Made by a program: the position numbers and the translations under genes. Positions 1 through 64,000 of a stretch of 64,000 nucleotides of DNA are shown one piece after another. The stretch spans positions 2,335,001-2,399,000 of the forward strand of contig NZ_JAUFQT010000001.1 in NCBI RefSeq assembly GCF_030409905.1, written 5' to 3'. The notes under the pieces are model-generated. The model made no database searches. It saw nothing but the letters and a program-made list of their open reading frames with translations, and was not told the origin of the DNA. Within the stretch, counting starts at the first letter, position 1. Each line of letters opens with the position of its first letter. Origin of the DNA: Echinicola jeungdonensis (lineage in GTDB: Bacteria; Bacteroidota; Bacteroidia; Cytophagales; Cyclobacteriaceae).

Positions 1-1
1 T

Positions 2-499
2 GTTTACGATTCTTTGGAGGATTGTTATTTACAAGCTGAAGTAGTTGATATGTTGAGTTTGGCCCTGGGTTCACTTCAAAAAAAGCATCCTCATTTAACT
101 TTTTTAATTTATGACGGGGTGAGGCCCCTATCTGTTCAAAAACACCTATGGGAGCAAATAGATAAACCTGATAGCTTAAAACCGCTATATGTAGCTGATC
201 CCAATAAAGGAAGTTTACATAATTATGGTGTAGCAGTGGATTTAACCTTATTCGACTTAAAAACCGGAAAACCTTTAGATATGGGAACACCATATGATTA
301 TTTTGGGTATCTGGCTTATCCCGATAAAGAAGAAGAAATGCTTAATTCAGGGCGACTTAATAAGGAACAGATCCAAAATAGGTTAATATTGCGGGAAGCC
401 ATGAAGGATGCAGGCTTTGACATAATTGGCTCTGAATGGTGGCATTTTAATGCCTTCAGCTTAGAGCAAGCCCAAAAAAAATATCAAATCGTTAAATAA
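2..499 (+). CDS. D-alanyl-D-alanine dipeptidase (M15D, VanX/DdpX family), 5' partial
   Basis: This zinc peptidase family cleaves D-Ala-D-Ala during peptidoglycan turnover or scavenging in the periplasm. The reading frame is already open at base 2 and has no credible start, so the N-terminus lies left of the window; a TTG at 14 is only an internal leucine codon. The visible part carries the M15 signature: S-x-H-N-Y-G-x-A-x-D (His 69 and Asp 76 counted from base 14) and the C-terminal E-W-W-H (His 144), together giving the His/Asp/His zinc ligands and the catalytic Glu. The stop is 21 bases before the ThuA-like gene, so the two are probably co-transcribed. The family call is firm. The cellular role is inferred, and nothing nearby suggests vancomycin resistance. 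Confidence 0.88.
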   Translation, partial: VYDSLEDCYLQAEVVDMLSLALGSLQKKHPHLTFLIYDGVRPLSVQKHLWEQIDKPDSLKPLYVADPNKGSLHNYGVAVDLTLFDLKTGKPLDMGTPYDYFGYLAYPDKEEEMLNSGRLNKEQIQNRLILREAMKDAGFDIIGSEWWHFNAFSLEQAQKKYQIVK

Positions 500-520
500 A
501 ATTTAATTAATAGCTTAACA

Positions 521-1297
521 ATGAACCCTAATAAATTAAAATGTATACGGTACATGGCTCTTTTGCTGTCTTTTTTTTCTTTGTATCACTTATCCGCAAA
601 AGCCCAAGATCCCCAGTTTAAAGCTTTGATATTTAGTAAAACGGAAGGATATAGGCATAAATCAATACCTGATGGTATACAAGCCTTGAAGTTACTTGCC
701 CAAAAGCATGTTTTTGAAGTTTACGCTACTGAAGATGCCAGTATTTTCTCTGAGGAAGGCTTAGATGATTTTGATTTGGTGATTTTGTTGAATACAACAG
801 GAGATATTTTAAATGAAAAGCAGCAAATAGCCTTTGAGAAATTTGTTCAAAGTGGAAAAGGGGTAGTAGGCATTCATTCTGCAACGGATACGGAATATGA
901 GTGGGAATGGTTTAATAAAATGATTGGTTCACAATTTAAAAATCACCCTGCTCAACAAACTGCTCAAATTAAAGTGAAAAATAATAATCATCCAGCTTCC
1001 TATCACCTTCCTGAAAATTGGCTTTGGACAGACGAATGGTACGCATTCAAAAATTTTAATGATCAAGTTCGTGTGTTGTTGGAGCTTAACGAAGAAACCT
1101 ATGACCCGGGGACCAAAGATGAAAACCCCATGGGGATGGGGAAATTTCATCCTATATCATGGTATCACCACTTTGATGGTGGGAGGATTTTTTATACCGC
1201 TTTAGGCCATGTAAAATCTGCCTATGAAGATGAAATATTTTTGAAACATGTTTATGGAGGAATTTGGTGGGCAGCCAAAGGCTATCCAATGGATTAA
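521..1297 (+). CDS. Secreted ThuA-like (trehalose utilization) domain protein
   Basis: A 258-residue protein with a Sec signal peptide (hydrophobic residues about 12-24, probable cleavage at AKA-Q near residue 28), followed by one ThuA-like domain. This is a class I glutamine amidotransferase-like fold common in exported Bacteroidota proteins linked to sugar catabolism. Recognisable segments are the opening beta strand ALIFSKTEGYRHKSI and the G-V-V-G-I-H-S-A-T-D block near residues 114-123. The biochemical activity of exported ThuA domains is unsettled, so no reaction is assigned. Its ATG follows the dipeptidase gene by 21 bases. Its stop overlaps the stop of the convergent hydrolase gene by four bases. 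Confidence 0.85.
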   Translation: MNPNKLKCIRYMALLLSFFSLYHLSAKAQDPQFKALIFSKTEGYRHKSIPDGIQALKLLAQKHVFEVYATEDASIFSEEGLDDFDLVILLNTTGDILNEKQQIAFEKFVQSGKGVVGIHSATDTEYEWEWFNKMIGSQFKNHPAQQTAQIKVKNNNHPASYHLPENWLWTDEWYAFKNFNDQVRVLLELNEETYDPGTKDENPMGMGKFHPISWYHHFDGGRIFYTALGHVKSAYEDEIFLKHVYGGIWWAAKGYPMD

Positions 1298-1950
1298 TTT
1301 GGATTGTCTGAGGAATTAATTAATTCCTGTAATAAGGGCAAATAAATGTCATGGCCTCCAGGGTAATATAGTGTTGCGGTTTTAAGCTTAACCTTTTCCA
1401 GGATTATTTGTTGTTCCTTTAACCGTTCCTCTGAAAGAAAGGGGTCGTTTTTCCCATGTACCATAAGAATTTTGGTTGTTGCTAATTTTTCTCTGGTATC
1501 TGGGATTTTAAGGTCATGGGCAAAACCCCCACCCCAAAGTACCAATTCATCTATAGAATATGGTGTCTGAACTGACCATCGGGTGGCAGTTGCTGCTCCC
1601 TGTGAAAAACCTAAAACATGGATGGCAGGAGTTTTTTTAAATTCCTTTAATACCTGGCTAAGCATTGCATTAAGAAAATGATGATTGTTTTTAATGGCCT
1701 GTTCCCGTTGATGTTTGGTCATCCAGTTTGCCCCCACTTTGCCTGAAAAGCCTTTCTGGTAAGCGTAATTAGTTGCTTCAGGGGCAATAAATAATCGATC
1801 ATTATGGAAAAGGGGGGAGAATTTGTTTAGGAAATAGGGGGCAAGCTGACCATAACCGTGGAATATTATCCAAATTGAAGTTTCCTGACCGGTAGGTTCA
1901 TGTGATTGGGAATAAAAGGCAGTGGATGTAAAGCTAACTTTTTGGTACAT
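1294..1950 (-). CDS. Alpha/beta-hydrolase, phospholipase/carboxylesterase-like
   Basis: A 218-residue cytoplasmic serine hydrolase of the esterase/phospholipase (PF02230-like) group. It shows an oxyanion-loop HGYGQ near residue 31, the nucleophile elbow G-F-S-Q-G with Ser116, a putative acid Asp169 in HGKNDP, and His200 in GGHD, which completes the triad. No signal peptide is present. It lies directly downstream of cdd on the same strand: the cdd stop codon is immediately before its ATG, so the two are translationally adjacent. The substrate cannot be told from sequence; acyl esters or lysophospholipids are the usual family substrates. Confidence 0.8.
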   Translation of the reverse strand: MYQKVSFTSTAFYSQSHEPTGQETSIWIIFHGYGQLAPYFLNKFSPLFHNDRLFIAPEATNYAYQKGFSGKVGANWMTKHQREQAIKNNHHFLNAMLSQVLKEFKKTPAIHVLGFSQGAATATRWSVQTPYSIDELVLWGGGFAHDLKIPDTREKLATTKILMVHGKNDPFLSEERLKEQQIILEKVKLKTATLYYPGGHDIYLPLLQELINSSDNPN

Positions 1951-2436
1951 CTATCTTGCAATAAAATCTGAAAATTTAAAGGGCAGCAATTGGTCAATTC
2001 CTTCAGCAATCAACACTTCTTCATTATCACACAAAAGTAGGATTTTTATAGGGAATTTAAATTTTTGCTCCACTTCGGCTATGGTCTGTCTGCAAATACC
2101 ACAGGGAAAAATCGTTTGGTGATTTCTGGAATTTTTGGCCTTTGCTGCTATGGCAATTTTCAAAGGCCGAGTTTCCGGGTAATTGGCATTGGCATAACTT
2201 AAAACTACCCTTTCCGCACATATTCCAGTTGGAAATGAAGCATTTTCCTGGTTGTTTCCAGTTAGAAAAGTTCCGTTTTCCAAAAGGACCGCTGCCCCTA
2301 CCTGGAAATGAGAATAGGGAGCATAAGCATGCTCAAGTGCTTTTTTTGCTTTACTTATTAACGCCTTATCTGCAACTTCCAATTCTTCCCAATGGTATTG
2401 CATCAAGATGATGTTTTCGACTATTTTTTTACTCAT
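1951..2436 (-). CDS. cdd: Cytidine deaminase
   Basis: Deaminates cytidine and deoxycytidine to uridine and deoxyuridine in pyrimidine salvage. The 161-residue length fits the small tetrameric CDA class. The zinc site is visible: C-A-E (Cys73, catalytic Glu75) and P-C-G-I-C (Cys112, Cys115). The substrate-binding N-x-E segment (GNNQENASFPT) precedes it. It is the first gene of a two-gene minus-strand unit with the alpha/beta hydrolase. The start at 2436 is followed by about 14 residues before the usual family start, and an ATG at residue 12 is an alternative start. Confidence 0.92.
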   Translation of the reverse strand: MSKKIVENIILMQYHWEELEVADKALISKAKKALEHAYAPYSHFQVGAAVLLENGTFLTGNNQENASFPTGICAERVVLSYANANYPETRPLKIAIAAKAKNSRNHQTIFPCGICRQTIAEVEQKFKFPIKILLLCDNEEVLIAEGIDQLLPFKFSDFIAR

Positions 2437-2573
2437 GGAACAATCAGTTTTAATAATAAGGTAGAAATATTAAAGGTAAGGAGTAAAGGAATGATGAATT
2501 TTTGAAAATTATTTTCCGGCTAAAATATTAATTGCCATCTTCGATTCACTTAATTTTAAACTAGGGATTTTCT

Positions 2574-3929
2574 ATGAAAACCATTCTGATCATAGGGGCT
2601 GGCAAATCAGCAACCGTATTGATTGATTATTTATTGGCAAATGCTGTCAAAAAGGAGCGAAAAGTAATTATTGCTGACCATCACTTGGACCATTTGTCAG
2701 AAAAAATTAATCAAAACCCCTTATGTGAAGGGATAAGGTTGGAATTGAATGATGAAAATTTTAGAGAGCAATTGATATCGAAGGCCGATGTGGTTATTTC
2801 CATGTTGCCCGCCAATTTACACCCTGTAGTTGCAAAAGACTGCCTTCGACTTGGAAAACACTTTTTTTCAGCCTCCTATGAATCTTCTGAGATGAGGGAA
2901 ATGGCAGAGGAGGTTAAAGCCAAAGGCTTGTTTTTTCTCAATGAATGTGGCTTAGATCCGGGTATTGACCATATGTCAGCCATGAAAATAATTGATGATG
3001 AAAAGGAAAAAGGAAATGAAATCACCCTTTTTAAATCCTATTGTGGAGGATTGGTGACCCCAGAAAGTGAAGGTGATAATCCCTGGAAATATAAATTCAG
3101 TTGGAATCCCCGGAATGTGGTGCTGGCAGGGCAAGGTGTGTCCAGGTTTTTAATGAATGGTAAATTTAAATTTATCCCATATCACATGCTATTCAGGCGG
3201 ACAGACCTGATCAAATTTAAAGCGGTGGGGAATTTTGATGGATATGCCAATAGGGATTCCTTAGGGTACAGGCAAGTTTATGGTTTGGAAAATATACCAA
3301 CCATAATTCGGGGAACCCTTCGTAGGGAGGGGTTTTGTAAAAGTTGGGATGTTTTGGTTCAGCTTGGCCTGACAGATAATTCATTTCAAATGGACTTGCC
3401 TAGAGATTTTACCCATAGAATGTTCATCAATGCCTTTTTGCCTTTTCATGCAACCCGGTCCATAGAGGAGAAGATTGTCAGTTTATTACCTTGGGTGGAC
3501 CAGGAAATTTTAGATAAAATCAGTTGGCTTGGTCTTTTGAGTGATGAAATGTTGCCCAGGTTTAAAGGAAGTCCAGCAAAAATTCTGCAGGATATTTTGG
3601 AAAATAAATGGGCTATGGAGCCCGATGATAAGGATATGGTGGTAATGCAGCATCATTTTGAGGTGGAATGCCAAAAAGGAACAAAAGAAATTACTTCCAG
3701 TTTGGTGATAAAAGGAGAAGACAGAGAGCATACAGCAATGGCTAAAACGGTAGGCTTACCATTATTCTTGGCGGTGGATTTGTTTTTGGAAGGTGAAATA
3801 AAGCTTAAGGGGCTTCATTTACCCACCTTGAAAGAAATTTATGAGCCCATATTGGAAGGCTTAGAAAAGCATGGGATTGTTTTTGATGAAGAAGTCAATT
3901 GGAAGAAATCAAATGAGAAAGCTAATTGA
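2574..3929 (+). CDS. Saccharopine dehydrogenase family protein
   Basis: A 451-residue protein of the LYS9-like saccharopine dehydrogenase family. The N-terminal Rossmann fold has GAGKSATVLIDYL at residues 8-20. The segment ADVVISMLPANLHPVVAKDC and the motif ECGLDPGIDHM near residue 125 are typical of the family, and a long C-terminal alpha/beta domain follows. Family members interconvert saccharopine with glutamate and aminoadipate semialdehyde, or catalyse related amino-acid dehydrogenations. No other lysine-degradation gene is nearby, so the physiological direction is unknown. It is divergent from cdd and convergent with trmN6, and appears monocistronic. Confidence 0.85.
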   Translation: MKTILIIGAGKSATVLIDYLLANAVKKERKVIIADHHLDHLSEKINQNPLCEGIRLELNDENFREQLISKADVVISMLPANLHPVVAKDCLRLGKHFFSASYESSEMREMAEEVKAKGLFFLNECGLDPGIDHMSAMKIIDDEKEKGNEITLFKSYCGGLVTPESEGDNPWKYKFSWNPRNVVLAGQGVSRFLMNGKFKFIPYHMLFRRTDLIKFKAVGNFDGYANRDSLGYRQVYGLENIPTIIRGTLRREGFCKSWDVLVQLGLTDNSFQMDLPRDFTHRMFINAFLPFHATRSIEEKIVSLLPWVDQEILDKISWLGLLSDEMLPRFKGSPAKILQDILENKWAMEPDDKDMVVMQHHFEVECQKGTKEITSSLVIKGEDREHTAMAKTVGLPLFLAVDLFLEGEIKLKGLHLPTLKEIYEPILEGLEKHGIVFDEEVNWKKSNEKAN

Positions 3930-3938
3930 TTAATGACC

Positions 3939-4652
3939 TCAAAAAATCAATAAAAAATCCTTTAACAAATTACTGTAGGGCTCAGAATAACTGAAATCTT
4001 CATTTTTGATGCAAAGGGTTTCGGTTTTTGAAGGATAGTTTTGGTAAGAAAAGGATTGGATCAAACGGAGTGTTTTTGTGTCTGGCCTGTCTTTTAATGC
4101 AATAGAATGGCTTGGAGATAATTGAAAAAACTTTGCGATTTTTTCCAATTCTTTCATTTGCTGGGGAGGAAGGATAACCCAAAATTGTCCTTCTTTTGCT
4201 AACAATTTGTTCACTCCTTTGATCAAATCCCCAAAGGGTAGGCCATCATTGTGAAGGGCAAGGTTTCTCTGTGCATTTGTGGATTTGTTGTGATTAGGGA
4301 AATAGGGGGGATTGCTTACAATTAGGTCAAACTGTCCCTGAGATTGCCCTAAAAATTCTTGAAATGGCTTATGGTCCAATTGTATGCTGTTTTTCCAAGG
4401 GCTATCTGTAATGTTTTCCAGAGCTTGATGATAAGCGGGCTCATCTGTTTCAACGGCCTTGATATGGGCATTAGAGAACCTTTGGGCCATCATAAGAGCT
4501 ATTACTCCGGTTCCTGCACCTATATCCAAAATGTATTTAGGGTTTTCCTGATTGGCAATTGCTCCCAAAACGACTGCATCGGTGCTTACCTTCATGGCAC
4601 ATCGATCCTGGTGGATGGTAAATTGCTTAAATTTGAAATAGGGGTTGGGCAT
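3939..4652 (-). CDS. tRNA1(Val) (adenine(37)-N6)-methyltransferase, TrmN6/YfiC family
   Basis: An SAM-dependent N6-adenine methyltransferase that modifies A37 of tRNA-Val in characterised members. The 237-residue protein begins with the conserved F-x-F-K-Q-F-x-I-x-Q-D segment. It carries motif I DIGAGTGV (residues 43-50) and the catalytic N-P-P-Y-F (114-118), which marks amino-methyltransferases. It lies 28 bases downstream of rnhA on the same strand, so the two probably form one unit. The substrate is assigned from family knowledge; a related 23S rRNA methyltransferase (RlmF/RsmC-like) is a less likely alternative because of the short length. Confidence 0.85.
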   Translation of the reverse strand: MPNPYFKFKQFTIHQDRCAMKVSTDAVVLGAIANQENPKYILDIGAGTGVIALMMAQRFSNAHIKAVETDEPAYHQALENITDSPWKNSIQLDHKPFQEFLGQSQGQFDLIVSNPPYFPNHNKSTNAQRNLALHNDGLPFGDLIKGVNKLLAKEGQFWVILPPQQMKELEKIAKFFQLSPSHSIALKDRPDTKTLRLIQSFSYQNYPSKTETLCIKNEDFSYSEPYSNLLKDFLLIF

Positions 4653-4680
4653 AGAGTTTATTTTCCCGTTTTTTTACTGA

Positions 4681-5136
4681 TTAGACTTGACCATTTTCAT
4701 AGCCCTTATCAATTTGTAATTGTCCTGATTCTGCTGCATTGACAGCCAATTGGTCACAACGCTCATTTTCTGGATGACCGGCATGGCCTTTTACCCAGTG
4801 GAATTGGGGTTTGTATTTATTGTGCAAGGGGATATATCGCCTCCAAAGATCCTCATTTTTTTTGCCCTTAAAGCCTTTTTTGTGCCAGCCCCAAAGCCAA
4901 CCTTTGGTGACCGCATCCACTACGTATTTGCTGTCCGAATAAATTTTTACAGGAATACCTTCCACCTTGATGGCTTCCAGCCCTTTGATCACTGCCAATA
5001 ATTCCATGCGGTTATTAGTAGTTAGGCGAAAACCCTCGGACAATTCTTTTTCATGCTGTTTGTATTGGAGGATGGTTCCATACCCCCCATTTCCGGGATT
5101 TCCTTTGGCAGCCCCATCTGTATAAATTGTGATCAT
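4681..5136 (-). CDS. rnhA: Ribonuclease HI
   Basis: Degrades the RNA strand of RNA-DNA hybrids during replication and repair. The 151-residue length is typical. The four carboxylates of the two-metal site are Asp7 (TDGAAKGNPG), Glu45 (NRMELLAV), Asp68 (YSDSKYV) and Asp128 (ERCDQLA), with His118 on the flexible loop. A basic protrusion rich in Trp and Lys (residues 79-92) resembles the handle of the E. coli enzyme. It precedes trmN6 on the same strand. Confidence 0.95.
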   Translation of the reverse strand: MITIYTDGAAKGNPGNGGYGTILQYKQHEKELSEGFRLTTNNRMELLAVIKGLEAIKVEGIPVKIYSDSKYVVDAVTKGWLWGWHKKGFKGKKNEDLWRRYIPLHNKYKPQFHWVKGHAGHPENERCDQLAVNAAESGQLQIDKGYENGQV

Positions 5137-5152
5137 GATTCAAAATAAATAA

Positions 5153-5181
5153 AAAAGCCAGCCATTTCTAGCTGGTCTTTT
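5153..5181 (-). terminator. Rho-independent terminator after the aminotransferase gene
   Basis: AAAAGCCAGC pairs with GCTGGTCTTTT across an 8-base loop, with one bulged base. Read on the minus strand the hairpin is followed by a T-rich run. It lies between the class V aminotransferase gene and rnhA, so rnhA-trmN6 should have its own promoter. Confidence 0.6.
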
Positions 5182-5224
5182 CAAAATGATTATTGATTTT
5201 ACCTTTAGCTGTATCCTGGTTTTT

Positions 5225-6280
5225 TTAATATTCCCGCAGGAATTTTAAGAGCTTTTCAAATTCCTCATCAGTAACGGCGGGGAAATTGGCAATTCGGAAG
5301 CTGGTAGGTTTAAGTGGACCATAACCACTGCCCATTTGCATCCCTTTCTTTTCAGCGGCCTTTTTGATCTCCTGAATAAATTCCTCCTTCCCAGAAATAC
5401 CCATGACGGTTTTACTGCGGGTATCAGGGTTCTGCACCAACATCATCAATTTTTCAGAGTTCGCAATGGTATCCTCCAACTTGGACATTCTTTCTCTAGT
5501 AACTTGGTCCGTTTCCTGAATCTCAGGTCTGTCCTGGAGACTTCTGTTCAGCAAATATATACCAAAAACATTGGGGGTATAATGGGTCTGATATTTTGCA
5601 GCATTTTCAAGCATAAAACTCAAACTGTTGTATCTGCCAGATTCTCCTTTTCTTTCACATTTTTCAATGGCCTTGGGGGAAAGGATCAAAATGCCCAATC
5701 CTGCTGGCAGTCCAAAACATTTTTGAACGGAGGCATACCAAATATCTGCCAATGAAAAATCCAGTTCAATTCCTGCCATGGAAGAAGTGGTGTCCACAGC
5801 GATCATTTTTTCAGGATATTTTTCCCCGATTTGTTTGATCAATTCCTGACGGACCTCAGTGGCATTTGAAGTTTCATTTTGGGTGATAGCGATCAGGTCA
5901 AATTGTTCTCCAATTTCCAAATTCTGAACATCCACTTCTGTTTCAGTATCCAATTTAATGGAGGCAGTTTCCGGGTTTAAATGGCTGGCAAAGCTCAACC
6001 ATTTTTTTCCAAATGATCCTGAATAAATGTGGAAACTGGTTTTTTCTACGATCGATTGGGCAATGATTTCCCAATTTTCCGTAGCACTGGAAGTGAAAAG
6101 TAGTTTGTAATCCTCAGGTACATGGAGTTTTTCCTTGAACAAAGTCTCGGTTTCCTGGTAGAGGTTCATAAAAGTTGCACTTCTGTGGCTGGCACTTAAA
6201 ATGCCTTGCTCGTATGCTTCTTTCATGTAAACGGGTAATTGGTCATAAACCTTGGATGGTCCCGGAGAAAATGAAATCAT
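5225..6280 (-). CDS. Class V PLP-dependent aminotransferase (SerC/AGAT-like)
   Basis: A 351-residue fold-type I aminotransferase. The N-terminal FSPGPSKV matches the start of phosphoserine and alanine-glyoxylate aminotransferases. The segment TSSATENWEII lies at the cofactor-phosphate site, and AVDTTSSMAGIELD supplies the PLP-pairing Asp. Lys187 in SVQKCFGLPAG is the expected Schiff-base lysine. The start is well supported because the family begins only a few residues before the G-P motif. A role as the organism's phosphoserine aminotransferase is plausible but not proven: it diverges from canonical SerC, and no serA or serB is visible. It lies 13 bases downstream of aroQ and is likely co-transcribed with it. 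Confidence 0.8.
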   Translation of the reverse strand: MISFSPGPSKVYDQLPVYMKEAYEQGILSASHRSATFMNLYQETETLFKEKLHVPEDYKLLFTSSATENWEIIAQSIVEKTSFHIYSGSFGKKWLSFASHLNPETASIKLDTETEVDVQNLEIGEQFDLIAITQNETSNATEVRQELIKQIGEKYPEKMIAVDTTSSMAGIELDFSLADIWYASVQKCFGLPAGLGILILSPKAIEKCERKGESGRYNSLSFMLENAAKYQTHYTPNVFGIYLLNRSLQDRPEIQETDQVTRERMSKLEDTIANSEKLMMLVQNPDTRSKTVMGISGKEEFIQEIKKAAEKKGMQMGSGYGPLKPTSFRIANFPAVTDEEFEKLLKFLREY

Positions 6281-6293
6281 GTCTGGTAGTTGA

Positions 6294-6713
6294 TTAAGAT
6301 GGAAGAAAATACTGAATGCCTAATTGGTAACTTTTGAGCCCTAATCCGGAAATCATCCCAATACATTCTTTAGAAATGATGCTTTTATGCCTAAATTCCT
6401 CTCTTTTATAGATATTGGAAATATGGATTTCCAATACTGGTGTGGTCACTCCTGCAATTGCATCTGAAATGGCAACAGAAGTATGGGTGTAGGCTCCTGC
6501 ATTTAATAAAATGCCATCGTAGGTAAAGCCTGCTTCGTGGATCTTATTGACTAACTCCCCCTCAACATTACTTTGGTAATAAGATAATTCAATGTCGGCG
6601 AATTGGCCTTTCAATTCCTCAAAGAAATCTTCAAAAGACTTGCTACCATAAATTTCAGGTTCCCTTTTACCTAGTAGGTTGAGGTTGGGCCCGTTGATGA
6701 TAAGTATTTTCAA
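6294..6713 (-). CDS. aroQ: Type II 3-dehydroquinate dehydratase
   Basis: Catalyses the third shikimate-pathway step, 3-dehydroquinate to 3-dehydroshikimate. The 139-residue protein starts with the diagnostic INGPNLNLLGKREPEIYG, containing catalytic Tyr22 and the flexible-lid Arg. It also has NAGAYTHTS near residue 71 and the catalytic His97 in EIHISN. Length and motifs are canonical. It is divergent from xerD, a neighbour pair I recall as common in Bacteroidota, and sits upstream of the class V aminotransferase gene. Confidence 0.96.
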   Translation of the reverse strand: MKILIINGPNLNLLGKREPEIYGSKSFEDFFEELKGQFADIELSYYQSNVEGELVNKIHEAGFTYDGILLNAGAYTHTSVAISDAIAGVTTPVLEIHISNIYKREEFRHKSIISKECIGMISGLGLKSYQLGIQYFLPS

Positions 6714-6829
6714 AATAAAACCTTGTTTTTAAGTTTTTCCTAAAGAATGCCCAAAGTTAAGCATTGAACTGATGAATTGACTAAAAAAAATAGTCTTTAA
6801 TTTTAACTTTGGATTCCAAGACCTTTACT

Positions 6830-7735
6830 ATGACTAATAATTGGGAAAAATATATCAAACAATTTAGGTATTACCTTAAAATGGAACGCTCACTAAGTGA
6901 TAATTCTATTCAGGCTTATGTCAGGGATATTGAAAAGTTGTATGGGTTTATCCAAGATCATTTTCCAAATATTAACCCTGAGGAAATTCAATTTGAAGTC
7001 CTCAGAAAATTTGTCCAACAATTAGGTGCTCTGGAAGTATCCGTCTTCACACAGGCAAGGGTAATTTCCGGGATAAAGGCATTTTTTAGGTTTTTAATGT
7101 ATGAGGAGCTCATTGCTGAAGATCCATCCGTTTTGTTGGAAACCCCAAAAGTGGGAAGAAAGCTACCTGATACATTAAATTATCAGGAAATTGTCCAAAT
7201 GCTGGAGGGAGTCCAACTGGGAGAGCCGGAAGGTCACCGCAACAGGGCTATTTTAGAGATGCTATACAGTAGTGGATTGAGGGTTTCTGAGCTTACTGAA
7301 TTGAAACTAGGACAAGTGTATGAGGATATTGGTTTTTTGAGAATAATCGGGAAGGGAAATAAGGAGAGATTGGTGCCCATAGGAAGTGATGCGTTAAAAT
7401 ATCTGAAAATTTATCTTGAGGAAATCAGAAAGCATCAAAAGATCGCAAAAGATCATGAAGAATTTGTTTTTCTTAATAGGAGAGGGAAGAAATTGACCCG
7501 CGTAATGGTGTATTTGATTATCAAAAATCTGGCGGATGCAGTAGGGATTAGAAAGAAAGTTAGCCCCCACACCTTTAGGCATAGTTTTGCCACCCATTTG
7601 ATTGAAGGGGGAGCTGATTTGAGGGTTGTTCAGGAGATGCTTGGACATGAAAGCATCACCACTACCGAAATATATACCCACTTGGATAGGGATTATTTGA
7701 GGCAAGTATTAACCGATTGTCATCCAAGAAAATAA
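6830..7735 (+). CDS. xerD: Tyrosine recombinase XerD
   Basis: A 301-residue site-specific recombinase for chromosome dimer resolution at dif. It has a SAM-like core-binding domain (residues 1-100) and a catalytic domain with all six active-site residues: Arg151 (SGLRVSEL), Lys175 (GKGNKE), His247 and Arg250 (HTFRHSF), His273 (LGHESI) and Tyr282 (EIYTH). The ATG at 6830 is preferred over an in-frame TTG at 6809 because family members begin just before the helix WEKYIKQF. The housekeeping setting next to aroQ and the lack of flanking repeats argue against a mobile-element integrase. Confidence 0.93.
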   Translation: MTNNWEKYIKQFRYYLKMERSLSDNSIQAYVRDIEKLYGFIQDHFPNINPEEIQFEVLRKFVQQLGALEVSVFTQARVISGIKAFFRFLMYEELIAEDPSVLLETPKVGRKLPDTLNYQEIVQMLEGVQLGEPEGHRNRAILEMLYSSGLRVSELTELKLGQVYEDIGFLRIIGKGNKERLVPIGSDALKYLKIYLEEIRKHQKIAKDHEEFVFLNRRGKKLTRVMVYLIIKNLADAVGIRKKVSPHTFRHSFATHLIEGGADLRVVQEMLGHESITTTEIYTHLDRDYLRQVLTDCHPRK

Positions 7736-7947
7736 GAAGAGGTGACTTGAAATAATTTTTTATTCATTTTTTTATGTAATTAATAAGGGTTTTTATATGA
7801 TCAAAATTGGAATTATGGTTGAAAAATGTTTAAACCAATAAACTTGTTGGTTTATTTTAAATCGTAAATAGTGTTGTTTATATGTATTTTTTTGTATTAT
7901 AAAATTATTTATTAACTTTTGATATAAAACCAATATTTCTCAAACTA

Positions 7948-8922
7948 ATGAAAAATGTTTTAAAATTTTTGATGTATGCAATGGTGATAATTGCTGTGAT
8001 TGTGATTGGAGCCTTGGCTTATATTCAATGGGGCTTTCCCAAAGTGGAGGAGGCTCCAGAGATGGTTGTTGAAGGTTCTCCTGAACTAATTTCTAGAGGG
8101 GAATATTTGGCGCACCATGTGATGCTCTGTATGGATTGCCATGCGGAGAGGGACTTTAGTCTTTATGCAGGACCTCCAATTCCGGAAACTTTGGGTGCAG
8201 GAGGAGAAAGGTTTGATAGATCGATGGGCTTTCCAGGAGTTTTTTTTTCAGCCAATATTACTCCAGCGGGAATAGGGGATTATACTGATGGGGAGTTGTT
8301 TCGGTTAATCACCACAGGGGTGAAAAACGATGGTGAGCCCATTTTTCCGGTGATGCCGTATCAAAATTATGGGAGGATGGATGAAGAAGATATTAAAGCG
8401 GTTATTGCTTATATCAGGACCTTGAAGCCGGTGCAAAAAGAACATCCTAAATCCGAAGTGGATTTTCCTGTGAATTTTATTTTGAGGACCATGCCCAGTC
8501 CTGCAGATCCCCAAACTAGGCCTGAAGAGAAGGATATAATAAAATATGGTGAGTATTTGGTCAACGCTGCCGCATGTGGAGATTGCCATACAAAATTTGA
8601 AAAGGGGGAATTTACAGGTCCTTTTTTGGCTGGAGGCCGGGAATTTATGTTTCCTAATGGTACCGTCATTAGGACCCCTAACCTTACCAAAGACAAAACC
8701 GGATTGGGAAACTGGTCAAAACAGCAGTTTGTAGCCCGATTTAAATCCTATGACCCCGCAACATACAAGCCAAATAAGATTAATCAAGGCGAATTTCAGA
8801 CCATAATGCCCTGGATCATGTATGCAGGCATGAAAGAAAGCGATTTGGGAGCTATTTATGATTATTTAATGTCTTTGGAACCTGTGGAAAATGAAGTGTT
8901 GAGAGTTTCGTTTGCAGAATAA
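7948..8922 (+). CDS. Membrane-anchored di-heme c-type cytochrome
   Basis: A 324-residue protein with an N-terminal hydrophobic segment (residues 6-26) that serves as signal or anchor. Two cytochrome c domains follow, with heme sites C-M-D-C-H (61-65) and C-G-D-C-H (210-214). Methionines in PVMPYQNY (about 135) and TIMPWIMY (about 286) are probable axial ligands. It resembles the cytochrome subunits of alcohol and aldehyde dehydrogenases. No dehydrogenase gene adjoins it, so its electron donor is unknown. It is a single-gene unit, bounded downstream by a strong terminator. Confidence 0.85.
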   Translation: MKNVLKFLMYAMVIIAVIVIGALAYIQWGFPKVEEAPEMVVEGSPELISRGEYLAHHVMLCMDCHAERDFSLYAGPPIPETLGAGGERFDRSMGFPGVFFSANITPAGIGDYTDGELFRLITTGVKNDGEPIFPVMPYQNYGRMDEEDIKAVIAYIRTLKPVQKEHPKSEVDFPVNFILRTMPSPADPQTRPEEKDIIKYGEYLVNAAACGDCHTKFEKGEFTGPFLAGGREFMFPNGTVIRTPNLTKDKTGLGNWSKQQFVARFKSYDPATYKPNKINQGEFQTIMPWIMYAGMKESDLGAIYDYLMSLEPVENEVLRVSFAE

Positions 8923-8985
8923 TAAATTACAGTTGAAAAAGTGCAATTAATCACCTTTGAGTTATTATAGATAACTTACACTGCG

Positions 8986-9023
8986 GGCGGGAAATCCAAA
9001 ATGGATTTCCCGCCTTTTTTTTT
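8986..9023 (+). terminator. Strong Rho-independent terminator after the di-heme cytochrome gene
   Basis: A perfect 13-base-pair stem, GGCGGGAAATCCA with TGGATTTCCCGCC, closed by a three-base loop and followed by nine T residues. Confidence 0.9.
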
Positions 9024-9176
9024 AAAAATCAGCATAGGCAAAAGAAGGAGAAGCCCAAATTCTGTTTAACCCCTTCTCCTCCACAGTCTAAGGAATTTAT
9101 TCTGTATCTAAATGGTAATTAGGTGCAGCTTTCAGCTAATTCAATTAATTTAGCGGCTGAACAAAAACGAGATTCC

Positions 9177-10217
9177 GTGTATAAATCCTTCCTGAAACCG
9201 ATTTTATTCCGAAAAGGACCTGAAAAAGCTCATCATTTTACATTTTCACTCACCAAATTGACTTTTAACCTTCCCCTGGTAAAAAATTTCATTAAAGGTG
9301 CCTATAGTTTTGATCACCCCCAATTGGAGAAGGAAGTTTTTGGTTTAAAGTTTAAAAACCCAATAGGCTTGGCGGCAGGATTTGATAAAGATGCTAAATT
9401 GATTGATGAAATGGCCATGCTGGGATTTGGTTTTATTGAAATAGGAACCTTAACCCCTAAACCCCAGCCAGGTAATCCCCAGCCCCGCTTATTCAGATTG
9501 CCTCAGGATGAATCTTTGATCAACCGAATGGGCTTTAACAATGGAGGTGTAGAGGATGCCATACTTCGTTTGCGGAAAAGGAAGTCAAGGGTACTTATTG
9601 GAGGTAATATTGGAAAAAACAAGGTAACCCCCAATGAAGAAGCAGTAAATGATTATCTTCAATGCCTGGAAGCATTACATCCCTATGTGGATTATTTTGT
9701 GGTCAATGTTAGTTCACCAAACACTCCAAATTTGAGGGACCTTCAGGAAAAAGAACCTCTTAAAAAATTGCTGTTGGCCATCAAGGAAAAAAATGACCAG
9801 ATGCCTCATCCCAAACCGGTGTTGCTTAAAATCGCACCCGACCTTACCGAAGGACAACTGGATGATATAATAGAGATAGTTCAGGAAAGCAAAATAGATG
9901 GTGTAATTGCCACTAACACCACTATTGACCGGTCAAAACTAGAAACTCCAAAAGAACAGGTGGAATCAATTGGTTCAGGAGGGCTTAGTGGAAAAGTTTT
10001 GGCTGCAAGGAGTACAGAAGTGATTCGTTATTTGTCTGAAAAATCAGGTGGTTCCTTCCCGATTATAGGGGTGGGAGGGATATTTTCTGCTGAAGATGCC
10101 ATTGAGAAACTCCAAGCTGGGGCCTCATTGGTACAGGTGTATTCCGGTATGATTTATGAAGGGCCTGGTTTGGTAAAAAAAATCAAAAAAGGACTCTTGA
10201 AATATTACCAATCCTGA
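9177..10217 (+). CDS. pyrD: Dihydroorotate dehydrogenase (quinone), class 2
   Basis: Oxidises dihydroorotate to orotate with FMN and passes electrons to membrane menaquinone. The class 2 N-terminal membrane-associating helix is present ([20 protein letters not shown]). It is followed by the FMN-site [20 protein letters not shown], and [10 protein letters not shown] with the class 2 catalytic serine. I place the start at GTG 9177 (346 residues), because relatives begin with a similar M-Y-K sequence; a GTG at 9123 would add 18 unconserved residues. It lies upstream of ftsK with a 63-base gap. pyrF lies 3.3 kb downstream in the same orientation. Confidence 0.93.
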
Positions 10218-10280
10218 TATTTTCTATAATTAAAGATTAAAATTAACTTATCGTATAAATAAGGCATTCGTTGGTGAGTT

Positions 10281-12770
10281 ATGGCTGCAAATACATATAA
10301 ATCAAATACTTTCAGAAAAAAGGATAAAGCCAAAAAGAAACGGTCTTTTAACTTTTCTCTGAGTGCATTTAAAGACAAAAAAATAGGGCTGTCATTTGGT
10401 ATCCTTTTTATGATGATTGGCCTGTTTTTGTTTTTTGCATTTTTAGGATATCTTTTTACTGGACCAGCCGACCAAAGTGTGGTGACTGCCGAGGGGATGG
10501 ATATTTCCTACCGCCAAAATGCGGCTGAAGCCAGGAATTGGCTGGGGTATGCGGGAGCATGGGTTTCTTATTGGTTGATCTTTAGGTGGTTTGGTTTAGC
10601 GGCATTTTTGTTGCCTCCTTTCCTTTTTCTTATGGGCTTCAAATGGGCTTTTAAGAAATCATTGGTCAGCCTTACCCAATACAGTGCTTTTGGATTGTTT
10701 TTTGTCTTTTGGCTGGGCTTGTTGTTGGGGTATGTCGTCCATATGCTGGATGGATACCACTATATTGGATTTTTAAGCGGTGGGTTTGGTTATGAAATGG
10801 CCGTCCTTGCTGATGAATTTTTAGGTTGGGGAACCTTTATACTCATTTTTGGTTCTTTGCTGATTTTTGTGGTTTTCTTTTTCAATATTACTCAGATCGA
10901 ATGGTTTCAGCCAGGGGAAGATAAAGCTATTTCTGATGAAGAACCTGAAGGCTCAAATGCCACTGAAACAAACTCCGATTCTTCATTTGAAGATAGTGAG
11001 GAAATTGATTTTTTGAACAAGCCGGAAGATGAACCGAAAAGGCCAGTAGGAACTTTGGAAGAAACCGAATCCGGGGAAAGTGAGGAAAACAGCTGGACCA
11101 TCAAGGAAAAGAAACCCGAGAAAAAGAAAGAAGCTTCTGAACCGGCATTCAATGTGGAGGATCAAACCTTAATAGCTGAAGATGAAGCAAAGCAAGAGGA
11201 AAATACGTTTACCGTAGAAAAGGCAGAAGGAGATGAAAAGACCGTGTCTGAGGTGGAAAATTTGGCTCCTTATGACCCTACTTTGGATTTGCCACAATAC
11301 CAGTACCCGGCTTTGAATTTGCTAAATGAATATGATCAGCAAAAAGTAACTGTTACACGCCAGGAGTTGGAAGAGAATAAGAATAAGATAGTTGAAACCC
11401 TGGTAAACTTTAAAATTGGCATCCAGGAGATCAAAGCAACTATTGGCCCAACGGTTACCTTATATGAAATTGTGCCTGATCCGGGAGTGAAGATTTCCAA
11501 GATCAAAAACCTGGAGGATGACATTGCCTTGAGTTTGGCCGCATTGGGTATAAGGATCATCGCCCCTATTCCGGGTAGGGGAACCATTGGTATAGAAGTT
11601 CCTAACAAAAACAGGGAATTGGTGGCGGCCAAGTCTGTTTTGGGAACGGAGAAGTTTATGAAAAGTGACAAGGACCTTCCGGTGGCATTGGGGAAAACCA
11701 TTTCCAATGAGGTTTTTGTGGTGGATTTGGCAAAAATGCCGCACTTATTGATGGCCGGAGCTACTGGACAAGGAAAGTCGGTGGGTTTGAATGTGATACT
11801 GGCCTCTTTGGTTTATAAAAAACATCCTTCCCAATTAAAATTTGTCCTGGTCGATCCCAAAAAAGTGGAATTGACCCTGTTTAATAAAATTGAGAGACAC
11901 TTTTTAGCCAAACTTCCCAATGCGGAAGATGCTATTATTACCGATACTAAAAAGGTGATCTATACCCTGAATTCCCTTTGTATAGAAATGGATCAGCGGT
12001 ATGATCTTTTAAAGGATGCCGGCTGTAGAAACTTAAAGGAATACAATGCCAAATTTGTGGCCAGAAAACTCAATCCTGACAAGGGCCATAAATTTATGCC
12101 TTATATCGTATTGGTAATCGATGAGTTGGCCGATTTGATGATGACCGCTGGTAAGGAAATTGAAGGCCCAATTGCCCGCTTGGCTCAGTTGGCAAGGGCT
12201 ATTGGTATCCATCTGGTAGTGGCCACCCAGCGACCGTCTGTCAATGTGATCACCGGTATCATTAAAGCCAATTTCCCAGCCAGGCTTTCTTTTAGGGTTA
12301 CTTCAAAAGTTGACAGCAGGACCATTTTAGATGCAGGTGGAGCGGAACAACTTATCGGGATGGGAGATATGCTTTTGTCACAGGGATCAGACGTAATCCG
12401 GCTTCAATGTGCCTTTTTAGATACCCCAGAAGTGGAAGCAGTTTGTGAATGGATTGGAGACCAAAGGGGATATAGTGATGCTTACCTTTTGCCTGAGTTT
12501 GAGGGTGAAGATAGTGATAATAATGTGGGAGGGGTGGACCTTGCCGATAGGGATCCATTATTTGATGATGCGGCGAAGTTGATTGTTATGCATCAGCAGG
12601 GTAGTACTTCTTTAATCCAGAGAAAATTAAAACTGGGATATAACCGGGCCGGAAGGATTATTGACCAATTGGAAGCCGCAGGAGTGGTCGGACCATTCGA
12701 AGGAAGTAAAGCAAGGGAAGTTTTAATTCAGGATGAAATGAGTTTGGAACAATTATTGAGCGACCTTTAA
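10281..12770 (+). CDS. ftsK: DNA translocase FtsK/SpoIIIE family
   Basis: A septum-located DNA pump that clears the terminus region and activates XerCD. The 829 residues comprise a basic N-terminal tail, four or five membrane helices (about 38-205), an acidic Glu/Ser-rich linker (about 215-335), then the alpha-beta motor. Motor features are Walker A G-A-T-G-Q-G-K-S (493-500), the FVLVDPKKVEL strand, and Walker B YIVLVIDELADLMM. At the C-terminus is a winged-helix gamma domain (STSLIQRKLKLGYNRAGRI) that reads orienting DNA sequences. It is followed 31 bases later by lolA. Confidence 0.96.
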   Translation: MAANTYKSNTFRKKDKAKKKRSFNFSLSAFKDKKIGLSFGILFMMIGLFLFFAFLGYLFTGPADQSVVTAEGMDISYRQNAAEARNWLGYAGAWVSYWLIFRWFGLAAFLLPPFLFLMGFKWAFKKSLVSLTQYSAFGLFFVFWLGLLLGYVVHMLDGYHYIGFLSGGFGYEMAVLADEFLGWGTFILIFGSLLIFVVFFFNITQIEWFQPGEDKAISDEEPEGSNATETNSDSSFEDSEEIDFLNKPEDEPKRPVGTLEETESGESEENSWTIKEKKPEKKKEASEPAFNVEDQTLIAEDEAKQEENTFTVEKAEGDEKTVSEVENLAPYDPTLDLPQYQYPALNLLNEYDQQKVTVTRQELEENKNKIVETLVNFKIGIQEIKATIGPTVTLYEIVPDPGVKISKIKNLEDDIALSLAALGIRIIAPIPGRGTIGIEVPNKNRELVAAKSVLGTEKFMKSDKDLPVALGKTISNEVFVVDLAKMPHLLMAGATGQGKSVGLNVILASLVYKKHPSQLKFVLVDPKKVELTLFNKIERHFLAKLPNAEDAIITDTKKVIYTLNSLCIEMDQRYDLLKDAGCRNLKEYNAKFVARKLNPDKGHKFMPYIVLVIDELADLMMTAGKEIEGPIARLAQLARAIGIHLVVATQRPSVNVITGIIKANFPARLSFRVTSKVDSRTILDAGGAEQLIGMGDMLLSQGSDVIRLQCAFLDTPEVEAVCEWIGDQRGYSDAYLLPEFEGEDSDNNVGGVDLADRDPLFDDAAKLIVMHQQGSTSLIQRKLKLGYNRAGRIIDQLEAAGVVGPFEGSKAREVLIQDEMSLEQLLSDL

Positions 12771-12801
12771 ATTGTCAATTAAAGGCATTATTTGGTAGTT
12801 T

Positions 12802-13455
12802 ATGATTAAGAAAATAAGTTTTATTATTATGGTATTGGTTTTGGGGATGGGTAATCTAATAGCCCAAAAAGATCCTGAAGCCAAAGAAATTTTGGACCAG
12901 GTAAGTGAGAAATACAAGTCCATGAAAGGCATGCACGCCATTTTTGAATATTATTATTACAATGAGTTGGATGGGGCAAGTCAAACTAATAAAGGGGAGT
13001 TAACTGTAAAAAATAATCAGTACAAACTGGTGTTGGATGATCAGGAGATTTATAATAATGGTCAGACCGTATGGACCTATATTAAATCAAATGGTTACAG
13101 AGAAGTTACCATCAATACGGCAAATCCTGAACAAGATGAATTAACACCTACCAGTATTTATACCATTTACAAAAATGGATATGATTACGAATTATTGGGA
13201 GAAAGTAGAAAAAATGGAAAAGCTGTTCAGGAGGTTTTGTTGAAAGCCGAAGATTCAGATGCTCAGTTTCAAAAAATCAAACTGACCATAGATAAAGATA
13301 AAAAGACGCTCTTGGGCTGGGAAGTGGCAGATAGTGACGGGGGTACATTTAGGTATAGCTTTAAGGAAGTAAATGCCAATCTAAATTTAAAAGACAGTCA
13401 TTTTACCTTTGATCCCGAAAATCACCCTGGAGTGGAAGTGATTGACCTTAGGTAA
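12802..13455 (+). CDS. LolA-like outer-membrane lipoprotein carrier protein
   Basis: A 217-residue periplasmic protein with a signal peptide (about residues 1-21, ending LIAQ). It has the LolA_like fold: repeated beta strands KGELTVKNNQYKLVL, QTVWTYIKSNGYREVTI and a C-terminal SHFTFDPENHPGVEVIDLR that matches the family end. LolA ferries lipoproteins from the inner to the outer membrane. The ftsK-lolA order is familiar in Bacteroidota. A terminator follows immediately. Confidence 0.85.
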   Translation: MIKKISFIIMVLVLGMGNLIAQKDPEAKEILDQVSEKYKSMKGMHAIFEYYYYNELDGASQTNKGELTVKNNQYKLVLDDQEIYNNGQTVWTYIKSNGYREVTINTANPEQDELTPTSIYTIYKNGYDYELLGESRKNGKAVQEVLLKAEDSDAQFQKIKLTIDKDKKTLLGWEVADSDGGTFRYSFKEVNANLNLKDSHFTFDPENHPGVEVIDLR

Positions 13456-13481
13456 GTTCAGTTCATAACAAGAATAAAATA

Positions 13482-13508
13482 AAAACGGCAGAAATCTGCC
13501 GTTTTTTG
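13482..13508 (+). terminator. Rho-independent terminator after lolA
   Basis: AAAACGGCAG pairs with CTGCCGTTTT around a four-base loop, followed by T residues. It closes the pyrD-ftsK-lolA run. Confidence 0.9.
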
Positions 13509-13563
13509 GTTTTGGAGTCCTGCTTTTTATATTTTTGACAAATTTTGACATAATTATACAAAA

Positions 13564-14376
13564 ATGGACAAACAAAGCCTCTTTGGTCAAATTCAAAAAA
13601 AGTCATCTTTTTTATGTGTGGGACTGGACACGGATCTTTCAAAAATCCCACCACACCTGTTGAATGAGGAGGATCCGATTTTTTCCTTCAACAAACAGAT
13701 TATTGACCATACCGCTGAATTTGCCGTGGCCTATAAGCCAAATATTGCTTTTTATGAAGCCATGGGAGCAAAAGGCTGGGAAAGTTTGCAAAAAACTTTA
13801 GATTATATTCCCGATGATATTTTTACCATTGCAGATGCCAAACGGGGGGATATTGGCAATACCAGCAGCCTTTATGCCAAAGCGTTTTTCGAGAAAATGA
13901 ATTTTGACTCTATCACCGTGGCTCCTTATATGGGCAGGGACAGTGTGGGGCCTTTTCTGGAATTTGATGGGAAATGGGTTATTCTATTGGCTTTAACCAG
14001 TAATGAGGGTAGTCAGGATTTTCAGGTTTTGAATACCGAGGGGGACAAGCCACTTTTCCAACAAGTAATTGAGAAGAGTCAGCAATGGGGCCATGAAGGT
14101 AATATGATGTATGTGGTTGGCGCAACAAGAGGAGAGAAAATAAAAGAGGTAAGGGCTTTGGCTCCTGATCATTTCTTTTTGGTGCCCGGAGTCGGTGCCC
14201 AGGGGGGGAGTTTGGAAGAAGTGGCAAAGTATGGGATGAATGACTCTTGTGGTTTGTTGGTCAATTCAAGCCGTGGGATAATTTATGCCTCTTCTGGTGA
14301 AGATTTTGGGCAAAGGGCCGGGGAGGAAGCAGCCAAATTACAGCGAGAAATGGCAAGGCTTTTGGAAAAGTATTAA
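13564..14376 (+). CDS. pyrF: Orotidine-5'-phosphate decarboxylase, long (type 2) form
   Basis: Final step of UMP synthesis, OMP to UMP. The 270-residue length and [14 protein letters not shown] start identify the longer subfamily. The catalytic [10 protein letters not shown] is at residues 91-100, with Lys93 as the proton donor. A phosphate-binding loop follows near VPGVGAQGG (about residue 209). The leader contains two TTGACA-like hexamers between 13535 and 13555, but no convincing Bacteroidota -7 element. Confidence 0.94.
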
Positions 14377-14488
14377 AGGCGCGACTATTTAGAAATCAAG
14401 GAGAATATTTTTTACAATGGGGATTTTCCCCTAATTTATATAAACATTTACCAGTGAATGTTTTTTGTCATTTTTAAATCTATTTTTT

Positions 14489-15784
14489 ATGAATTTTCAG
14501 GAAAGTTTTGTCCAGTCAGTATGGAAGTTTCAATATTTTAACCGGCAAAATCTAGCAACAACCGATGGTCAGCCTTTATCAATCCGAAAGATTGGTTTCC
14601 ATAATTTTCACGAAGGCCCGGATTTTTCGGAATCAGAAGTACAAATTGGGAATTTGAAATATCATGGGAATGTGGAGGTCCATATCAAATCCTCGGATTG
14701 GATTGCCCATAAGCATGAGCAGGATCCCAAATTTGAAACGGTAATATTGCATGTTGTTTGGGAACATGATTTGGAAATTGACCGTAGTGATGGAACACAA
14801 ATTCCTACCCTTGAGCTCAAGGGGAAAGTTTTTTTGGATGTCCTGAGGAATTATCAGCGATTGATACAATCTCCACATGTCATCCTTTGTGAAGATTCCT
14901 TACTGGAAATTCCTGAAATCATTAAATTTTCCATGCTGGAAAAATCTTTAGTAGAAAGATTACAGGAAAAATGTCAACTGATTGAGAAGCAATTGGAGCT
15001 TACTGGTGGAGACTGGGAGGAAGTGGCCTATCGTTGGTTGTTTTATTCTTTTGGTTTCAAGGTCAACAGTGGTCCAATGTTGGAATTGGCCCGGTCCCTG
15101 CCTTATAATTTGTTGAAAAAACATGCACACCAACCGGCAGTTCTTGAGGCATTATTGCTGGGGCAAGCGGGATTTTTAAAAGAAAGTAAGAAGGATGATT
15201 ATTCCCGCTTTTTACAAAAGGAATTTGAATTTTACCAGCAAAAGTATGGTCTGCATTCAAGGGATTTGCGAGCAGAATGGAAATTTATGCGAGTAAGACC
15301 CGCCAATTATCCGACAATCCGAATAGCGCAGCTGGCAGCTTTACTGGCTCAAAGGCCCAATTTAATTTCTATTTTAATGCATGAAATTAAGTCCCTTAAA
15401 GATTTACAAATTGTATTTTCTATTTCTGCATCTCCTTATTGGGAATACCATTTTAGGCCAGGGTATAAAAGCCGGAAAAGGCAAAGCAGGAATTTGACCA
15501 AAAATACGATTCAGCTTTTGGCTATTAATTTTGTGATACCCCTTTGGTATGCTTATGGGCAATATATCGATGACAGCCTATGGAAGGAAAGGTGTTTTGA
15601 TTTTTTGCAATTAATTCCTGCGGAATCCAACCATATCATATTTGATTATGAAAAATCTGGATGGAAAGCCGGTAATGCTTTTGACACCCAAGGGATGATT
15701 GGGCTTCATCACCATTATTGTCAACCCAAAAAATGCTTGGATTGCAAAGTTGGCCAACAACTCCTTAGGCCACAGCGAAAATGA
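14489..15784 (+). CDS. DUF2851 family protein
   Basis: A 431-residue cytoplasmic protein of unknown function belonging, by recall of the family, to DUF2851 of Bacteroidota. Recognisable conserved parts are the N-terminal ESFVQSVWKFQYF, the FHNFHEGPDFSESEVQIG block, EVHIKSSDWIAHKHEQD, and the C-terminal QGMIGLHHHYC-x4-KCLDCKVG. This last part has a Cys/His cluster (H-H-H-Y-C, then C-x2-C) that could bind metal. The ATG at 14489 is chosen over a TTG at 14465 because of the family start. No function is inferred from its neighbours. Confidence 0.82.
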   Translation: MNFQESFVQSVWKFQYFNRQNLATTDGQPLSIRKIGFHNFHEGPDFSESEVQIGNLKYHGNVEVHIKSSDWIAHKHEQDPKFETVILHVVWEHDLEIDRSDGTQIPTLELKGKVFLDVLRNYQRLIQSPHVILCEDSLLEIPEIIKFSMLEKSLVERLQEKCQLIEKQLELTGGDWEEVAYRWLFYSFGFKVNSGPMLELARSLPYNLLKKHAHQPAVLEALLLGQAGFLKESKKDDYSRFLQKEFEFYQQKYGLHSRDLRAEWKFMRVRPANYPTIRIAQLAALLAQRPNLISILMHEIKSLKDLQIVFSISASPYWEYHFRPGYKSRKRQSRNLTKNTIQLLAINFVIPLWYAYGQYIDDSLWKERCFDFLQLIPAESNHIIFDYEKSGWKAGNAFDTQGMIGLHHHYCQPKKCLDCKVGQQLLRPQRK

Positions 15785-15838
15785 TATTTTGGTTTGGTGG
15801 GGAAATTGCCGTAATTTTGCGGACTAAATTGAACTGAA

Positions 15839-16477
15839 ATGGAAAAACCGGTAATCATCTTAGGGGCAAAGGGCATTGCCCACCCTGCTTTGGAAATTTT
15901 TAATAGTAATAATGTTGATGTATATGGGTTTCTGGAAGAGGATGAGGAACTCCATGGGAAGGAAATTAATGTAGTGCCTGTACTTGGCCACCCGGAAGAT
16001 GATGGATATCTAAAATTGATCGGGAAAAAATGCGAGGCATTCGTAGCGGTAGATGATTATAAGTATCGTCAATTTTTAGTGAAATTACTAAATGAGCGTA
16101 GGAAAGTACAACCCATCAATGCCATTCATAAAACTTCCTATATAAGTACGGATTCCACTATGGGCCATGGAAACTTTATCAATGCCCGTGTAATTATTGG
16201 AGCTGGAACTGAATTGGGTCACCATGGAATTTATCATTCAGGTGTCCTTATAGATCATAAAGTTACCATTGGAGATTTTGTACAGATAGGTGCCGGTGCG
16301 GTAGTGAATTCAGGAGTAAAGGTGGAAGAGGGTGCCTTTATAGGATCAGGAGTGACCATTGTCTCCGGAGTGAAAATTGGAAAAAATGCTAGGGTTGGGG
16401 CCGGATCGGTAGTAGTTGCTGATGTAGAAGAGGAGAGTACAGTGTTTGGAAATCCTGCCAAACCAGTCAAACCATAA
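15839..16477 (+). CDS. NeuD/PglB-type left-handed beta-helix acyltransferase
   Basis: A 212-residue protein with a short N-terminal nucleotide-sugar-binding-like domain (VIILGAKGIAHPALEIF, residues 5-21). It is followed by a hexapeptide-repeat beta helix (about 105-205, repeats such as IGAGTE, IGDFVQIGAGAVV, IGSGVTI, IGKNARVGAGSVV). This is the architecture of sialic-acid or sugar-amine O/N-acetyltransferases of the NeuD/VioB group. The usual active-site His lies in the GHHGIYHSG segment. No glycan-synthesis genes flank it, so the acceptor is unknown. Confidence 0.82.
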   Translation: MEKPVIILGAKGIAHPALEIFNSNNVDVYGFLEEDEELHGKEINVVPVLGHPEDDGYLKLIGKKCEAFVAVDDYKYRQFLVKLLNERRKVQPINAIHKTSYISTDSTMGHGNFINARVIIGAGTELGHHGIYHSGVLIDHKVTIGDFVQIGAGAVVNSGVKVEEGAFIGSGVTIVSGVKIGKNARVGAGSVVVADVEEESTVFGNPAKPVKP

Positions 16478-16536
16478 AAAATATTATATTTATTACCTTC
16501 AAAAACCAAACACCCTGCTGAAACAGGGCTATCGTT

Positions 16537-17520
16537 ATGGAAAATTTGAACTATAGCATCTTATTGTATTATTGTTACGCCGAGATCAAGGATCCTGAGG
16601 CGTACAGGGAAGAACATCACCTTTTTTGTGTAGAAAACAATATCAGGGGAAGAATTATTGTATCCCCTGAGGGATTAAATGGAACGGTTTCCGGTCTTAA
16701 AGAAGATTGTGAAAAGTACATGGAATATGTAAAATCCGATTCTCGCTTTGCTTCGACGGATTTTAAAGTAGACGAATTTGACAGGCATGCATTTACAAAA
16801 ATTCATGTTCGGGTAAAACCAGAGATAGTCCATTCCAGTCTTCGCCATATCAATCCCGTCACCCGTACTGGTAAACATTTGGAGCCTGAGGAGTTCAAAA
16901 AATTAAAAGACCAGGAGGATGTGGTGATTTTGGATGTAAGGTCCAATTATGAACATGAATTGGGTCGTTTCAAAAATGCCATTACCCTGGATATTGATAA
17001 CTTCCGGGATTTCCCAGAAAAGGTCAAAGAGTTGGAACACCTTAAAAACAAAAAGGTGTTGACCTATTGCACCGGAGGAATCAAGTGCGAAAAAGCATCA
17101 GCCTATTTGTTGGAACAGGGTTTTGAGGATGTTTATCAACTTCATGGGGGTATTATCAAATACGGTAAGGAAGCAGGCGGTCAGGATTTTGAAGGAAAAT
17201 GTTACGTATTTGACAATAGGGTGGCTGTTGATGTCAACCAAGTCAATCCCAAAGTGATTTCCACTTGTCATGTATGTGGAACTACTTCTGACCGAATGGT
17301 TAACTGTGCCAACCCGGAATGCAATATTCATGTCCCTATTTGTGAAGAATGCGGCTGGGAGATGGAAGGTGCTTGTTCAGAGGAGTGTAAATCACATCCT
17401 GAAAAACGGCCCTATGATGGAACAGGTTATTACCAAAAAAACACCAATGGCTATAATCCTTATAAAGGGCTGTTTAGGAAGCCTGATAAAGAAAAAATAA
17501 AGTCCCTCGTCAATGACTAA
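16537..17520 (+). CDS. trhO: tRNA uridine(34) hydroxylase TrhO (rhodanese-like, YceA family)
   Basis: Installs 5-hydroxyuridine at the wobble position of tRNAs in characterised members, using O2. The 327-residue protein has the UPF0176 N-terminal acylphosphatase-like domain (GRIIVSPEGLNGTVSG). A rhodanese domain follows, with catalytic Cys178 in Y-C-T-G-G-I-K-C-E-K-A, and then a Cys-rich tail (CHVCG, CANPEC, CEECGW, CSEEC) that looks like a zinc-binding element. Its stop overlaps the start of the nucleoside phosphorylase gene by eight bases, implying translational coupling. Confidence 0.9.
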   Translation: MENLNYSILLYYCYAEIKDPEAYREEHHLFCVENNIRGRIIVSPEGLNGTVSGLKEDCEKYMEYVKSDSRFASTDFKVDEFDRHAFTKIHVRVKPEIVHSSLRHINPVTRTGKHLEPEEFKKLKDQEDVVILDVRSNYEHELGRFKNAITLDIDNFRDFPEKVKELEHLKNKKVLTYCTGGIKCEKASAYLLEQGFEDVYQLHGGIIKYGKEAGGQDFEGKCYVFDNRVAVDVNQVNPKVISTCHVCGTTSDRMVNCANPECNIHVPICEECGWEMEGACSEECKSHPEKRPYDGTGYYQKNTNGYNPYKGLFRKPDKEKIKSLVND

Positions 17521-18376
17521 AAAAATTCCAGCATCGGAATTGATCCTTAATCCCGATGGAAGTATCTATCATTTACATTTGAAGCCAGAATTTCTGGCTT
17601 CTTCTGTTATAACAGTTGGTGATCCTGGGAGGGTAGCAATGGTTTCCCAATATTTTGATGAAATCAAATTTCAGGTAGCTAACAGGGAATTTGTTACCCA
17701 TACCGGAATTTTTAAAGGAAAGATGATTTCCGTAATCAGCTCCGGAATGGGCACCGACAATATTGAAATATTGATGAATGAACTGGATGCTCTTGTCAAT
17801 GTGGACCTTAAGAGGAGGCAAGTTAAACCTATGCATACCAGTTTGAAAGTGGTAAGGGTTGGGACCTCCGGAAGCATAAGAAAAGAAATTCCTACGGGGG
17901 TTATATTGGCATCTGAATATGGGATTGGCCTTGACAGTTTGATGCAGTTTTATAATCTGGAGAGCAATCCCAAGGAATTATCTATTGCCAAAGCAGTAAA
18001 AGAAAAGTTAGGGCTTGGACTTTCCCCCTATTGCTGCCGAGCTTCCCCGCATCTTTTGGAGAAGATGATTAAGGGGGAAGTCATAAAAGGAAATACCGTT
18101 ACCTGTCCGGGTTTTTTTGGACCACAAGGGAGGGGAATAAGGCTTCAACCAGCAATCCCTGATATTATAGAACGCCTTACTGAGTGGGATTTAGATGGTG
18201 TTAGTCTTTCCAACTTTGAAATGGAGACAGCAGGTTATTATGCTATGGGGAGCCTCTTAGGCCATGAAATGATGAGCCTTAATGCCATTGTAGCCAATAG
18301 AGTAAGTCAAACTTTTGCTGAGGATCCAAAAGCTATTGTAGATAAAGCAATATTGCATGCTTTGGAAAATATTTAG
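17513..18376 (+). CDS. Nucleoside phosphorylase (uridine phosphorylase-like)
   Basis: Phosphorolyses a nucleoside to free base and (deoxy)ribose 1-phosphate. The 287-residue NP-1 fold shows the phosphate-binding VGDPGRVAMVS (about residue 37), the SSGMGTDNIEI loop, and the ribose-binding S-N-F-E-M-E-T-A (about 232), as in uridine phosphorylases. The start lies inside the trhO 3' end with an eight-base overlap. A base specificity for uridine is likely but not certain. Confidence 0.82.
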   Translation: MTKKIPASELILNPDGSIYHLHLKPEFLASSVITVGDPGRVAMVSQYFDEIKFQVANREFVTHTGIFKGKMISVISSGMGTDNIEILMNELDALVNVDLKRRQVKPMHTSLKVVRVGTSGSIRKEIPTGVILASEYGIGLDSLMQFYNLESNPKELSIAKAVKEKLGLGLSPYCCRASPHLLEKMIKGEVIKGNTVTCPGFFGPQGRGIRLQPAIPDIIERLTEWDLDGVSLSNFEMETAGYYAMGSLLGHEMMSLNAIVANRVSQTFAEDPKAIVDKAILHALENI

Positions 18377-18655
18377 AGTTTACTTTTTAGGTATAGTAAC
18401 TGCAAATTTGCTGTCATTGGTGAAACAGATTTTAATAAAGTGTTGGCGGGCTTTTGTCCAAATAGGATGAAATCAGAAGTTGACTTTTAGGTGTATTGAC
18501 ATTAATAATTGTGATAAGCGGTGAAACCATTTTTATATATCTACGGTATAACAAATACAGTCAATGCTGGACTGTAATGCTATTCAGGTTTTCTCGGGTT
18601 TCTGGTTGAGAAATAAAGTGTTAGAGCGTTTATTGTACTATTCAGCCTGTTGCCT

Positions 18656-21087
18656 ATGCGGCTTTTCTGTTTACCTCTTTTTTTATTTTTACTTATTTGG
18701 TTGTCTTATCCTGCTAATGGACAGTCCATTATTATTAAAGGATTGGTTGTAGATGATAACACAGGTGATCCATTGGCATTTGCCAATGTCATACTTATGG
18801 ATCCAATTGATTCCAGTATGGTCAAAGGGGGAATGACCGATATTCAGGGAAAATTCAATCTTAGCAGTGACCCGGGGAAATTTATTTTTAGAATCCGTTT
18901 TGTTGGTTTTAAACCCTATGAAAAAGCCATAACCCTGGAAACTGTGCCCGAAAAGGATTTGGGTGAAATCCGCTTATTGTCTACTGAAACGGATTTGGAT
19001 GAGGTTCTGGTGGAGGAGGTTGCCTCCATGTTTGAATCAGATATTGACAAACGCAGGTATAATGTGGAAAACAGTATAGTGGCAGAAGGGGCTACAGCTT
19101 CAGAGTTATTGGCAACTTTGCCTTCCATCCAGGTGGATGAGGAGGGAAGCATTACTATGCGGGGAAGTGGGAATGTACTGATCTATATCAATGGTAGGCC
19201 ATCCAATTTGTCAGGGGAAAACACAGAAGCCATATTGTCCCAGTTTCCTGTAAATAGCATCAAAGCCGTTGAATTGATTACCAACCCTTCTTCCCGTTAT
19301 GATGCTTCCGGAGTGGGAGGAATTATTAACATCATATTGAAAAAAAATGAAAGAAATGGCTTCAATGGCCAGACGAATGTATCCATCGGGACCAGGGATA
19401 AATACGCAGGGGGGCTGGTCTTGAATTATGGAATTGAAAAAGTGAATTTTTTCTCCTCTTATAATTATCAAAACAGGAAAAGATTCCGAAAGGCTGAAGG
19501 GAAAAGAGTGAGCAATATTTTGGGAGCTTCTCCCATTTTGGATCAGGATGCCTATAATGAAGAAGTGGAAATTTCCCACCTGGTAAGAGGCGGAGCTGAC
19601 TTCCACTTATCGGGTAATAGCCAATTTGGGATTTTTGCCCAGGGTAATTTTAACCAGGAGGATGAAGAAGAAACGTTGAATCAAAGGAGTTTAAATTCCC
19701 AGGAAGTTTTGGATAGCTTATATGTCCGGGAAAGCACAGAGGATGAATCCGGGGATCATTTTGAAATAGGCCTAACCTATAACCTGGAGATGGACACTTT
19801 GGGGCAAAGTATGTATGCCTCGGTATCATATGCCAAAGATGGTAGAAGTCAGGTGGATGATTTTATCCAGTATTTTTTTAGTGAAAATAGGATGGAAGTC
19901 CCCGGAAAAGACTCCTTCAGGTAAATGACAGGCCTAGGGATAGTGAGTTGTATATTTTTCAATTGGACTATGAAAAACCGTTTTCTGACACAGGAACCCT
20001 GGAAGCAGGCCTAAAAGGGACTTTGGGAAACTGGGGACGAAGTCAGGAATTTTTTCAAGGTGACGAAACCAGTGATTTTGTTCTTGTGAGAAATGATACC
20101 ATCAGTGATCAATATGAATTCCATGAGGATGTTTATGCCGCCTATTTGATTTACAAGAATATATGGGGAAAAATGGGATACCAGTTGGGGTTGAGGGGGG
20201 AATATACCGAAACATTAGGAGTGCTAAAAAGCCAGGAAGAACGGGTCGCTAATAGTTATTTTAATTTATTTCCCAGTATTTATTTTATATACACCTTCAG
20301 GAAGGAAGAGGAGCTAAACCTGAATTTTAGCAGGAGAATTTCCCGACCTGGCATATGGCACCTCGCCCCTTTATATTATGTGTCTGATTGGCTAAATGTC
20401 AGACGGGGTAATCCCTACCTCCAACCAGAATTTACGAATAGTTATGAAATTGGATATATGAAAGGTTGGGAAAAGTGGCTGTTGAATGCAACAATTTATC
20501 ACAGAAACTCTACAGACATCATTTCCCGGATCACCCGACTTTATGATAATAATGTTACTATTCAGACCCGGGAAAATATCAATTCCAGGAACAGTACCGG
20601 ACTGGAGCTGGTTAATCAATTCCAATTCACCAATTGGTTTGATGCTACCTTGACGGGAAATTTATTTTATAGCCAAGTCAAAGGTGAAAATATTCAAGAA
20701 GGGTTCAATAATTCCAGTATGAGCTGGACCGTAAGTTTACTTTCTAATATGTCCATCCCTGAAATTTTAACCGTGCAAATCCAAGGAAATTACAGGGGAC
20801 CAATTATCCTTCCTCAAGGTGAAATTAAACCATTTTGGGGTTTAAATGTGGGGTTGAAAAGAGAGTTTTTCAACAAGAAAGGTGTTGTCAGTTTAAATGT
20901 AAGTGATGTTTTTAACAAAAGGATTTTTAGAATTAAAACTGAGGATCCCAGATTTACTCAAAACCGGGTGTATAACAGGGAAACCCGAATTGGAACTTTG
21001 TCCTTTTCCTACCGTTTTGGTGGTTTTAAAGAAAAACGCAATGAAAGACGCCGGGACCAAGGAGGAGATGAATTAGGAGACTTTTAA
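18656..21087 (+). pseudogene. Outer-membrane beta-barrel receptor (TonB-dependent-like), broken by a one-base frameshift
   Basis: The first frame (18656-19924) encodes a signal peptide (MRLFCLPLFLFLLIWLSYPANGQ, about 23 residues), a CarboxypepD_reg-like domain (about 25-105), a plug domain with VLIYINGRPSNL, and the first part of a barrel of the OMP_b-brl_3 type. The second frame (open from 19891 to 21087) continues the same barrel to a typical C-terminus (LSFSYRFGG). Reading moves from phase 2 to phase 1 between 19891 and 19920, equivalent to one missing base, probably in actCCTTcag near 19912-19917. After restoration the protein would read on through VNDRPRDSELYIFQLDYE. Without the frameshift it would be a normal receptor of about 810 residues. 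No SusD or ECF sigma gene adjoins it. Family call is firm; the ligand is unknown. Confidence 0.82.
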
Positions 21088-21152
21088 ATCCTGATAAATT
21101 CCAAATTTCCCCAAATAGGGAAAGTGAATTCAAAAAAATAGATTTCCAGCAA

Positions 21153-22175
21153 TTAGGACAATGCTTCTTCTATAATAAATTTGGCATCTTTTTGTGATCC
21201 ATGGATCAAATGGGAGCTTTTAGTCCGCTGAAAAGGAATCCCAAGAAAATACAGCCCTTTGACACGGGATAAGCCTGAATTTTCCCGTAAAGTTTCCAGG
21301 TTGTTTTCAAAATCTTCAATTTCTATAAAATCAAAATCAGGATAAAAGCCAGTTGCAAATACCACAAAGTCATATTGCTCCTTTTTACCATTTTCAAAAA
21401 GGACCTGATTTCCTGTAGCTTCCTTTATAATGGGCTGCTTTTTTGTCTTTTTTAACTGCTTTTTCAAGTTATCGTATTGGTAAATGGTTTCAATTCTTTT
21501 TTGGCCCTTTTTGGCAACCCTGTCCAATATTCCCAGGCGACTGGCCCACCAAATAACATTTTTACCAAAGATATATAGGGGAGTGAGCTTTGGTTTCCTG
21601 TTAACGGACCAATGCACTTCATAATATTTGGTGAGTTCGGCAGCTATTTGGGCAGCTGAATTACCCGTCCCAACCACCAAAACTTTTTTGCCTTTGACAG
21701 AAATTGGGTTACGGTAATCCTTACTGTGAAGGTAGGGGGTATTTAGGTCATTTACCCATTCAGGGAATTTAGGTTTTTGGCAAAAACCATTGGCTATAAT
21801 TACTTTTTGGGCTTTGATTTCCTCAAAGACAGTGGAAATCAGGAATGCACCCTTGTTTTTTTTGAGGGTCAGTACTTTATTTTTGTTATGTACAGGCATG
21901 TCAAAATGCGAGGCATAGCGGGAAAAGTAATCAGCCATTTGGTCCTTAGTTGGCCTTGCCTTAGGAGAAAGAGCCATGGGCAAATCAGGAAGGGCGCTGA
22001 ATTGGGCTGGAGTGAACAATTTTAGGGAATCATATTGGTTTCGCCAATTATCTCCGATTTCCTTGTTTTGTTCTAAAATAACAAAATCGCAGCCTTTTTT
22101 TTGTAAATACCGGCCAGCTGAAAGACCACATTGGCCACCTCCAATGATTACAAATTCCTTTTCTTTCATGTCCAT
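21153..22175 (-). CDS. FAD/NAD(P)-dependent flavoprotein monooxygenase (FMO/CzcO-like)
   Basis: A 340-residue two-dinucleotide flavoprotein. The FAD site is IIGGGQCGLSAGRYLQ (about residues 9-24), with Glu and the G-D-N-W-R motif next. The NADP site is VLVVGTGNSAAQIAAEL (about 166). The C-terminal ATGFYPDF is typical of flavin-containing and Baeyer-Villiger-like monooxygenases. A preferred role is oxygenation of a small organic sulfur, nitrogen or carbonyl compound, substrate unknown. Its ATG overlaps the ABC-F stop in TAATG, so translation is probably coupled. Confidence 0.8.
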   Translation of the reverse strand: MDMKEKEFVIIGGGQCGLSAGRYLQKKGCDFVILEQNKEIGDNWRNQYDSLKLFTPAQFSALPDLPMALSPKARPTKDQMADYFSRYASHFDMPVHNKNKVLTLKKNKGAFLISTVFEEIKAQKVIIANGFCQKPKFPEWVNDLNTPYLHSKDYRNPISVKGKKVLVVGTGNSAAQIAAELTKYYEVHWSVNRKPKLTPLYIFGKNVIWWASRLGILDRVAKKGQKRIETIYQYDNLKKQLKKTKKQPIIKEATGNQVLFENGKKEQYDFVVFATGFYPDFDFIEIEDFENNLETLRENSGLSRVKGLYFLGIPFQRTKSSHLIHGSQKDAKFIIEEALS

Positions 22176-24064
22176 TAATCCATAATACCATCCAATTCGC
22201 TAAGCTCCAGCCAACGAAATTCAAGTTCCTCCAATTGATCATCAATTTTCTTGATGGATTGAGACCATTCGGTTAGTAATTCATGATCTTCAGTACCTTT
22301 GTTTATGTTATTGATCAATTGATCTTTTTGCACTTCCAAAGTAGTGATTTCTTTCTGGACCTTCTTAAATTCCATTTTTTCTTTGTATGAAGCTTTGTTG
22401 GTTTTTTCCTTGGAAGGGATGGAAGTACTTTTTTCTTTTGGTTTTTTCTCAGTATCTTTTTTTGCTTTTTCTTCCTTTTCCCATTCCCGAAAGTCAGAAT
22501 AGTTACCTGGGAAATCCTTGATTTTTCCATTCCCCTCAAAAACAAAAAGATGATCCACCAACCTATCCATAAAATATCGGTCGTGGGATACAATTATAAG
22601 ACAACCAGGAAAGTCATCCAAAAATTCTTCCAAGGTGTTTAAAGTCATTATGTCCAGGTCATTGGTAGGTTCATCCAGGATCAAAAAATTGGGGTTTTTG
22701 ATTAAAACCATTAGCAATTGTAACCTTCTTCTTTCTCCTCCACTCAGTTTTGCAATTGGAGTGTGCTGTTGTTTGGGGGGGAATCCAAATTTATTGAGAA
22801 ATTGGGAAACGGTAATTGTTTGTCCCTTGGCCAAGGTGACAATCTCTGCCACCTCTTTCACCAGGTCAATGAGCTTTTTGTCCTCGTCGAAAGTTTTTTC
22901 CTCCTGATGATAATAGCCAAATGCCGTAGTCTGCCCCAGTTCGATTTTCCCCTGGTCTGGGTCTAGGATTCCAGTTAGGAGATTAAGAAAAGTGGTTTTT
23001 CCTGCCCCATTTGGACCAACTATTCCGATTTTATCTTTTTTCTTAAATGTGTAAGAAAAATCTTTGATGATTTCTTGGTCCCCATAAGTCTTTCTCAAAT
23101 GCTCCAGTTCCAAGATTTTGCTCCCCAGTCGTTGGGTGGAAACTTGAAGATCAATATCCCTTGTTTCCTTTTTTTGGAGAGCTTTTTTCTTAGTGGATTC
23201 AAATGCATCTATCCGGTATTTGGCCTTGGTTCCTCTTGCTTTGGGTTGTCGGCGCATCCACTCCAACTCTTTTTTGTAAAGACTTTTGGCTTTTTCCTGT
23301 TCGCTGGCTTCTATTTCTTCCCGTTCGGCTTTCTTGTCCAGAAAATAACTATAATTTCCCGAGTACCTGAAAACCTTTCCCCCGTCGAGCTCTAAGATTT
23401 CATTTGTGACTTTTTCAAGAAAATACCGGTCATGAGTCACCATAAAAAGGGAAAGGTTAGCTTTGGCTAGGTAATCTTCCAGCCATTCAATGGTCTCCAG
23501 GTCCAGATGGTTGGTTGGCTCGTCCAAAAGCAAAAGGTCCGGCTTTTCCAATATCGCTTTGGCCAAGGCAACTCTTTTTCTTTGCCCCCCTGAAAGATTT
23601 CCTACTGGAAGATCCGTGTCATGAAGCCCCAGCTTTCCAAGCACTTCTTTGATTTGGAATTCATAATCCCAAGCCTGAAGCTGGTCCATCCTTTCTAGTA
23701 TTGGATTAAGTTCTTCCGAATTGGATTTTCCGGATTGGATGCTGAGCAAAGTTTTCTGATATAACTGAATCAACTGCAAGGCTTCATTGGATGCATCAGA
23801 AAAAATGGTTTGATAAATGGTAAGGTTACCCTCAAAAGTAGGGTTTTGATGAACATAAGCCACTTTGACCTGTTGGTTGATGGCTATCTCCCCTTCATCT
23901 GGGACCTCGATGCCCATGATGATCTTCATAAGGGTAGATTTTCCAGCACCATTAATGCCCACCAAGGCCACCTTTTGACCTTGGTCAATTCCAAATGAGA
24001 TATTATTAAACAAAGACTTTTCTCCAAAAGCCTTGGAAAGTTTTTCTACAGAAAGGTAATTCAT
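22175..24064 (-). CDS. ABC-F family ATPase, Uup-like
   Basis: A 629-residue soluble protein with two ABC domains and no membrane segments. Domain 1 has Walker A G-I-N-G-A-G-K-S-T (36-44), signature LSGGQRKR and Walker B LLLLDEPTNHLDLETIEWL. The linker is rich in basic residues (LEWMRRQPKARGTKAKYR). Domain 2 has GPNGAGKTT, LSGGERRR and FLILDEPTNDLDIMT. A Lys/Glu-rich C-terminal coiled coil (about 530-620) matches Uup rather than EttA. ABC-F proteins act on the ribosome. The ATG at 24064 begins the conserved N-terminus; an upstream in-frame start at 24097 would add 11 non-conserved residues. Confidence 0.9.
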   Translation of the reverse strand: MNYLSVEKLSKAFGEKSLFNNISFGIDQGQKVALVGINGAGKSTLMKIIMGIEVPDEGEIAINQQVKVAYVHQNPTFEGNLTIYQTIFSDASNEALQLIQLYQKTLLSIQSGKSNSEELNPILERMDQLQAWDYEFQIKEVLGKLGLHDTDLPVGNLSGGQRKRVALAKAILEKPDLLLLDEPTNHLDLETIEWLEDYLAKANLSLFMVTHDRYFLEKVTNEILELDGGKVFRYSGNYSYFLDKKAEREEIEASEQEKAKSLYKKELEWMRRQPKARGTKAKYRIDAFESTKKKALQKKETRDIDLQVSTQRLGSKILELEHLRKTYGDQEIIKDFSYTFKKKDKIGIVGPNGAGKTTFLNLLTGILDPDQGKIELGQTTAFGYYHQEEKTFDEDKKLIDLVKEVAEIVTLAKGQTITVSQFLNKFGFPPKQQHTPIAKLSGGERRRLQLLMVLIKNPNFLILDEPTNDLDIMTLNTLEEFLDDFPGCLIIVSHDRYFMDRLVDHLFVFEGNGKIKDFPGNYSDFREWEKEEKAKKDTEKKPKEKSTSIPSKEKTNKASYKEKMEFKKVQKEITTLEVQKDQLINNINKGTEDHELLTEWSQSIKKIDDQLEELEFRWLELSELDGIMD

Positions 24065-24150
24065 GTTCAAAATTAAATAAAAAATTCCCGCCGACACATA
24101 TCCCGGAGGATTTGTCCACCTTAAAAGTAAAATTCCTTCTGAGCTAGCCT

Positions 24151-24462
24151 TTATTTAAAAATGGCTTTGAAACCCTGTAAGAGTTCATTGATACCATCTT
24201 TAAAATGTCCTCCCGATTTTTTGAAAAAAGGTGAGGCGCTTACTTTTTTTTCATCGTATTTCTTCTCAAAATCACCTCTCCGGTTTTTAAATTCCTGATG
24301 GATGGATTCCTTATTTTGGCGCAGTTCTTCAATTTTCCTCTCCACTTCTCCTTTCGCTTCTCCCCCCAATTCAGCCCCTTTGGCAATTAATTCCTCTATT
24401 TTTCCTCCTATTTCCTGAAGTAATTTCTCAACTTCATCAAATGATCCTTTTTTATTAGCCAT
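24151..24462 (-). CDS. Small charged coiled-coil protein, unknown function
   Basis: A 103-residue protein with about 40 percent charged residues and no signal peptide or cysteine. Residues 8-75 show heptad-like spacing (EVEKLLQEIGGKIEELI, VERKIEELRQNKESIHQEF). The C-terminal part (HFKDGINELLQGFKAIF) is a probable amphipathic helix. I do not recognise a named family. It is 86 bases upstream of the ABC-F gene on the same strand and has its own A+T-rich leader. Codon usage resembles its neighbours, so it is likely real. Confidence 0.6.
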   Translation of the reverse strand: MANKKGSFDEVEKLLQEIGGKIEELIAKGAELGGEAKGEVERKIEELRQNKESIHQEFKNRRGDFEKKYDEKKVSASPFFKKSGGHFKDGINELLQGFKAIFK

Positions 24463-24717
24463 ATCAAGTAAGTTTTATTAAAACTATTATTAACTAAAAA
24501 TCTTTTTTTAATATACAAAAGCAGAAGGATTACTTCTAGTCAATTCCTGTTAAATATTTCTGAATATCAATAAAATGAGCTTTTTCGAAATGAGATTTAA
24601 GAAATTGTACTGTTCAAGATTGAAAAAAGAGGATTCCTGCAAAGAAAATGCTTGTTGGTTTTCTAATAATTAGATCTCTTAGATGATCTATCGATTCAGG
24701 TTTTGAAGAAAGAAGGG

Positions 24718-25491
24718 TTATTGGAAATTTAAATACAGCGTGATTGATTTTCTTCTTATTTCTGAAATGGCACCGGAAAATTCAGGATTGCTGGTTTCTT
24801 CTTTATAAAGATTTTTCATTCCATGGGAAAAACGGATTTCTGGTGAAAACTTGAAGAACTTGAAATAAAAATCAAAGCCCATTCCCAATTCCAGGGCTAT
24901 ATCAGAACCTGTGAGTACCAAGTCGTCTGCATCCGCCTCTTCTTGAGATTTTGTCCTAAACTGTGGGTTGACCCCTCCAGTAAAAAACATCCTGGTATTG
25001 TTAAACCGATGGGATTTGTATTTAAATATAAGTGGGAGCTCCACCATGGTCATTTCTGTGACAATAGTCTCTGTATTTACACCAACTCCGGTTTCTTCAA
25101 AATCATCATCTTTTAAATAATTGATATCAGTTTGAAATTCATAAAAACCGACCTTAGGAGTAATAAGAAAATTGAACTGGTCATGGAGTCTTGTTGTAAT
25201 CAAAAAACCCAATGAAAACCCAGGGGAGAAAATAGGCATGATACTCTGGATATTAGAATAATCTGCATTGGGGTCCATATAGGCATCAGAATATTTTAAC
25301 CTCAGGGAACTATTGTGGCCAGCAAGAAAAAAACCATAACTGATGAATTGGTTATCCTGTCCCGATTTGTTTAGGGGCTTATAATCGTCCTGGGCCATGG
25401 CGCTAATCCCCAAAAGAAAGAAAAGAAAAAGGGTGATGCCTATTTTTCTCCCATATAAATTGAGCTGATGCCGAATGTCAATGGTTTGCAT
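24718..25491 (-). CDS. porT: PorT-like outer-membrane beta-barrel protein (type IX secretion)
   Basis: A 257-residue protein with an unusual extended N-terminus, then a hydrophobic signal segment (about 14-33, ending SAMAQ). An eight-strand outer-membrane barrel of the PorT type follows (FSPGFSLGFLITTRLHDQFN, TPKVGFYEFQTDI, PLIFKYKSHRF). PorT is required for type IX secretion in Bacteroidota. The only upstream ATG is inside menG, giving a 52-base overlap; no alternative start precedes the signal sequence. The menG-porT pairing supports the call, but other PorT-family barrels exist, so the T9SS role is inferred. Confidence 0.72.
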   Translation of the reverse strand: MQTIDIRHQLNLYGRKIGITLFLFFLLGISAMAQDDYKPLNKSGQDNQFISYGFFLAGHNSSLRLKYSDAYMDPNADYSNIQSIMPIFSPGFSLGFLITTRLHDQFNFLITPKVGFYEFQTDINYLKDDDFEETGVGVNTETIVTEMTMVELPLIFKYKSHRFNNTRMFFTGGVNPQFRTKSQEEADADDLVLTGSDIALELGMGFDFYFKFFKFSPEIRFSHGMKNLYKEETSNPEFSGAISEIRRKSITLYLNFQ

Positions 25492-26162
25492 TTTGTGTTT
25501 TTAAAACCAACATTTTTTAATACATCCAGGAAGTCACTTCCATCGGGAAAGGCTTGGACAGATTCTGGCAAATAGGTGTAGGCAGCATTGTCCTTGGATA
25601 CCAATTTGCCGACCCGTGGTAAAATATACTTGAAATAAAAATTATATCCTTGTTTAAAAGGAAACTTTTTGGGTTTAGAAAATTCCACAATCACCGTTTT
25701 ACCTCCCGGTTTGAGTACCCTGTACATGTCAGCCAGCCCTTTTTCCAAATTTTCAAAGTTCCTTACTCCAAAGGCAACGATGACAGCATCAAATTTATTT
25801 TCCTCAAATAACAACTTTTCAGAATCACCCAACTGCAAATCAATGAGGTGACCCAACTTTTTTTGTTGGATTTTCTTTTTTCCTTCTGCCAACATGCCTT
25901 CAGAAATATCCACTCCGATGACCTTTTCCGGGTTTAAGGCCAGGGCTTCAATGGCAAAATCACCAGTACCGGTTGCGATGTCCAAAATCAGTTTGGGTTG
26001 GTCTTTTTTGAGCTGTTTGATGGCTTTTTTTCTCCAGACAATGTCAATGCCCATGCTCAGGAGGTGGTTCAGCAAATCATATCTTTTGCTGATATTATTA
26101 AACATGTTGGCAACTTGGGCTTTTTTGCCTTCCTTTTGATTTTTGTAAGGAACTACTGACAT
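25440..26162 (-). CDS. menG: Demethylmenaquinone methyltransferase MenG/UbiE
   Basis: Converts demethylmenaquinone to menaquinone with SAM. The 240-residue protein shows the UbiE signature regions: VANMFNNISKRYDLLNHLLS (about 18-37), motif I LDIATGTGDFA (about 60), and RVLKPGGKTVIVEFSKP (about 145-161). Its 3' end overlaps porT by 52 bases. It is divergent from engB across a 120-base intergenic region. Confidence 0.93.
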   Translation of the reverse strand: MSVVPYKNQKEGKKAQVANMFNNISKRYDLLNHLLSMGIDIVWRKKAIKQLKKDQPKLILDIATGTGDFAIEALALNPEKVIGVDISEGMLAEGKKKIQQKKLGHLIDLQLGDSEKLLFEENKFDAVIVAFGVRNFENLEKGLADMYRVLKPGGKTVIVEFSKPKKFPFKQGYNFYFKYILPRVGKLVSKDNAAYTYLPESVQAFPDGSDFLDVLKNVGFKNTKCKPLTFGISSIYMGEK

Positions 26163-26258
26163 GGAATTTGCGGTTTAGGAGCACAATATTAATAAGTAAA
26201 CCTGAGCATTGGAAAGATGTTATCAATTAATTCATGAAGGGATTTATCTGGAAAGACT

Positions 26259-26266
26259 TACCTTTG
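26259..26266 (+). promoter_or_regulatory. Candidate -7 element for engB
   Basis: TACCTTTG matches the Bacteroidota housekeeping -7 consensus TAnnTTTG and lies 17 bases before the engB ATG. No clear TTTG is seen at the expected -33 distance, so support is partial. Confidence 0.4.
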
Positions 26267-26282
26267 TGAAAAAGAAATAAAA

Positions 26283-26885
26283 ATGATCAAGAAGGCTAAG
26301 TTTTTGACCAGCAATACCGATTACAAAAAGTGCCCATCTCCCCATAAACCTGAATTTGCCTTTATTGGCCGTTCCAATGTGGGAAAAAGCTCCCTCATCA
26401 ACATGCTTACCAATACCAAGGGGCTGGCCAAAATATCCGGTACACCAGGTAAAACCCAATTGATCAATCACTTTGAAATTGATGAAAGGTGGTATATGGT
26501 GGATCTTCCAGGTTATGGTTTCGCTAAAGTAAGCAAATCCCATAAAGCAGATTGGGAAAAAATGATCAAAGATTACTTGACCTTAAGGGAAAATTTGGAA
26601 GCTACTTTTGTGTTGATAGATAGCAGGTTGTCTCCCCAAAAGAAAGATCTTGAATTTATTCTATGGTGTGCAGAAAATGCCATCCCAATCGTATTGATCT
26701 TTACGAAAGCAGATAAACTGGCCAAAGCCAAAATACAGGCCAATGTGAGGAAGTTTCTGAAAACCAGTGAATCCATTTTTGAGGAAGCTCCGATGTATTT
26801 TATCACTTCTTCTACCAGTGCCCTTGGGAGGGATGAGGTTTTGGAATTTATTGAAGAGGTGAACCATGGATTTTATGCCCAGTAA
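26283..26885 (+). CDS. engB: Ribosome biogenesis GTPase EngB/YsxC
   Basis: A 200-residue GTPase needed for large ribosomal subunit assembly. G1 is G-R-S-N-V-G-K-S (29-36), the G2 region GTPGKTQ, G3 DLPGYGFA, G4 TKADK and G5 TSS. The length is canonical. Start ATG 26283 gives the typical short basic N-terminus. It is followed 63 bases later by the DUF5606 gene. Confidence 0.95.
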   Translation: MIKKAKFLTSNTDYKKCPSPHKPEFAFIGRSNVGKSSLINMLTNTKGLAKISGTPGKTQLINHFEIDERWYMVDLPGYGFAKVSKSHKADWEKMIKDYLTLRENLEATFVLIDSRLSPQKKDLEFILWCAENAIPIVLIFTKADKLAKAKIQANVRKFLKTSESIFEEAPMYFITSSTSALGRDEVLEFIEEVNHGFYAQ

Positions 26886-26893
26886 TAATTTGC

Positions 26894-26924
26894 CTTGAGC
26901 TTTCAGGGTGAAAACCTATATTTG
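26894..26924 (+). promoter_or_regulatory. Candidate Bacteroidota promoter for the DUF5606 gene
   Basis: TATATTTG at 26917-26924 fits TAnnTTTG. CTTG at 26894-26897 sits 19 bases upstream, an acceptable -33 element (consensus TTTG). The ATG is at 26949. Confidence 0.45.
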
Positions 26925-26948
26925 CAACCTGATTTTAAAATATGAATT

Positions 26949-27392
26949 ATGGAATTTAAAGAAATTGCAACTGTTTCCGGAAAGCCGGGATTATATAAAG
27001 TTTTGAAACCAAGTAGAAGTGGGGTGATTCTGGAATCAATGGACGAAAAGAAAAGTAAATTGGTGGTTGGAGGTAGCCATCGGGTGTCCATTTTAAGTGA
27101 AATCTCCATTTACACCCTTACAGAGGAGGGGGCAGCGCCCCTTGAGGAAGTGATGACTACTATAGAAAAGGAATTTCAAGGAGATACCGGTTTAGCCAAA
27201 GATGCAGATAATGATGAGTACAAAGCATTTCTGAAGCATATTTTGCCAGAATTTGATGAAGAGCGTGTTTATGTTTCTGATATCAAGAAGTTGATCAGCT
27301 GGTATAAAATTATCAGGAAATATGCACCTGAAGCATTAGTAGATAATTCAGAAGGTAAAGAAGCTTCTGAAAATTCTGAAGGAGAAAATTAA
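26949..27392 (+). CDS. DUF5606 domain protein
   Basis: A 147-residue cytoplasmic protein of a Bacteroidota-restricted family. The conserved N-terminus (EFKEIATVSGKPGLYKVLKP, then GVILESMDEKK and HRVSILSEISIYT) resembles a small beta-barrel domain. The middle has the helical DEYKAFLKHILPEFDEERVY and SDIKKLISWYKII, and the tail is Glu/Ser-rich and probably disordered. Function is unknown. A perfect 15-base-pair terminator follows the stop, and a plausible promoter precedes it, so it appears monocistronic. Confidence 0.82.
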   Translation: MEFKEIATVSGKPGLYKVLKPSRSGVILESMDEKKSKLVVGGSHRVSILSEISIYTLTEEGAAPLEEVMTTIEKEFQGDTGLAKDADNDEYKAFLKHILPEFDEERVYVSDIKKLISWYKIIRKYAPEALVDNSEGKEASENSEGEN

Positions 27393-27401
27393 AAAAAATT
27401 G

Positions 27402-27450
27402 AAAAGCTACTTTCCATTAATCACAAGATTTGGAAAGTAGCTTTTATTTT
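27402..27450 (+). terminator. Rho-independent terminator after DUF5606
   Basis: AAAAGCTACTTTCCA pairs perfectly with TGGAAAGTAGCTTTT (15 base pairs, 14-base loop), followed by ATTTTT. The next gene begins only two bases later at 27452, so its promoter, if separate, must overlap this hairpin; read-through is possible. Confidence 0.85.
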
Positions 27451-27451
27451 T

Positions 27452-27754
27452 ATGGACAAAGGTGAAATCATTATCGAGACTGCTCAGCTCCTGGAAAAAG
27501 ACCTGGCTTTACCAGTTCCAAAAGGAAACATGGATAGAGATGGTTTGATCAAATATTTAGAGCCCTTGATCCATCAATTGCTTAATAGGGATTTCGAAAA
27601 ACTCCTACAGGTATGTTACCGTATTGACCTTGGAGAAGAAAAACTCAAGGAAATTTTGCATGAATCTCCGCCTGAACAATTATCAAAGGATTTGTCCACT
27701 GCTATAGTGGACCGGCAGATATTGAAAATTCAGATTCGTAGAAAATACCAATAA
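27452..27754 (+). CDS. Small conserved-looking protein, function unknown
   Basis: A 100-residue acidic helical protein without signal peptide, cysteine cluster or recognised domain. The sequence [26 protein letters not shown] and the ending [17 protein letters not shown] have an ordered, protein-like composition, suggesting a real gene. It starts directly after the DUF5606 terminator. Its 3' end overlaps the annotated end of convergent fbp by 72 bases, but the overlap disappears if fbp ends at 27759 (see fbp). I assign no function. Confidence 0.6.
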
Positions 27755-28801
27755 TTTTTTAGGGGTTTTTAATGAAGATTGGATTTCTTCTTTCATAAAT
27801 TGATATACATCATCCACCATTTGTCCGGAACCAATGTATAATGGGGTCCTTTGGTGGAGGGCTGTCGGCTGGATATTTAGAATTCTTTCCTCCCCATTTG
27901 TAGCTTTTGCGCCTGCTTGTTCAGCAATAAATGCCAAAGAATTGGCTTCATACAATAACCTTAATTTGCCATCAGGGGCCTTATTGGTTTTGGGATAAAT
28001 ATATATCCCCCCTTTGAGAAGGTTTCTGTGAAAATCTGCTACCAAACTACCAATATACCTAGCGCTGAAATTCCTTTTTTTACAGGATTCAACATAGTTT
28101 TTTACCCCGTTTTGCATTTGCGAAGTAAGTCCCTCATTGATACTATAAATGTTTCCATCTTTTGGGGCTTGGATGTTGGGGTGGGATAAGAAAAATTCTC
28201 CCAGGGAGTTTTCGTAAGTAAAACCGTTCACCCCTTTGCCAGTAGTATACACCAACATGGTGGAGGAGCCATATAGTACATACCCGGCAGCTACCTGTTT
28301 GTTTCCTTCTTGCATGATATCCTCGGGCTGGATTGGACTGCCTACCGGGGTCACTCTTCGGTAAATTGAAAAGATGGTCCCTATGGAAATATTCACATCT
28401 ATATTGGAAGACCCATCTAGCGGATCCATGGCCACAACATATTTCCCGCTGCTATTTTGAAGGTCAATTACTTCATCATCTTCTTCTGAAACTATGGCAC
28501 AAACCTCACCGCCTTTGGTTAAGGCCCTGGTAAATCGGATATTAGCCACTACGTCCAGTTTTTGTTGCTCTTCTCCCTGAATATTGGTACTGCCAAAAGC
28601 CCCGCCGATATTTGAAAGTCCTGCCCTATTGATTTCGCGATTTACTATCTTTGAAGCTAGGGCAATGTCTCTCAAAATTTGAGACAATTCCCCCGATGCA
28701 AAGGGGAAGTCGTCTTGTTTTATTTTGATAAAACGGTCTAAGGTTACTCCTACAGAGTACCCTAATGCTGAGTGGTCGGGTGTGTATGGCTTTGTCTTCA
28801 T
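27683..28801 (-). CDS. fbp: Class I fructose-1,6-bisphosphatase, possible 3' frameshift
   Basis: Gluconeogenic hydrolysis of fructose 1,6-bisphosphate to fructose 6-phosphate. The diagnostic metal-binding [10 protein letters not shown] is near residue 122. An upstream Glu pair is in [11 protein letters not shown], and the substrate region is [14 protein letters not shown]. As read, the protein is 372 residues, and its last 27 residues (from TPKKLL) resemble no fbp ending. Adding one A to the A5 run at 27766-27770 (T5 on the plus strand) would end it with SSLKNP at 27759, about 347 residues, and remove the 72-base overlap with the convergent gene. I read this as a likely single-base deletion. 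Confidence 0.9.
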
Positions 28802-28857
28802 GTCTTTGAAAAATACAATATATTAATAACCTACTGAAAAATACAATTTAAATTTTT

Positions 28858-30123
28858 ATGAGGAAAGTAATTGTTTACAAATTTGGGGGAGCATCGGTAA
28901 AGGATGCCAAGGCTATCAAAAACCTCTCTAATATTTTGTTCAATCGATTGCGAAATCACATGGTTGTAGTGATTTCTGCTATAGGAAAAACCACAAATGC
29001 TTTGGAGGAGGTATTGATGAAAAAATACCAAGGTCTTCCATATTCTTTAAATAATACAATTTTAATGCAGCGACATTTGGAGATTTGTGATGAACTCTTT
29101 GAGCCGGGGCATAGGATTTTTTCGGTAGTAAAAAATTATTTTCTGGTATTGGAAAGGGATCTTGAAAGGCCCCTGACCAAAGAAAACTATGACCAATACT
29201 ATGATCAGATCATCGGGTATGGGGAAATGTTATCAACCAGAATTATCCAGGAATACCTATGTGACCAGGAGCAATATTGTCTTTGGCAAGATGCCAGGGA
29301 AATCATTAAAACAGATGAAAACTTTCGATTGGCCAATGTGGACTGGAATTTGACAAAGAAAAAATGTGAAAAATATTTGCTTCCCAAGTTGGATAAATTT
29401 CCGGTGGTGACCCAGGGGTTTATTGGTGGAGGGTCTTCGGGGAAAATGACAACTTTGGGAAGAGAGGGGTCCGATTATTCCGCAGCCATAATTGCAGCCA
29501 GTTTGAAAGCAAAATCCGTAGTGATTTGGAAAGATGTCCCTGGGGTTTTGAATGCTGATCCCAAAAGGTTTGAAAAAACTGTCAAATTTGATCGGTTGGA
29601 CTATTATGAAGCCGCAGAAATGACCTATTATGGAGCTTCTGTTATCCACCCTAAGACGATCAAACCGCTGGCCAATGCGAAAATACCCTTGGAGGTCAAA
29701 TCTTTTTTGAACCCTGAGGAATCTGGAACCGTTATTGGGGACTTTAAAGAATCACAGGGGATCCCCACTATTGTAGTTAAGGATGAGCAGATTTTGGTCA
29801 CTTTTAAAGTGACTGATTTTGCTTTTATAAATGAAGGTCATATCCATCAGGTCTACACTGAATTGCAACGATTGAAATTGAAGGTTAATTTGTTGCAAAC
29901 TTCTGCAATTACTATTTCCATTTGCATAGATCGCCAAATTTTTAAACTGGAGCAGTTAATGGATGAAATGAAAAGATTTTTTGTCATCCGGTATAATGAA
30001 GGCCTACAACTTATTACGGTCAATAACTATAAGGAGGAAATTAAAAATTCCATATTGATGGAGAAGGAGGTTTTAGTTGAACAGACTACCAGAAATACCT
30101 TTCAACTTATTTGTAAGCCATGA
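28858..30123 (+). CDS. Aspartate kinase
   Basis: Phosphorylates aspartate as the first step to lysine, threonine and methionine. The 421-residue protein opens with VYKFGGASVKDA (K-F-G-G motif, residues 7-11). It has the amino-acid-kinase segment GFIGGGSSGKMTTLGREGSDYSAAI and the VWKDVPGVLNADP substrate block. A C-terminal ACT-like region (about 305-420) is degenerate, so feedback regulation cannot be predicted. It is divergent from fbp over a 56-base gap and is not fused to homoserine dehydrogenase. Confidence 0.88.
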   Translation: MRKVIVYKFGGASVKDAKAIKNLSNILFNRLRNHMVVVISAIGKTTNALEEVLMKKYQGLPYSLNNTILMQRHLEICDELFEPGHRIFSVVKNYFLVLERDLERPLTKENYDQYYDQIIGYGEMLSTRIIQEYLCDQEQYCLWQDAREIIKTDENFRLANVDWNLTKKKCEKYLLPKLDKFPVVTQGFIGGGSSGKMTTLGREGSDYSAAIIAASLKAKSVVIWKDVPGVLNADPKRFEKTVKFDRLDYYEAAEMTYYGASVIHPKTIKPLANAKIPLEVKSFLNPEESGTVIGDFKESQGIPTIVVKDEQILVTFKVTDFAFINEGHIHQVYTELQRLKLKVNLLQTSAITISICIDRQIFKLEQLMDEMKRFFVIRYNEGLQLITVNNYKEEIKNSILMEKEVLVEQTTRNTFQLICKP

Positions 30124-30128
30124 TGCAC

Positions 30129-31001
30129 TTACACATATTTTTTGATGATCTTTTTCAAGCCCGGGAGGTAGCTTTTCCCAAATAAGTTGAGATGGACCAG
30201 CAAGGGGTAAAGGTTGTAAATATCAGCCCTACTACTAAACCCGGGTTCCAATGGGAATATGTTATGATAGGCGTCATAAAATCTGCCTTCAAAGCCTCCA
30301 AACAATTTAGAAAAGGCCAGGTCCATTTCCCGGTGGCCATAATAAACTGCGGGGTCAATCAAGCAGGGTTGCCCTTGGGAATTGACGATAACATTGCCGG
30401 ACCAAAGGTCTCCATGAAGCAAGGCAGGTTTTTCCTTTGGTAAATGCCCTTCCAGTTTTGGGTAAATTAGCTGAAATTTCTTGTAAAAACTTTTTGAAAT
30501 GGTCTTTTCGTAGAATGCTTTTCCAAGCATAGGTTCCAGCCTTTCATTAATATAAAAGTCCACCCATTTTTCATGTTGGAGGTTACTTTGGGGTAGAATG
30601 GAAATAAAATTATTGTCCTCCAGTCCAAAAACCGGAGAAGTGGCCATATGCATTTCTGCTAGTCCATGGCCCAGTCTTTCCCAATAATCGGCACCAGGAT
30701 AACCTCCTTCTATCCATTCAATCAAGAGGTAGTTCTGGTTGTCAAGCCTTCCGGAACCCACTGTTTTGGGTATTTGCAGGGGACAGTTCTTTCTAAGTAA
30801 ATTAAGCCCTTTGATTTCTTGATGAAACATTTCAGGTGAATCCTGAAAATTGGATTTAAGAAAAAGGGGGCCTTTGTCGGTATACAAAAGGACACTTTGA
30901 TTGGCTGTCCCTGCAGATATTAATCTTATAGAGTTGAGGTGAATTTTTTCGTGTGATTCTTGAAGTAGAACTTGTTCATAAAAAGAGTTAGGATTGTACA
31001 T
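30129..31001 (-). CDS. Fructosamine kinase family protein
   Basis: A 290-residue kinase of the fructosamine-3-kinase/aminoglycoside phosphotransferase fold, which phosphorylates glycated (ketosamine) proteins or amino acids to allow deglycation. It has an early Lys in GPLFLKSNF, LLIEWIEGG at the hinge, the catalytic loop L-L-H-G-D-L-W-S-G-N, and the metal-binding CLIDPAVYYG-H-R-E-M-D-L. The start lies 14 bases inside the phosphatase gene, a common Bacteroidota pairing with LMW-PTP, so co-translation is likely. Confidence 0.87.
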   Translation of the reverse strand: MYNPNSFYEQVLLQESHEKIHLNSIRLISAGTANQSVLLYTDKGPLFLKSNFQDSPEMFHQEIKGLNLLRKNCPLQIPKTVGSGRLDNQNYLLIEWIEGGYPGADYWERLGHGLAEMHMATSPVFGLEDNNFISILPQSNLQHEKWVDFYINERLEPMLGKAFYEKTISKSFYKKFQLIYPKLEGHLPKEKPALLHGDLWSGNVIVNSQGQPCLIDPAVYYGHREMDLAFSKLFGGFEGRFYDAYHNIFPLEPGFSSRADIYNLYPLLVHLNLFGKSYLPGLKKIIKKYV

Positions 31002-31479
31002 AAATTTGATGTTCTTTCTTCAGTTGGACCAATAATCCCTGGATAGATTCCTGGAGAATTTGATAAACCTGCTCAAAGCCATCTTCACCGCCGTAATAAG
31101 GGTCCGGTACCTCTAGGTGATCGGGGTCCAATTGAAAATCACGCATCAAATAAACTTGGTCATGGGACAAATTATAGTTATTTATTAATGCTTTAATATT
31201 CTTTTCGTTGGACTTGTCCATGGCGATGATGTAATCAAACTCTCGTATATCAATATGGGAAATCTGCCTCCCCCGGTGATCAATGGGAATGCCATGTCGC
31301 TTGGCACATTGGATACTTCTTTCATCAGGAAGCTCTCCAATATGGTAATCTGAAGTGCCACAACTGTCACAAATAAACTTGTCCTCTAATCCTTCCTCCT
31401 TAACTTTTTGGTTGAATATCCCTTCAGCCAAGGGTGAGCGGCAGATATTACCTAGACAAACGAATAATACTTTAATCAT
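30988..31479 (-). CDS. Low-molecular-weight protein-tyrosine phosphatase
   Basis: A 163-residue cytoplasmic phosphatase with the P-loop V-C-L-G-N-I-C-R-S at residues 7-15 (nucleophile Cys8, Arg14) and the general-acid D-P-Y-Y-G-G (about residue 130). Length and order match the LMW-PTP family. It overlaps the fructosamine kinase by 14 bases. The start of this gene is three bases from the stop of the upstream outer-membrane gene. Target proteins are unknown. Confidence 0.93.
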   Translation of the reverse strand: MIKVLFVCLGNICRSPLAEGIFNQKVKEEGLEDKFICDSCGTSDYHIGELPDERSIQCAKRHGIPIDHRGRQISHIDIREFDYIIAMDKSNEKNIKALINNYNLSHDQVYLMRDFQLDPDHLEVPDPYYGGEDGFEQVYQILQESIQGLLVQLKKEHQIYVQS

Positions 31480-31481
31480 AA

Positions 31482-32492
31482 TTAATTGATTGATACTCCT
31501 AATCCTACGTTGATGGTGTTAAATTCCTGGAAAGTATAATCCCCATTGATGAAAATAGGCCCCAGTTTGATGCGGGCTCCCAAAGTGGCCGTTGCTCCTT
31601 TGTTTTCATATTGTAAGCTTACTGGGTCTTCAAAGGTTTCCGTCCCCTCAGGGGTATTCACCTCATATTCCCCCAGTATATTAAAATCTGATTCACCTGT
31701 AGAATATCCCGCCGCACCGTATAGGGTTAAAACGGCAAATTGTTTGCTGACCATTCCCTGAAAAGTCCAGGTTTTAACATCCAAAGTGCCGTATTGGCCC
31801 ATATTCCTTTCAATGTAATAGGCTGCCTCCAATTGGTTATAAGCCGCCATTGCGGAAAATGTGAAAGGTAATTTATTGACAACAGGAATGAACTGTTTCA
31901 AATTGTGTTTTAGGCCAACTCCCCATTGGGAAACTTCAGTGTCATCGATTTCCAATTTAGGAATAAAACGACCTGTGATTTCAAAACCAGCAGGTAATCC
32001 AAGGCTAGCTTGTACCGAAGGTGCGGGAACATATTTTATCGGAATGTCAGCTCCTGGAGGAACATTCATTTCATCTATAATATAAACATCACCATTGACA
32101 ACTTCGTATATTTCCAAGGTGGCATCTGTTTCTACAGGGCCAAAAACGGTCGGAAGATCTGCGCTAGCATTTCCGGTAGTATTTGCTAGCCTTGTTTTAG
32201 AATAGTCGGAGTTATTGAATTTAAATGTTTCATACCCGCTTGGGACTGCAGAAGCGCTGACCCCAAATTTAATGTCAAAACCAAAAGTTTTATGGGTTTC
32301 AGCTGTATGAGCCCATCCGCTTCCCATGCTGTACATAAACCCTTTGGCAGCAGGTTTTACATAATTCCCCAAATAAGTGTTAAGGTCTTCCTGACTTCCT
32401 TGTAAGAATTGTTCGATTTCATCTTGGGCTTGAACTTGGACCTGAGCCCCTAAAAACGTTAAGCAACAAAAATATAAAGTTTTCTTCATCAA
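31482..32492 (-). CDS. DUF6588-like outer-membrane protein
   Basis: A 336-residue exported protein with a signal peptide (about residues 1-22, ending VQAQ) and repeated amphipathic beta strands through to a C-terminal NVGLGVSIN, typical of outer-membrane barrels. The N-terminal NTYLGNYVKPAAKGFMYSM block recalls the DUF6588 family of Bacteroidota. No enzymatic motif is seen. It probably heads a unit with the LMW-PTP and fructosamine kinase genes, which follow with gaps of three bases and a short overlap. Confidence 0.7.
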   Translation of the reverse strand: MMKKTLYFCCLTFLGAQVQVQAQDEIEQFLQGSQEDLNTYLGNYVKPAAKGFMYSMGSGWAHTAETHKTFGFDIKFGVSASAVPSGYETFKFNNSDYSKTRLANTTGNASADLPTVFGPVETDATLEIYEVVNGDVYIIDEMNVPPGADIPIKYVPAPSVQASLGLPAGFEITGRFIPKLEIDDTEVSQWGVGLKHNLKQFIPVVNKLPFTFSAMAAYNQLEAAYYIERNMGQYGTLDVKTWTFQGMVSKQFAVLTLYGAAGYSTGESDFNILGEYEVNTPEGTETFEDPVSLQYENKGATATLGARIKLGPIFINGDYTFQEFNTINVGLGVSIN

Positions 32493-32610
32493 AGGTTTAG
32501 GTTTTGAATAATAAAGATAACCAAATTTAAATCAATCTTTTGGAGGAAGGCAACAAGTTCAGGAAAATTATTTTTGAAAAAAATAAGGACTTTTTTAGTT
32601 TTGTGGAACT

Positions 32611-32626
32611 ATTATCAAGTAATAAT
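32611..32626 (+). promoter_or_regulatory. Possible PerR/Fur-type operator upstream of perR
   Basis: ATTATCAAGTAATAAT is an imperfect palindrome, similar in composition and arm sequence to PerR boxes (TTATAATnATTATAA). It lies 16 bases before the regulator's ATG. It could support autoregulation. Evidence is only sequence resemblance. Confidence 0.35.
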
Positions 32627-32641
32627 CATTCTTAACACCGA

Positions 32642-33055
32642 ATGGATATTGAAGAGATAAAACATAAAATTACAAAAGGCGGTCTGAAGTTTACCCATCA
32701 GCGGATGGTGATTTATGAGGAGCTGACAGGTTCCCAAAACCACCCTACTGCAGAATGGGTTTATGAGCAGGTTCGTGAAAAGAATCCTTCAATTTCTTTG
32801 GGGACAGTTTATAAGACTTTGGACACTTTTGTTAATGCAGGGATTATTCAAAAGTTTGTAGACAACAATGGGGTGATGCGTTTTGATGCGATATTGGAAG
32901 CTCATAGTCACCTTTATGACAAAGAAACCAATGAAATTCGGGATTATCGCAACAAAGACTTGGAATCGTTATTGAAAAAATTCTTCGATAATAACGAGAT
33001 CAAGGACTTTGAAGTGGAAGATATATCTGTAGTTATTAAGGGAAGAAACAAATAA
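32642..33055 (+). CDS. PerR-like Fur-family regulator without the structural zinc site
   Basis: A 137-residue winged-helix peroxide or metal sensor. The DNA-recognition helix region ISLGTVYKTLDTF (about 51-63) is intact. His34, Asp82, His88, His90 and Asp101 align, at a constant offset of three, with the regulatory metal ligands His37, Asp85, His91, His93 and Asp104 of Bacillus PerR; Asp rather than Glu at the last position favours PerR over Fur. The protein has no cysteine at all, so the usual Cys4 structural zinc site is missing. The peroxiredoxin gene follows 44 bases downstream, which fits regulation of peroxide defence. Confidence 0.86.
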   Translation: MDIEEIKHKITKGGLKFTHQRMVIYEELTGSQNHPTAEWVYEQVREKNPSISLGTVYKTLDTFVNAGIIQKFVDNNGVMRFDAILEAHSHLYDKETNEIRDYRNKDLESLLKKFFDNNEIKDFEVEDISVVIKGRNK

Positions 33056-33099
33056 TCGAAATATAATTTATCTAATACAATTTAAACTAAAAACAACTT

Positions 33100-33729
33100 A
33101 TGTCATTAGTAGGAAAAAAAGCACCTTTATTTAAAGCACCAGCCGTAATTAATGGAGAGGAAATCGTTGAAGGCTTCTCTTTAGAACAATATATCGGGAA
33201 GCAAGAAGTGATTTTCTATTTCTATCCAAAGGATTTCACGTTTGTTTGCCCTACTGAAATCTTGGCTTTCCAAGAAAAACTGGCCGAATTTGAAAAAAGA
33301 GGAGTAGCCGTTGTAGGTGCTTCTTGTGATACTGAAGAAACTCACCTTGCATGGTTGGTAACTCCAAAAGATCAAGGGGGTATTGAAGGAGTGACTTATC
33401 CTTTGGTAGCTGACCCTGCAAAAACCATAGCTTTTAACTTTGGTGTATTGGCAGGTGAGTGGAATTATAATGAAGAAGGAGAATTGATCTATGAAGGAGC
33501 CCCAGTTGCTTTCAGAGGATCTTTCTTGATCGATAAAGAAGGGGTGGTCAGACATGAAACCATCAATGACCTTCCATTGGGTAGAAACATCGACGAAATG
33601 ATCAGATTAATAGATGCACTTCACCACGTAGAAAAACACGGTGAAGTTTGCCCTGCCAACTGGGAAGAAGGTAAAGAAGCCATGAAAGCTACTAAAGAAG
33701 GTGTTTCTGAATACCTTGCTAATAACTAA
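33100..33729 (+). CDS. Typical 2-Cys peroxiredoxin (AhpC/Prx1 family)
   Basis: A 209-residue thiol peroxidase that reduces H2O2, organic peroxides or peroxynitrite. The peroxidatic Cys50 lies in FTFVCPTE and the resolving Cys184 in GEVCPANW, the paired-cysteine pattern of dimeric and decameric Prx. The conserved Arg and YPKDF precede Cys50. No ahpF adjoins it, so the reductant is probably thioredoxin. It follows the PerR-like gene in the same orientation and ends before a strong terminator. Confidence 0.94.
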   Translation: MSLVGKKAPLFKAPAVINGEEIVEGFSLEQYIGKQEVIFYFYPKDFTFVCPTEILAFQEKLAEFEKRGVAVVGASCDTEETHLAWLVTPKDQGGIEGVTYPLVADPAKTIAFNFGVLAGEWNYNEEGELIYEGAPVAFRGSFLIDKEGVVRHETINDLPLGRNIDEMIRLIDALHHVEKHGEVCPANWEEGKEAMKATKEGVSEYLANN

Positions 33730-33752
33730 GAAGCTTTTGGCTAATAATTTTG

Positions 33753-33788
33753 AAACCCTGGTTCCCAATGTGGAGCCAGGGTTTTTTT
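33753..33788 (+). terminator. Rho-independent terminator after the peroxiredoxin gene
   Basis: AAACCCTGG pairs with CCAGGGTTT around a 14-base loop, followed by a T run. Confidence 0.85.
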
Positions 33789-33978
33789 ACATTTATTGAT
33801 ATACAGTTTTCCTGAAAATGAAACTTTTAAACCACCACTATTCGCTTTTCAGGAAAACTTGATCTTCATGGCAATATTTTTAACCAATTATGTATTGCCG
33901 AAGAGGAAATTATTTTTGTTCCAATGAAAATTACTCTCTTTGGGGTTGTTTCTAAGCTTAATTACTATTTTTGGCCCC

Positions 33979-35222
33979 ATGAAGTTGCTTTATGATTTTT
34001 CAGTTTGGGTGTTTTCCTGTACCCTGCAATTGGCCAAAAATGGGGATTCCAAATTGGCCCGCTTAGTGCGAGGCAGGGATGGAATATTTGAAGAGCTGGA
34101 ATCCTTTTGCAAGCAAAAATCAGGTGATTTGGTTTGGTTTCATGTGGCTTCCCTTGGGGAATACGAGCAAGCTAAACCCGTAATTGCTAAGTTAAAAGCC
34201 ACCTTCCCAAATTTGAATGTGGTGTTGACGTTTTTTAGCCCCTCCGGTTATGAAAATGTGATTAAAAAAAACAGCCCCATGTTGACCTGGTCACCTATTT
34301 GCCCTTTGATACCAAGGGTAATGCCAGGAGGTTCCTGGATATTCTTCAACCAAAAGCTGCTTTTTTTGTGAAATATGACCTTTGGGCCAATTTTATTTTT
34401 GAGGCTAAAAAAAGGGAAATTCCCCTGTTTTTATTTTCTGCTTCTTTTAGAAAAAGTCAGATTTATTTTAAGCCATATGGAGGTTTTTTTAGAAAATTGT
34501 TGAGGGCGTTTGACCATATTTTTACTCAAAACCAAGATACCCTGAGCTTATTGAATGGAATTGGGGTTGGTCCTACTACCATGACAGGAGATACGCGTTA
34601 TGATAATGTTTATGCAATAAGCCAACACCCAAAGAAATTTTCAGAAATTGCGGAGGTCTTTGATGGAAAGCCAACCATTGTAGTGGGCAGCGCCTGGCAG
34701 CAGGATATGGAAATGATTATTCCATTTATCAATCGCCAATCAAATTACAATCTTATCATAGCACCCCATGATATTCATCATCAAGTGATTGGACAATGGC
34801 AAGCGGACATTACTAAAAAAACAATCAAATATTCTGAACTTAAAGGCAAAAATGAAAAGGTGGATGTTCTTTTCATTGATAATATAGGGATGCTTTCCTC
34901 TTTGTATCAATTTGGCCGTTTGGCATATGTGGGAGGGGCAATGGGAAAGGGATTGCACAACATTTTGGAGCCCCTTGCCTTTCAGATACCGGTAATTTTC
35001 GGAAAATTAAAAAACAATTCAAAATTCCCGGAGGCTGGTATCAGCCAAAAATATGGATGTGGATTTATGGTGGACAATGCTCAATCTTTTGAGAAAATAA
35101 TTCTTGACCTGGAAAATCAAGAGCTGTATCAAAAAGCTGTCAATGGTGCAAAAAAACTTGTGGATGACAATTTGGGAAGTGCCCATAAAATCGTTGCTGA
35201 AGTGCAAAAAACTTTGAAATGA
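33979..35222 (+). pseudogene. waaA: 3-deoxy-D-manno-octulosonic acid (Kdo) transferase, broken by a one-base frameshift
   Basis: WaaA/KdtA adds Kdo to lipid A and is normally required for the outer membrane. The first frame (ATG 33979, MKLLYDFSVWVFS) carries the membrane-proximal N-terminus and WFHVASLGEYEQAKPV, with the conserved Glu, up to SPSGYENVIKKNSPM. The frame then slips. From 34284 the second frame continues as DLVTYLPFDTKGNARRFLD, FVKYDLWANFIFEA, TGDTRYDNV, IVVGSAWQQDM, APHDIHH and the nucleotide-sugar site GGAMGKGLHNILEP to a normal end at 35222. The change (phase 1 to phase 0) equals one missing base near 34278-34283; restoring one G would read SPMVDLVTYLP. Family and break are both clear. 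Whether the break is biological is doubtful. Confidence 0.88.
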
Positions 35223-36147
35223 ACATGGAAGGAAGGGTAGTCAAGTCAACGGGAAGCTGGTATTTGGTTGAAGTTGGAGAAAAGCTGATCAATGCCAGGT
35301 TGAGGGGGAAATTTAAAAAAAGTGAGCTTAAATTGACCAATCCCATTGCCGTGGGTGATTATGTGAGTTTGGTCCTGGAGAAAGACCAGGAGACAGCCAT
35401 CATTGCAGATATTCTCCCCCGGGAAAATTATATCATCCGTAAATCCACCCGGAAAACCAATTTTTCCCATATCCTTGCTTCCAATATTGACCAGGCCATG
35501 CTCGTCATTACCCTTTTAAAACCTAGAACCTCACTAGGGTTTATTGACCGTTTCCTTGTCAGCACAGAAAGTTTTAGGATTCCGGCTACTCTGGTGGTCA
35601 ATAAAGCCGATTTGATTAAAAAAGAGAAGGATAAAGATTTTCTGAAGGATATAAAGGAAATATATGAGCCTTTGGGTTATCCTGTGATTACCATTTCGGC
35701 TCTTCAAGAGGAAGGTATCCCCGACAAAATTTTGCCCCTGTTGGAAAATAAAACCACTTTAATGGCTGGCCATTCCGGAGTGGGGAAATCAACCTTACTC
35801 AATTTATTAATTCCTGAAGCCCAACAACACACCCGCGAGATTTCCAATTTCACTTCAAAAGGGGTTCATACTACTACATTTGCTGAGATGTTTACCCTGC
35901 CCAATGGGGGAAGCATTATTGACACACCTGGGATCAAGGAATTTGGAATTTTGGATATCGAGGAGGAAGAATTGTCTCATTATTTTGTGGAAATGCGAAA
36001 ATACCTGGGGCAATGCAAATACAATAATTGTAAACATGTCAATGAACCAGGTTGCAAGGTTGTTGAGATGGTGGAAAAAGGGGAATCAACCCCTACAGGT
36101 ATGATAGTTACCTTAAAATTTTGATGGAGGAAGATACTTACAGGTAG
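35219..36147 (+). CDS. rsgA: Ribosome small-subunit-dependent GTPase A, 3' end frameshifted
   Basis: A circularly permuted GTPase that helps mature the 30S subunit. It has an N-terminal OB fold (about 1-65), G4 NKADL (about 123), G1 GHSGVGKST (about 182), G3 DTPGIKEFG (about 235), and the zinc motif CKYNNC-KHVNEPGC. Its ATG overlaps the waaA stop by four bases. The frame as read stops at 36124 after an abnormal tail. Adding one base in gggAAtc near 36084 would continue as GEINPYRYDSYLKILMEED and stop at 36147, the usual family ending. I therefore extend the gene to 36147 and regard the early stop as a single-base deletion. Confidence 0.9.
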
Positions 36148-36281
36148 GGAATAAGGCAATGGGCTTGGATGCATTCACCAAATGGTTTCAATTGAGGTCT
36201 CCATTTTATCTAATGCAAATCTTTGAAACTATTCCCATTTGATTTAATTTTCCCTTTTTAAAACCGATTGAACCTACCAGG

Positions 36282-36785
36282 ATGAGTGAAACAAAAACTT
36301 TGGTTTTAAACCATAAGCAGATTCAGAAAAAGATTACCAGAATTGCGTTTGAAATTTATGAAAGAAATGCAAGTGAGGAAGACGTAGTGTTTGCTGGCAT
36401 TTCAGGAATGGGCTATGTTTTTGCCCAGCTCTTGGCCAATAAGGTAAGGGAAATATCTCCACTTCAAGTGGAAGAAGTGGAGGTGAAAATAGAAAAATTC
36501 ACTTCTGTCCAACCTGCTGTGGAATTGACAAAGGATATTAATTTTGAAGGGAAATGCCTTATTGTAGTGGATGATGTCCTTAATTCGGGCAGAACCTTGG
36601 CTTATGCAATGAAACCGTTTTTGGAAGTGAACATTAAAAAGATGGAAGTGGCCGTTTTGGTCAACCGAAGCCATAAACTTTTCCCTGTAAATCCCGATTA
36701 TACGGGTTATGAACTTTCGACCACCTTAAGTGAGCATATCATTGTCAGCTTAGAGGAAAATAATTCAGCTGTCTACCTTCATTAA
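36282..36785 (+). CDS. PyrR-like phosphoribosyltransferase
   Basis: A 167-residue type I phosphoribosyltransferase. The PRPP motif is [12 protein letters not shown] (about residues 95-106), and an N-terminal hood includes [10 protein letters not shown] and [12 protein letters not shown]. It resembles PyrR/Upp-like proteins of Bacteroidota, which may have uracil phosphoribosyltransferase or regulatory activity. No PyrR-type RNA attenuator is apparent nearby. It precedes panB by 10 bases, so the two are probably co-transcribed. Confidence 0.8.
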
Positions 36786-36795
36786 AACCAACAAC

Positions 36796-37617
36796 ATGTC
36801 CGTTCACCAATCTTCTAATATCAAAAGAGTCACAACCCATACCCTTCAGGAAATGAAAGCCCGGGGGGAGAAAATTTCCATGTTAACTGCCTATGATTAT
36901 TCCATGGCTGGAATTTTAGACGCTGCAGGAATCGATATTATTTTGGTGGGAGATTCCGCCTCCAATGTGATGGCAGGACATGAAACCACCCTTCCAATCA
37001 CTCTGGATCAAATGATCTATCATGCCTCATCGGTAGTCCGGGCGGTTAAAAGGGCTTTTGTAGTGGTTGATATTCCTTTTGGCTCTTACCAGGGGAACTC
37101 CTCTGAAGCCTTGAGGTCCACCATCAGGATAATGAAAGAATCCGGAGCCCATGCGGTAAAAGTGGAAGGTGGGGCTGAAATCAAAGAGTCCGTTACTAGG
37201 ATTTTAAGTGCTGGGGTTCCAGTAATGGGGCATTTGGGACTTACACCTCAGTCAATCTATAAGTTTGGTACCTATACAGTAAGGGCCAAGGAAGAAAAAG
37301 AAGCCGAAAAGCTGTTGTCAGATGCCAAAGTCCTGGAAGAATGCGGTTGTTTTGCTATTGTCCTGGAAAAAATTCCTGCCAAACTGGCCCAAAAGGTATC
37401 TGAGACTGTTGCTATTCCTGTAATTGGCATAGGCGCTGGGGCCTATGTTGATGGTCAAGTACTGGTGGTTCATGATATGCTTGGTATCACCCAGGAATTT
37501 CAACCCCGTTTTTTAAGGCAATACGCTGATCTTAGAGGAACTATGTTGAATGCAGTTGAAAATTATATCCAGGATGTTAAGTCCAAGGATTTTCCCAATG
37601 AAAAAGAAAGTTATTGA
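36796..37617 (+). CDS. panB: 3-methyl-2-oxobutanoate hydroxymethyltransferase
   Basis: First committed step of pantothenate synthesis, making ketopantoate from 2-oxoisovalerate and methylene-tetrahydrofolate. The 273-residue TIM barrel shows [19 protein letters not shown], the metal-binding [26 protein letters not shown], the catalytic Glu region KVEGGAEI, and [15 protein letters not shown]. Length and motifs are canonical. panC is not in this window. Confidence 0.96.
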
Positions 37618-37824
37618 TTAATGGTTAAAACTGGCTGGGAAGTAGTATCCGGCCTTTTAATTTTTCTTGTTAAAGAAATGGGTTTTTAAATGTTTTGATA
37701 AAAAATTTTTAATTATTAAATGCTTCTATTATCAATATGGTAATAAGGCTTTGAATGCGCGATATTTTGCGTATTTTAGCGGCAAATTTGCGAACAGTAG
37801 AAAATAATCAATTATTCATTTTAA

Positions 37825-40128
<2,304 letters not shown>

Positions 40129-40195
40129 TTTCTGTCCACCTGGTTAATCTCCGGTGGAAATGAAAATAATAAATAATTCAAGTATTGCCATGTAA

Positions 40196-40235
40196 ACAAA
40201 AAGACCAGGCTTCTTAAGCTTGGTCTTTTTGTTTT
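40196..40235. terminator. Bidirectional terminator between icd and the DUF1080 gene
   Basis: ACAAAAAGACCAGGCTT pairs with AAGCTTGGTCTTTTTGT (17 pairs, one G-T) around a three-base loop. A-rich and T-rich flanks let it work on both convergent transcripts. Confidence 0.9.
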
Positions 40236-40257
40236 AATGATTTAAAAGAATAGGGTC

Positions 40258-41022
40258 CTACAATCTTTTGATTTTAATGTTTTTAAACCAAACGGTATTT
40301 CCATGGTCTTGTAGGGCAATTTTCCCCTTTTGATATTGACCAAAACCCTTCATGTCTTTGAATTTACTATTGTCAATTAGGTTTTTCCAGCTTTCATCCC
40401 AAAGGTTAGTTGAAACAGTGTTGACCCCATTGAGGTAAAAATCCAATTTCCCGTCCTTTAGGATGATTTCAGTGTGATTCCATTCGCCAACAGGGTTGGC
40501 TGCTTCCTCGGATGATTCAATTAAATCATATAGGTCCCCTGCCCGGTGTGATTTGATTTTTCCGTCGGGGTGACCATCATTATCCAGGATTTGGTATTCC
40601 AGTCCGGTATTCCAGGGAAAATCAAACTCTTCCGATTCCTGTACCAAAAATATTATCCCGCTATTTCCGTTTTGGGATATTTTCCAATCAATTTTAAAGT
40701 GGAAGTCCTCAAAAGTTTCGTCTGTGACAATGTCACCGCCACCATTGGATTGCCAGTTTTCTTTGTTGGAGGCATCCAGGTATAATACACCTTTTTCAAC
40801 TTTCCAGGCAGGCCCGACTGAGTTTTTGTTATAATTGGTCCAGCCTTCCAGGGATTCACCATCAAAAAGGCTGATCCATTCGCTTTCATTATTGTTGGTT
40901 TGGGCCATTTCAGTTTCCATTTTGACTGTAACTGTATCTTTTTGGCTATCATTTGAATTTGGAGAGCCACATGTGGTGGATAAAATAGCCAAGGTGGTAA
41001 TGGGTATTAAGGTTATTTTCAT
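40258..41022 (-). CDS. DUF1080 / 3-keto-disaccharide hydrolase-like lipoprotein
   Basis: A 254-residue exported lipoprotein: a hydrophobic signal with lipobox ending L-S-T-T-C18, then a polar linker. The concanavalin-like DUF1080 domain begins at WISLFDGESLEGW (about residue 48). Other family marks are WKVEKGVLYL, GGDIVTDETFEDFHFKIDW, SGIIFLV, GLEYQILDNDGH and the ending TVWFKNIKIKRL. Members of this domain family include enzymes that cleave 3-keto-glycosides. Here it ends a minus-strand unit (Gfo/Idh/MocA, TIM barrel, cytochrome c, DUF1080) divergent from the permease-GMC dehydrogenase genes, which supports such a role. The specific substrate is inferred only. Confidence 0.82.
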   Translation of the reverse strand: MKITLIPITTLAILSTTCGSPNSNDSQKDTVTVKMETEMAQTNNNESEWISLFDGESLEGWTNYNKNSVGPAWKVEKGVLYLDASNKENWQSNGGGDIVTDETFEDFHFKIDWKISQNGNSGIIFLVQESEEFDFPWNTGLEYQILDNDGHPDGKIKSHRAGDLYDLIESSEEAANPVGEWNHTEIILKDGKLDFYLNGVNTVSTNLWDESWKNLIDNSKFKDMKGFGQYQKGKIALQDHGNTVWFKNIKIKRL

Positions 41023-41055
41023 GGGTTTTGGTTTATCCTGTTGAAGAAATAGAAG

Positions 41056-41469
41056 TTATTTTAAAAGAAGGATGTATTTGACCATTTTTTTTGCTTCTTC
41101 ATCTGTAAGTCCTGGGTGCTCTGGCATAGGAACTTCTCCCCAATGGCCAACCGAACCTGCGATGACCCTTCCGGCAAGTAATTCAATGTTTTCCTCCGTA
41201 TCTTCATATTTTTCGGCAACATCATTATAAGCTGGTCCCACCACTTTTCTTTCCACTAAATGACATGTGGTACAGTCAGAACCCTTAACAAGAGCAAGCC
41301 CTTCAACATAGGCAGGATTTTCCTCTAAGTTAGGCCCTTCTTCTTCCTGTTGAGTTTCTTGTGTAGTTTGGGTTTCTTCCGTTTCTTTTTTTTCTCCGGA
41401 TCCCCCACAAGCATAAGCCAAGCCTGAAATGGCAATTATGCTGATCATTAATGTTCTGTTGAATTTCAT
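41056..41469 (-). CDS. Lipoprotein mono-heme cytochrome c
   Basis: A 137-residue electron carrier. The signal peptide ends with lipobox G-L-A-Y-A-C21, followed by a Glu/Thr/Gln-rich tether (about 25-50). A class I cytochrome domain has heme motif C-T-T-C-H (66-70), GPAYNDVAEKY, and axial Met in VPMPEHPGLT (about 114). It resembles small c551/c552 carriers. It lies within the putative sugar-oxidation locus, so it is the natural electron acceptor for the GMC dehydrogenase encoded 5-7 kb away; this is inferred from position. Confidence 0.87.
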   Translation of the reverse strand: MKFNRTLMISIIAISGLAYACGGSGEKKETEETQTTQETQQEEEGPNLEENPAYVEGLALVKGSDCTTCHLVERKVVGPAYNDVAEKYEDTEENIELLAGRVIAGSVGHWGEVPMPEHPGLTDEEAKKMVKYILLLK

Positions 41470-41487
41470 AGATGAATTGAGTTATTG

Positions 41488-42549
41488 TTAATTGGTTTTT
41501 ATTCCTAATATTTTTTTGTTCAATTGCCCATCAGCTCCTGCAGAGGCAAAATCATCGAATGATTTTTCGGTTACCCTGATTATTTTTTCTTGGATAAACT
41601 TGGCGCCCTCTTCTGCACCTGCTTCAGGGTGTTTGATAGCACACTCCCATTCCAGCACTGCCCAACCGTCAAAATCATATTGGGAAAGTTTGCTGAAAAT
41701 AGCATTGAAATCTACCTGTCCATCACCAAGAGATCTAAACCTCCCGGCACGGTTGATCCAGCTTTGGAAGCCACCGTATACCCCTTGTTTGCCAGTTGGG
41801 TTAAATTCTGCGTCCTTGACATGGAACATTTTGATCCGGTCATGGTAAAAGTCAATAAATTGTATATAATCAAGGCATTGGAGCAGGAAGTGGCTGGGGT
41901 CATAGAGGATGTTGGCTCTTTGGTGCTGATTTACCTTTTCTAAAAACATTTCGAAAGTCACCCCGTCGTGCAAGTCTTCTCCGGGATGCAGTTCGTAACA
42001 TAAATCTACATTATTTTTATCAAACTCATCTAAAATAGGAAGCCACCTTTTGGCCAGTTCTTCAAAACCCGCATCCACTAAACCAGCAGGCCTTTGGGGC
42101 CAAGGGTACATGGTGTGCCACATTAAAGATCCACTGAAGGTGCCATGTTGGGTAAGTCCCAGATTTTTGGAAGCTTGGGCAGCAAACATCAATTGTTCAA
42201 TTGCCCAGGCAGTTTTGCCTTCAAGGTCCCCCTTTAGGTTTGCTGGGGCAAAGCCATCAAAAAGTTCATTATATGCTGGATTTACTGCCACCAGTTGTCC
42301 TTGAAGGTGGGTTGATAATTCGGATATTTCCAGCCCTGCCTCTTCAACGATACTTTTGATTTCCTCAGCGTAAGATGGGCTTTGTGCTGCCTTTTTCAGG
42401 TCAATTAAGCGTTGGTCCCAGGAGGGGATTTGAACAGCCTTATAGCCTATTTTTTTTGCCCATTGGCATATTGATTTTAAGCTATTGAAGGGAGCTTGAT
42501 CATCAGCAAATTGGGCCAAAAACAGTGCCGGTCCTTTTATGGTTTTCAT
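41488..42549 (-). CDS. Sugar phosphate isomerase/epimerase-like TIM-barrel protein (cytoplasmic)
   Basis: A 353-residue xylose-isomerase-like TIM barrel (AP endonuclease family 2) with no signal peptide. Motifs include KIGYKAVQIPSWD, a Glu in CYELHPGEDLHDG, the metal-site DPSHFLLQ, HVKDAEF, and the C-terminal GWAVLEWECAIK, which supply the usual Glu/Asp/His/Glu metal ligands. Family members isomerise, epimerise or eliminate keto sugars. It is 55 bases downstream of the Gfo/Idh/MocA gene and 18 bases upstream of the cytochrome gene, so they form one operon. Confidence 0.85.
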   Translation of the reverse strand: MKTIKGPALFLAQFADDQAPFNSLKSICQWAKKIGYKAVQIPSWDQRLIDLKKAAQSPSYAEEIKSIVEEAGLEISELSTHLQGQLVAVNPAYNELFDGFAPANLKGDLEGKTAWAIEQLMFAAQASKNLGLTQHGTFSGSLMWHTMYPWPQRPAGLVDAGFEELAKRWLPILDEFDKNNVDLCYELHPGEDLHDGVTFEMFLEKVNQHQRANILYDPSHFLLQCLDYIQFIDFYHDRIKMFHVKDAEFNPTGKQGVYGGFQSWINRAGRFRSLGDGQVDFNAIFSKLSQYDFDGWAVLEWECAIKHPEAGAEEGAKFIQEKIIRVTEKSFDDFASAGADGQLNKKILGIKTN

Positions 42550-42604
42550 TTTTCAGGGTTTTGGTTTATTGTTCAAATAAAGGTAATTCCTTCTTTTTTC
42601 TTAT

Positions 42605-43771
42605 TCATAATTGGAATGGCGTCCATTTCTGGTCAGACTTTCCACTTTTGACCACATTTTCGATAAAAGCCATTCCACGGACTCCGTCTTCTGCTCCCGG
42701 AAAATCCAGAAAATCCGGATCGGGATCCTGATTGGAAATTTTAGCCTGTAGTGTTTTTGCAAAATTGAGGTAGTGGTTGGCAAAGGCTTCCAAATAACCT
42801 TCTGGATGGCCAGCAGGGGTCCTTGAGTTTTTACGGGTTATGGATGACAAATAAGCATGATTTGCCCCTGCCCTGTAAATTCGGTCGGGTTGTTCAGGGT
42901 ATTTGAGTAATAAGGTGTTGGCATCATCCTGTTGCCACTCCAATCCAGCTAAATCACCATAGATTCGGATTTTAATGTTGTTTTCTGCACCTGAAGCCAC
43001 TTGGGATGCCATCAAAACTCCAGAGGCACCATTTTCAAATCTCAACAAAATGGAACCATCATCATCCAGAACCCTTTCTTCCAGGGTGGCCTGAAGGTCT
43101 GCACATAATTTTTCCAATTTAAGCCCGCTGACATACTCAGCAAGATTGAAAGCATGGGTGCCAATATCTCCCATACAACCTGCAATGCCACTTTTGGATG
43201 GGTCAGTTCTCCAGGCAGCCTGTTTGTTCTCGGAAGTATCAAATGATTTCCATAGCCAACCCTGTGGGTATTCTACATAAATTTTTCGGATTTTGCCCAG
43301 TACGCCATTGATGACCAGCTGCCGGGCTTCCTTTATCATGGGGTATCCGGTATAAGTATGGGTAAGACAGAATAACAACCCTGTTTCTTCAATCACCCGG
43401 TTTAGTTCCTTTGCTTCATCATAAGTTAGGGTCATGGGTTTATCCAGCACCACATGAAACCCGCTTTTTAATGCTTTGAGGGCAGGGTCAAAATGGACGT
43501 GGTTTGGGGTTACTATACTGACAAAATCGATGCGTTGATCCTCAGGCAGCTGATTTTCCTTTTCAAACATTTCTTCATAGGAACTGTAAACCCTTTCCTC
43601 GGGTAAATATAATTCCTGGCCAGCTTGTCTTGATTTTTCGGGTTGGCTGCTAAAAGATCCTGCGACCAATTCAATTTGACCGTCCATATTGGCAGCAATG
43701 CGGTGGACGGCTCCAATGAATGAACCTGGCCCTCCGCCTATCATGCCCATTCTAAGTTTACGGTGACTCAT
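42605..43771 (-). CDS. Gfo/Idh/MocA family oxidoreductase
   Basis: A 388-residue NAD(P)-dependent sugar oxidoreductase without signal peptide. The N-terminal Rossmann motif is GMIGGGPGSFIGAVHRI. The catalytic Lys lies in V-L-D-K-P-M-T-L, and the second-domain motif DIGTHAFNLAEYVSG carries the catalytic His. Such enzymes interconvert sugar hydroxyls and ketones, often at C3. It leads the minus-strand unit. The 281-base divergent region to the permease gene probably holds both promoters. Confidence 0.9.
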   Translation of the reverse strand: MSHRKLRMGMIGGGPGSFIGAVHRIAANMDGQIELVAGSFSSQPEKSRQAGQELYLPEERVYSSYEEMFEKENQLPEDQRIDFVSIVTPNHVHFDPALKALKSGFHVVLDKPMTLTYDEAKELNRVIEETGLLFCLTHTYTGYPMIKEARQLVINGVLGKIRKIYVEYPQGWLWKSFDTSENKQAAWRTDPSKSGIAGCMGDIGTHAFNLAEYVSGLKLEKLCADLQATLEERVLDDDGSILLRFENGASGVLMASQVASGAENNIKIRIYGDLAGLEWQQDDANTLLLKYPEQPDRIYRAGANHAYLSSITRKNSRTPAGHPEGYLEAFANHYLNFAKTLQAKISNQDPDPDFLDFPGAEDGVRGMAFIENVVKSGKSDQKWTPFQL

Positions 43772-44052
43772 ATTGATTAAAAATTTTGATGGTTGTTGCG
43801 TTAAATATTTGGTTGTTTATTTTTTTGGAAATAGTTATTTGAGGTTGAGAATATGTAAAGCAAAAGATTTATTTGGTGAAATGCAAAATGCTTATTTGAA
43901 CGGTAAAGCGAGGGTTAAACCATTGGTGAAGCCTATCTCGCTCGTGCTGAAAGGATTAAATTTAATCCAAAAAGGCTGAATTTTAAATATATATTTCCTT
44001 AGTTTGGGGCATTCTTTTATGTAGTTGATTAATAATAAACCTATTAAAACCC

Positions 44053-45288
44053 ATGAGTATAAATACCAAATTTAAATTGTCCCTTATGATGTTCCTCGAA
44101 TTTTTTATTTGGGGAGGGTGGTTTGTGACCTTGGGGCTTTTTTTGGAAAAAAATTTAAATACCACAGGGGCCCAGAGTTCGGCAGCCTTTTCAACTCAAT
44201 CTTTAGGAGCTATCATTGCCCCTTTTATTATTGGGATGATTGCAGATAAATATTTTAATGCAGAAAGGATCCTTGGGATATTGCATATTATAGGGGCAGG
44301 GCTGATGTACCAAATGTACCAAGCTGATAATTTTGCCGCTTTTTATCCTTATGTTTTTGCTTACATGATTGCTTATATGCCCACCCTTGCCTTGGTCAAT
44401 TCTGTATCCTTTAATCAAATGACCAATCCAGAAAAGGAATTCAGTATCATTCGCGTTTGGGGTACCATCGGATGGATTGTCGCCGGCTTATTGATCAGTT
44501 TGGTGTTTGGGTGGGATTCTACCGCAGGAGTAAAGGAAGGCTTGTTAAAAAATACCTTTCTTATGACAAGTATTGCTTCCTTAGTATTGGGGATATATAG
44601 TTTTATGCTTCCCAAAACACCACCAAAAGGGGCAGGAGGGGAGAAGAAATCTGTTTCTGAAATATTAGGATTGGATGCCTTTGCCTTGCTCAAGGACAGG
44701 AATTATTTGATTTTCTTTTTGGCTTCCATTCTTATTTGCATTCCCCTGGCTTTCTATTACCAAAATGCAAGTTTGTTTTTGGGTGAGATTGAAATGAGCA
44801 ATTTGACCAGCAAGATGGCCTTAGGGCAGGTCAGTGAGGTGCTTTTCATGTTGTTGTTACCGGTGTTTTTTAGCAAATTCGGCATCAAAAAGACCCTTTT
44901 GGTGGGAATGTTGGCCTGGGTAGCACGGTATGCTCTTTTTGCTTATGGCAATGTCAATGAACTGTCTTTTATGTTGTTAATAGGAATTGCACTTCATGGG
45001 ATTTGTTATGATTTTTTCTTTGTTTCTGGCCAGATTTATACCGATTCCAAAGCCGGAGTACAAATAAAAAGTGCAGCCCAGGGAATGATCACCCTGGCCA
45101 CTTATGGCGTGGGCATGTTGATTGGGTTTTGGGTAGCTGGAATCGTTACAGATACTTTTATTACGCCTGACAATCTTCATAATTGGGAGGCCATTTGGTT
45201 AATTCCATCAGGGATTGCCATGCTGGTAGCCATATTATTTTTATTGGCTTTTAAAAAAGAAAGAAAACCTGCTGCAGTTACAGCCTAA
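44053..45288 (+). CDS. MFS permease of the nucleoside:H+ symporter (NupG-like) type
   Basis: A 411-residue inner-membrane protein with about 12 hydrophobic helices. The start LSLMMFLEFFIWGGWFVTLG and the segment NQMTNPEKEFSIIRVWGTIGWI are hallmarks of the NupG/XapB-like family that is widespread in Bacteroidota sugar loci. The central cytoplasmic loop lies at about 195-210. In this setting it may import the keto-sugar or its cleavage product and not nucleosides. It begins a plus-strand run continuing with the Tat-exported TIM barrel 14 bases later. Confidence 0.85.
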   Translation: MSINTKFKLSLMMFLEFFIWGGWFVTLGLFLEKNLNTTGAQSSAAFSTQSLGAIIAPFIIGMIADKYFNAERILGILHIIGAGLMYQMYQADNFAAFYPYVFAYMIAYMPTLALVNSVSFNQMTNPEKEFSIIRVWGTIGWIVAGLLISLVFGWDSTAGVKEGLLKNTFLMTSIASLVLGIYSFMLPKTPPKGAGGEKKSVSEILGLDAFALLKDRNYLIFFLASILICIPLAFYYQNASLFLGEIEMSNLTSKMALGQVSEVLFMLLLPVFFSKFGIKKTLLVGMLAWVARYALFAYGNVNELSFMLLIGIALHGICYDFFFVSGQIYTDSKAGVQIKSAAQGMITLATYGVGMLIGFWVAGIVTDTFITPDNLHNWEAIWLIPSGIAMLVAILFLLAFKKERKPAAVTA

Positions 45289-45302
45289 TAATTTTCCAAA
45301 TC

Positions 45303-46172
45303 ATGTCACAAAGAAGATCTGTCCTAAAAAAAATATTAATGGGAGCAACGGCCTTAGGCGGCCTGCCTTATTTGAAATTAAAAGCTAATACCCCTACTAA
45401 GAACATGCTAAAAGGAAATATCAACCACTCAGTATGCAGGTGGACTTTTAACCATCTTTCACTGGATGAACTTTGTTTATTGGTGAAAGATATAGGTTTC
45501 AATGCCATTGACCTTATAGGGCCAGAAGATTGGCCTACAGCCCAAAAGCACGGTGTGTACAGTTCCATGTGTAATGGGGCAGAAATCAGTCTGGAAGAAG
45601 GTTTTAATCATACAGAGTACCATGATCAATTGATAAAAAATTATTCTGAGATGATTCCATTGGTGGCCAAAAATGGTTATAAAAATTTGATCTGCTTTAG
45701 TGGAAATCGTGAAGGGATGGATGATGAGACGGGATTGAAAAATTCTGTCAAAGGCCTCCAGAAATTATTGCCCTTAGCTGAAAAGCATGGTGTTACCCTT
45801 ATAATGGAATTGCTGAACAGTAAAGTGGACCATCCTGATTATATGTGTGATAAAACCCCTTGGGGCGTAGAGCTCTGCAAGCGGCTGGATAATGAAAATT
45901 TCAAATTGCTTTACGATATTTACCACATGCAGATTGATGAAGGGGATGTAATCCGGACCATTAGGGATAATCATCAATATATAGCCCACTACCATACTGC
46001 AGGAAACCCTGGCAGGAATGAGATTTTTGAAGATCAGGAATTGAATTATCCAGCTATCATTAAGGCTATTGCAGATACAGGATTCAAAGGCCATATCGCC
46101 CAGGAATTTATTCCGAAAGCCAATGATAAAGCTACCTCCTTACGTAAGGCTATAAAGCTTTGTGACATTTAG
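45303..46172 (+). CDS. Exported hydroxypyruvate-isomerase-like TIM-barrel protein
   Basis: A 289-residue xylose-isomerase-like barrel preceded by an N-terminal S-Q-R-R-S-V-L-K-K and a hydrophobic stretch (about 10-22), consistent with Tat export. Metal ligands are expected in LIMELLNSK (Glu), LYDIYHMQIDEGD (Asp/His), HYHTAGNPGRNE (His) and HIAQEFIP (Glu). The closest named relatives are hydroxypyruvate isomerases (Hyi), but export and the locus argue for a keto-glycoside lyase or isomerase acting in the periplasm. It is 36 bases upstream of the GMC gene. Confidence 0.82.
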   Translation: MSQRRSVLKKILMGATALGGLPYLKLKANTPTKNMLKGNINHSVCRWTFNHLSLDELCLLVKDIGFNAIDLIGPEDWPTAQKHGVYSSMCNGAEISLEEGFNHTEYHDQLIKNYSEMIPLVAKNGYKNLICFSGNREGMDDETGLKNSVKGLQKLLPLAEKHGVTLIMELLNSKVDHPDYMCDKTPWGVELCKRLDNENFKLLYDIYHMQIDEGDVIRTIRDNHQYIAHYHTAGNPGRNEIFEDQELNYPAIIKAIADTGFKGHIAQEFIPKANDKATSLRKAIKLCDI

Positions 46173-46208
46173 AAATAATAAACCAACCCAATAAACCCAA
46201 TAAATACC

Positions 46209-47888
46209 ATGTCAAATCAAACTTATGATGCCATCGTTGTTGGCTCCGGGATAAGCGGAGGATGGGCTGCAAAGGAATTAACCGAGAAAGGGTTAAAAGT
46301 GTTGCTGCTGGAGCGAGGCAAAAACGTTGAGCATGTCAAGGATTACAAAAATGCTACCACAGCCCCCTGGGAAATCCCTCATAGAGGGAGAAATACGGTG
46401 GAAATGATAGAAAACCACCCCAACCTAAGGAGGGATTATGTACTCAATGAATTGAACCTGGACTGGTGGGCCCATGAAGATGAATCTCCCTATGTGGAAG
46501 AAAAGCCTTTTGCCTGGTTCAGGGGCTATCAGGTTGGTGGCCGTTCGCTACTTTGGGGCCGTCAGAGTTACCGTTGGGCGGATGTTGATTTTGAGGCCAA
46601 TTTAAAACAAGGAATTGCCGTGGACTGGCCAATAAGGTACAAGGATCTTGCCTCTTGGTATGATTATGTTGAAAAATTTGCCGGGATTTCCGGAAATAAG
46701 GATGGCTTGGATGTGTTGCCGGATGGGCAGTTTATGCCTCCAATGGCGATGAACTGTGTGGAAAAGGATGTCAAGGAAAGGATGGAGAAACATTACGAAG
46801 GGAAAAGGCGATTGATCCATGCCCGGATTGCTAATATAACCGAGCCATTGCCCGGCCGTCCAGGTTGCCAATACCGGAATAAATGTTGGTTGGGCTGTCC
46901 TTTTGGTGGTTATTTTAGTACTCAGTCTTCCACTTTGCCAGCTGCGATGGCAACTGGAAACCTTACTTTAAGGCCTTGGTCAATTGTGAATAGGATACTT
47001 TATGATAAAGATACCCAGAAGGCTACCGGCGTAGAGGTTTTGGATGCTGAGACTATGGAAACTATTGAATATAAATCCAAAATCGTTTTCCTCTGTGCAT
47101 CTGCCATTAACTCCGCCCAAGTCCTGATGCGGTCAGCTACGGATATTTGGCCAGATGGCTTGGGCAGTAGCTCAGGAGAGCTGGGACATAATTTGATGGA
47201 TCACCATTTTAGATTAGGTGCCAGTGGAACGGTTGAAGGTTATGATGATAAATATTATTTTGGAAGAAGGCCAGGAGGCATTTATATCCCCAGGTACCGG
47301 AATTTGAATGGAGAAAAAAGAGACTATGTAAGAGGGTTTGGTTACCAGGGCGGAGCCAGTCGAAGTGGTTGGAGCAGAGGGCTGGCAGAAGCCAATATCG
47401 GTGGACCTTTGAAGGAGGCCTTGACTGAGCCAGGACCCTGGAGCATGGGAATGATGGCCTTTGGTGAAATCCTACCCTATCATGAAAATTCCATTAGGTT
47501 GAGTAAAGAGGTGAAAGATAAATGGGGAATGTATGCCTTGGTGATGAATGCGGAAATCAAGGATAATGAAATCAAAATGCGGGAGGATATGAAGAATGAT
47601 GCCGCTGAAATGCTTGAGGCAGCTGGGGTGAAAAATGTTAGTGCTTATGATTCAGGATATACGTTTGGTCAGGGAATTCATGAAATGGGGACAGCCCGAA
47701 TGGGTAGAGATCCCAAAACATCTGTTCTCAATGGCCAAAACCAAGTGTGGGATGCAAAGAATGTTTTTGTAACTGACGGGGCAGCTATGACCTCTTCTGC
47801 TGCACAAAACCCATCATTGACTTATATGGCTTTAACAGCAAGAGCTGCAGCTTTTGCTGTGCAGGAATTAAAAAAAGGAAACCTTTAA
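46209..47888 (+). CDS. GMC-family FAD sugar dehydrogenase, catalytic subunit
   Basis: A 559-residue flavoprotein. The FAD motif VVGSGISGGWAAKELTEKG starts at about residue 10, with VLLLERG after it. GGRSLLWGRQSYRW lies near 110-125. The C-terminal HEMGTARMG and TDGAAMTSSAAQNPS blocks carry the catalytic His and Asn. Cys220, Cys226 and Cys230 (spacing C-x5-C-x3-C, followed by P-F-G-G) resemble the Fe-S region of membrane FAD-glucose and fructose dehydrogenases. There is no signal peptide; export probably depends on the small subunit encoded 12 bases downstream. Family relatives include glucoside 3-dehydrogenase. Specificity is not proven. Confidence 0.88.
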   Translation: MSNQTYDAIVVGSGISGGWAAKELTEKGLKVLLLERGKNVEHVKDYKNATTAPWEIPHRGRNTVEMIENHPNLRRDYVLNELNLDWWAHEDESPYVEEKPFAWFRGYQVGGRSLLWGRQSYRWADVDFEANLKQGIAVDWPIRYKDLASWYDYVEKFAGISGNKDGLDVLPDGQFMPPMAMNCVEKDVKERMEKHYEGKRRLIHARIANITEPLPGRPGCQYRNKCWLGCPFGGYFSTQSSTLPAAMATGNLTLRPWSIVNRILYDKDTQKATGVEVLDAETMETIEYKSKIVFLCASAINSAQVLMRSATDIWPDGLGSSSGELGHNLMDHHFRLGASGTVEGYDDKYYFGRRPGGIYIPRYRNLNGEKRDYVRGFGYQGGASRSGWSRGLAEANIGGPLKEALTEPGPWSMGMMAFGEILPYHENSIRLSKEVKDKWGMYALVMNAEIKDNEIKMREDMKNDAAEMLEAAGVKNVSAYDSGYTFGQGIHEMGTARMGRDPKTSVLNGQNQVWDAKNVFVTDGAAMTSSAAQNPSLTYMALTARAAAFAVQELKKGNL

Positions 47889-47900
47889 ACCCAAAATATT

Positions 47901-48458
47901 ATGGCAATCAATAGGAGAGAAGCATTAAAGCAAATGGTCCTGATGATGGGAGGTACCATGATAGGGGCCAATGCAATATTGACCGGTTGTACCCCAGAGG
48001 AACAAATCGAAGGACTGGATTTTTCCGAAAAGGAAATTGCTTTTTTGGATGAAATTGGGGAAACCATCATTCCTACTACCGATACCCCAGGAGCCAAAGC
48101 GGCAGGGATTGGAGCTTTTATGGTGATGATGGTAAAGGACACCTATAGAAAAGAGCAACAGGAAACCTTTGTAAATGGGCTTAATTCATTGAGAAATGGT
48201 TTTAAAGAGGAAATGGGACGTGATTTTATGGATGGCAGCAAAGAAGAACGGACAGCATATTTGAATAAATTGGCCCATAAGGCTAAGAACATGAAGGAGG
48301 ATGCTCCGGTATACTTTGGCATGCTTAAGGACCTTACCATTCTGGGCTATTTTACTTCTGAGATTGGGGCAACACAAGCTTTACGCTATGTGGAAACACC
48401 AGGAAGGTGGGATCCATGTGTGGATTATAAAAAAGGAGACAGGGCATTTGCTCTATAA
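47901..48458 (+). CDS. Gluconate 2-dehydrogenase subunit 3-like Tat lipoprotein (dehydrogenase small subunit)
   Basis: A 185-residue small subunit of GMC-type dehydrogenases. The N-terminus has a twin-arginine motif N-R-R-E-A-L-K-Q, a hydrophobic stretch, and a lipobox-like A-I-L-T-G-C (Cys29). The gluconate_2-dh3 domain follows (FLDEIGETIIPTTDTPGAKAAGIGAF, given as FLDEIGETIIPTTDTPGA; ending GYFTSEIGATQALRYVETPG and WDPCVDY). Such subunits fold and carry the FAD partner through Tat. Position directly after the GMC gene makes them a pair. Confidence 0.87.
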   Translation: MAINRREALKQMVLMMGGTMIGANAILTGCTPEEQIEGLDFSEKEIAFLDEIGETIIPTTDTPGAKAAGIGAFMVMMVKDTYRKEQQETFVNGLNSLRNGFKEEMGRDFMDGSKEERTAYLNKLAHKAKNMKEDAPVYFGMLKDLTILGYFTSEIGATQALRYVETPGRWDPCVDYKKGDRAFAL

Positions 48459-48465
48459 AGATTTT

Positions 48466-48483
48466 GAGGGTATAAATACCCTC
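48466..48483 (+). other. Short intra-operon hairpin
   Basis: GAGGGTA pairs with TACCCTC across four bases. There is no T run, so it is not a standard terminator. It lies between the dehydrogenase small subunit and the next TIM-barrel gene and could affect mRNA processing or stability. Confidence 0.35.
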
Positions 48484-48511
48484 CAGTAAATCAAGCCTAA
48501 AATAACTTATT

Positions 48512-49411
48512 ATGAACAATAGAAGGAAGTTTCTAAAATTAGGAACATCTCTAAGTCTCGGGGCATTTCTTCCCTTTCAATATTGTAGTTCTGCTGAAAA
48601 AAATAAAACGGTTAAAATTAACCTTAAGGAAGCCGTAGATGGAACCTTGGAACGGATAGGTATCCAGCTGTATTCCGTCAAAGAGGATATGGCAAAAGAC
48701 CCCAAAGGTACTATTGAAAAATTGGCTCAATTTGGATATAATCAGCTGGAAGGTTTTGATGGCGGACAAGGCATATTTTGGGGCATGAATAATACCGACT
48801 TCAAGGCGTTTACAGATGACTTGGGGCTTGACTACGCTGCCTCTCATGCCAATGTTTTTGAAAACTTGGAACAAACAGCTGAACAGGCAGGTGAAATTGG
48901 AATGAAATATTTGATTTGCCCTTATGCAGGAGAGCAAAGTAGTGTTGAAAAATATAAAGAGTTAGCAGTTAAATTCAATCAGGCTGGGGAAGTTTGCAGG
49001 AATAATGGGTTGAGGTTTGCTTATCATAACCATGGTTATACCTTTAAAGAGGTGGAAGGGCAGATTCCACAAGATATCCTCCTAAAGGAGACCGATCCTG
49101 AGTTGGTGGATTTTGAATTGGATATTTATTGGGCGGTGACAGCAGGGGCAGACCCTAATGAATATTTTGAAAAGTACAAAAATCGTTTTCGGTTATGCCA
49201 TGTCAAGGATCGGGAAAAGTCCGCTCCCCCTGAGGAAACTGATGCTTCTATAGTGCTAGGAGAAGGAAGTATTGATTTTCGGGAAATTTTAAGGACGGCC
49301 AAGGAAAGTGGAATGGAATACTTTATTGTAGAACAGGAAAAATTTGATGGATTGTCACCATTGGAGGCTGCGGAAAAAAATGCTACTTATCTAAATAAAT
49401 TAGTTTTCTAA
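48512..49411 (+). CDS. Tat-exported lipoprotein TIM-barrel (sugar isomerase/epimerase-like)
   Basis: A 299-residue xylose-isomerase-like barrel with a near-consensus Tat signal (N-N-R-R-K-F-L-K) and a lipobox-like F-Q-Y-C25. Core motifs are GIQLYSVKEDMAKDP, FAYHNHGYTF, the metal-site FELDIYWAVTAG, HVKDREK and EYFIVEQE. It is the third barrel of this family in the locus, and the second predicted outside the cytoplasm. It is the last gene of the plus-strand run, before a 17-base-pair hairpin at 49586. Confidence 0.85.
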   Translation: MNNRRKFLKLGTSLSLGAFLPFQYCSSAEKNKTVKINLKEAVDGTLERIGIQLYSVKEDMAKDPKGTIEKLAQFGYNQLEGFDGGQGIFWGMNNTDFKAFTDDLGLDYAASHANVFENLEQTAEQAGEIGMKYLICPYAGEQSSVEKYKELAVKFNQAGEVCRNNGLRFAYHNHGYTFKEVEGQIPQDILLKETDPELVDFELDIYWAVTAGADPNEYFEKYKNRFRLCHVKDREKSAPPEETDASIVLGEGSIDFREILRTAKESGMEYFIVEQEKFDGLSPLEAAEKNATYLNKLVF

Positions 49412-49829
49412 AGGCCAAAATCAAAAGGTGATTATGTACCAAGGCTAATTGTATGAAATGGCTGACCAAAGTGAATGAGTAATTCTGAAAAGTCATTCTT
49501 CAATAGTTCACAGGAGTCACCTTTTATGTTTTCAACATTTAGGGAAGAAATAAAGGGGGGCAACCTTTAACCCCTAATTTCTGAAAAAACCTGTAATGTT
49601 TATGGTAATTCTTAAACATTACAGGTTTTATGTTGAAATGTAAAGGTTCATACTGAAAAGTTGGGGGTGGATAAAATCATACAACCTATTTTAGGGTTGC
49701 GTGGCACCCTAAATACCAAATCTATGCTTCGACTTGAAGTTTTCAAATCCTGACCGAATATTTATTCTTAAATAGTAAGTGTTACGCTCCCAAAAGATCC
49801 TCGGAGCGATCCATAAAATTGTGCCAATA
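49412..49829. other. Intergenic region between the sugar-oxidation locus and the tRNA operon
   Basis: No convincing gene. The only structure seen is the perfect hairpin at 49586-49629. Confidence 0.6.
49586..49629 (+). terminator. Perfect 17-base-pair hairpin, probable terminator of the sugar-oxidation run
   Basis: AAAACCTGTAATGTTTA pairs with TAAACATTACAGGTTTT around a ten-base loop. Symmetric A/T ends make it potentially bidirectional. It lies 175 bases after the last TIM-barrel gene. Confidence 0.7.
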
Positions 49830-49868
49830 TTTTAAAAACCAAAAAGCCCGACTAGAAAGTCAGGCTTT
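49830..49868 (-). terminator. Rho-independent terminator of the tRNA operon
   Basis: On the minus strand AAAGCCTGACT pairs with AGTCGGGCTTT (one G-T pair) around TTCT, followed by TTGGTTTTT. It begins four bases beyond the last tRNA-Lys. Confidence 0.85.
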
Positions 49869-49871
49869 AAG

Positions 49872-49944
49872 TGATCCCGCTGGGGCTCGAACCCAGGACC
49901 CATACATTAAAAGTGTATTGCTCTACCAGCTGAGCTACGGAATC
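49872..49944 (-). tRNA. tRNA-Lys (anticodon TTT), copy 1
   Basis: Seventy-three bases without an encoded CCA. The acceptor stem GATTCCG pairs with CGGGATC (one T-G), the anticodon loop is CTTTTAA on stem ATACA/TGTAT, and the T arm is CTGGG-TTCGAGC-CCCAG. Identical to the copy at 50281-50353. Confidence 0.97.
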
Positions 49945-49979
49945 GGAAATTAGAGAGGGTACGGAAGACATTCCGCGAG

Positions 49980-50053
49980 TGATCCTGAAAGGACTCGAAC
50001 CTTTAACCTACTGCTTAGAAGGCAGTTGCTCTATCCAGTTGAGCTACAGGACC
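49980..50053 (-). tRNA. tRNA-Arg (anticodon TCT)
   Basis: Seventy-four bases. Acceptor GGTCCTG/CAGGATC, anticodon loop CTTCTAA on stem ACTGC/GCAGT, T loop TTCGAGT. CCA is not encoded. Confidence 0.96.
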
Positions 50054-50083
50054 CGATACTTTGTGATCAAAGTATGAGTGAAG

Positions 50084-50158
50084 TCGGGGTGGCAGGATTC
50101 GAACCTGCGACCTCCTGCTCCCAAAGCAGGCGCGATGACCGGGCTACGCTACACCCCG
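50084..50158 (-). tRNA. tRNA-Pro (anticodon TGG)
   Basis: Seventy-five bases. Acceptor CGGGGTG/CACCCCG, anticodon loop TTTGGGA on stem CCTGC/GCAGG, T loop TTCGAAT. CCA is not encoded. Confidence 0.97.
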
Positions 50159-50280
50159 AAGTAATATTTTTTTCTCCTCTTTTGGAGAATCAATTTTAAT
50201 TCGGCACCTCAATTTTCCCGTAATAGGATGCATTGACCGAAATTTATTATTGGACTTTCTTCCTTTTTGGAAGTCCTTAG

Positions 50281-50353
50281 TGATCCCGCTGGGGCTCGAA
50301 CCCAGGACCCATACATTAAAAGTGTATTGCTCTACCAGCTGAGCTACGGAATC
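50281..50353 (-). tRNA. tRNA-Lys (anticodon TTT), copy 2
   Basis: Identical over 73 bases to the copy at 49872-49944. First gene of the minus-strand tRNA operon. No Bacteroidota-type promoter was confidently found upstream. Confidence 0.97.
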
Positions 50354-50554
50354 ATTTTTTATTTCCCATTTTAAGTATTATAAATACCAGTGGGATTATG
50401 TTTGACTCGCCATTTTCCTGAATGGAATGGCAAAGAAAGTATCATTTTTTCAATTTTAAAAACCCTTTTGGCTTTTATTTTTTAACAATTTCGACTTGCT
50501 TTTTGTTGTTTCTTTGTCGTAATTGGACTGCAAATTTAAGCGACCATTTTGAAA

Positions 50555-51280
50555 ATGCAAAACATCAACAGAATCTTTATTGTAAATTTTATCATATTTT
50601 TCATATTGTTTTTGCAAAGTGTTAATTGTCAAGCGGATAGTGAAAAATTAATTTTTGCAGATTCTTTATTTAAAACGGGGAGCTTTAAAGAAGCTTATCA
50701 GGAGTATCAGAATATCCTCCAAGAGGATAATTCTTATTCCCCTGCCATGTTACTAAGAATGGCATATATTGCAGAAGGAATGGGGCAATTTAATGAAGCC
50801 ACATTTTATTTGTCCAAGTATTACGATTACAATCCTAATTCGAAAATTATTAGTAAAATAAAATCCTTGACTTCTCAATCAGAGCTAAAGGGCTATGAAG
50901 TCTCCGATCGGGCCCAGTTTTTTAAAATACTTACCAATAATCAACAAACTATTACTGGGGTATTGGCTTTATTGTTGGTATTGTCGTTAATCCTCAATCT
51001 GAGTAGAAAAAACCAGGACCAACCCAAATACTATATACCAATTATGATCCTGTTGATCTTGGTATTTTTGTCCAATAACTTTTTAGAATCCCCCAAAAAG
51101 GGGGTTATTAAAGGGAATCCCACCGTCATCATGGATCAGCCCACTGCTGGGGGGAACTTAATAAAAAAAGTAGGCCCCGGCCACCGGGTAACCATTGATG
51201 GATCCACCGATATTTGGTACCATATTAAATGGGATGGGAAAAAAGCATATGTCAAAAAAGATAAAGTGGCAGAAATTTAG
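50555..51280 (+). CDS. TPR/SH3b inner-membrane protein, BatE-like
   Basis: A 241-residue protein (ATG 50555; an ATG two codons upstream is possible). It has a signal peptide, one or two tetratricopeptide units (ADSLFKTGSFKEAYQEYQNI, AEGMGQFNEATFYLSKYYDY), two membrane helices (about 133-150 and 160-176), and a C-terminal bacterial SH3 domain (NPTVIMDQPTAGGNLIKKV ... WYHIKWDGKKAYVKKD). This is the architecture of BatE proteins of Bacteroidota, but the bat genes are not nearby, so the name is only a likeness. Stop codon is two bases from the convergent LON-domain gene stop. Confidence 0.72.
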   Translation: MQNINRIFIVNFIIFFILFLQSVNCQADSEKLIFADSLFKTGSFKEAYQEYQNILQEDNSYSPAMLLRMAYIAEGMGQFNEATFYLSKYYDYNPNSKIISKIKSLTSQSELKGYEVSDRAQFFKILTNNQQTITGVLALLLVLSLILNLSRKNQDQPKYYIPIMILLILVFLSNNFLESPKKGVIKGNPTVIMDQPTAGGNLIKKVGPGHRVTIDGSTDIWYHIKWDGKKAYVKKDKVAEI

Positions 51281-51282
51281 GT

Positions 51283-51912
51283 TTAAAAATCCAAGGGGTC
51301 AAAATGCCTGAAATGACCATTCATTTTGACCTTTTCCCGGGCTTTTTCTACCTCCCTAACGATGGGGATGACCCTTTTTAGATGGGTGATCAAATACCTG
51401 ATTCTATCCATTTCATTTTCCATGGCCAAAAGCTGATACTCCTCTTCCAGGTTTAAGCCTAACACATGGGCAAATGTAAATGAGTTTACAGCAATGGTGT
51501 CCAAATCCACTTCATAATGCAAGAGCTTTAGCATTTCTTTCAAATAAAAAAGAAATTCATTATAAGCGACTTTGGATACTACATTATTGTCGACTTCTAA
51601 GAGATTGACTTCTCCACCAGCATAAAGTTTACCCTCAATTGGGTTCTCAAAACTTAAAATCCTAAAAGAACGGATGCCTTGGGTTTTTACATCCATTCTT
51701 CCATCTTCATAGGTTTTGTGAACTTCCAATAATTCTACTTCCGTACCATGGGATTTGAGCCTATCCAAATAAACACATACGCCAAAATTAATTTTTTGCT
51801 CAATGCAGTCCTTGATCAATTGTTTGTATCTGGGTTCAAAAATGTGGAGGTTCAGCTTTTCTCCAGGAAAAGCCACTAATTTTAATGGAAACAAAGGGAG
51901 GGTGACAGACAT
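51283..51912 (-). CDS. LON substrate-binding (LAN) domain protein
   Basis: A 209-residue stand-alone LON N-terminal domain protein without protease or ATPase domains. Start LPLFPLKLVAFPGEKLNLHIFEPRY is diagnostic; GRMDVKTQGIRSFRI and LLAMENEMDRIRYLITHLKRV follow. Members may act as adaptors or substrate binders; function is unknown. It is probably a single-gene unit. Confidence 0.88.
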   Translation of the reverse strand: MSVTLPLFPLKLVAFPGEKLNLHIFEPRYKQLIKDCIEQKINFGVCVYLDRLKSHGTEVELLEVHKTYEDGRMDVKTQGIRSFRILSFENPIEGKLYAGGEVNLLEVDNNVVSKVAYNEFLFYLKEMLKLLHYEVDLDTIAVNSFTFAHVLGLNLEEEYQLLAMENEMDRIRYLITHLKRVIPIVREVEKAREKVKMNGHFRHFDPLDF

Positions 51913-52592
51913 AGCCTATATTATTGTTCAAAATTTTCTCTAACTGATTTTACTTTAAGGTACAAAATCTAACAATAAATAGTAGAGATAAATGAGTTGA
52001 ATTAATAAGACTACAGGATGGAAAGTAGGGTGTTCAAACATGATTTTGTCCCTTTCTTTTGTAATTAACCTTAAGAATCCGCAATTGCCCAAAAATAAAT
52101 TGTTTTGATTGAATAGAATGAAAAAGCCCCTCCCATATGGTTGCTTTTCTTGTTTTTCTTTGCATTAATTTAATTCCTTAATTGGAAGTAAAAACACAAA
52201 CTCCCTTTGCATCTTATCATGAGAAAATAATTTGGGTGGATCTCGTTTTTTTTCGGTTTTAAGATCTCTAGATTGCCCAATTTAGGAGTTGGAGTAGTTG
52301 TTTCTTATTCAAAATAATCAATTCTTCAAATGGTTAAATGTCTTCCTCTAGTACCCCTGACCAAGATAAAAACTGATCTCATTTTTGAGGGCTGGTAATT
52401 TTTGCCAGATTACAGTGGCATCATTTTCAATAATTGCTTTAAAGTCTAGCTCCCCAACTTAGGGGGAGCTAGGTTGTGCTCATGAAAGGTTTGATTATTT
52501 TCAATGAAATAGATTTAGTAAACTGATAATACCTTAGACAGCTATTTTTGAAATGGTTTATTCTTTCTTTATAGTGACTCTTCTACTCAGGC
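51913..52592. other. Gene-poor A+T-rich region
   Basis: No open frame with protein-like character. It contains one perfect inverted repeat (52446-52472). The upstream promoter of the LON-domain gene should lie at the left end. Confidence 0.6.
52446..52472. repeat. Perfect 10-base inverted repeat in gene-poor DNA
   Basis: CTAGCTCCCC and GGGGAGCTAG flank a seven-base loop. There is no T run. It may be part of a dispersed intergenic repeat; only one copy is present in this window. Confidence 0.5.
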
Positions 52593-53918
52593 TTATGGAA
52601 CCTCATATTTAGTTTTGAAAGTGTATCCCATTCTGGCAGTGCTTAAAGTACTTTTGGGTCTAGGTTTAAGAAAACCAATGTCTGGAAGGCTTCCGTCTGA
52701 TTTTCTTGATCGGGTCAACTCTGAAGGGTCAAGGCTAATGAAATCATTGTCTGTGACAGGTATTTCGTTGGGCAAAAATGAATTATTGCTAATTTCACAT
52801 AACCCTTTATTGACATTTGAAATATGTCCCGTCCTCCTGAAATCATGGGAAACATTATTCTTGAGAATATGCTCGTAACCAGGAACATTTACCGCTTCAT
52901 CGACTGATTTCCTGTTCAGCATATTAAAATTAGAGGGGTTTTGATAGCCGGTGTTATTTTCCCATCTAATGCCACCAAGGTGGTGATTGGAATAAAACCC
53001 TTGGTTTAAATTATAATATGCAAGGCAATTTCGGACCACATGCATGGGAATTTTTTCTGGTGGGTCTGGAAATTCTGACATGCCATATCCTCCTGATTTA
53101 AAACCTGCCCCATTGCCTGCCCTCTCAAAAGTACCGGGCTGATAACCATTGTAAAAAGCCCAGCAGTTTTCTATTGTGTATGCGGCATGGGCATTTATCA
53201 AATCAAACCCATCATCGCTGTTATACCATGCCCGACAAGCTCTAAAAACATTACCGGTACTTTCTTGGTTTTTTGGGTGCCCACCAAACCCATCTACATT
53301 ACCACCGACTCCCCCGTCAGAGAGGTAATCGTAATTGTTGTAGGCATCACAGTTGACCACAAGGTTGTCAGCTCCATTTACCAGGTAAAATCCTATTGCC
53401 ATGCCGTCGTGCATGGCCAGGTTTTCATAAATATTGTGATTTCCTCCCTCATTTCTAAAGCATTCGGATTGGGTATGGCCGATTATGGTTACTTGAGTGC
53501 CAACCACTTCAAAATTTTCGAAATGAAGGAAGGAGCCGCTTACATAAAAAACAATAACTCGATTGCCCTCAGGTTTAACTTCAGACAAATCAAATATAGG
53601 CCGTTCACTCCCATAACCTCCATAATAAATACGGTTTGATTCCCCGGAGCCACTTTTATGCATATCAAATACATAGGCCCAGAGTCCATTGTCACTGTAT
53701 CTCATAATTTGGCCCTCAGTGATTTTATAAGTTCCTCCTCGGATGAGAACAGAATCACCTGCAGAAGCTATGGAATGCGCTTTTTTAAGGGTGGCAAAAG
53801 GAGAGGTTTTGGTGCCACTATTTGAATCATCGCCATCAATAGCGATAAAATAGGTTTTTGAAGAAAGAGAAAATGCAGAAAACAATAGTAAAATTGTTAT
53901 TAGATAATGTTTACTCAT
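52593..53918 (-). CDS. Secreted right-handed beta-helix protein, polysaccharide lyase family 9-like
   Basis: A 441-residue exported protein (ATG 53918, signal peptide about 1-20). It has the typical start TYFIAIDGDDSNSGTKTSPFATLKKA and ISG-free parallel helix coils. Key motifs are NCDAYNNYDY, GGNVDGFGGH and SDDGFDLINAH, Asp-rich strands that form the calcium/catalytic site in PL9 pectate lyases, with a Lys-containing AGFKSGGYGM coil. This suggests pectate or related uronan cleavage. It stands alone, with no SusC/SusD, and is flanked by non-coding stretches of about 0.7 and 0.85 kb. An upstream in-frame start at 54005 would add 29 residues before the signal peptide and is not preferred. Confidence 0.8.
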   Translation of the reverse strand: MSKHYLITILLLFSAFSLSSKTYFIAIDGDDSNSGTKTSPFATLKKAHSIASAGDSVLIRGGTYKITEGQIMRYSDNGLWAYVFDMHKSGSGESNRIYYGGYGSERPIFDLSEVKPEGNRVIVFYVSGSFLHFENFEVVGTQVTIIGHTQSECFRNEGGNHNIYENLAMHDGMAIGFYLVNGADNLVVNCDAYNNYDYLSDGGVGGNVDGFGGHPKNQESTGNVFRACRAWYNSDDGFDLINAHAAYTIENCWAFYNGYQPGTFERAGNGAGFKSGGYGMSEFPDPPEKIPMHVVRNCLAYYNLNQGFYSNHHLGGIRWENNTGYQNPSNFNMLNRKSVDEAVNVPGYEHILKNNVSHDFRRTGHISNVNKGLCEISNNSFLPNEIPVTDNDFISLDPSELTRSRKSDGSLPDIGFLKPRPKSTLSTARMGYTFKTKYEVP

Positions 53919-54769
53919 GAGGGTTATTTTTAAGCTATTTGAACCAAAGATTAAAAGTCGAAGCCCCAAAAGGCGGGAGAATGATTTGGGAAGTGTAAAT
54001 CCCATAAAATCAAATGTAATTAATTGATAATCTATGACTATTCTGGAATGTGCTGAAGAAGGGGATGTTTCAAGAATGCTATGGTTTTTTTAGGGAACTT
54101 TAAAATTAAATTAGGTTTTAGGTTGTAGTCCTATTACCATAAAATATAAATGGTGTCGGGTCGGCTTAATTTATAAATTGTACTTTTTGTTTTTATAGGG
54201 TTTAATGGGAATGGTTATTTTCTACTTTTTAAGTAGGTATCAATTTTTAAAATTTGAGTATGGACACTATCTTCCCGGGTGGAGAGCAAAAAGCTCTTCA
54301 GGATCGACATGAGTTGATTCCTTTTTCTCCCGATAGAAAGTATTTTGCCTTTTAAGCCCAAAGGATGGGAACATTCAATATTGGGCTGGAGCTGAAGAGG
54401 GGTGGCCGGGGAAGCGGATAAGTTTGATTGTGATATCATGGTATAAAAAAAAGAAAATATATATGTCCTACCATTGAGCAATATTTGAAAGACATTTCCA
54501 GTATCAAAAAAAGCCTTCGATTTTTTTCTTTCCCAACCGGATTTAGATCATGAAAGTTATTGTGTGGGATGGTATTTTAATGAAACAGATGTTCGTTGTA
54601 TGGTCAGGCTTCATGATTAATGATAGGGAACATTTAATTTGTGGCAGGGCGCATTTGATCCTGTAATTCTTTTTTCAGGATTAGTCAATCTTTTTTTGAA
54701 TTGGTAAACTTATTCGCAGTTAATTTGTATATACATTTGGATATTTACGAATTAATGAACGGATGAATT
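53919..54769. other. Gene-poor region before the nitroreductase gene
   Basis: No gene is supported. A minus-strand frame at 54215-54481 (88 codons) has weak protein character and is not called. A candidate -7 element lies at 54732. Confidence 0.55.
54732..54739 (+). promoter_or_regulatory. Candidate -7 element for the nitroreductase gene
   Basis: TACATTTG matches TAnnTTTG, 30 bases before ATG 54770. A good -33 TTTG at the expected spacing is not seen. Confidence 0.4.
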
Positions 54770-55399
54770 ATGGCACTTATTGACAATTTAAACTGGAGAT
54801 ATGCGGCAAAGAGAATGAATGGGGATAAGGTTCCTGAAAGTTCCGTCGACAAGATTTTGGAGTCCATCCAATTGGCTCCTACCTCTTATGGATTGCAACC
54901 ATTTGTGGTATTTGTAGTAGAAGATAAAGCTCTTAGGGAAAAGCTTCAACCTGCGGTGTGGGGCCAGCCCCAAGTTGCCGAGGGGTCTCATTTGTTGGTT
55001 TTTGCAGCTTGGAAAGAGGTGACCGAGGAAAGGATAGATAGATATATCGGACATATTTCCGATAAAAGAGAGCAGTCATTGGAAAAACTTCAAGCATTGG
55101 GGGATAAAATAAAATCCAGATTTGCGGAAAAATCCAAAGAGGACCATTTTGTCTGGGCTTCCCGCCAAGCTTATTTGGCCTTAGGTACCGCATTAGTCGC
55201 GGCTGCCGAGGAAAAAGTGGATAGTACCCCAATGGAGGGTTTTTTCGCAGAAGATGTGGATCAGATATTAGAATTGGAAGATAAAGGTTTGGGGAGTGTC
55301 GCATTAATGGTCCTGGGATTCAGGGATGAAGAAAAAGACCTTATGAACAAGGCAAAAAAAGTAAGGAGGCCAAAGGAAGAAATGTTTTTTAAGATTTAA
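54770..55399 (+). CDS. NAD(P)H-dependent nitroreductase family oxidoreductase
   Basis: A 209-residue FMN protein of the NfsB/YodC-like class. N-terminal LNWRYAAKRMNGDKV contains the FMN-phosphate R-x-A-x-K-R motif. LAPTSYGLQPFVVFVVED and the C-terminal GLGSVALMVLGFRDEEKD with following basic residues (KVRRPKEE) fit the fold. It reduces nitroaromatics, quinones or similar acceptors; the physiological substrate is unknown. It is monocistronic between a candidate promoter and a strong terminator. Confidence 0.9.
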   Translation: MALIDNLNWRYAAKRMNGDKVPESSVDKILESIQLAPTSYGLQPFVVFVVEDKALREKLQPAVWGQPQVAEGSHLLVFAAWKEVTEERIDRYIGHISDKREQSLEKLQALGDKIKSRFAEKSKEDHFVWASRQAYLALGTALVAAAEEKVDSTPMEGFFAEDVDQILELEDKGLGSVALMVLGFRDEEKDLMNKAKKVRRPKEEMFFKI

Positions 55400-55405
55400 A
55401 CGAAG

Positions 55406-55443
55406 AATCCCTCTAGGAAAATAATCCTGGAGGGATTTATTTT
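55406..55443 (+). terminator. Rho-independent terminator after the nitroreductase gene
   Basis: AATCCCTCTAGGA pairs with TCCTGGAGGGATT (13 pairs, one T-G) around six bases, followed by a T-rich run. Confidence 0.88.
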
Positions 55444-55841
55444 TAATAAATTTTAGGTAACCACTTTTTACCTTAAAGGATTTTTTTGAAGTTGCTCCAA
55501 TTAAATGAAAAAGCCAAATATGATGTAAGCGTAAAATAAAACTTTACCCTATTTATGCCTTTTTGATAGTTTGTTTTCCTGTTATGGTTTGGTTTTTTGC
55601 GTATTTTTTGAATGATGGTTTTCGAATTAATAATAAAGTAGAAGTTTTAGTTGATAAGATTGAGAGGGGAAATAGGACTCTTTGGATACCCATTTGGTGA
55701 AATTTTAATAACTCATAACCAGATTGTAGAATGTGAAAGAAGATTCAAAACATTTTCGATGATAATAAATTGCAAAAAAACTAATAACTTAAACGCCAAT
55801 TTGAAAAACATAAAAAAACCTCTAAACCTAAAATTTGAGAA
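55444..55841. other. A+T-rich leader of the SSS symporter gene
   Basis: About 400 bases without a supported gene. No clear operator or riboswitch was recognised. Confidence 0.5.
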
Positions 55842-57485
55842 ATGGTATTTAACACTATAGACATTGTTGTCTTTGTGGCTTATTGTCTTTTGATTATTAC
55901 CCTGGGGATAGTAGTTTCCCGGGAGAAAAAAGGCCACGTAAAAAATTCCCAGGATTACTTCCTTGCCAGTAAGGCACTTCCCTGGTGGGCAGTAGGAGCC
56001 TCGTTGATTGCTTCCAATATTTCTGCCGAGCAGTTTATTGGGATGTCAGGGTCTGGATTTGCCCTTGGGCTGGCGATTTCCACTTATGAATGGATGGCTG
56101 CAGCAACCCTTTTGGTGGTGGCGATATTTTTCCTTCCCATTTATTTGAAGGAAGGTATTTACACCATGCCACAATTCTTAAACCGGCGTTATGACGGTCG
56201 GGTAAGGACAGTAATGGCAATATTTTGGTTACTAATTTATGTTTTTGTCAACCTTACCTCTGTGCTTTACCTGGGAGCACTAAGCCTTGAAACTATCATG
56301 GGGGTTCCTCTTAACTATGGTATTGCAGGTTTGGCACTATTTGCCATGGTGTATTCCATTTATGGAGGGTTGAAGGCTGTTGCCTGGACGGATGTGGTTC
56401 AGGTTGTATTTTTGGTAGCAGGTGGTTTGGCTACTACATATCTCGCCCTATCGATGGTAGGCGATGGTAGTGTTTTGGACGGTCTTGGCTTATTGAGAAA
56501 GGAAGCACCTAAGCACTTTTCTATGATTTTCGAAAAAGGTGAATTAATGATTCCTGATGGAGTAGGAGGAGAAAGAGATGCTTATTTGGATCTTCCCGGT
56601 ATCAGTGTGCTAGTAGGGGGGATGTGGATAGTTAACCTGAGCTACTGGGGCTGTAACCAATATATTACCCAAAGGGCATTGGCTGCCAAATCCCTAAATG
56701 AAGCCCAAAAAGGGATGATTTTTGCCGGGTTTTTGAAACTTTTGATGCCTGTAATTGTTGTGGTTCCAGGTATTGCTGCTTACGTAATTGTACAACAGGG
56801 TGGAGATTCCTCCTTTATTGATTCCATGACAGATCCAATTACAGGTATGATAAAATCTGACCGTGCATACCCAACCTTGCTTCAGCTGTTGCCTGCTGGA
56901 TTAAAAGGTTTGGCATTTGCAGCATTAACCGCCGCTATTGTTTCTTCTTTGGCTTCTATGGCCAACAGTACTTCCACCATTTTTACGATTGATATTTACC
57001 GTCAATTTATTGATAAAAATGTCCCAGAGGGTATGCAGGTAACTATCGGTAGGATCACCGCGGTAGTGGCCTTTGTCATTGCTGCCATTGTTGCCCCTCA
57101 GCTTGCTACATTGGATCAGGCATTCCAGTATATCCAGGAATACACCGGATTTGTATCCCCAGGGGTATTGGCAATATTCCTTTTTGGCTTCTTCTGGAAA
57201 AAAACCACTTCCAATTCCGCACTGACTGCAGCAGCCTTGACAATTCCATTGTCAGCTTTATTCAAGTTTATTACTCCAAATCTTCCATTTTTGGACAGAA
57301 TGGGACTTGTATTCTTGATTTTAGCTGTTTTGATGGTGATCATGAGTTTAGTTGAAGGAAAAGGAAAAGACAGTGAAAAAGCCATCGAAATCGACAAGGA
57401 ATTGTTCAGCACTAGTTCTAAATTTAAAGTTGGAGCTGTTTTGATCTGTGGAATTTTGATTGCACTGTATACCGTATTCTGGTAA
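55842..57485 (+). CDS. Sodium/solute symporter (SSS family), probably pentose or hexose
   Basis: A 547-residue inner-membrane protein with about 14 helices. Family marks are the N-terminal VFVAYCLLIITLGIVVSRE, GLAISTYEWMAAATLL, the PQFLNRRYDGR loop, the sodium-site AFAALTAAIVSSLASMANST, and the QEYTGFVSPGVLAIF segment. It is of the SglT/xylose-arabinose type. Location upstream of the araC-xylB-xylA group suggests import of xylose or a related sugar. It has a paralog at the right edge (63210-64000). A terminator follows. Confidence 0.88.
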   Translation: MVFNTIDIVVFVAYCLLIITLGIVVSREKKGHVKNSQDYFLASKALPWWAVGASLIASNISAEQFIGMSGSGFALGLAISTYEWMAAATLLVVAIFFLPIYLKEGIYTMPQFLNRRYDGRVRTVMAIFWLLIYVFVNLTSVLYLGALSLETIMGVPLNYGIAGLALFAMVYSIYGGLKAVAWTDVVQVVFLVAGGLATTYLALSMVGDGSVLDGLGLLRKEAPKHFSMIFEKGELMIPDGVGGERDAYLDLPGISVLVGGMWIVNLSYWGCNQYITQRALAAKSLNEAQKGMIFAGFLKLLMPVIVVVPGIAAYVIVQQGGDSSFIDSMTDPITGMIKSDRAYPTLLQLLPAGLKGLAFAALTAAIVSSLASMANSTSTIFTIDIYRQFIDKNVPEGMQVTIGRITAVVAFVIAAIVAPQLATLDQAFQYIQEYTGFVSPGVLAIFLFGFFWKKTTSNSALTAAALTIPLSALFKFITPNLPFLDRMGLVFLILAVLMVIMSLVEGKGKDSEKAIEIDKELFSTSSKFKVGAVLICGILIALYTVFW

Positions 57486-57530
57486 TGTTAACCCGCTTTC
57501 AAGTGCGGATTCCTGAAAAAAATAAAGAAT

Positions 57531-57565
57531 GGATACCTGTCAAATCAGGTATCCTTTTTCTTTTT
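57531..57565 (+). terminator. Rho-independent terminator after the SSS gene
   Basis: GGATACCTG pairs with CAGGTATCC around six bases, followed by TTTTTCTTTTT. Confidence 0.9.
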
Positions 57566-57641
57566 ATGAGAGTTCAAATTCATTATGGAAAAATTCCTGT
57601 CCTTTTTTGGGGAGGTGGTTAAGGCATTCAATATTTAGGAA

Positions 57642-58481
57642 TCAATCATTCAATACCTGCGCCCGGTATGCAGAAGGAGTAATGCCTTTTATTTCTTTAA
57701 ACTGCCTATTGAAATTGGTTATATTTCTATAACCGCAATCATGAAATATCTGAGATACAAAAAGGTTTTTATCCTTAAGTAATTTACAGGCATGAGCTAT
57801 CCGGATTTCCTTTAAGAATTTAGAAAAGGATTTTTTTGTGTTTAACTTAAAAAATCGACGGAAATTTGATTCACTCATTTTGGCCAGCCCTGCAATATCC
57901 TCCAACTTGATGTTTTCTTGAAAATGGTTAAAAGTATATTCCATTATTTCATCAATTATTCCTTTTGAATCAAAAGAATTGATATGCTCATGGGTCAGTA
58001 TGGAGTTTTTGGTTTTAATGCTGATGGAGTTTAAAATAGCCAGTAATCTGGACATGTGGTCAAAGCCTTCTGCATCTTCTAACCCTTTTATTTTTTCAAT
58101 AAGGGAAGTATCAAGCTCATAATTTACAGATAAAGCCTGTTTCAGGTTGATCAATTTTTTGATTTGAGCCAATTCAGGAATATTTAAAAAAGAGTTTCCA
58201 AAAATACTTTTATCAAATTGGATGACAACCACGGTACAAAAAAGGTCCTCGTTTGCCTTTCGAAACCAATGAGGGACATTGGAACCAATGTAAAAAAGGT
58301 CTCCCTCAGAAAATTCCCCGACAAAATCACCTATAATGGCAGTGCCATATCCTTTTTTAATGTATAGGATTTCGTTTTCCAAATGCCTGTGCCAGGGGGT
58401 CTCAAATAAAGGTGTACTAAAGGTGACAGAGACAAAGGACTTAAATTCTTGCTTGGGGAGCTTCTGTACAAAGGGTTTCAT
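57642..58481 (-). CDS. AraC-family transcriptional regulator
   Basis: A 279-residue regulator with an N-terminal cupin sugar-sensing domain (HRHLENEILYIKKGYGTAIIG and a HWFRKANEDLF metal-like segment, about 20-90) and a C-terminal double HTH (about 180-279). The HTH includes IKLEDIAGLAKMSESNFRRFF and VSQIFHDCGYRNITNFNRQFK, ending GITPSAYRAQ. Divergent from xylB across a 202-base region with repeated ATCAAA sites at 58521-58569, so it probably regulates xylB-xylA and perhaps itself. Confidence 0.9.
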   Translation of the reverse strand: MKPFVQKLPKQEFKSFVSVTFSTPLFETPWHRHLENEILYIKKGYGTAIIGDFVGEFSEGDLFYIGSNVPHWFRKANEDLFCTVVVIQFDKSIFGNSFLNIPELAQIKKLINLKQALSVNYELDTSLIEKIKGLEDAEGFDHMSRLLAILNSISIKTKNSILTHEHINSFDSKGIIDEIMEYTFNHFQENIKLEDIAGLAKMSESNFRRFFKLNTKKSFSKFLKEIRIAHACKLLKDKNLFVSQIFHDCGYRNITNFNRQFKEIKGITPSAYRAQVLND

Positions 58482-58520
58482 GAAAGGTCCAGTGAAATAA
58501 GAGCCAGATTATAGAAGATT

Positions 58521-58569
58521 ATACTCTTTGATTAGGATATTGATCAAAGAGTATTATAATTTAATCAAA
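58521..58569. promoter_or_regulatory. Candidate AraC-type operator between araC and xylB
   Basis: ATACTCTTTGAT (58521-58532) and ATCAAAGAGTAT (58543-58554) form a perfect 12-base inverted repeat. A further ATCAAA at 58564 repeats the second arm with a 21-base period, the two-turn spacing of AraC direct-repeat half sites. It sits between the divergent regulator and xylB. Confidence 0.5.
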
Positions 58570-58683
58570 TAATGTAAGTTGGAGCAAGCTTTTTCCTCGA
58601 AATTTGTTTTAGAAGAAAGTTAGAGTGATGGTCAAGCATTGCTAGATTATAAGAAATTTGATATCTATAACCCAAAATATTTC

Positions 58684-60195
58684 ATGAGACGATTGTTGAT
58701 CGGATATGATATTGGGAGTTCTTCGGTTAAGACTACTTTATTGGATGCAGATACCGGTAAAGTTGTGGCCGCCGAAGGTCAACCTAAAGTAGAAATGCCC
58801 ATCCATTCTCCTGAGAAGAATTGGGCAGAGCAAGACCCTATGATGTGGTGGAAATACCTAAAGGAAACCACTAGAGCTGTTATGGACCGTGGGGGAGTTC
58901 AAAGGGGGGAATTGAAAGGAATAGGGATTTCCTACCAGATGCACGGATTGGTGATGGTAGATGAAAAACAAGAGGTCATTCGTCCTGCCATCATTTGGTG
59001 TGATAGCAGGGCTGTAGATATAGGGAATCAAGCATTTTCAGGATTGGGAGAGGAGTATTGCCTTTCCAAATTATTGAATTCCCCAGGTAATTTTACTGCT
59101 TCAAAATTGAAGTGGGTGAAGGAAAACGAACCTGAAAATTATTCGAAGATCCATAAAATCATGTTGCCCGGAGATTTTATTGCCATGAAATTGACCGGAG
59201 AAATCCTAACTTCCGAAACAGGGCTTTCCGAAGGGGTCTTTTGGGATTTTTCAAAAAATGCTGTTTCTGAAGATCTTTTAAACTACTATGGGATTGATAA
59301 AAGATTGTTAGCCGATGCAGTGCCTTCTTTTTCTGAGCAAGGAAAAGTGAGTGCTTCTGCTGCAGAAGAGTTGGGAATGGAAACAGGCGTTCCAGTAACC
59401 TACCGTGGAGGAGACCAGCCTAACAATGCTTTATCATTGAATGTTTTGGAGGCCGGAGAGCTGGCCACTACAGCTGGAACATCAGGAACTGTTTATGGGG
59501 TTAGTGATCAAGTGGTTTATGACCCCAAATCCCGTGTTAATACCTTTTTGCATGTAAATCATCAGACGGATAATCCCCGATATGGGGTTTTATTGTGTGT
59601 CAATGGGACCGGAATCCTTAACAGTTGGCTGAAAAGGTTGCTTGGTGGAGAATCCATTGGATACGAACAGATGAATGATTGGGCTTCTGAGGTTCCCGTT
59701 GGTGCAGAGGGTTTGAGTTTTATTCCATTTGGGAATGGAGCAGAAAGAATCATGGAAAATAAATCCGTTGATGCCCATCTTAATGGCCTTAATTTGCTGA
59801 AACATGGTAGAGGCCATGTCCTAAGGGCAGGGCAGGAAGGAATTGTAAGTGCCTTGACCTATGGGTTCAATATCATGAAGGATATGGGATTAAACCTGAA
59901 TCTTGTAAAAGCAGGGAAAGCCAATATGTTTTTAAGTCCACTTTTCAGGGAGGCTTTTGTCAATATGAATGAAGTTAATCTGGAACTTTATGATACGGAT
60001 GGAGCTCAAGGTGCGGCCCGGGGGGCAGGAATAGGTGCGGGAATTTATGCCAATCCTAAGGAAGCTTTCTCCGGATTGGAAAAATTGGCCTTCTTTGAGC
60101 CAGACGCTAAACTAGTCCAACAATATAAAGAAGTCTACCAAAGGTGGGAAAGTTATTTGGCCAAATTTATAAGCCAAGAAGTCCCTCAGGTGTAA
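58684..60195 (+). CDS. xylB: Xylulokinase (FGGY family)
   Basis: Phosphorylates D-xylulose to D-xylulose 5-phosphate. ATG 58684 gives 503 residues starting with RRLLIGYDIGSSSVKTTLLD, the phosphate-1 loop; an upstream TTG at 58639 is not conserved. Other marks are the substrate-site QMHGLVMV, IIWCDSRA, catalytic Asp in TYRGGDQPNNALS, and TTAGTSGTVYG. It is followed by xylA after 53 bases, so the two form an operon. Confidence 0.93.
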   Translation: MRRLLIGYDIGSSSVKTTLLDADTGKVVAAEGQPKVEMPIHSPEKNWAEQDPMMWWKYLKETTRAVMDRGGVQRGELKGIGISYQMHGLVMVDEKQEVIRPAIIWCDSRAVDIGNQAFSGLGEEYCLSKLLNSPGNFTASKLKWVKENEPENYSKIHKIMLPGDFIAMKLTGEILTSETGLSEGVFWDFSKNAVSEDLLNYYGIDKRLLADAVPSFSEQGKVSASAAEELGMETGVPVTYRGGDQPNNALSLNVLEAGELATTAGTSGTVYGVSDQVVYDPKSRVNTFLHVNHQTDNPRYGVLLCVNGTGILNSWLKRLLGGESIGYEQMNDWASEVPVGAEGLSFIPFGNGAERIMENKSVDAHLNGLNLLKHGRGHVLRAGQEGIVSALTYGFNIMKDMGLNLNLVKAGKANMFLSPLFREAFVNMNEVNLELYDTDGAQGAARGAGIGAGIYANPKEAFSGLEKLAFFEPDAKLVQQYKEVYQRWESYLAKFISQEVPQV

Positions 60196-60248
60196 AAAAA
60201 AACACACACACAATAATTCCCATAATCGAAAATTAATTTCATTTGAAT

Positions 60249-61562
60249 ATGTCAAAATCTTATTTTCCAAACATCAAAGAAATCAAATATGAAGGAAAGG
60301 ATTCCAAAAATCCATTTGCCTTTAAATATTATGATGAAAACCGCGTAGTGGCGGGAAAGACCATGCGGGAGCATTTTAAGTTTGCTATAGCCTATTGGCA
60401 CTCTTTCAATAATACAGGTAATGATCCATTTGGGCCTGGGACCATCACCCATGAGTGGGACAAAGCAGAAGATCCTATCCAAAGAGCCAAAGACAAAATG
60501 GATGCAGCCTTTGAATTTATCTCAAAAATTGGTGCTCCATATTATTGCTTTCATGACGTTGACCTTATTGACGAAGGTGAAACTATTGAAGAGTATGAAT
60601 CCAGGATGAAAACCATCGTAGAATATGCCAAGCAAAAACAAGCTGAAACGGGCATAAAGCTACTATGGGGAACTGCTAATGTATTTAGCCATCCAAGGTA
60701 TATGAATGGGGCATCCACCAATCCTGATTTTGACGTAGTTTCCAGGGCGGCCACACAGGTGAAAAATTCCATTGATGCTACTATTGCTTTGGGTGGAGAA
60801 AATTATGTTTTCTGGGGAGGCCGAGAAGGTTATATGTCCCTTCTGAATACGGACATGAAGCGGGAAACTGAACATTTGGCCCAATTCCTGACCATGGCCA
60901 GGGATTATGGAAGAAAAAATGGGTTCAAGGGTAACTTCCTGATCGAACCAAAACCCATGGAACCTACCAAACATCAATATGATTATGATGCTGCTACAGT
61001 AGTCGGTTTCTTGAGACATTATGGCCTTGACAAAGATTTTAAACTTAACATCGAGGTAAATCATGCCACCTTGGCCGGGCATACCTTCCAGCATGAACTT
61101 CAGGTTTCTGCTGACGCAGGTCTTTTGGGCAGCATTGATGCCAATAGAGGAGATTACCAAAATGGTTGGGATACCGACCAGTTTGCTTTGAACCTACAGG
61201 AACTTACAGAAGCCCAATTGGTGATTTTGGAATCTGGAGGAATTCAAGGTGGAGGTGTAAACTTTGATGCCAAAATCAGAAGAAACTCTACTGACCTTGA
61301 TGATCTTTTCCATGCGCATATTGGTAGTATGGATGCATTTGCCCGCTCTTTATTGATTGCTAATGATATCCTTGAAAAGTCTTCCTACAAAAAATGGAGA
61401 CAGGAAAGATATGCATCTTTTGATACAGGAAATGGAAAAGCCTTTGAGGAAGGGAAATTGAGCCTGGAGGATCTTAGAGACCATGCACTTTTCAATGGTG
61501 AACCTCAACAGCGAAGTGGAAAACAGGAAATGTATGAAAATGTATTGAATCAATACATTTAA
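60249..61562 (+). CDS. xylA: Xylose isomerase
   Basis: Isomerises D-xylose to D-xylulose. ATG 60249 gives 437 residues (a TTG two codons upstream is not preferred). It is a class II enzyme with the catalytic [26 protein letters not shown], the metal-site [16 protein letters not shown], and [19 protein letters not shown]. Length is canonical. A (CA)n stretch near 60201-60212 separates it from xylB. Ends before a bidirectional terminator shared with convergent araA. Confidence 0.97.
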
Positions 61563-61616
61563 TAAAAATAATAAATCTCCTCATTTGAGGGGAAGTCAAA
61601 TGAACCCCTAGTTGAA

Positions 61617-61646
61617 AAAAGCCGGCAATTAATTTTGCCGGCTTTT
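61617..61646. terminator. Bidirectional terminator between xylA and araA
   Basis: AAAAGCCGGCAA pairs perfectly with TTGCCGGCTTTT around six bases. Flanking A and T runs serve both convergent genes. Confidence 0.92.
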
Positions 61647-61668
61647 GAAGTTTAATAGGATGTTAGTG

Positions 61669-63171
61669 TTATTTCTGGTTGAACTGATAGTAAGCATCGC
61701 TCCATTTCAGTTCGTTTTGTAAGCTTCTTAAGTTGGTGTCCTTATCGATATGGACACTTTCAATTCCTGCCATGGTGGCAAAATCATTCAGGTGCTCTGA
61801 AGTCAGATTTTGGCTGAAGCAAGTATGGTGTGCTCCACCAGCCAGTATCCAAGCTGCACAACCTGTTTTCATATCAGGAAGTGGTTTCCACATTACCCTT
61901 GCAACAGGCAAATTTGGAAGGTCTTCAATAGGCCTTACCGCTTCCACATCATTCACAATCAGACGGAACCTATTGCCCATATCCACGATAGAAGCATTCA
62001 GGCCATTCCCTCCAGTGCCATTAAATACCAACCTTACAGGATCCTCTTTTCCACCAATGCCCAATGGATGTACTTCTACGTTTGGCTTATCATTGGTTAG
62101 GGTAGGATCTACCTCAAGCATGTGAGATCCCAAAACAAGGCTGTTGTTTGGATCAAAGTGGTAAGTGTAATCTTCCATAAAGGCATTTCCACCTTCAAGC
62201 CCTGAAGCCATTACTTTCATTGCTCTTACCAAAGCAGCTGTTTTCCAGTCACCTTCACCAGCATAACCGAAACCATCAGCCATTAACCTTTGGGTAGCAA
62301 TACCCGGCAACTGCTTCATGCCATGGAGGTCTTCGAATGTATTGGAGAAACCTTTGAACCCTCCTTCTACAAGGAAGTGACGCATTCCCAATTCGATTTT
62401 GGCTGCATCCAAAAGGGATTGTCTTTTGTCCCCATTAGCATGAAGGTTATCAGAAAGTGTATAGGTGGCTTCATATTCATCGATCAGCTCCTTAAGCTGG
62501 GCATCGGTCACCGCATTGATCCTCTCTACCAAGTCACCAACAGCAAATGTGTTTACAGAAAAACCAAAGCGAAGTTCTGCTTCTACTTTGTCCCCGTCTG
62601 TTACGGCTACATTTCGCATGTTGTCTCCAAAGCGGGCGATTTTGGCTCCCTGCCAATCATGCCATCCGCTGGCAGCTCTGGCCCAAACATCAATTTGTTG
62701 ATGTACCTCAGGATCTTTCCAATGACCTACAACCACCTTCCTGTTGACCTTCATTCTTGCGGCCATAAAACCAAATTCACGGTCACCATGAGCACTTTGG
62801 TTCAGGTTCATAAAGTCCATATCAATGGAATTCCATGGGATATCCTGGTTGAACTGGGTGTGAAGGTGAAGCAAAGGCTTTTGCAAGATTTTCAAACCTG
62901 TTACCCACATTTTGGCAGGAGAGAAAGTGTGCATCCAAGTGATCACCCCAATACAGTTAGGGGCTTGATTTGCTTCCTGGATTACCGAAGAAATTTCTTC
63001 CGTAGTTTTAACAATCGGCTTAAATACGGTGCTTACTGCAATTTTATCAGAAGCATTTAGCTCCTTGGCAATGATTTGGGAATGTTCGGCTACTTGACGG
63101 AGGGTTTCCTCACCATAAAGGTGCTGGCTCCCCGTGATAAACCAAACCTCGTTTTCTTTTAAATTTTTCAT
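61669..63171 (-). CDS. araA: L-arabinose isomerase
   Basis: Isomerises L-arabinose to L-ribulose. The 500-residue protein begins [20 protein letters not shown]. It contains [17 protein letters not shown], the catalytic Glu in [11 protein letters not shown] and [19 protein letters not shown], and the His ligand near the C-terminal [10 protein letters not shown]. Canonical in length and motifs. Lies 38 bases downstream of a second SSS symporter gene. araB and araD are not in the window. Confidence 0.97.
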
Positions 63172-63209
63172 ATTAATAAAACCTCTAAATTGTTTTCTTT
63201 TTTAGGTAA

Positions 63210-64000
63210 TTACATCCAGAAGAAATAGTACAATAAGCCTACAATCAGGGTAATGCCTGCTGCACCTATATTGAAAGGAGTGGCAGTATTGAATAGGTCT
63301 GGGTCATTATCGAATGATTTAGCATCCGCAGTTTCCATTTTTACATTGGTGTAAAGGATAATTCCTAGCATAAGGAACATGGCTGCGATCATAAAGATGG
63401 ATTCAATGCCCATGTAGGCATAACTATCAAATAATGCAAACCCTAAAACGGTACAAACCACTGCAAGAATGATGAAGAAGTAACTTGCTGCCACTGATTT
63501 TGCAGCATGTTTACCAGACTTGTGTTCCGGATTGGCATAAGTTTTTTTCTCTGCAAAACTGATGATAGAAGCAATGAAGCAAAGAATGATGAAGACATAT
63601 CCCATTCTCAATAAGAATGGCATTTCCGGATAAAAAACTTTAAAGACAATTCCAGCAGGAATGGTGGCAATGGCCGTCCAAAGTGCTGCATTGGCTGTGG
63701 CTTGTCTCCAAAGAAGTCCCATACCAAAAACTACAACAACGCCGGGATAAATATAACCTGTATATTCTTGGATATATTGGAATACCTGGTCGAGTGAAGC
63801 CAATTGAGGTGCCACAATCATGGCAATAACCAGCGCCACAACAGCAACAATACGTCCCGTTTTAACCATTTCATGGTTGTTGGCATTAGGTCTGAAATAT
63901 TGCTTATAAATGTCCATGGTGAAAATGGTGGAGGTACTATTTATCATGGAAGCCAATGAGGAAACAATAGCAGCTGCCAATGCCGCAAATGCCAAACCTC
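63210..64000 (-). CDS. Sodium/solute symporter (SSS family), 5' partial
   Basis: The C-terminal part (about 263 residues) of a symporter whose start lies beyond the right edge; the frame remains open to base 64000. It shares G-L-A-F-A-A-L-x-A-A-I-V-S-S-L-A-S-M with the SSS protein at 55842, followed by STSTIFTMDIYKQY, AVVALVIAMIVAPQLASLDQ and QEYTGYIYPGVV, so the two are paralogs. Directly upstream of araA, it is probably the L-arabinose (or pentose) importer. Confidence 0.9.
   Translation of the reverse strand, partial: GLAFAALAAAIVSSLASMINSTSTIFTMDIYKQYFRPNANNHEMVKTGRIVAVVALVIAMIVAPQLASLDQVFQYIQEYTGYIYPGVVVVFGMGLLWRQATANAALWTAIATIPAGIVFKVFYPEMPFLLRMGYVFIILCFIASIISFAEKKTYANPEHKSGKHAAKSVAASYFFIILAVVCTVLGFALFDSYAYMGIESIFMIAAMFLMLGIILYTNVKMETADAKSFDNDPDLFNTATPFNIGAAGITLIVGLLYYFFWM

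Follow-up and report, generated by a model that had tools for sequence, protein, structure and literature searches.

The locus lies at positions 40258–49411 of the window, the 64,000-nucleotide stretch of Echinicola jeungdonensis DNA that was analysed, and consists of nine open reading frames, here called A to I. They form two divergent runs, with four genes on the minus strand (40258–43771) and five on the plus strand (44053–49411). The initial annotation had named these nine genes, their families, and this divergent layout, and the ORF ends and Pfam assignments agree with it. Three of the products, C, F, and I (TIM1, TIM2, and TIM3), are xylose-isomerase-like barrels (AP_endonuc_2 in Pfam). 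Export signals were read by eye for A to I: A and B have lipoprotein-like signals, F a twin-arginine signal, H a twin-arginine signal with Cys30, and I a twin-arginine signal with a Cys, and none was seen in C, D, or G. Promoter and terminator scans returned numbers close to those of shuffled sequence (21 vs. a shuffle mean of 25.1, and 13 vs. 12.2), and are thus silent on co-expression. Flanking genes include panB and a monomeric isocitrate dehydrogenase gene, along with four tRNA genes. By Pfam, there is no glycoside hydrolase and no SusC/D among the nine genes. The route had been suggested to be hydrolase-free, which is true of this interval but not of the organism, given the 36 SusD and five GH3 matches in the rest of the genome.

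Oxidation of the substrate would involve G, H, and B. G (46209–47888, plus strand) is a GMC flavodehydrogenase large subunit (PF00732 and PF05199, GMC_oxred N and C), and its best PDB matches are the large subunits of fructose and glucose dehydrogenases (E 1.8e-33 to 2.1e-31, ~113–120 bits), enzymes that oxidize sugars at positions other than C3. C220, C226, C230, and N534 are present in 81/81 rows and H491 in 80/81 (the genome's own locus, L002, was left out of the motif rows). The pairing of a GMC large subunit with a small subunit, as in G and H, is also that of Gluconobacter fructose dehydrogenase (FDH) and of the FAD glucose dehydrogenase 6a2u. G retains three of the four FDH loop cysteines, with Gln221 (81/81 rows) in place of the second. 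H (47901–48458, plus strand) matches the Gluconate_2-dh3 Pfam family (E 4.6e-37), and its top two VIA rows are both fructose dehydrogenase chain B; Foldseek alone was uninformative for this protein. With its twin-arginine signal, H is the predicted export partner of G. B (41056–41469, minus strand; 137 aa) is a c-type cytochrome (PF00034, Cytochrom_C, E 2.4e-08) with one CxxCH motif (C66, C69, H70) which, together with C21, is identical in 42/42 rows. The cytochrome subunit of FDH has three haems; B is small, with one haem, and so is not a multi-haem subunit of that kind. It is the predicted electron acceptor. Based on its family and its neighbouring genes, G is predicted to be a glycoside 3-dehydrogenase.

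Two exported proteins are candidates for cleavage. A (40258–41022, minus strand) belongs to the DUF1080 or 3-keto-disaccharide hydrolase family (PF06439, 3keto-disac_hyd, E 2.5e-50), matches PDB entry 8rr2, a "3-keto-disaccharide hydrolase domain-containing protein" (E 2.3e-38), and has 4jqt as its best row (E 1.6e-40). Residues E142, Q144, D147, H151, D153, H159, Q238, D239, and H240 are identical in 44/44 rows, and the lipoprotein-like signal contains Cys18; we predict an envelope 3-keto-glycoside lyase or hydrolase. I (48512–49411, plus strand) matches PDB entries 8tcd, 8tcs, and 8tct (E 2.5e-31 to 9.5e-29) and 8bvk (E 1e-14). The active site of AtOGE, the 3-keto-glycoside beta-eliminase of Agrobacterium, has been described as His132, the catalytic His134, Asp163, His189, and Glu233 (Bitter 2023, PMC10628242). 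I carries an AtOGE-type His-x-His, Asp, His, Glu set, matched by motif order and the sequence match, and these residues (H172, H174, D204, H230, and E274) are found in 55/55 rows as well as in 5/5 distant GMC-linked copies. An I-like barrel beside G begins with a signal, by eye, in 5/5 distant loci. An Agrobacterium barrel from plasmid locus L096 is eliminase-like by motif alone, with no BLAST match to I. I is likely a 3-keto-glycoside beta-eliminase, and beta-elimination is, judging from these sequences, the most likely means of glycoside cleavage. The idea that the cleaving enzymes are exported, already present in the initial annotation, agrees with the by-eye signals on A and I.

C (41488–42549, minus strand) matches PDB entry 8ro4, a "2-hydroxy-3-keto-glucal hydratase", over its full length (E 2.2e-167, 560 bits), and shares 67.4% identity with a protein encoded on an Agrobacterium plasmid. 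Its ExH, D, H, E residues (E186, H188, D217, H243, and E300) are present in 56/56 rows, and by eye no signal was seen in C-like proteins from distant loci (six rows). We predict that C is a cytoplasmic 2-hydroxy-3-keto-glucal hydratase, such that the earlier placement of the barrels in the envelope stands for TIM2 and TIM3, which have export signals, and fails for TIM1. D (42605–43771, minus strand) is a Gfo/Idh/MocA oxidoreductase (PF01408 and PF22725; PDB 3v5n, "Oxidoreductase", E 1.4e-113) that adjoins C and is 47.0% identical to the Gfo protein beside the hydratase in L096. No signal was seen by eye in D or in D-like proteins from distant loci (three rows), which fits the cytoplasmic reductase proposed at the outset, and D is predicted to reduce 3-keto-glucose. 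The same genes could be read as an inositol or polyol locus, with the barrels as inosose dehydratases, D as an inositol dehydrogenase, and G as a polyol dehydrogenase, since TIM1 (67.6 bits) and TIM3 (65.5 bits) match the IolE model TIGR04379 and D matches the IolG model TIGR04380 (56.7 bits). However, the curated cut-offs are far higher (290 bits for IolE and 355 for IolG), C reaches 560 bits against the glucal hydratase, and Pfam identifies no IolB, IolC, or IolD among the nine genes. We rejected this reading on scores and gene content, and consider it very improbable.

E (44053–45288, plus strand) is a NupG-type MFS permease (PF03825, Nuc_H_symport, E 1.2e-117) and is predicted to import a keto-sugar or glycal. 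F (45303–46172, plus strand), with its twin-arginine signal, is probably an exported epimerase/isomerase-like barrel that epimerizes 3-keto-sugars; the eliminase 8bvk is absent from its best 50 VIA rows, which has no bearing on whether the folds differ. The Nuc_H_symport family of E, and the naming of the family of H after gluconate 2-dehydrogenase, would also suit a locus for nucleoside or sugar-acid oxidation that combines such a permease with a gluconate-2-dehydrogenase-like complex. Yet E scores below the cut-off of the NCBIfam nucleoside permease model (379.6 vs. 446.1 bits), and Pfam detects no nucleoside hydrolase, kinase, or phosphorylase among the nine genes. In addition, E has no match in the loci of Palleronia and Ketogulonicigenium, where sugar ABC transporter genes take its place in the cluster. 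Scores and gene content again led us to reject this reading, to which we give very little credence.

Conservation of the gene set across Cytophagales, a matter raised in the initial annotation, is borne out by the loci of relatives. At least seven of the nine genes are present in 51 of 80 named loci, and all nine in seven, within fetched stretches of up to ~22 kb, of which 39 are full length (at least 21 kb) and many others end at contig ends. The 80 were taken from at least 595 confirmed stretches and include two whose names look wrong (L020, Williamsia; L034, Beijerinckiaceae); with L002, gene counts cover 81 loci. Because at least seven genes recur in 51 of the 80 loci, the grouping goes beyond chance, and chance clustering of the nine genes was ruled out. 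By annotation, plasmids of Hymenobacter and Xanthomonas sacchari also carry all nine gene types together, and plasmids of the Rhodobacterales Palleronia and Ketogulonicigenium carry most of them. Identity in the plasmid loci is moderate for D (30–62%) and H (34–46%), and for A is 22–25% or there is no match. B has no match in three Alteromonas loci or in the Palleronia and Ketogulonicigenium loci, and of 11 genomes from the family, four have no F at E<=1e-50. Overall, these results support co-conservation of the gene set in Cytophagales and beyond.

The hydratase and the flavodehydrogenase also go together at the level of whole genomes. In raw counts that ignore the kinship of genomes, the hydratase is present in 74 of 148 order-level genomes, in 56 of the 57 with a strong GMC match, and in 47/47 of those with F, compared with 8 of the 19 that carry an unrelated control gene; 18 genomes have it without a strong GMC match. 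A strong match means E<1e-100, a cut-off set post hoc in a gap in the table between 8.8e-196 and 6.6e-30, and 25 genomes with weaker matches were scored as lacking GMC, three of which (G051, G079, and G103) have the hydratase. The distance between G and the hydratase is at most 20 kb in at least 16 of the 56 genomes and at most 30 kb in at least 18, on contigs that are often short. This count took in 150 listed GMC rows and all 56 hydratase places, and a narrower one (67 GMC rows, two hydratase places omitted) likewise gave 16 within 20 kb. In the genomes examined, a GMC flavodehydrogenase family that is common in the order is almost never found without the single-copy glucal hydratase.

From gene content, by-eye signals, homology, conserved residues, and co-occurrence, we consider it highly probable that this is a glycoside locus working by oxidation, beta-elimination, hydration, and reduction, in which the oxidant is a respiratory flavodehydrogenase. 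In our best model, oxidation and elimination take place outside, and hydration and reduction inside. G, exported with H through the Tat pathway, would oxidize the C3 hydroxyl of a glycoside sugar in the periplasm, and its electrons may pass to cytochrome B. As its active-site residues suggest, I would next cleave the glycosidic bond through elimination, probably in beta-linked substrates, and A, going by its family, may also cleave by elimination, possibly in alpha-linked ones. Elimination would release the aglycone and a 2-hydroxy-3-keto-glycal, and F, also outside, would probably act on 3-keto-sugars. Either the glycal or a keto-sugar may be imported by E. In the cytoplasm, C would add water to the glycal to give a 3-keto-sugar, which D would convert with NAD(P)H to an ordinary hexose. 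Homology, co-occurrence, and conserved loci all point to a glycoside route of the C3-oxidation type, as originally suggested. The accompanying scheme of envelope oxidation and cleavage, uptake, and reduction inside largely survives in outline but not in its chemistry, with beta-elimination now likely and a hydratase step that had been missed. More tentatively, and with less than even confidence, we propose a variant in which exported lyases act beyond the inner membrane, the reactive glycal itself is imported (by the NupG-type permease or a Rhodobacterales sugar ABC importer), several flavodehydrogenase modules at unlinked sites share one single-copy cytoplasmic hydratase, and the exported epimerase TIM2 widens the range of sugars accepted.

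LacABC systems consist of a GMC protein (LacA), a cytochrome (LacB), and a small subunit (LacC). A lactose or galactoside locus of the Caulobacter LacABC type would rely on periplasmic DUF1080 to hydrolyze a 3-keto-disaccharide into free hexoses, its barrels would process 3-keto-galactose only, and there would be no elimination or hydration. There, lacABC and CCNA_01705, a DUF1080 gene, are important for growth on lactose, and upstream of lacB there are genes for a transporter, two epimerases, and a reductase (Price et al. 2022, PMC9007349). The Echinicola locus has these parts too: by gene list, its dehydrogenase genes are accompanied by DUF1080, a transporter gene, two genes for epimerase-like barrels, and one for a sugar reductase. 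Such lactose clusters extend from Caulobacter to Algoriphagus, Indibacter, and Halomonas, Bacteroidetes included, and a putative lactose dehydrogenase of Pedobacter has phenotypes (Price et al. 2022, PMC9007349). In our named control search, Caulobacter vibrioides gave PF13618 and PF06439 matches. However, in the available text of Price et al. 2022 (PMC9007349), hydrolysis by DUF1080 is proposed from fitness data and family, the fate of the keto-sugar is left open, and none of ten Pedobacter DUF1080 genes has a lactose phenotype. Furthermore, I has an eliminase-type active site, C is of the hydratase family, and a hydratase that accompanies GMC in 56 of 57 genomes would be superfluous for pure hydrolysis. 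Because the hydratase is present, we do not prefer a hydrolysis-only reading of DUF1080, and a lactose locus of this type appears unlikely.

The favoured sequence of oxidation, elimination, hydration, and reduction has precedents. Four-step chemistry of this kind has been described for the GlycDH operon of Agrobacterium tumefaciens (AtOGE, AtHYD, and a Gfo reductase; Bitter et al. 2023, PMC10628242). By description, the Echinicola locus resembles that operon in its predicted C3 oxidation by a flavoenzyme, its probable TIM-barrel eliminase with like metal residues, its predicted hydratase, and its Gfo reductase; beyond it, there are DUF1080, the Tat-signal epimerase-like barrel, the c-type cytochrome, and the NupG-type permease, and the eliminase has an export signal, unlike the one described for the operon. 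Our own Agrobacterium sequence comparison concerns plasmid locus L096, which is separate from the GlycDH operon. In the Bacteroides thetaiotaomicron BT2157–BT2160 operon (2024), DUF1080 and TIM-barrel enzymes reportedly act on 3-keto-glycosides, with oxidation said to be carried out by NAD-dependent Gfo/Idh enzymes. D differs from the BT_2158/BT_2159-type oxidants, scoring far short of both NCBIfam models (36.3 bits against a cut-off of 750, and 18.9 against 650). The oxidant of levoglucosan breakdown is also of the NAD type. That pathway (LgdA/B1/B2/C; Kuritani et al. 2020, PMC7676230) proceeds by oxidation, elimination, hydration, and reduction as well, with an anhydrosugar as its substrate. 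Literature listings turned up no paper on this locus in Echinicola-like bacteria other than Price et al. 2022 (PMC9007349), with the clusters described there.

The kind of system is therefore already published; its respiratory version is widely shared, and this locus represents that version in full. For such Bacteroidota clusters, we propose elimination and hydration rather than plain hydrolysis, and each gene of the locus is assigned a testable step and compartment. If this is true, the hydratase would be a useful genome marker of non-hydrolytic glycoside use, and it raises the question of a reactive glycal as a transported, and perhaps exchanged, metabolite.

All nine open reading frames of the two divergent runs proposed in the initial annotation were found at 40258–49411, and Pfam returned for them the families it had named. 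In the scheme we propose, the GMC flavodehydrogenase, its Gluconate_2-dh3 small subunit and the single-haem cytochrome c would oxidise a glycoside outside the inner membrane, where a TIM barrel (the predicted eliminase) and the DUF1080 (PF06439) protein would carry out elimination; the NupG-type permease would import the product, which a second barrel, of the 2-hydroxy-3-keto-glucal hydratase family, would hydrate before the Gfo/Idh/MocA oxidoreductase reduces it. Hydration and elimination by these two barrels are supported by close or active-site-level likeness to characterised enzymes. We infer the C3 selectivity of the oxidation, the electron route from the dehydrogenase and the species transported; likewise, the DUF1080 protein would act by elimination, the oxidoreductase would be a 3-keto-glucose reductase, and the third barrel a putative epimerase.

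Export signals were judged by eye from the protein sequences. Lipoprotein-like signals stand at the start of the DUF1080 protein and the cytochrome, and a twin-arginine signal at the start of the epimerase-like barrel, while the small subunit and eliminase carry a twin-arginine signal followed by a cysteine; no signal was seen in the hydratase, the oxidoreductase or the GMC protein. In this enzyme class the small subunit's signal serves both subunits in export, and by analogy the dehydrogenase is expected to be exported with its small subunit, on the latter's signal.

The locus is flanked on the left by panB and a monomeric isocitrate dehydrogenase and on the right, downstream, by four tRNA genes (49871–50353, minus strand), two of them Lys(TTT). 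Nearby, a right-handed beta-helix protein of a Pel9A-like family (52593–54005, minus strand; E 8.1e-118) has a weak C-terminal match to a BT_4170-like rhamnogalacturonan lyase (E 2.4e-07) and is possibly a pectin lyase. At 55842–58481, a sodium:solute symporter (plus strand) precedes a cupin-domain regulator of the AraC type (minus strand).

Among 148 genomes of the order Cytophagales, counted without regard to kinship, 57 have a strong GMC match (E<1e-100; no value in the table falls between 8.8e-196 and 6.6e-30), and the hydratase (E<=1e-30) is present in 74, as a single match in each. The hydratase occurs in 56 of the 57 strong-GMC genomes, the sole exception being G065; 18 of the 148 have it without a strong GMC match, and 73 have neither. 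Genomes bearing the epimerase-like barrel (E<=1e-50) all have the hydratase (47/47), and 44 of the 47 have a strong GMC match. As a control, the isocitrate dehydrogenase, a patchy and unrelated neighbour, was accompanied by the hydratase in 8 of 19 genomes (odds ratio 0.69, p 0.62). Among the GMC matches listed, the GMC and hydratase genes lie within 20 kb of each other in 16 of the 56 genomes having both, so the association persists where they lie apart, and in the majority of genomes no single joint locus is seen.

Co-conservation of the gene set, a check called for at the outset, was borne out in a scan with the GMC protein: of the 80 named loci examined (the best 80 of 595 confirmed stretches), 51 carry seven or more of the nine genes, and seven have the complete set. 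The nearest named relatives among the matches listed are two Echinicola species (Cyclobacteriaceae, Cytophagales; GMC identity 88%). By title the 80 are mostly Bacteroidota (Algoriphagus, Hymenobacter, Chitinophagaceae, Pedobacter and others), and three are Alteromonas. In two of these (L064, L075), a single strand carries the oxidoreductase, hydratase, permease, epimerase-like barrel, GMC and small-subunit genes with a DUF1080 gene (25–26% identity to ours), and the cytochrome has no match in either locus.

By annotation, all nine gene types occur together on plasmids of Hymenobacter (L098) and Xanthomonas sacchari (L095), the latter without a match to our DUF1080 protein or cytochrome. On the Palleronia (L097) and Ketogulonicigenium (L094) plasmids, sugar ABC transporter genes replace the permease and no cytochrome is annotated within the fetched stretch; the L094 stretch also has neither DUF1080 nor epimerase-like barrel annotated. 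Identities between plasmid loci and the window are 67–71% for GMC, 61–71% for the hydratase, 57–66% for the epimerase-like barrel and 52–58% for the permease, and 30–62% for the oxidoreductase, 34–46% for the small subunit, 25–38% for the eliminase and 22–25%, or no match, for DUF1080. From these ranges, the GMC protein, hydratase and epimerase-like barrel are the conserved part of the locus, and the predicted lyases the most variable. A Gemmatirosa plasmid (L099) has two tandem GMC genes (67% and 65% identical to ours) and an eliminase-like barrel (32%), with no match to hydratase, oxidoreductase or epimerase-like barrel within the fetched stretch. The eliminase-like barrel adjoining GMC has the five active-site residues (His-x-His, Asp, His, Glu) and a signal in all five distant loci L064, L094, L095, L097 and L098. 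An Agrobacterium plasmid locus (L096) has no GMC gene within the stretch; one of its barrels has the same five residues, without a signal and without a BLAST match to our eliminase, and a second lacks the motif. The variability of the lyases fits the argument of PMC10628242 that it is the eliminase on which substrate range depends, but the oxidoreductase varies too.

The idea of a hydrolase-free route does not hold for the genome as a whole: with 36 SusD and five GH3 matches, it has both hydrolases and systems of the SusC/D type, which leaves the locus as one of several routes. A similar cluster on the Hymenobacter plasmid adjoins SusC/D and a GH65 gene. The E. jeungdonensis genome has two GMC matches (100% and 33%), two Gluconate_2-dh3 matches, and PF06439 in nine places. 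The second GMC gene (C1:2078558-2080276; 33% identity to that of the locus) adjoins a longer, 237-aa Gluconate_2-dh3 subunit and a protein resembling, by eye, an SGNH-type esterase lipoprotein. Besides the locus copy there are eight DUF1080 places (L086–L093), two of which are adjacent reading frames of equal length, one with an in-frame TGA.

Two papers from 2024 reportedly also deal with this pathway. The locus belongs to an already known kind: the part of Price et al. 2022 (PMC9007349) drawn on here describes Caulobacter clusters in which LacABC and DUF1080 are joined by a transporter, a reductase and two epimerases. Comparable clusters are described there for Halomonas, Algoriphagus and Indibacter, and in the Pedobacter fitness data given in that part no DUF1080 gene has a lactose phenotype. 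The four-step chemistry of oxidation, elimination, hydration and reduction is laid out in Bitter et al. 2023 (PMC10628242) and Kuritani et al. 2020 (PMC7676230). What is added here is the predicted assignment of a hydratase and an eliminase in a Bacteroidota cluster, a proposed split of the pathway between compartments, and the finding that, across the genomes surveyed, the GMC dehydrogenase is almost always accompanied by the hydratase.
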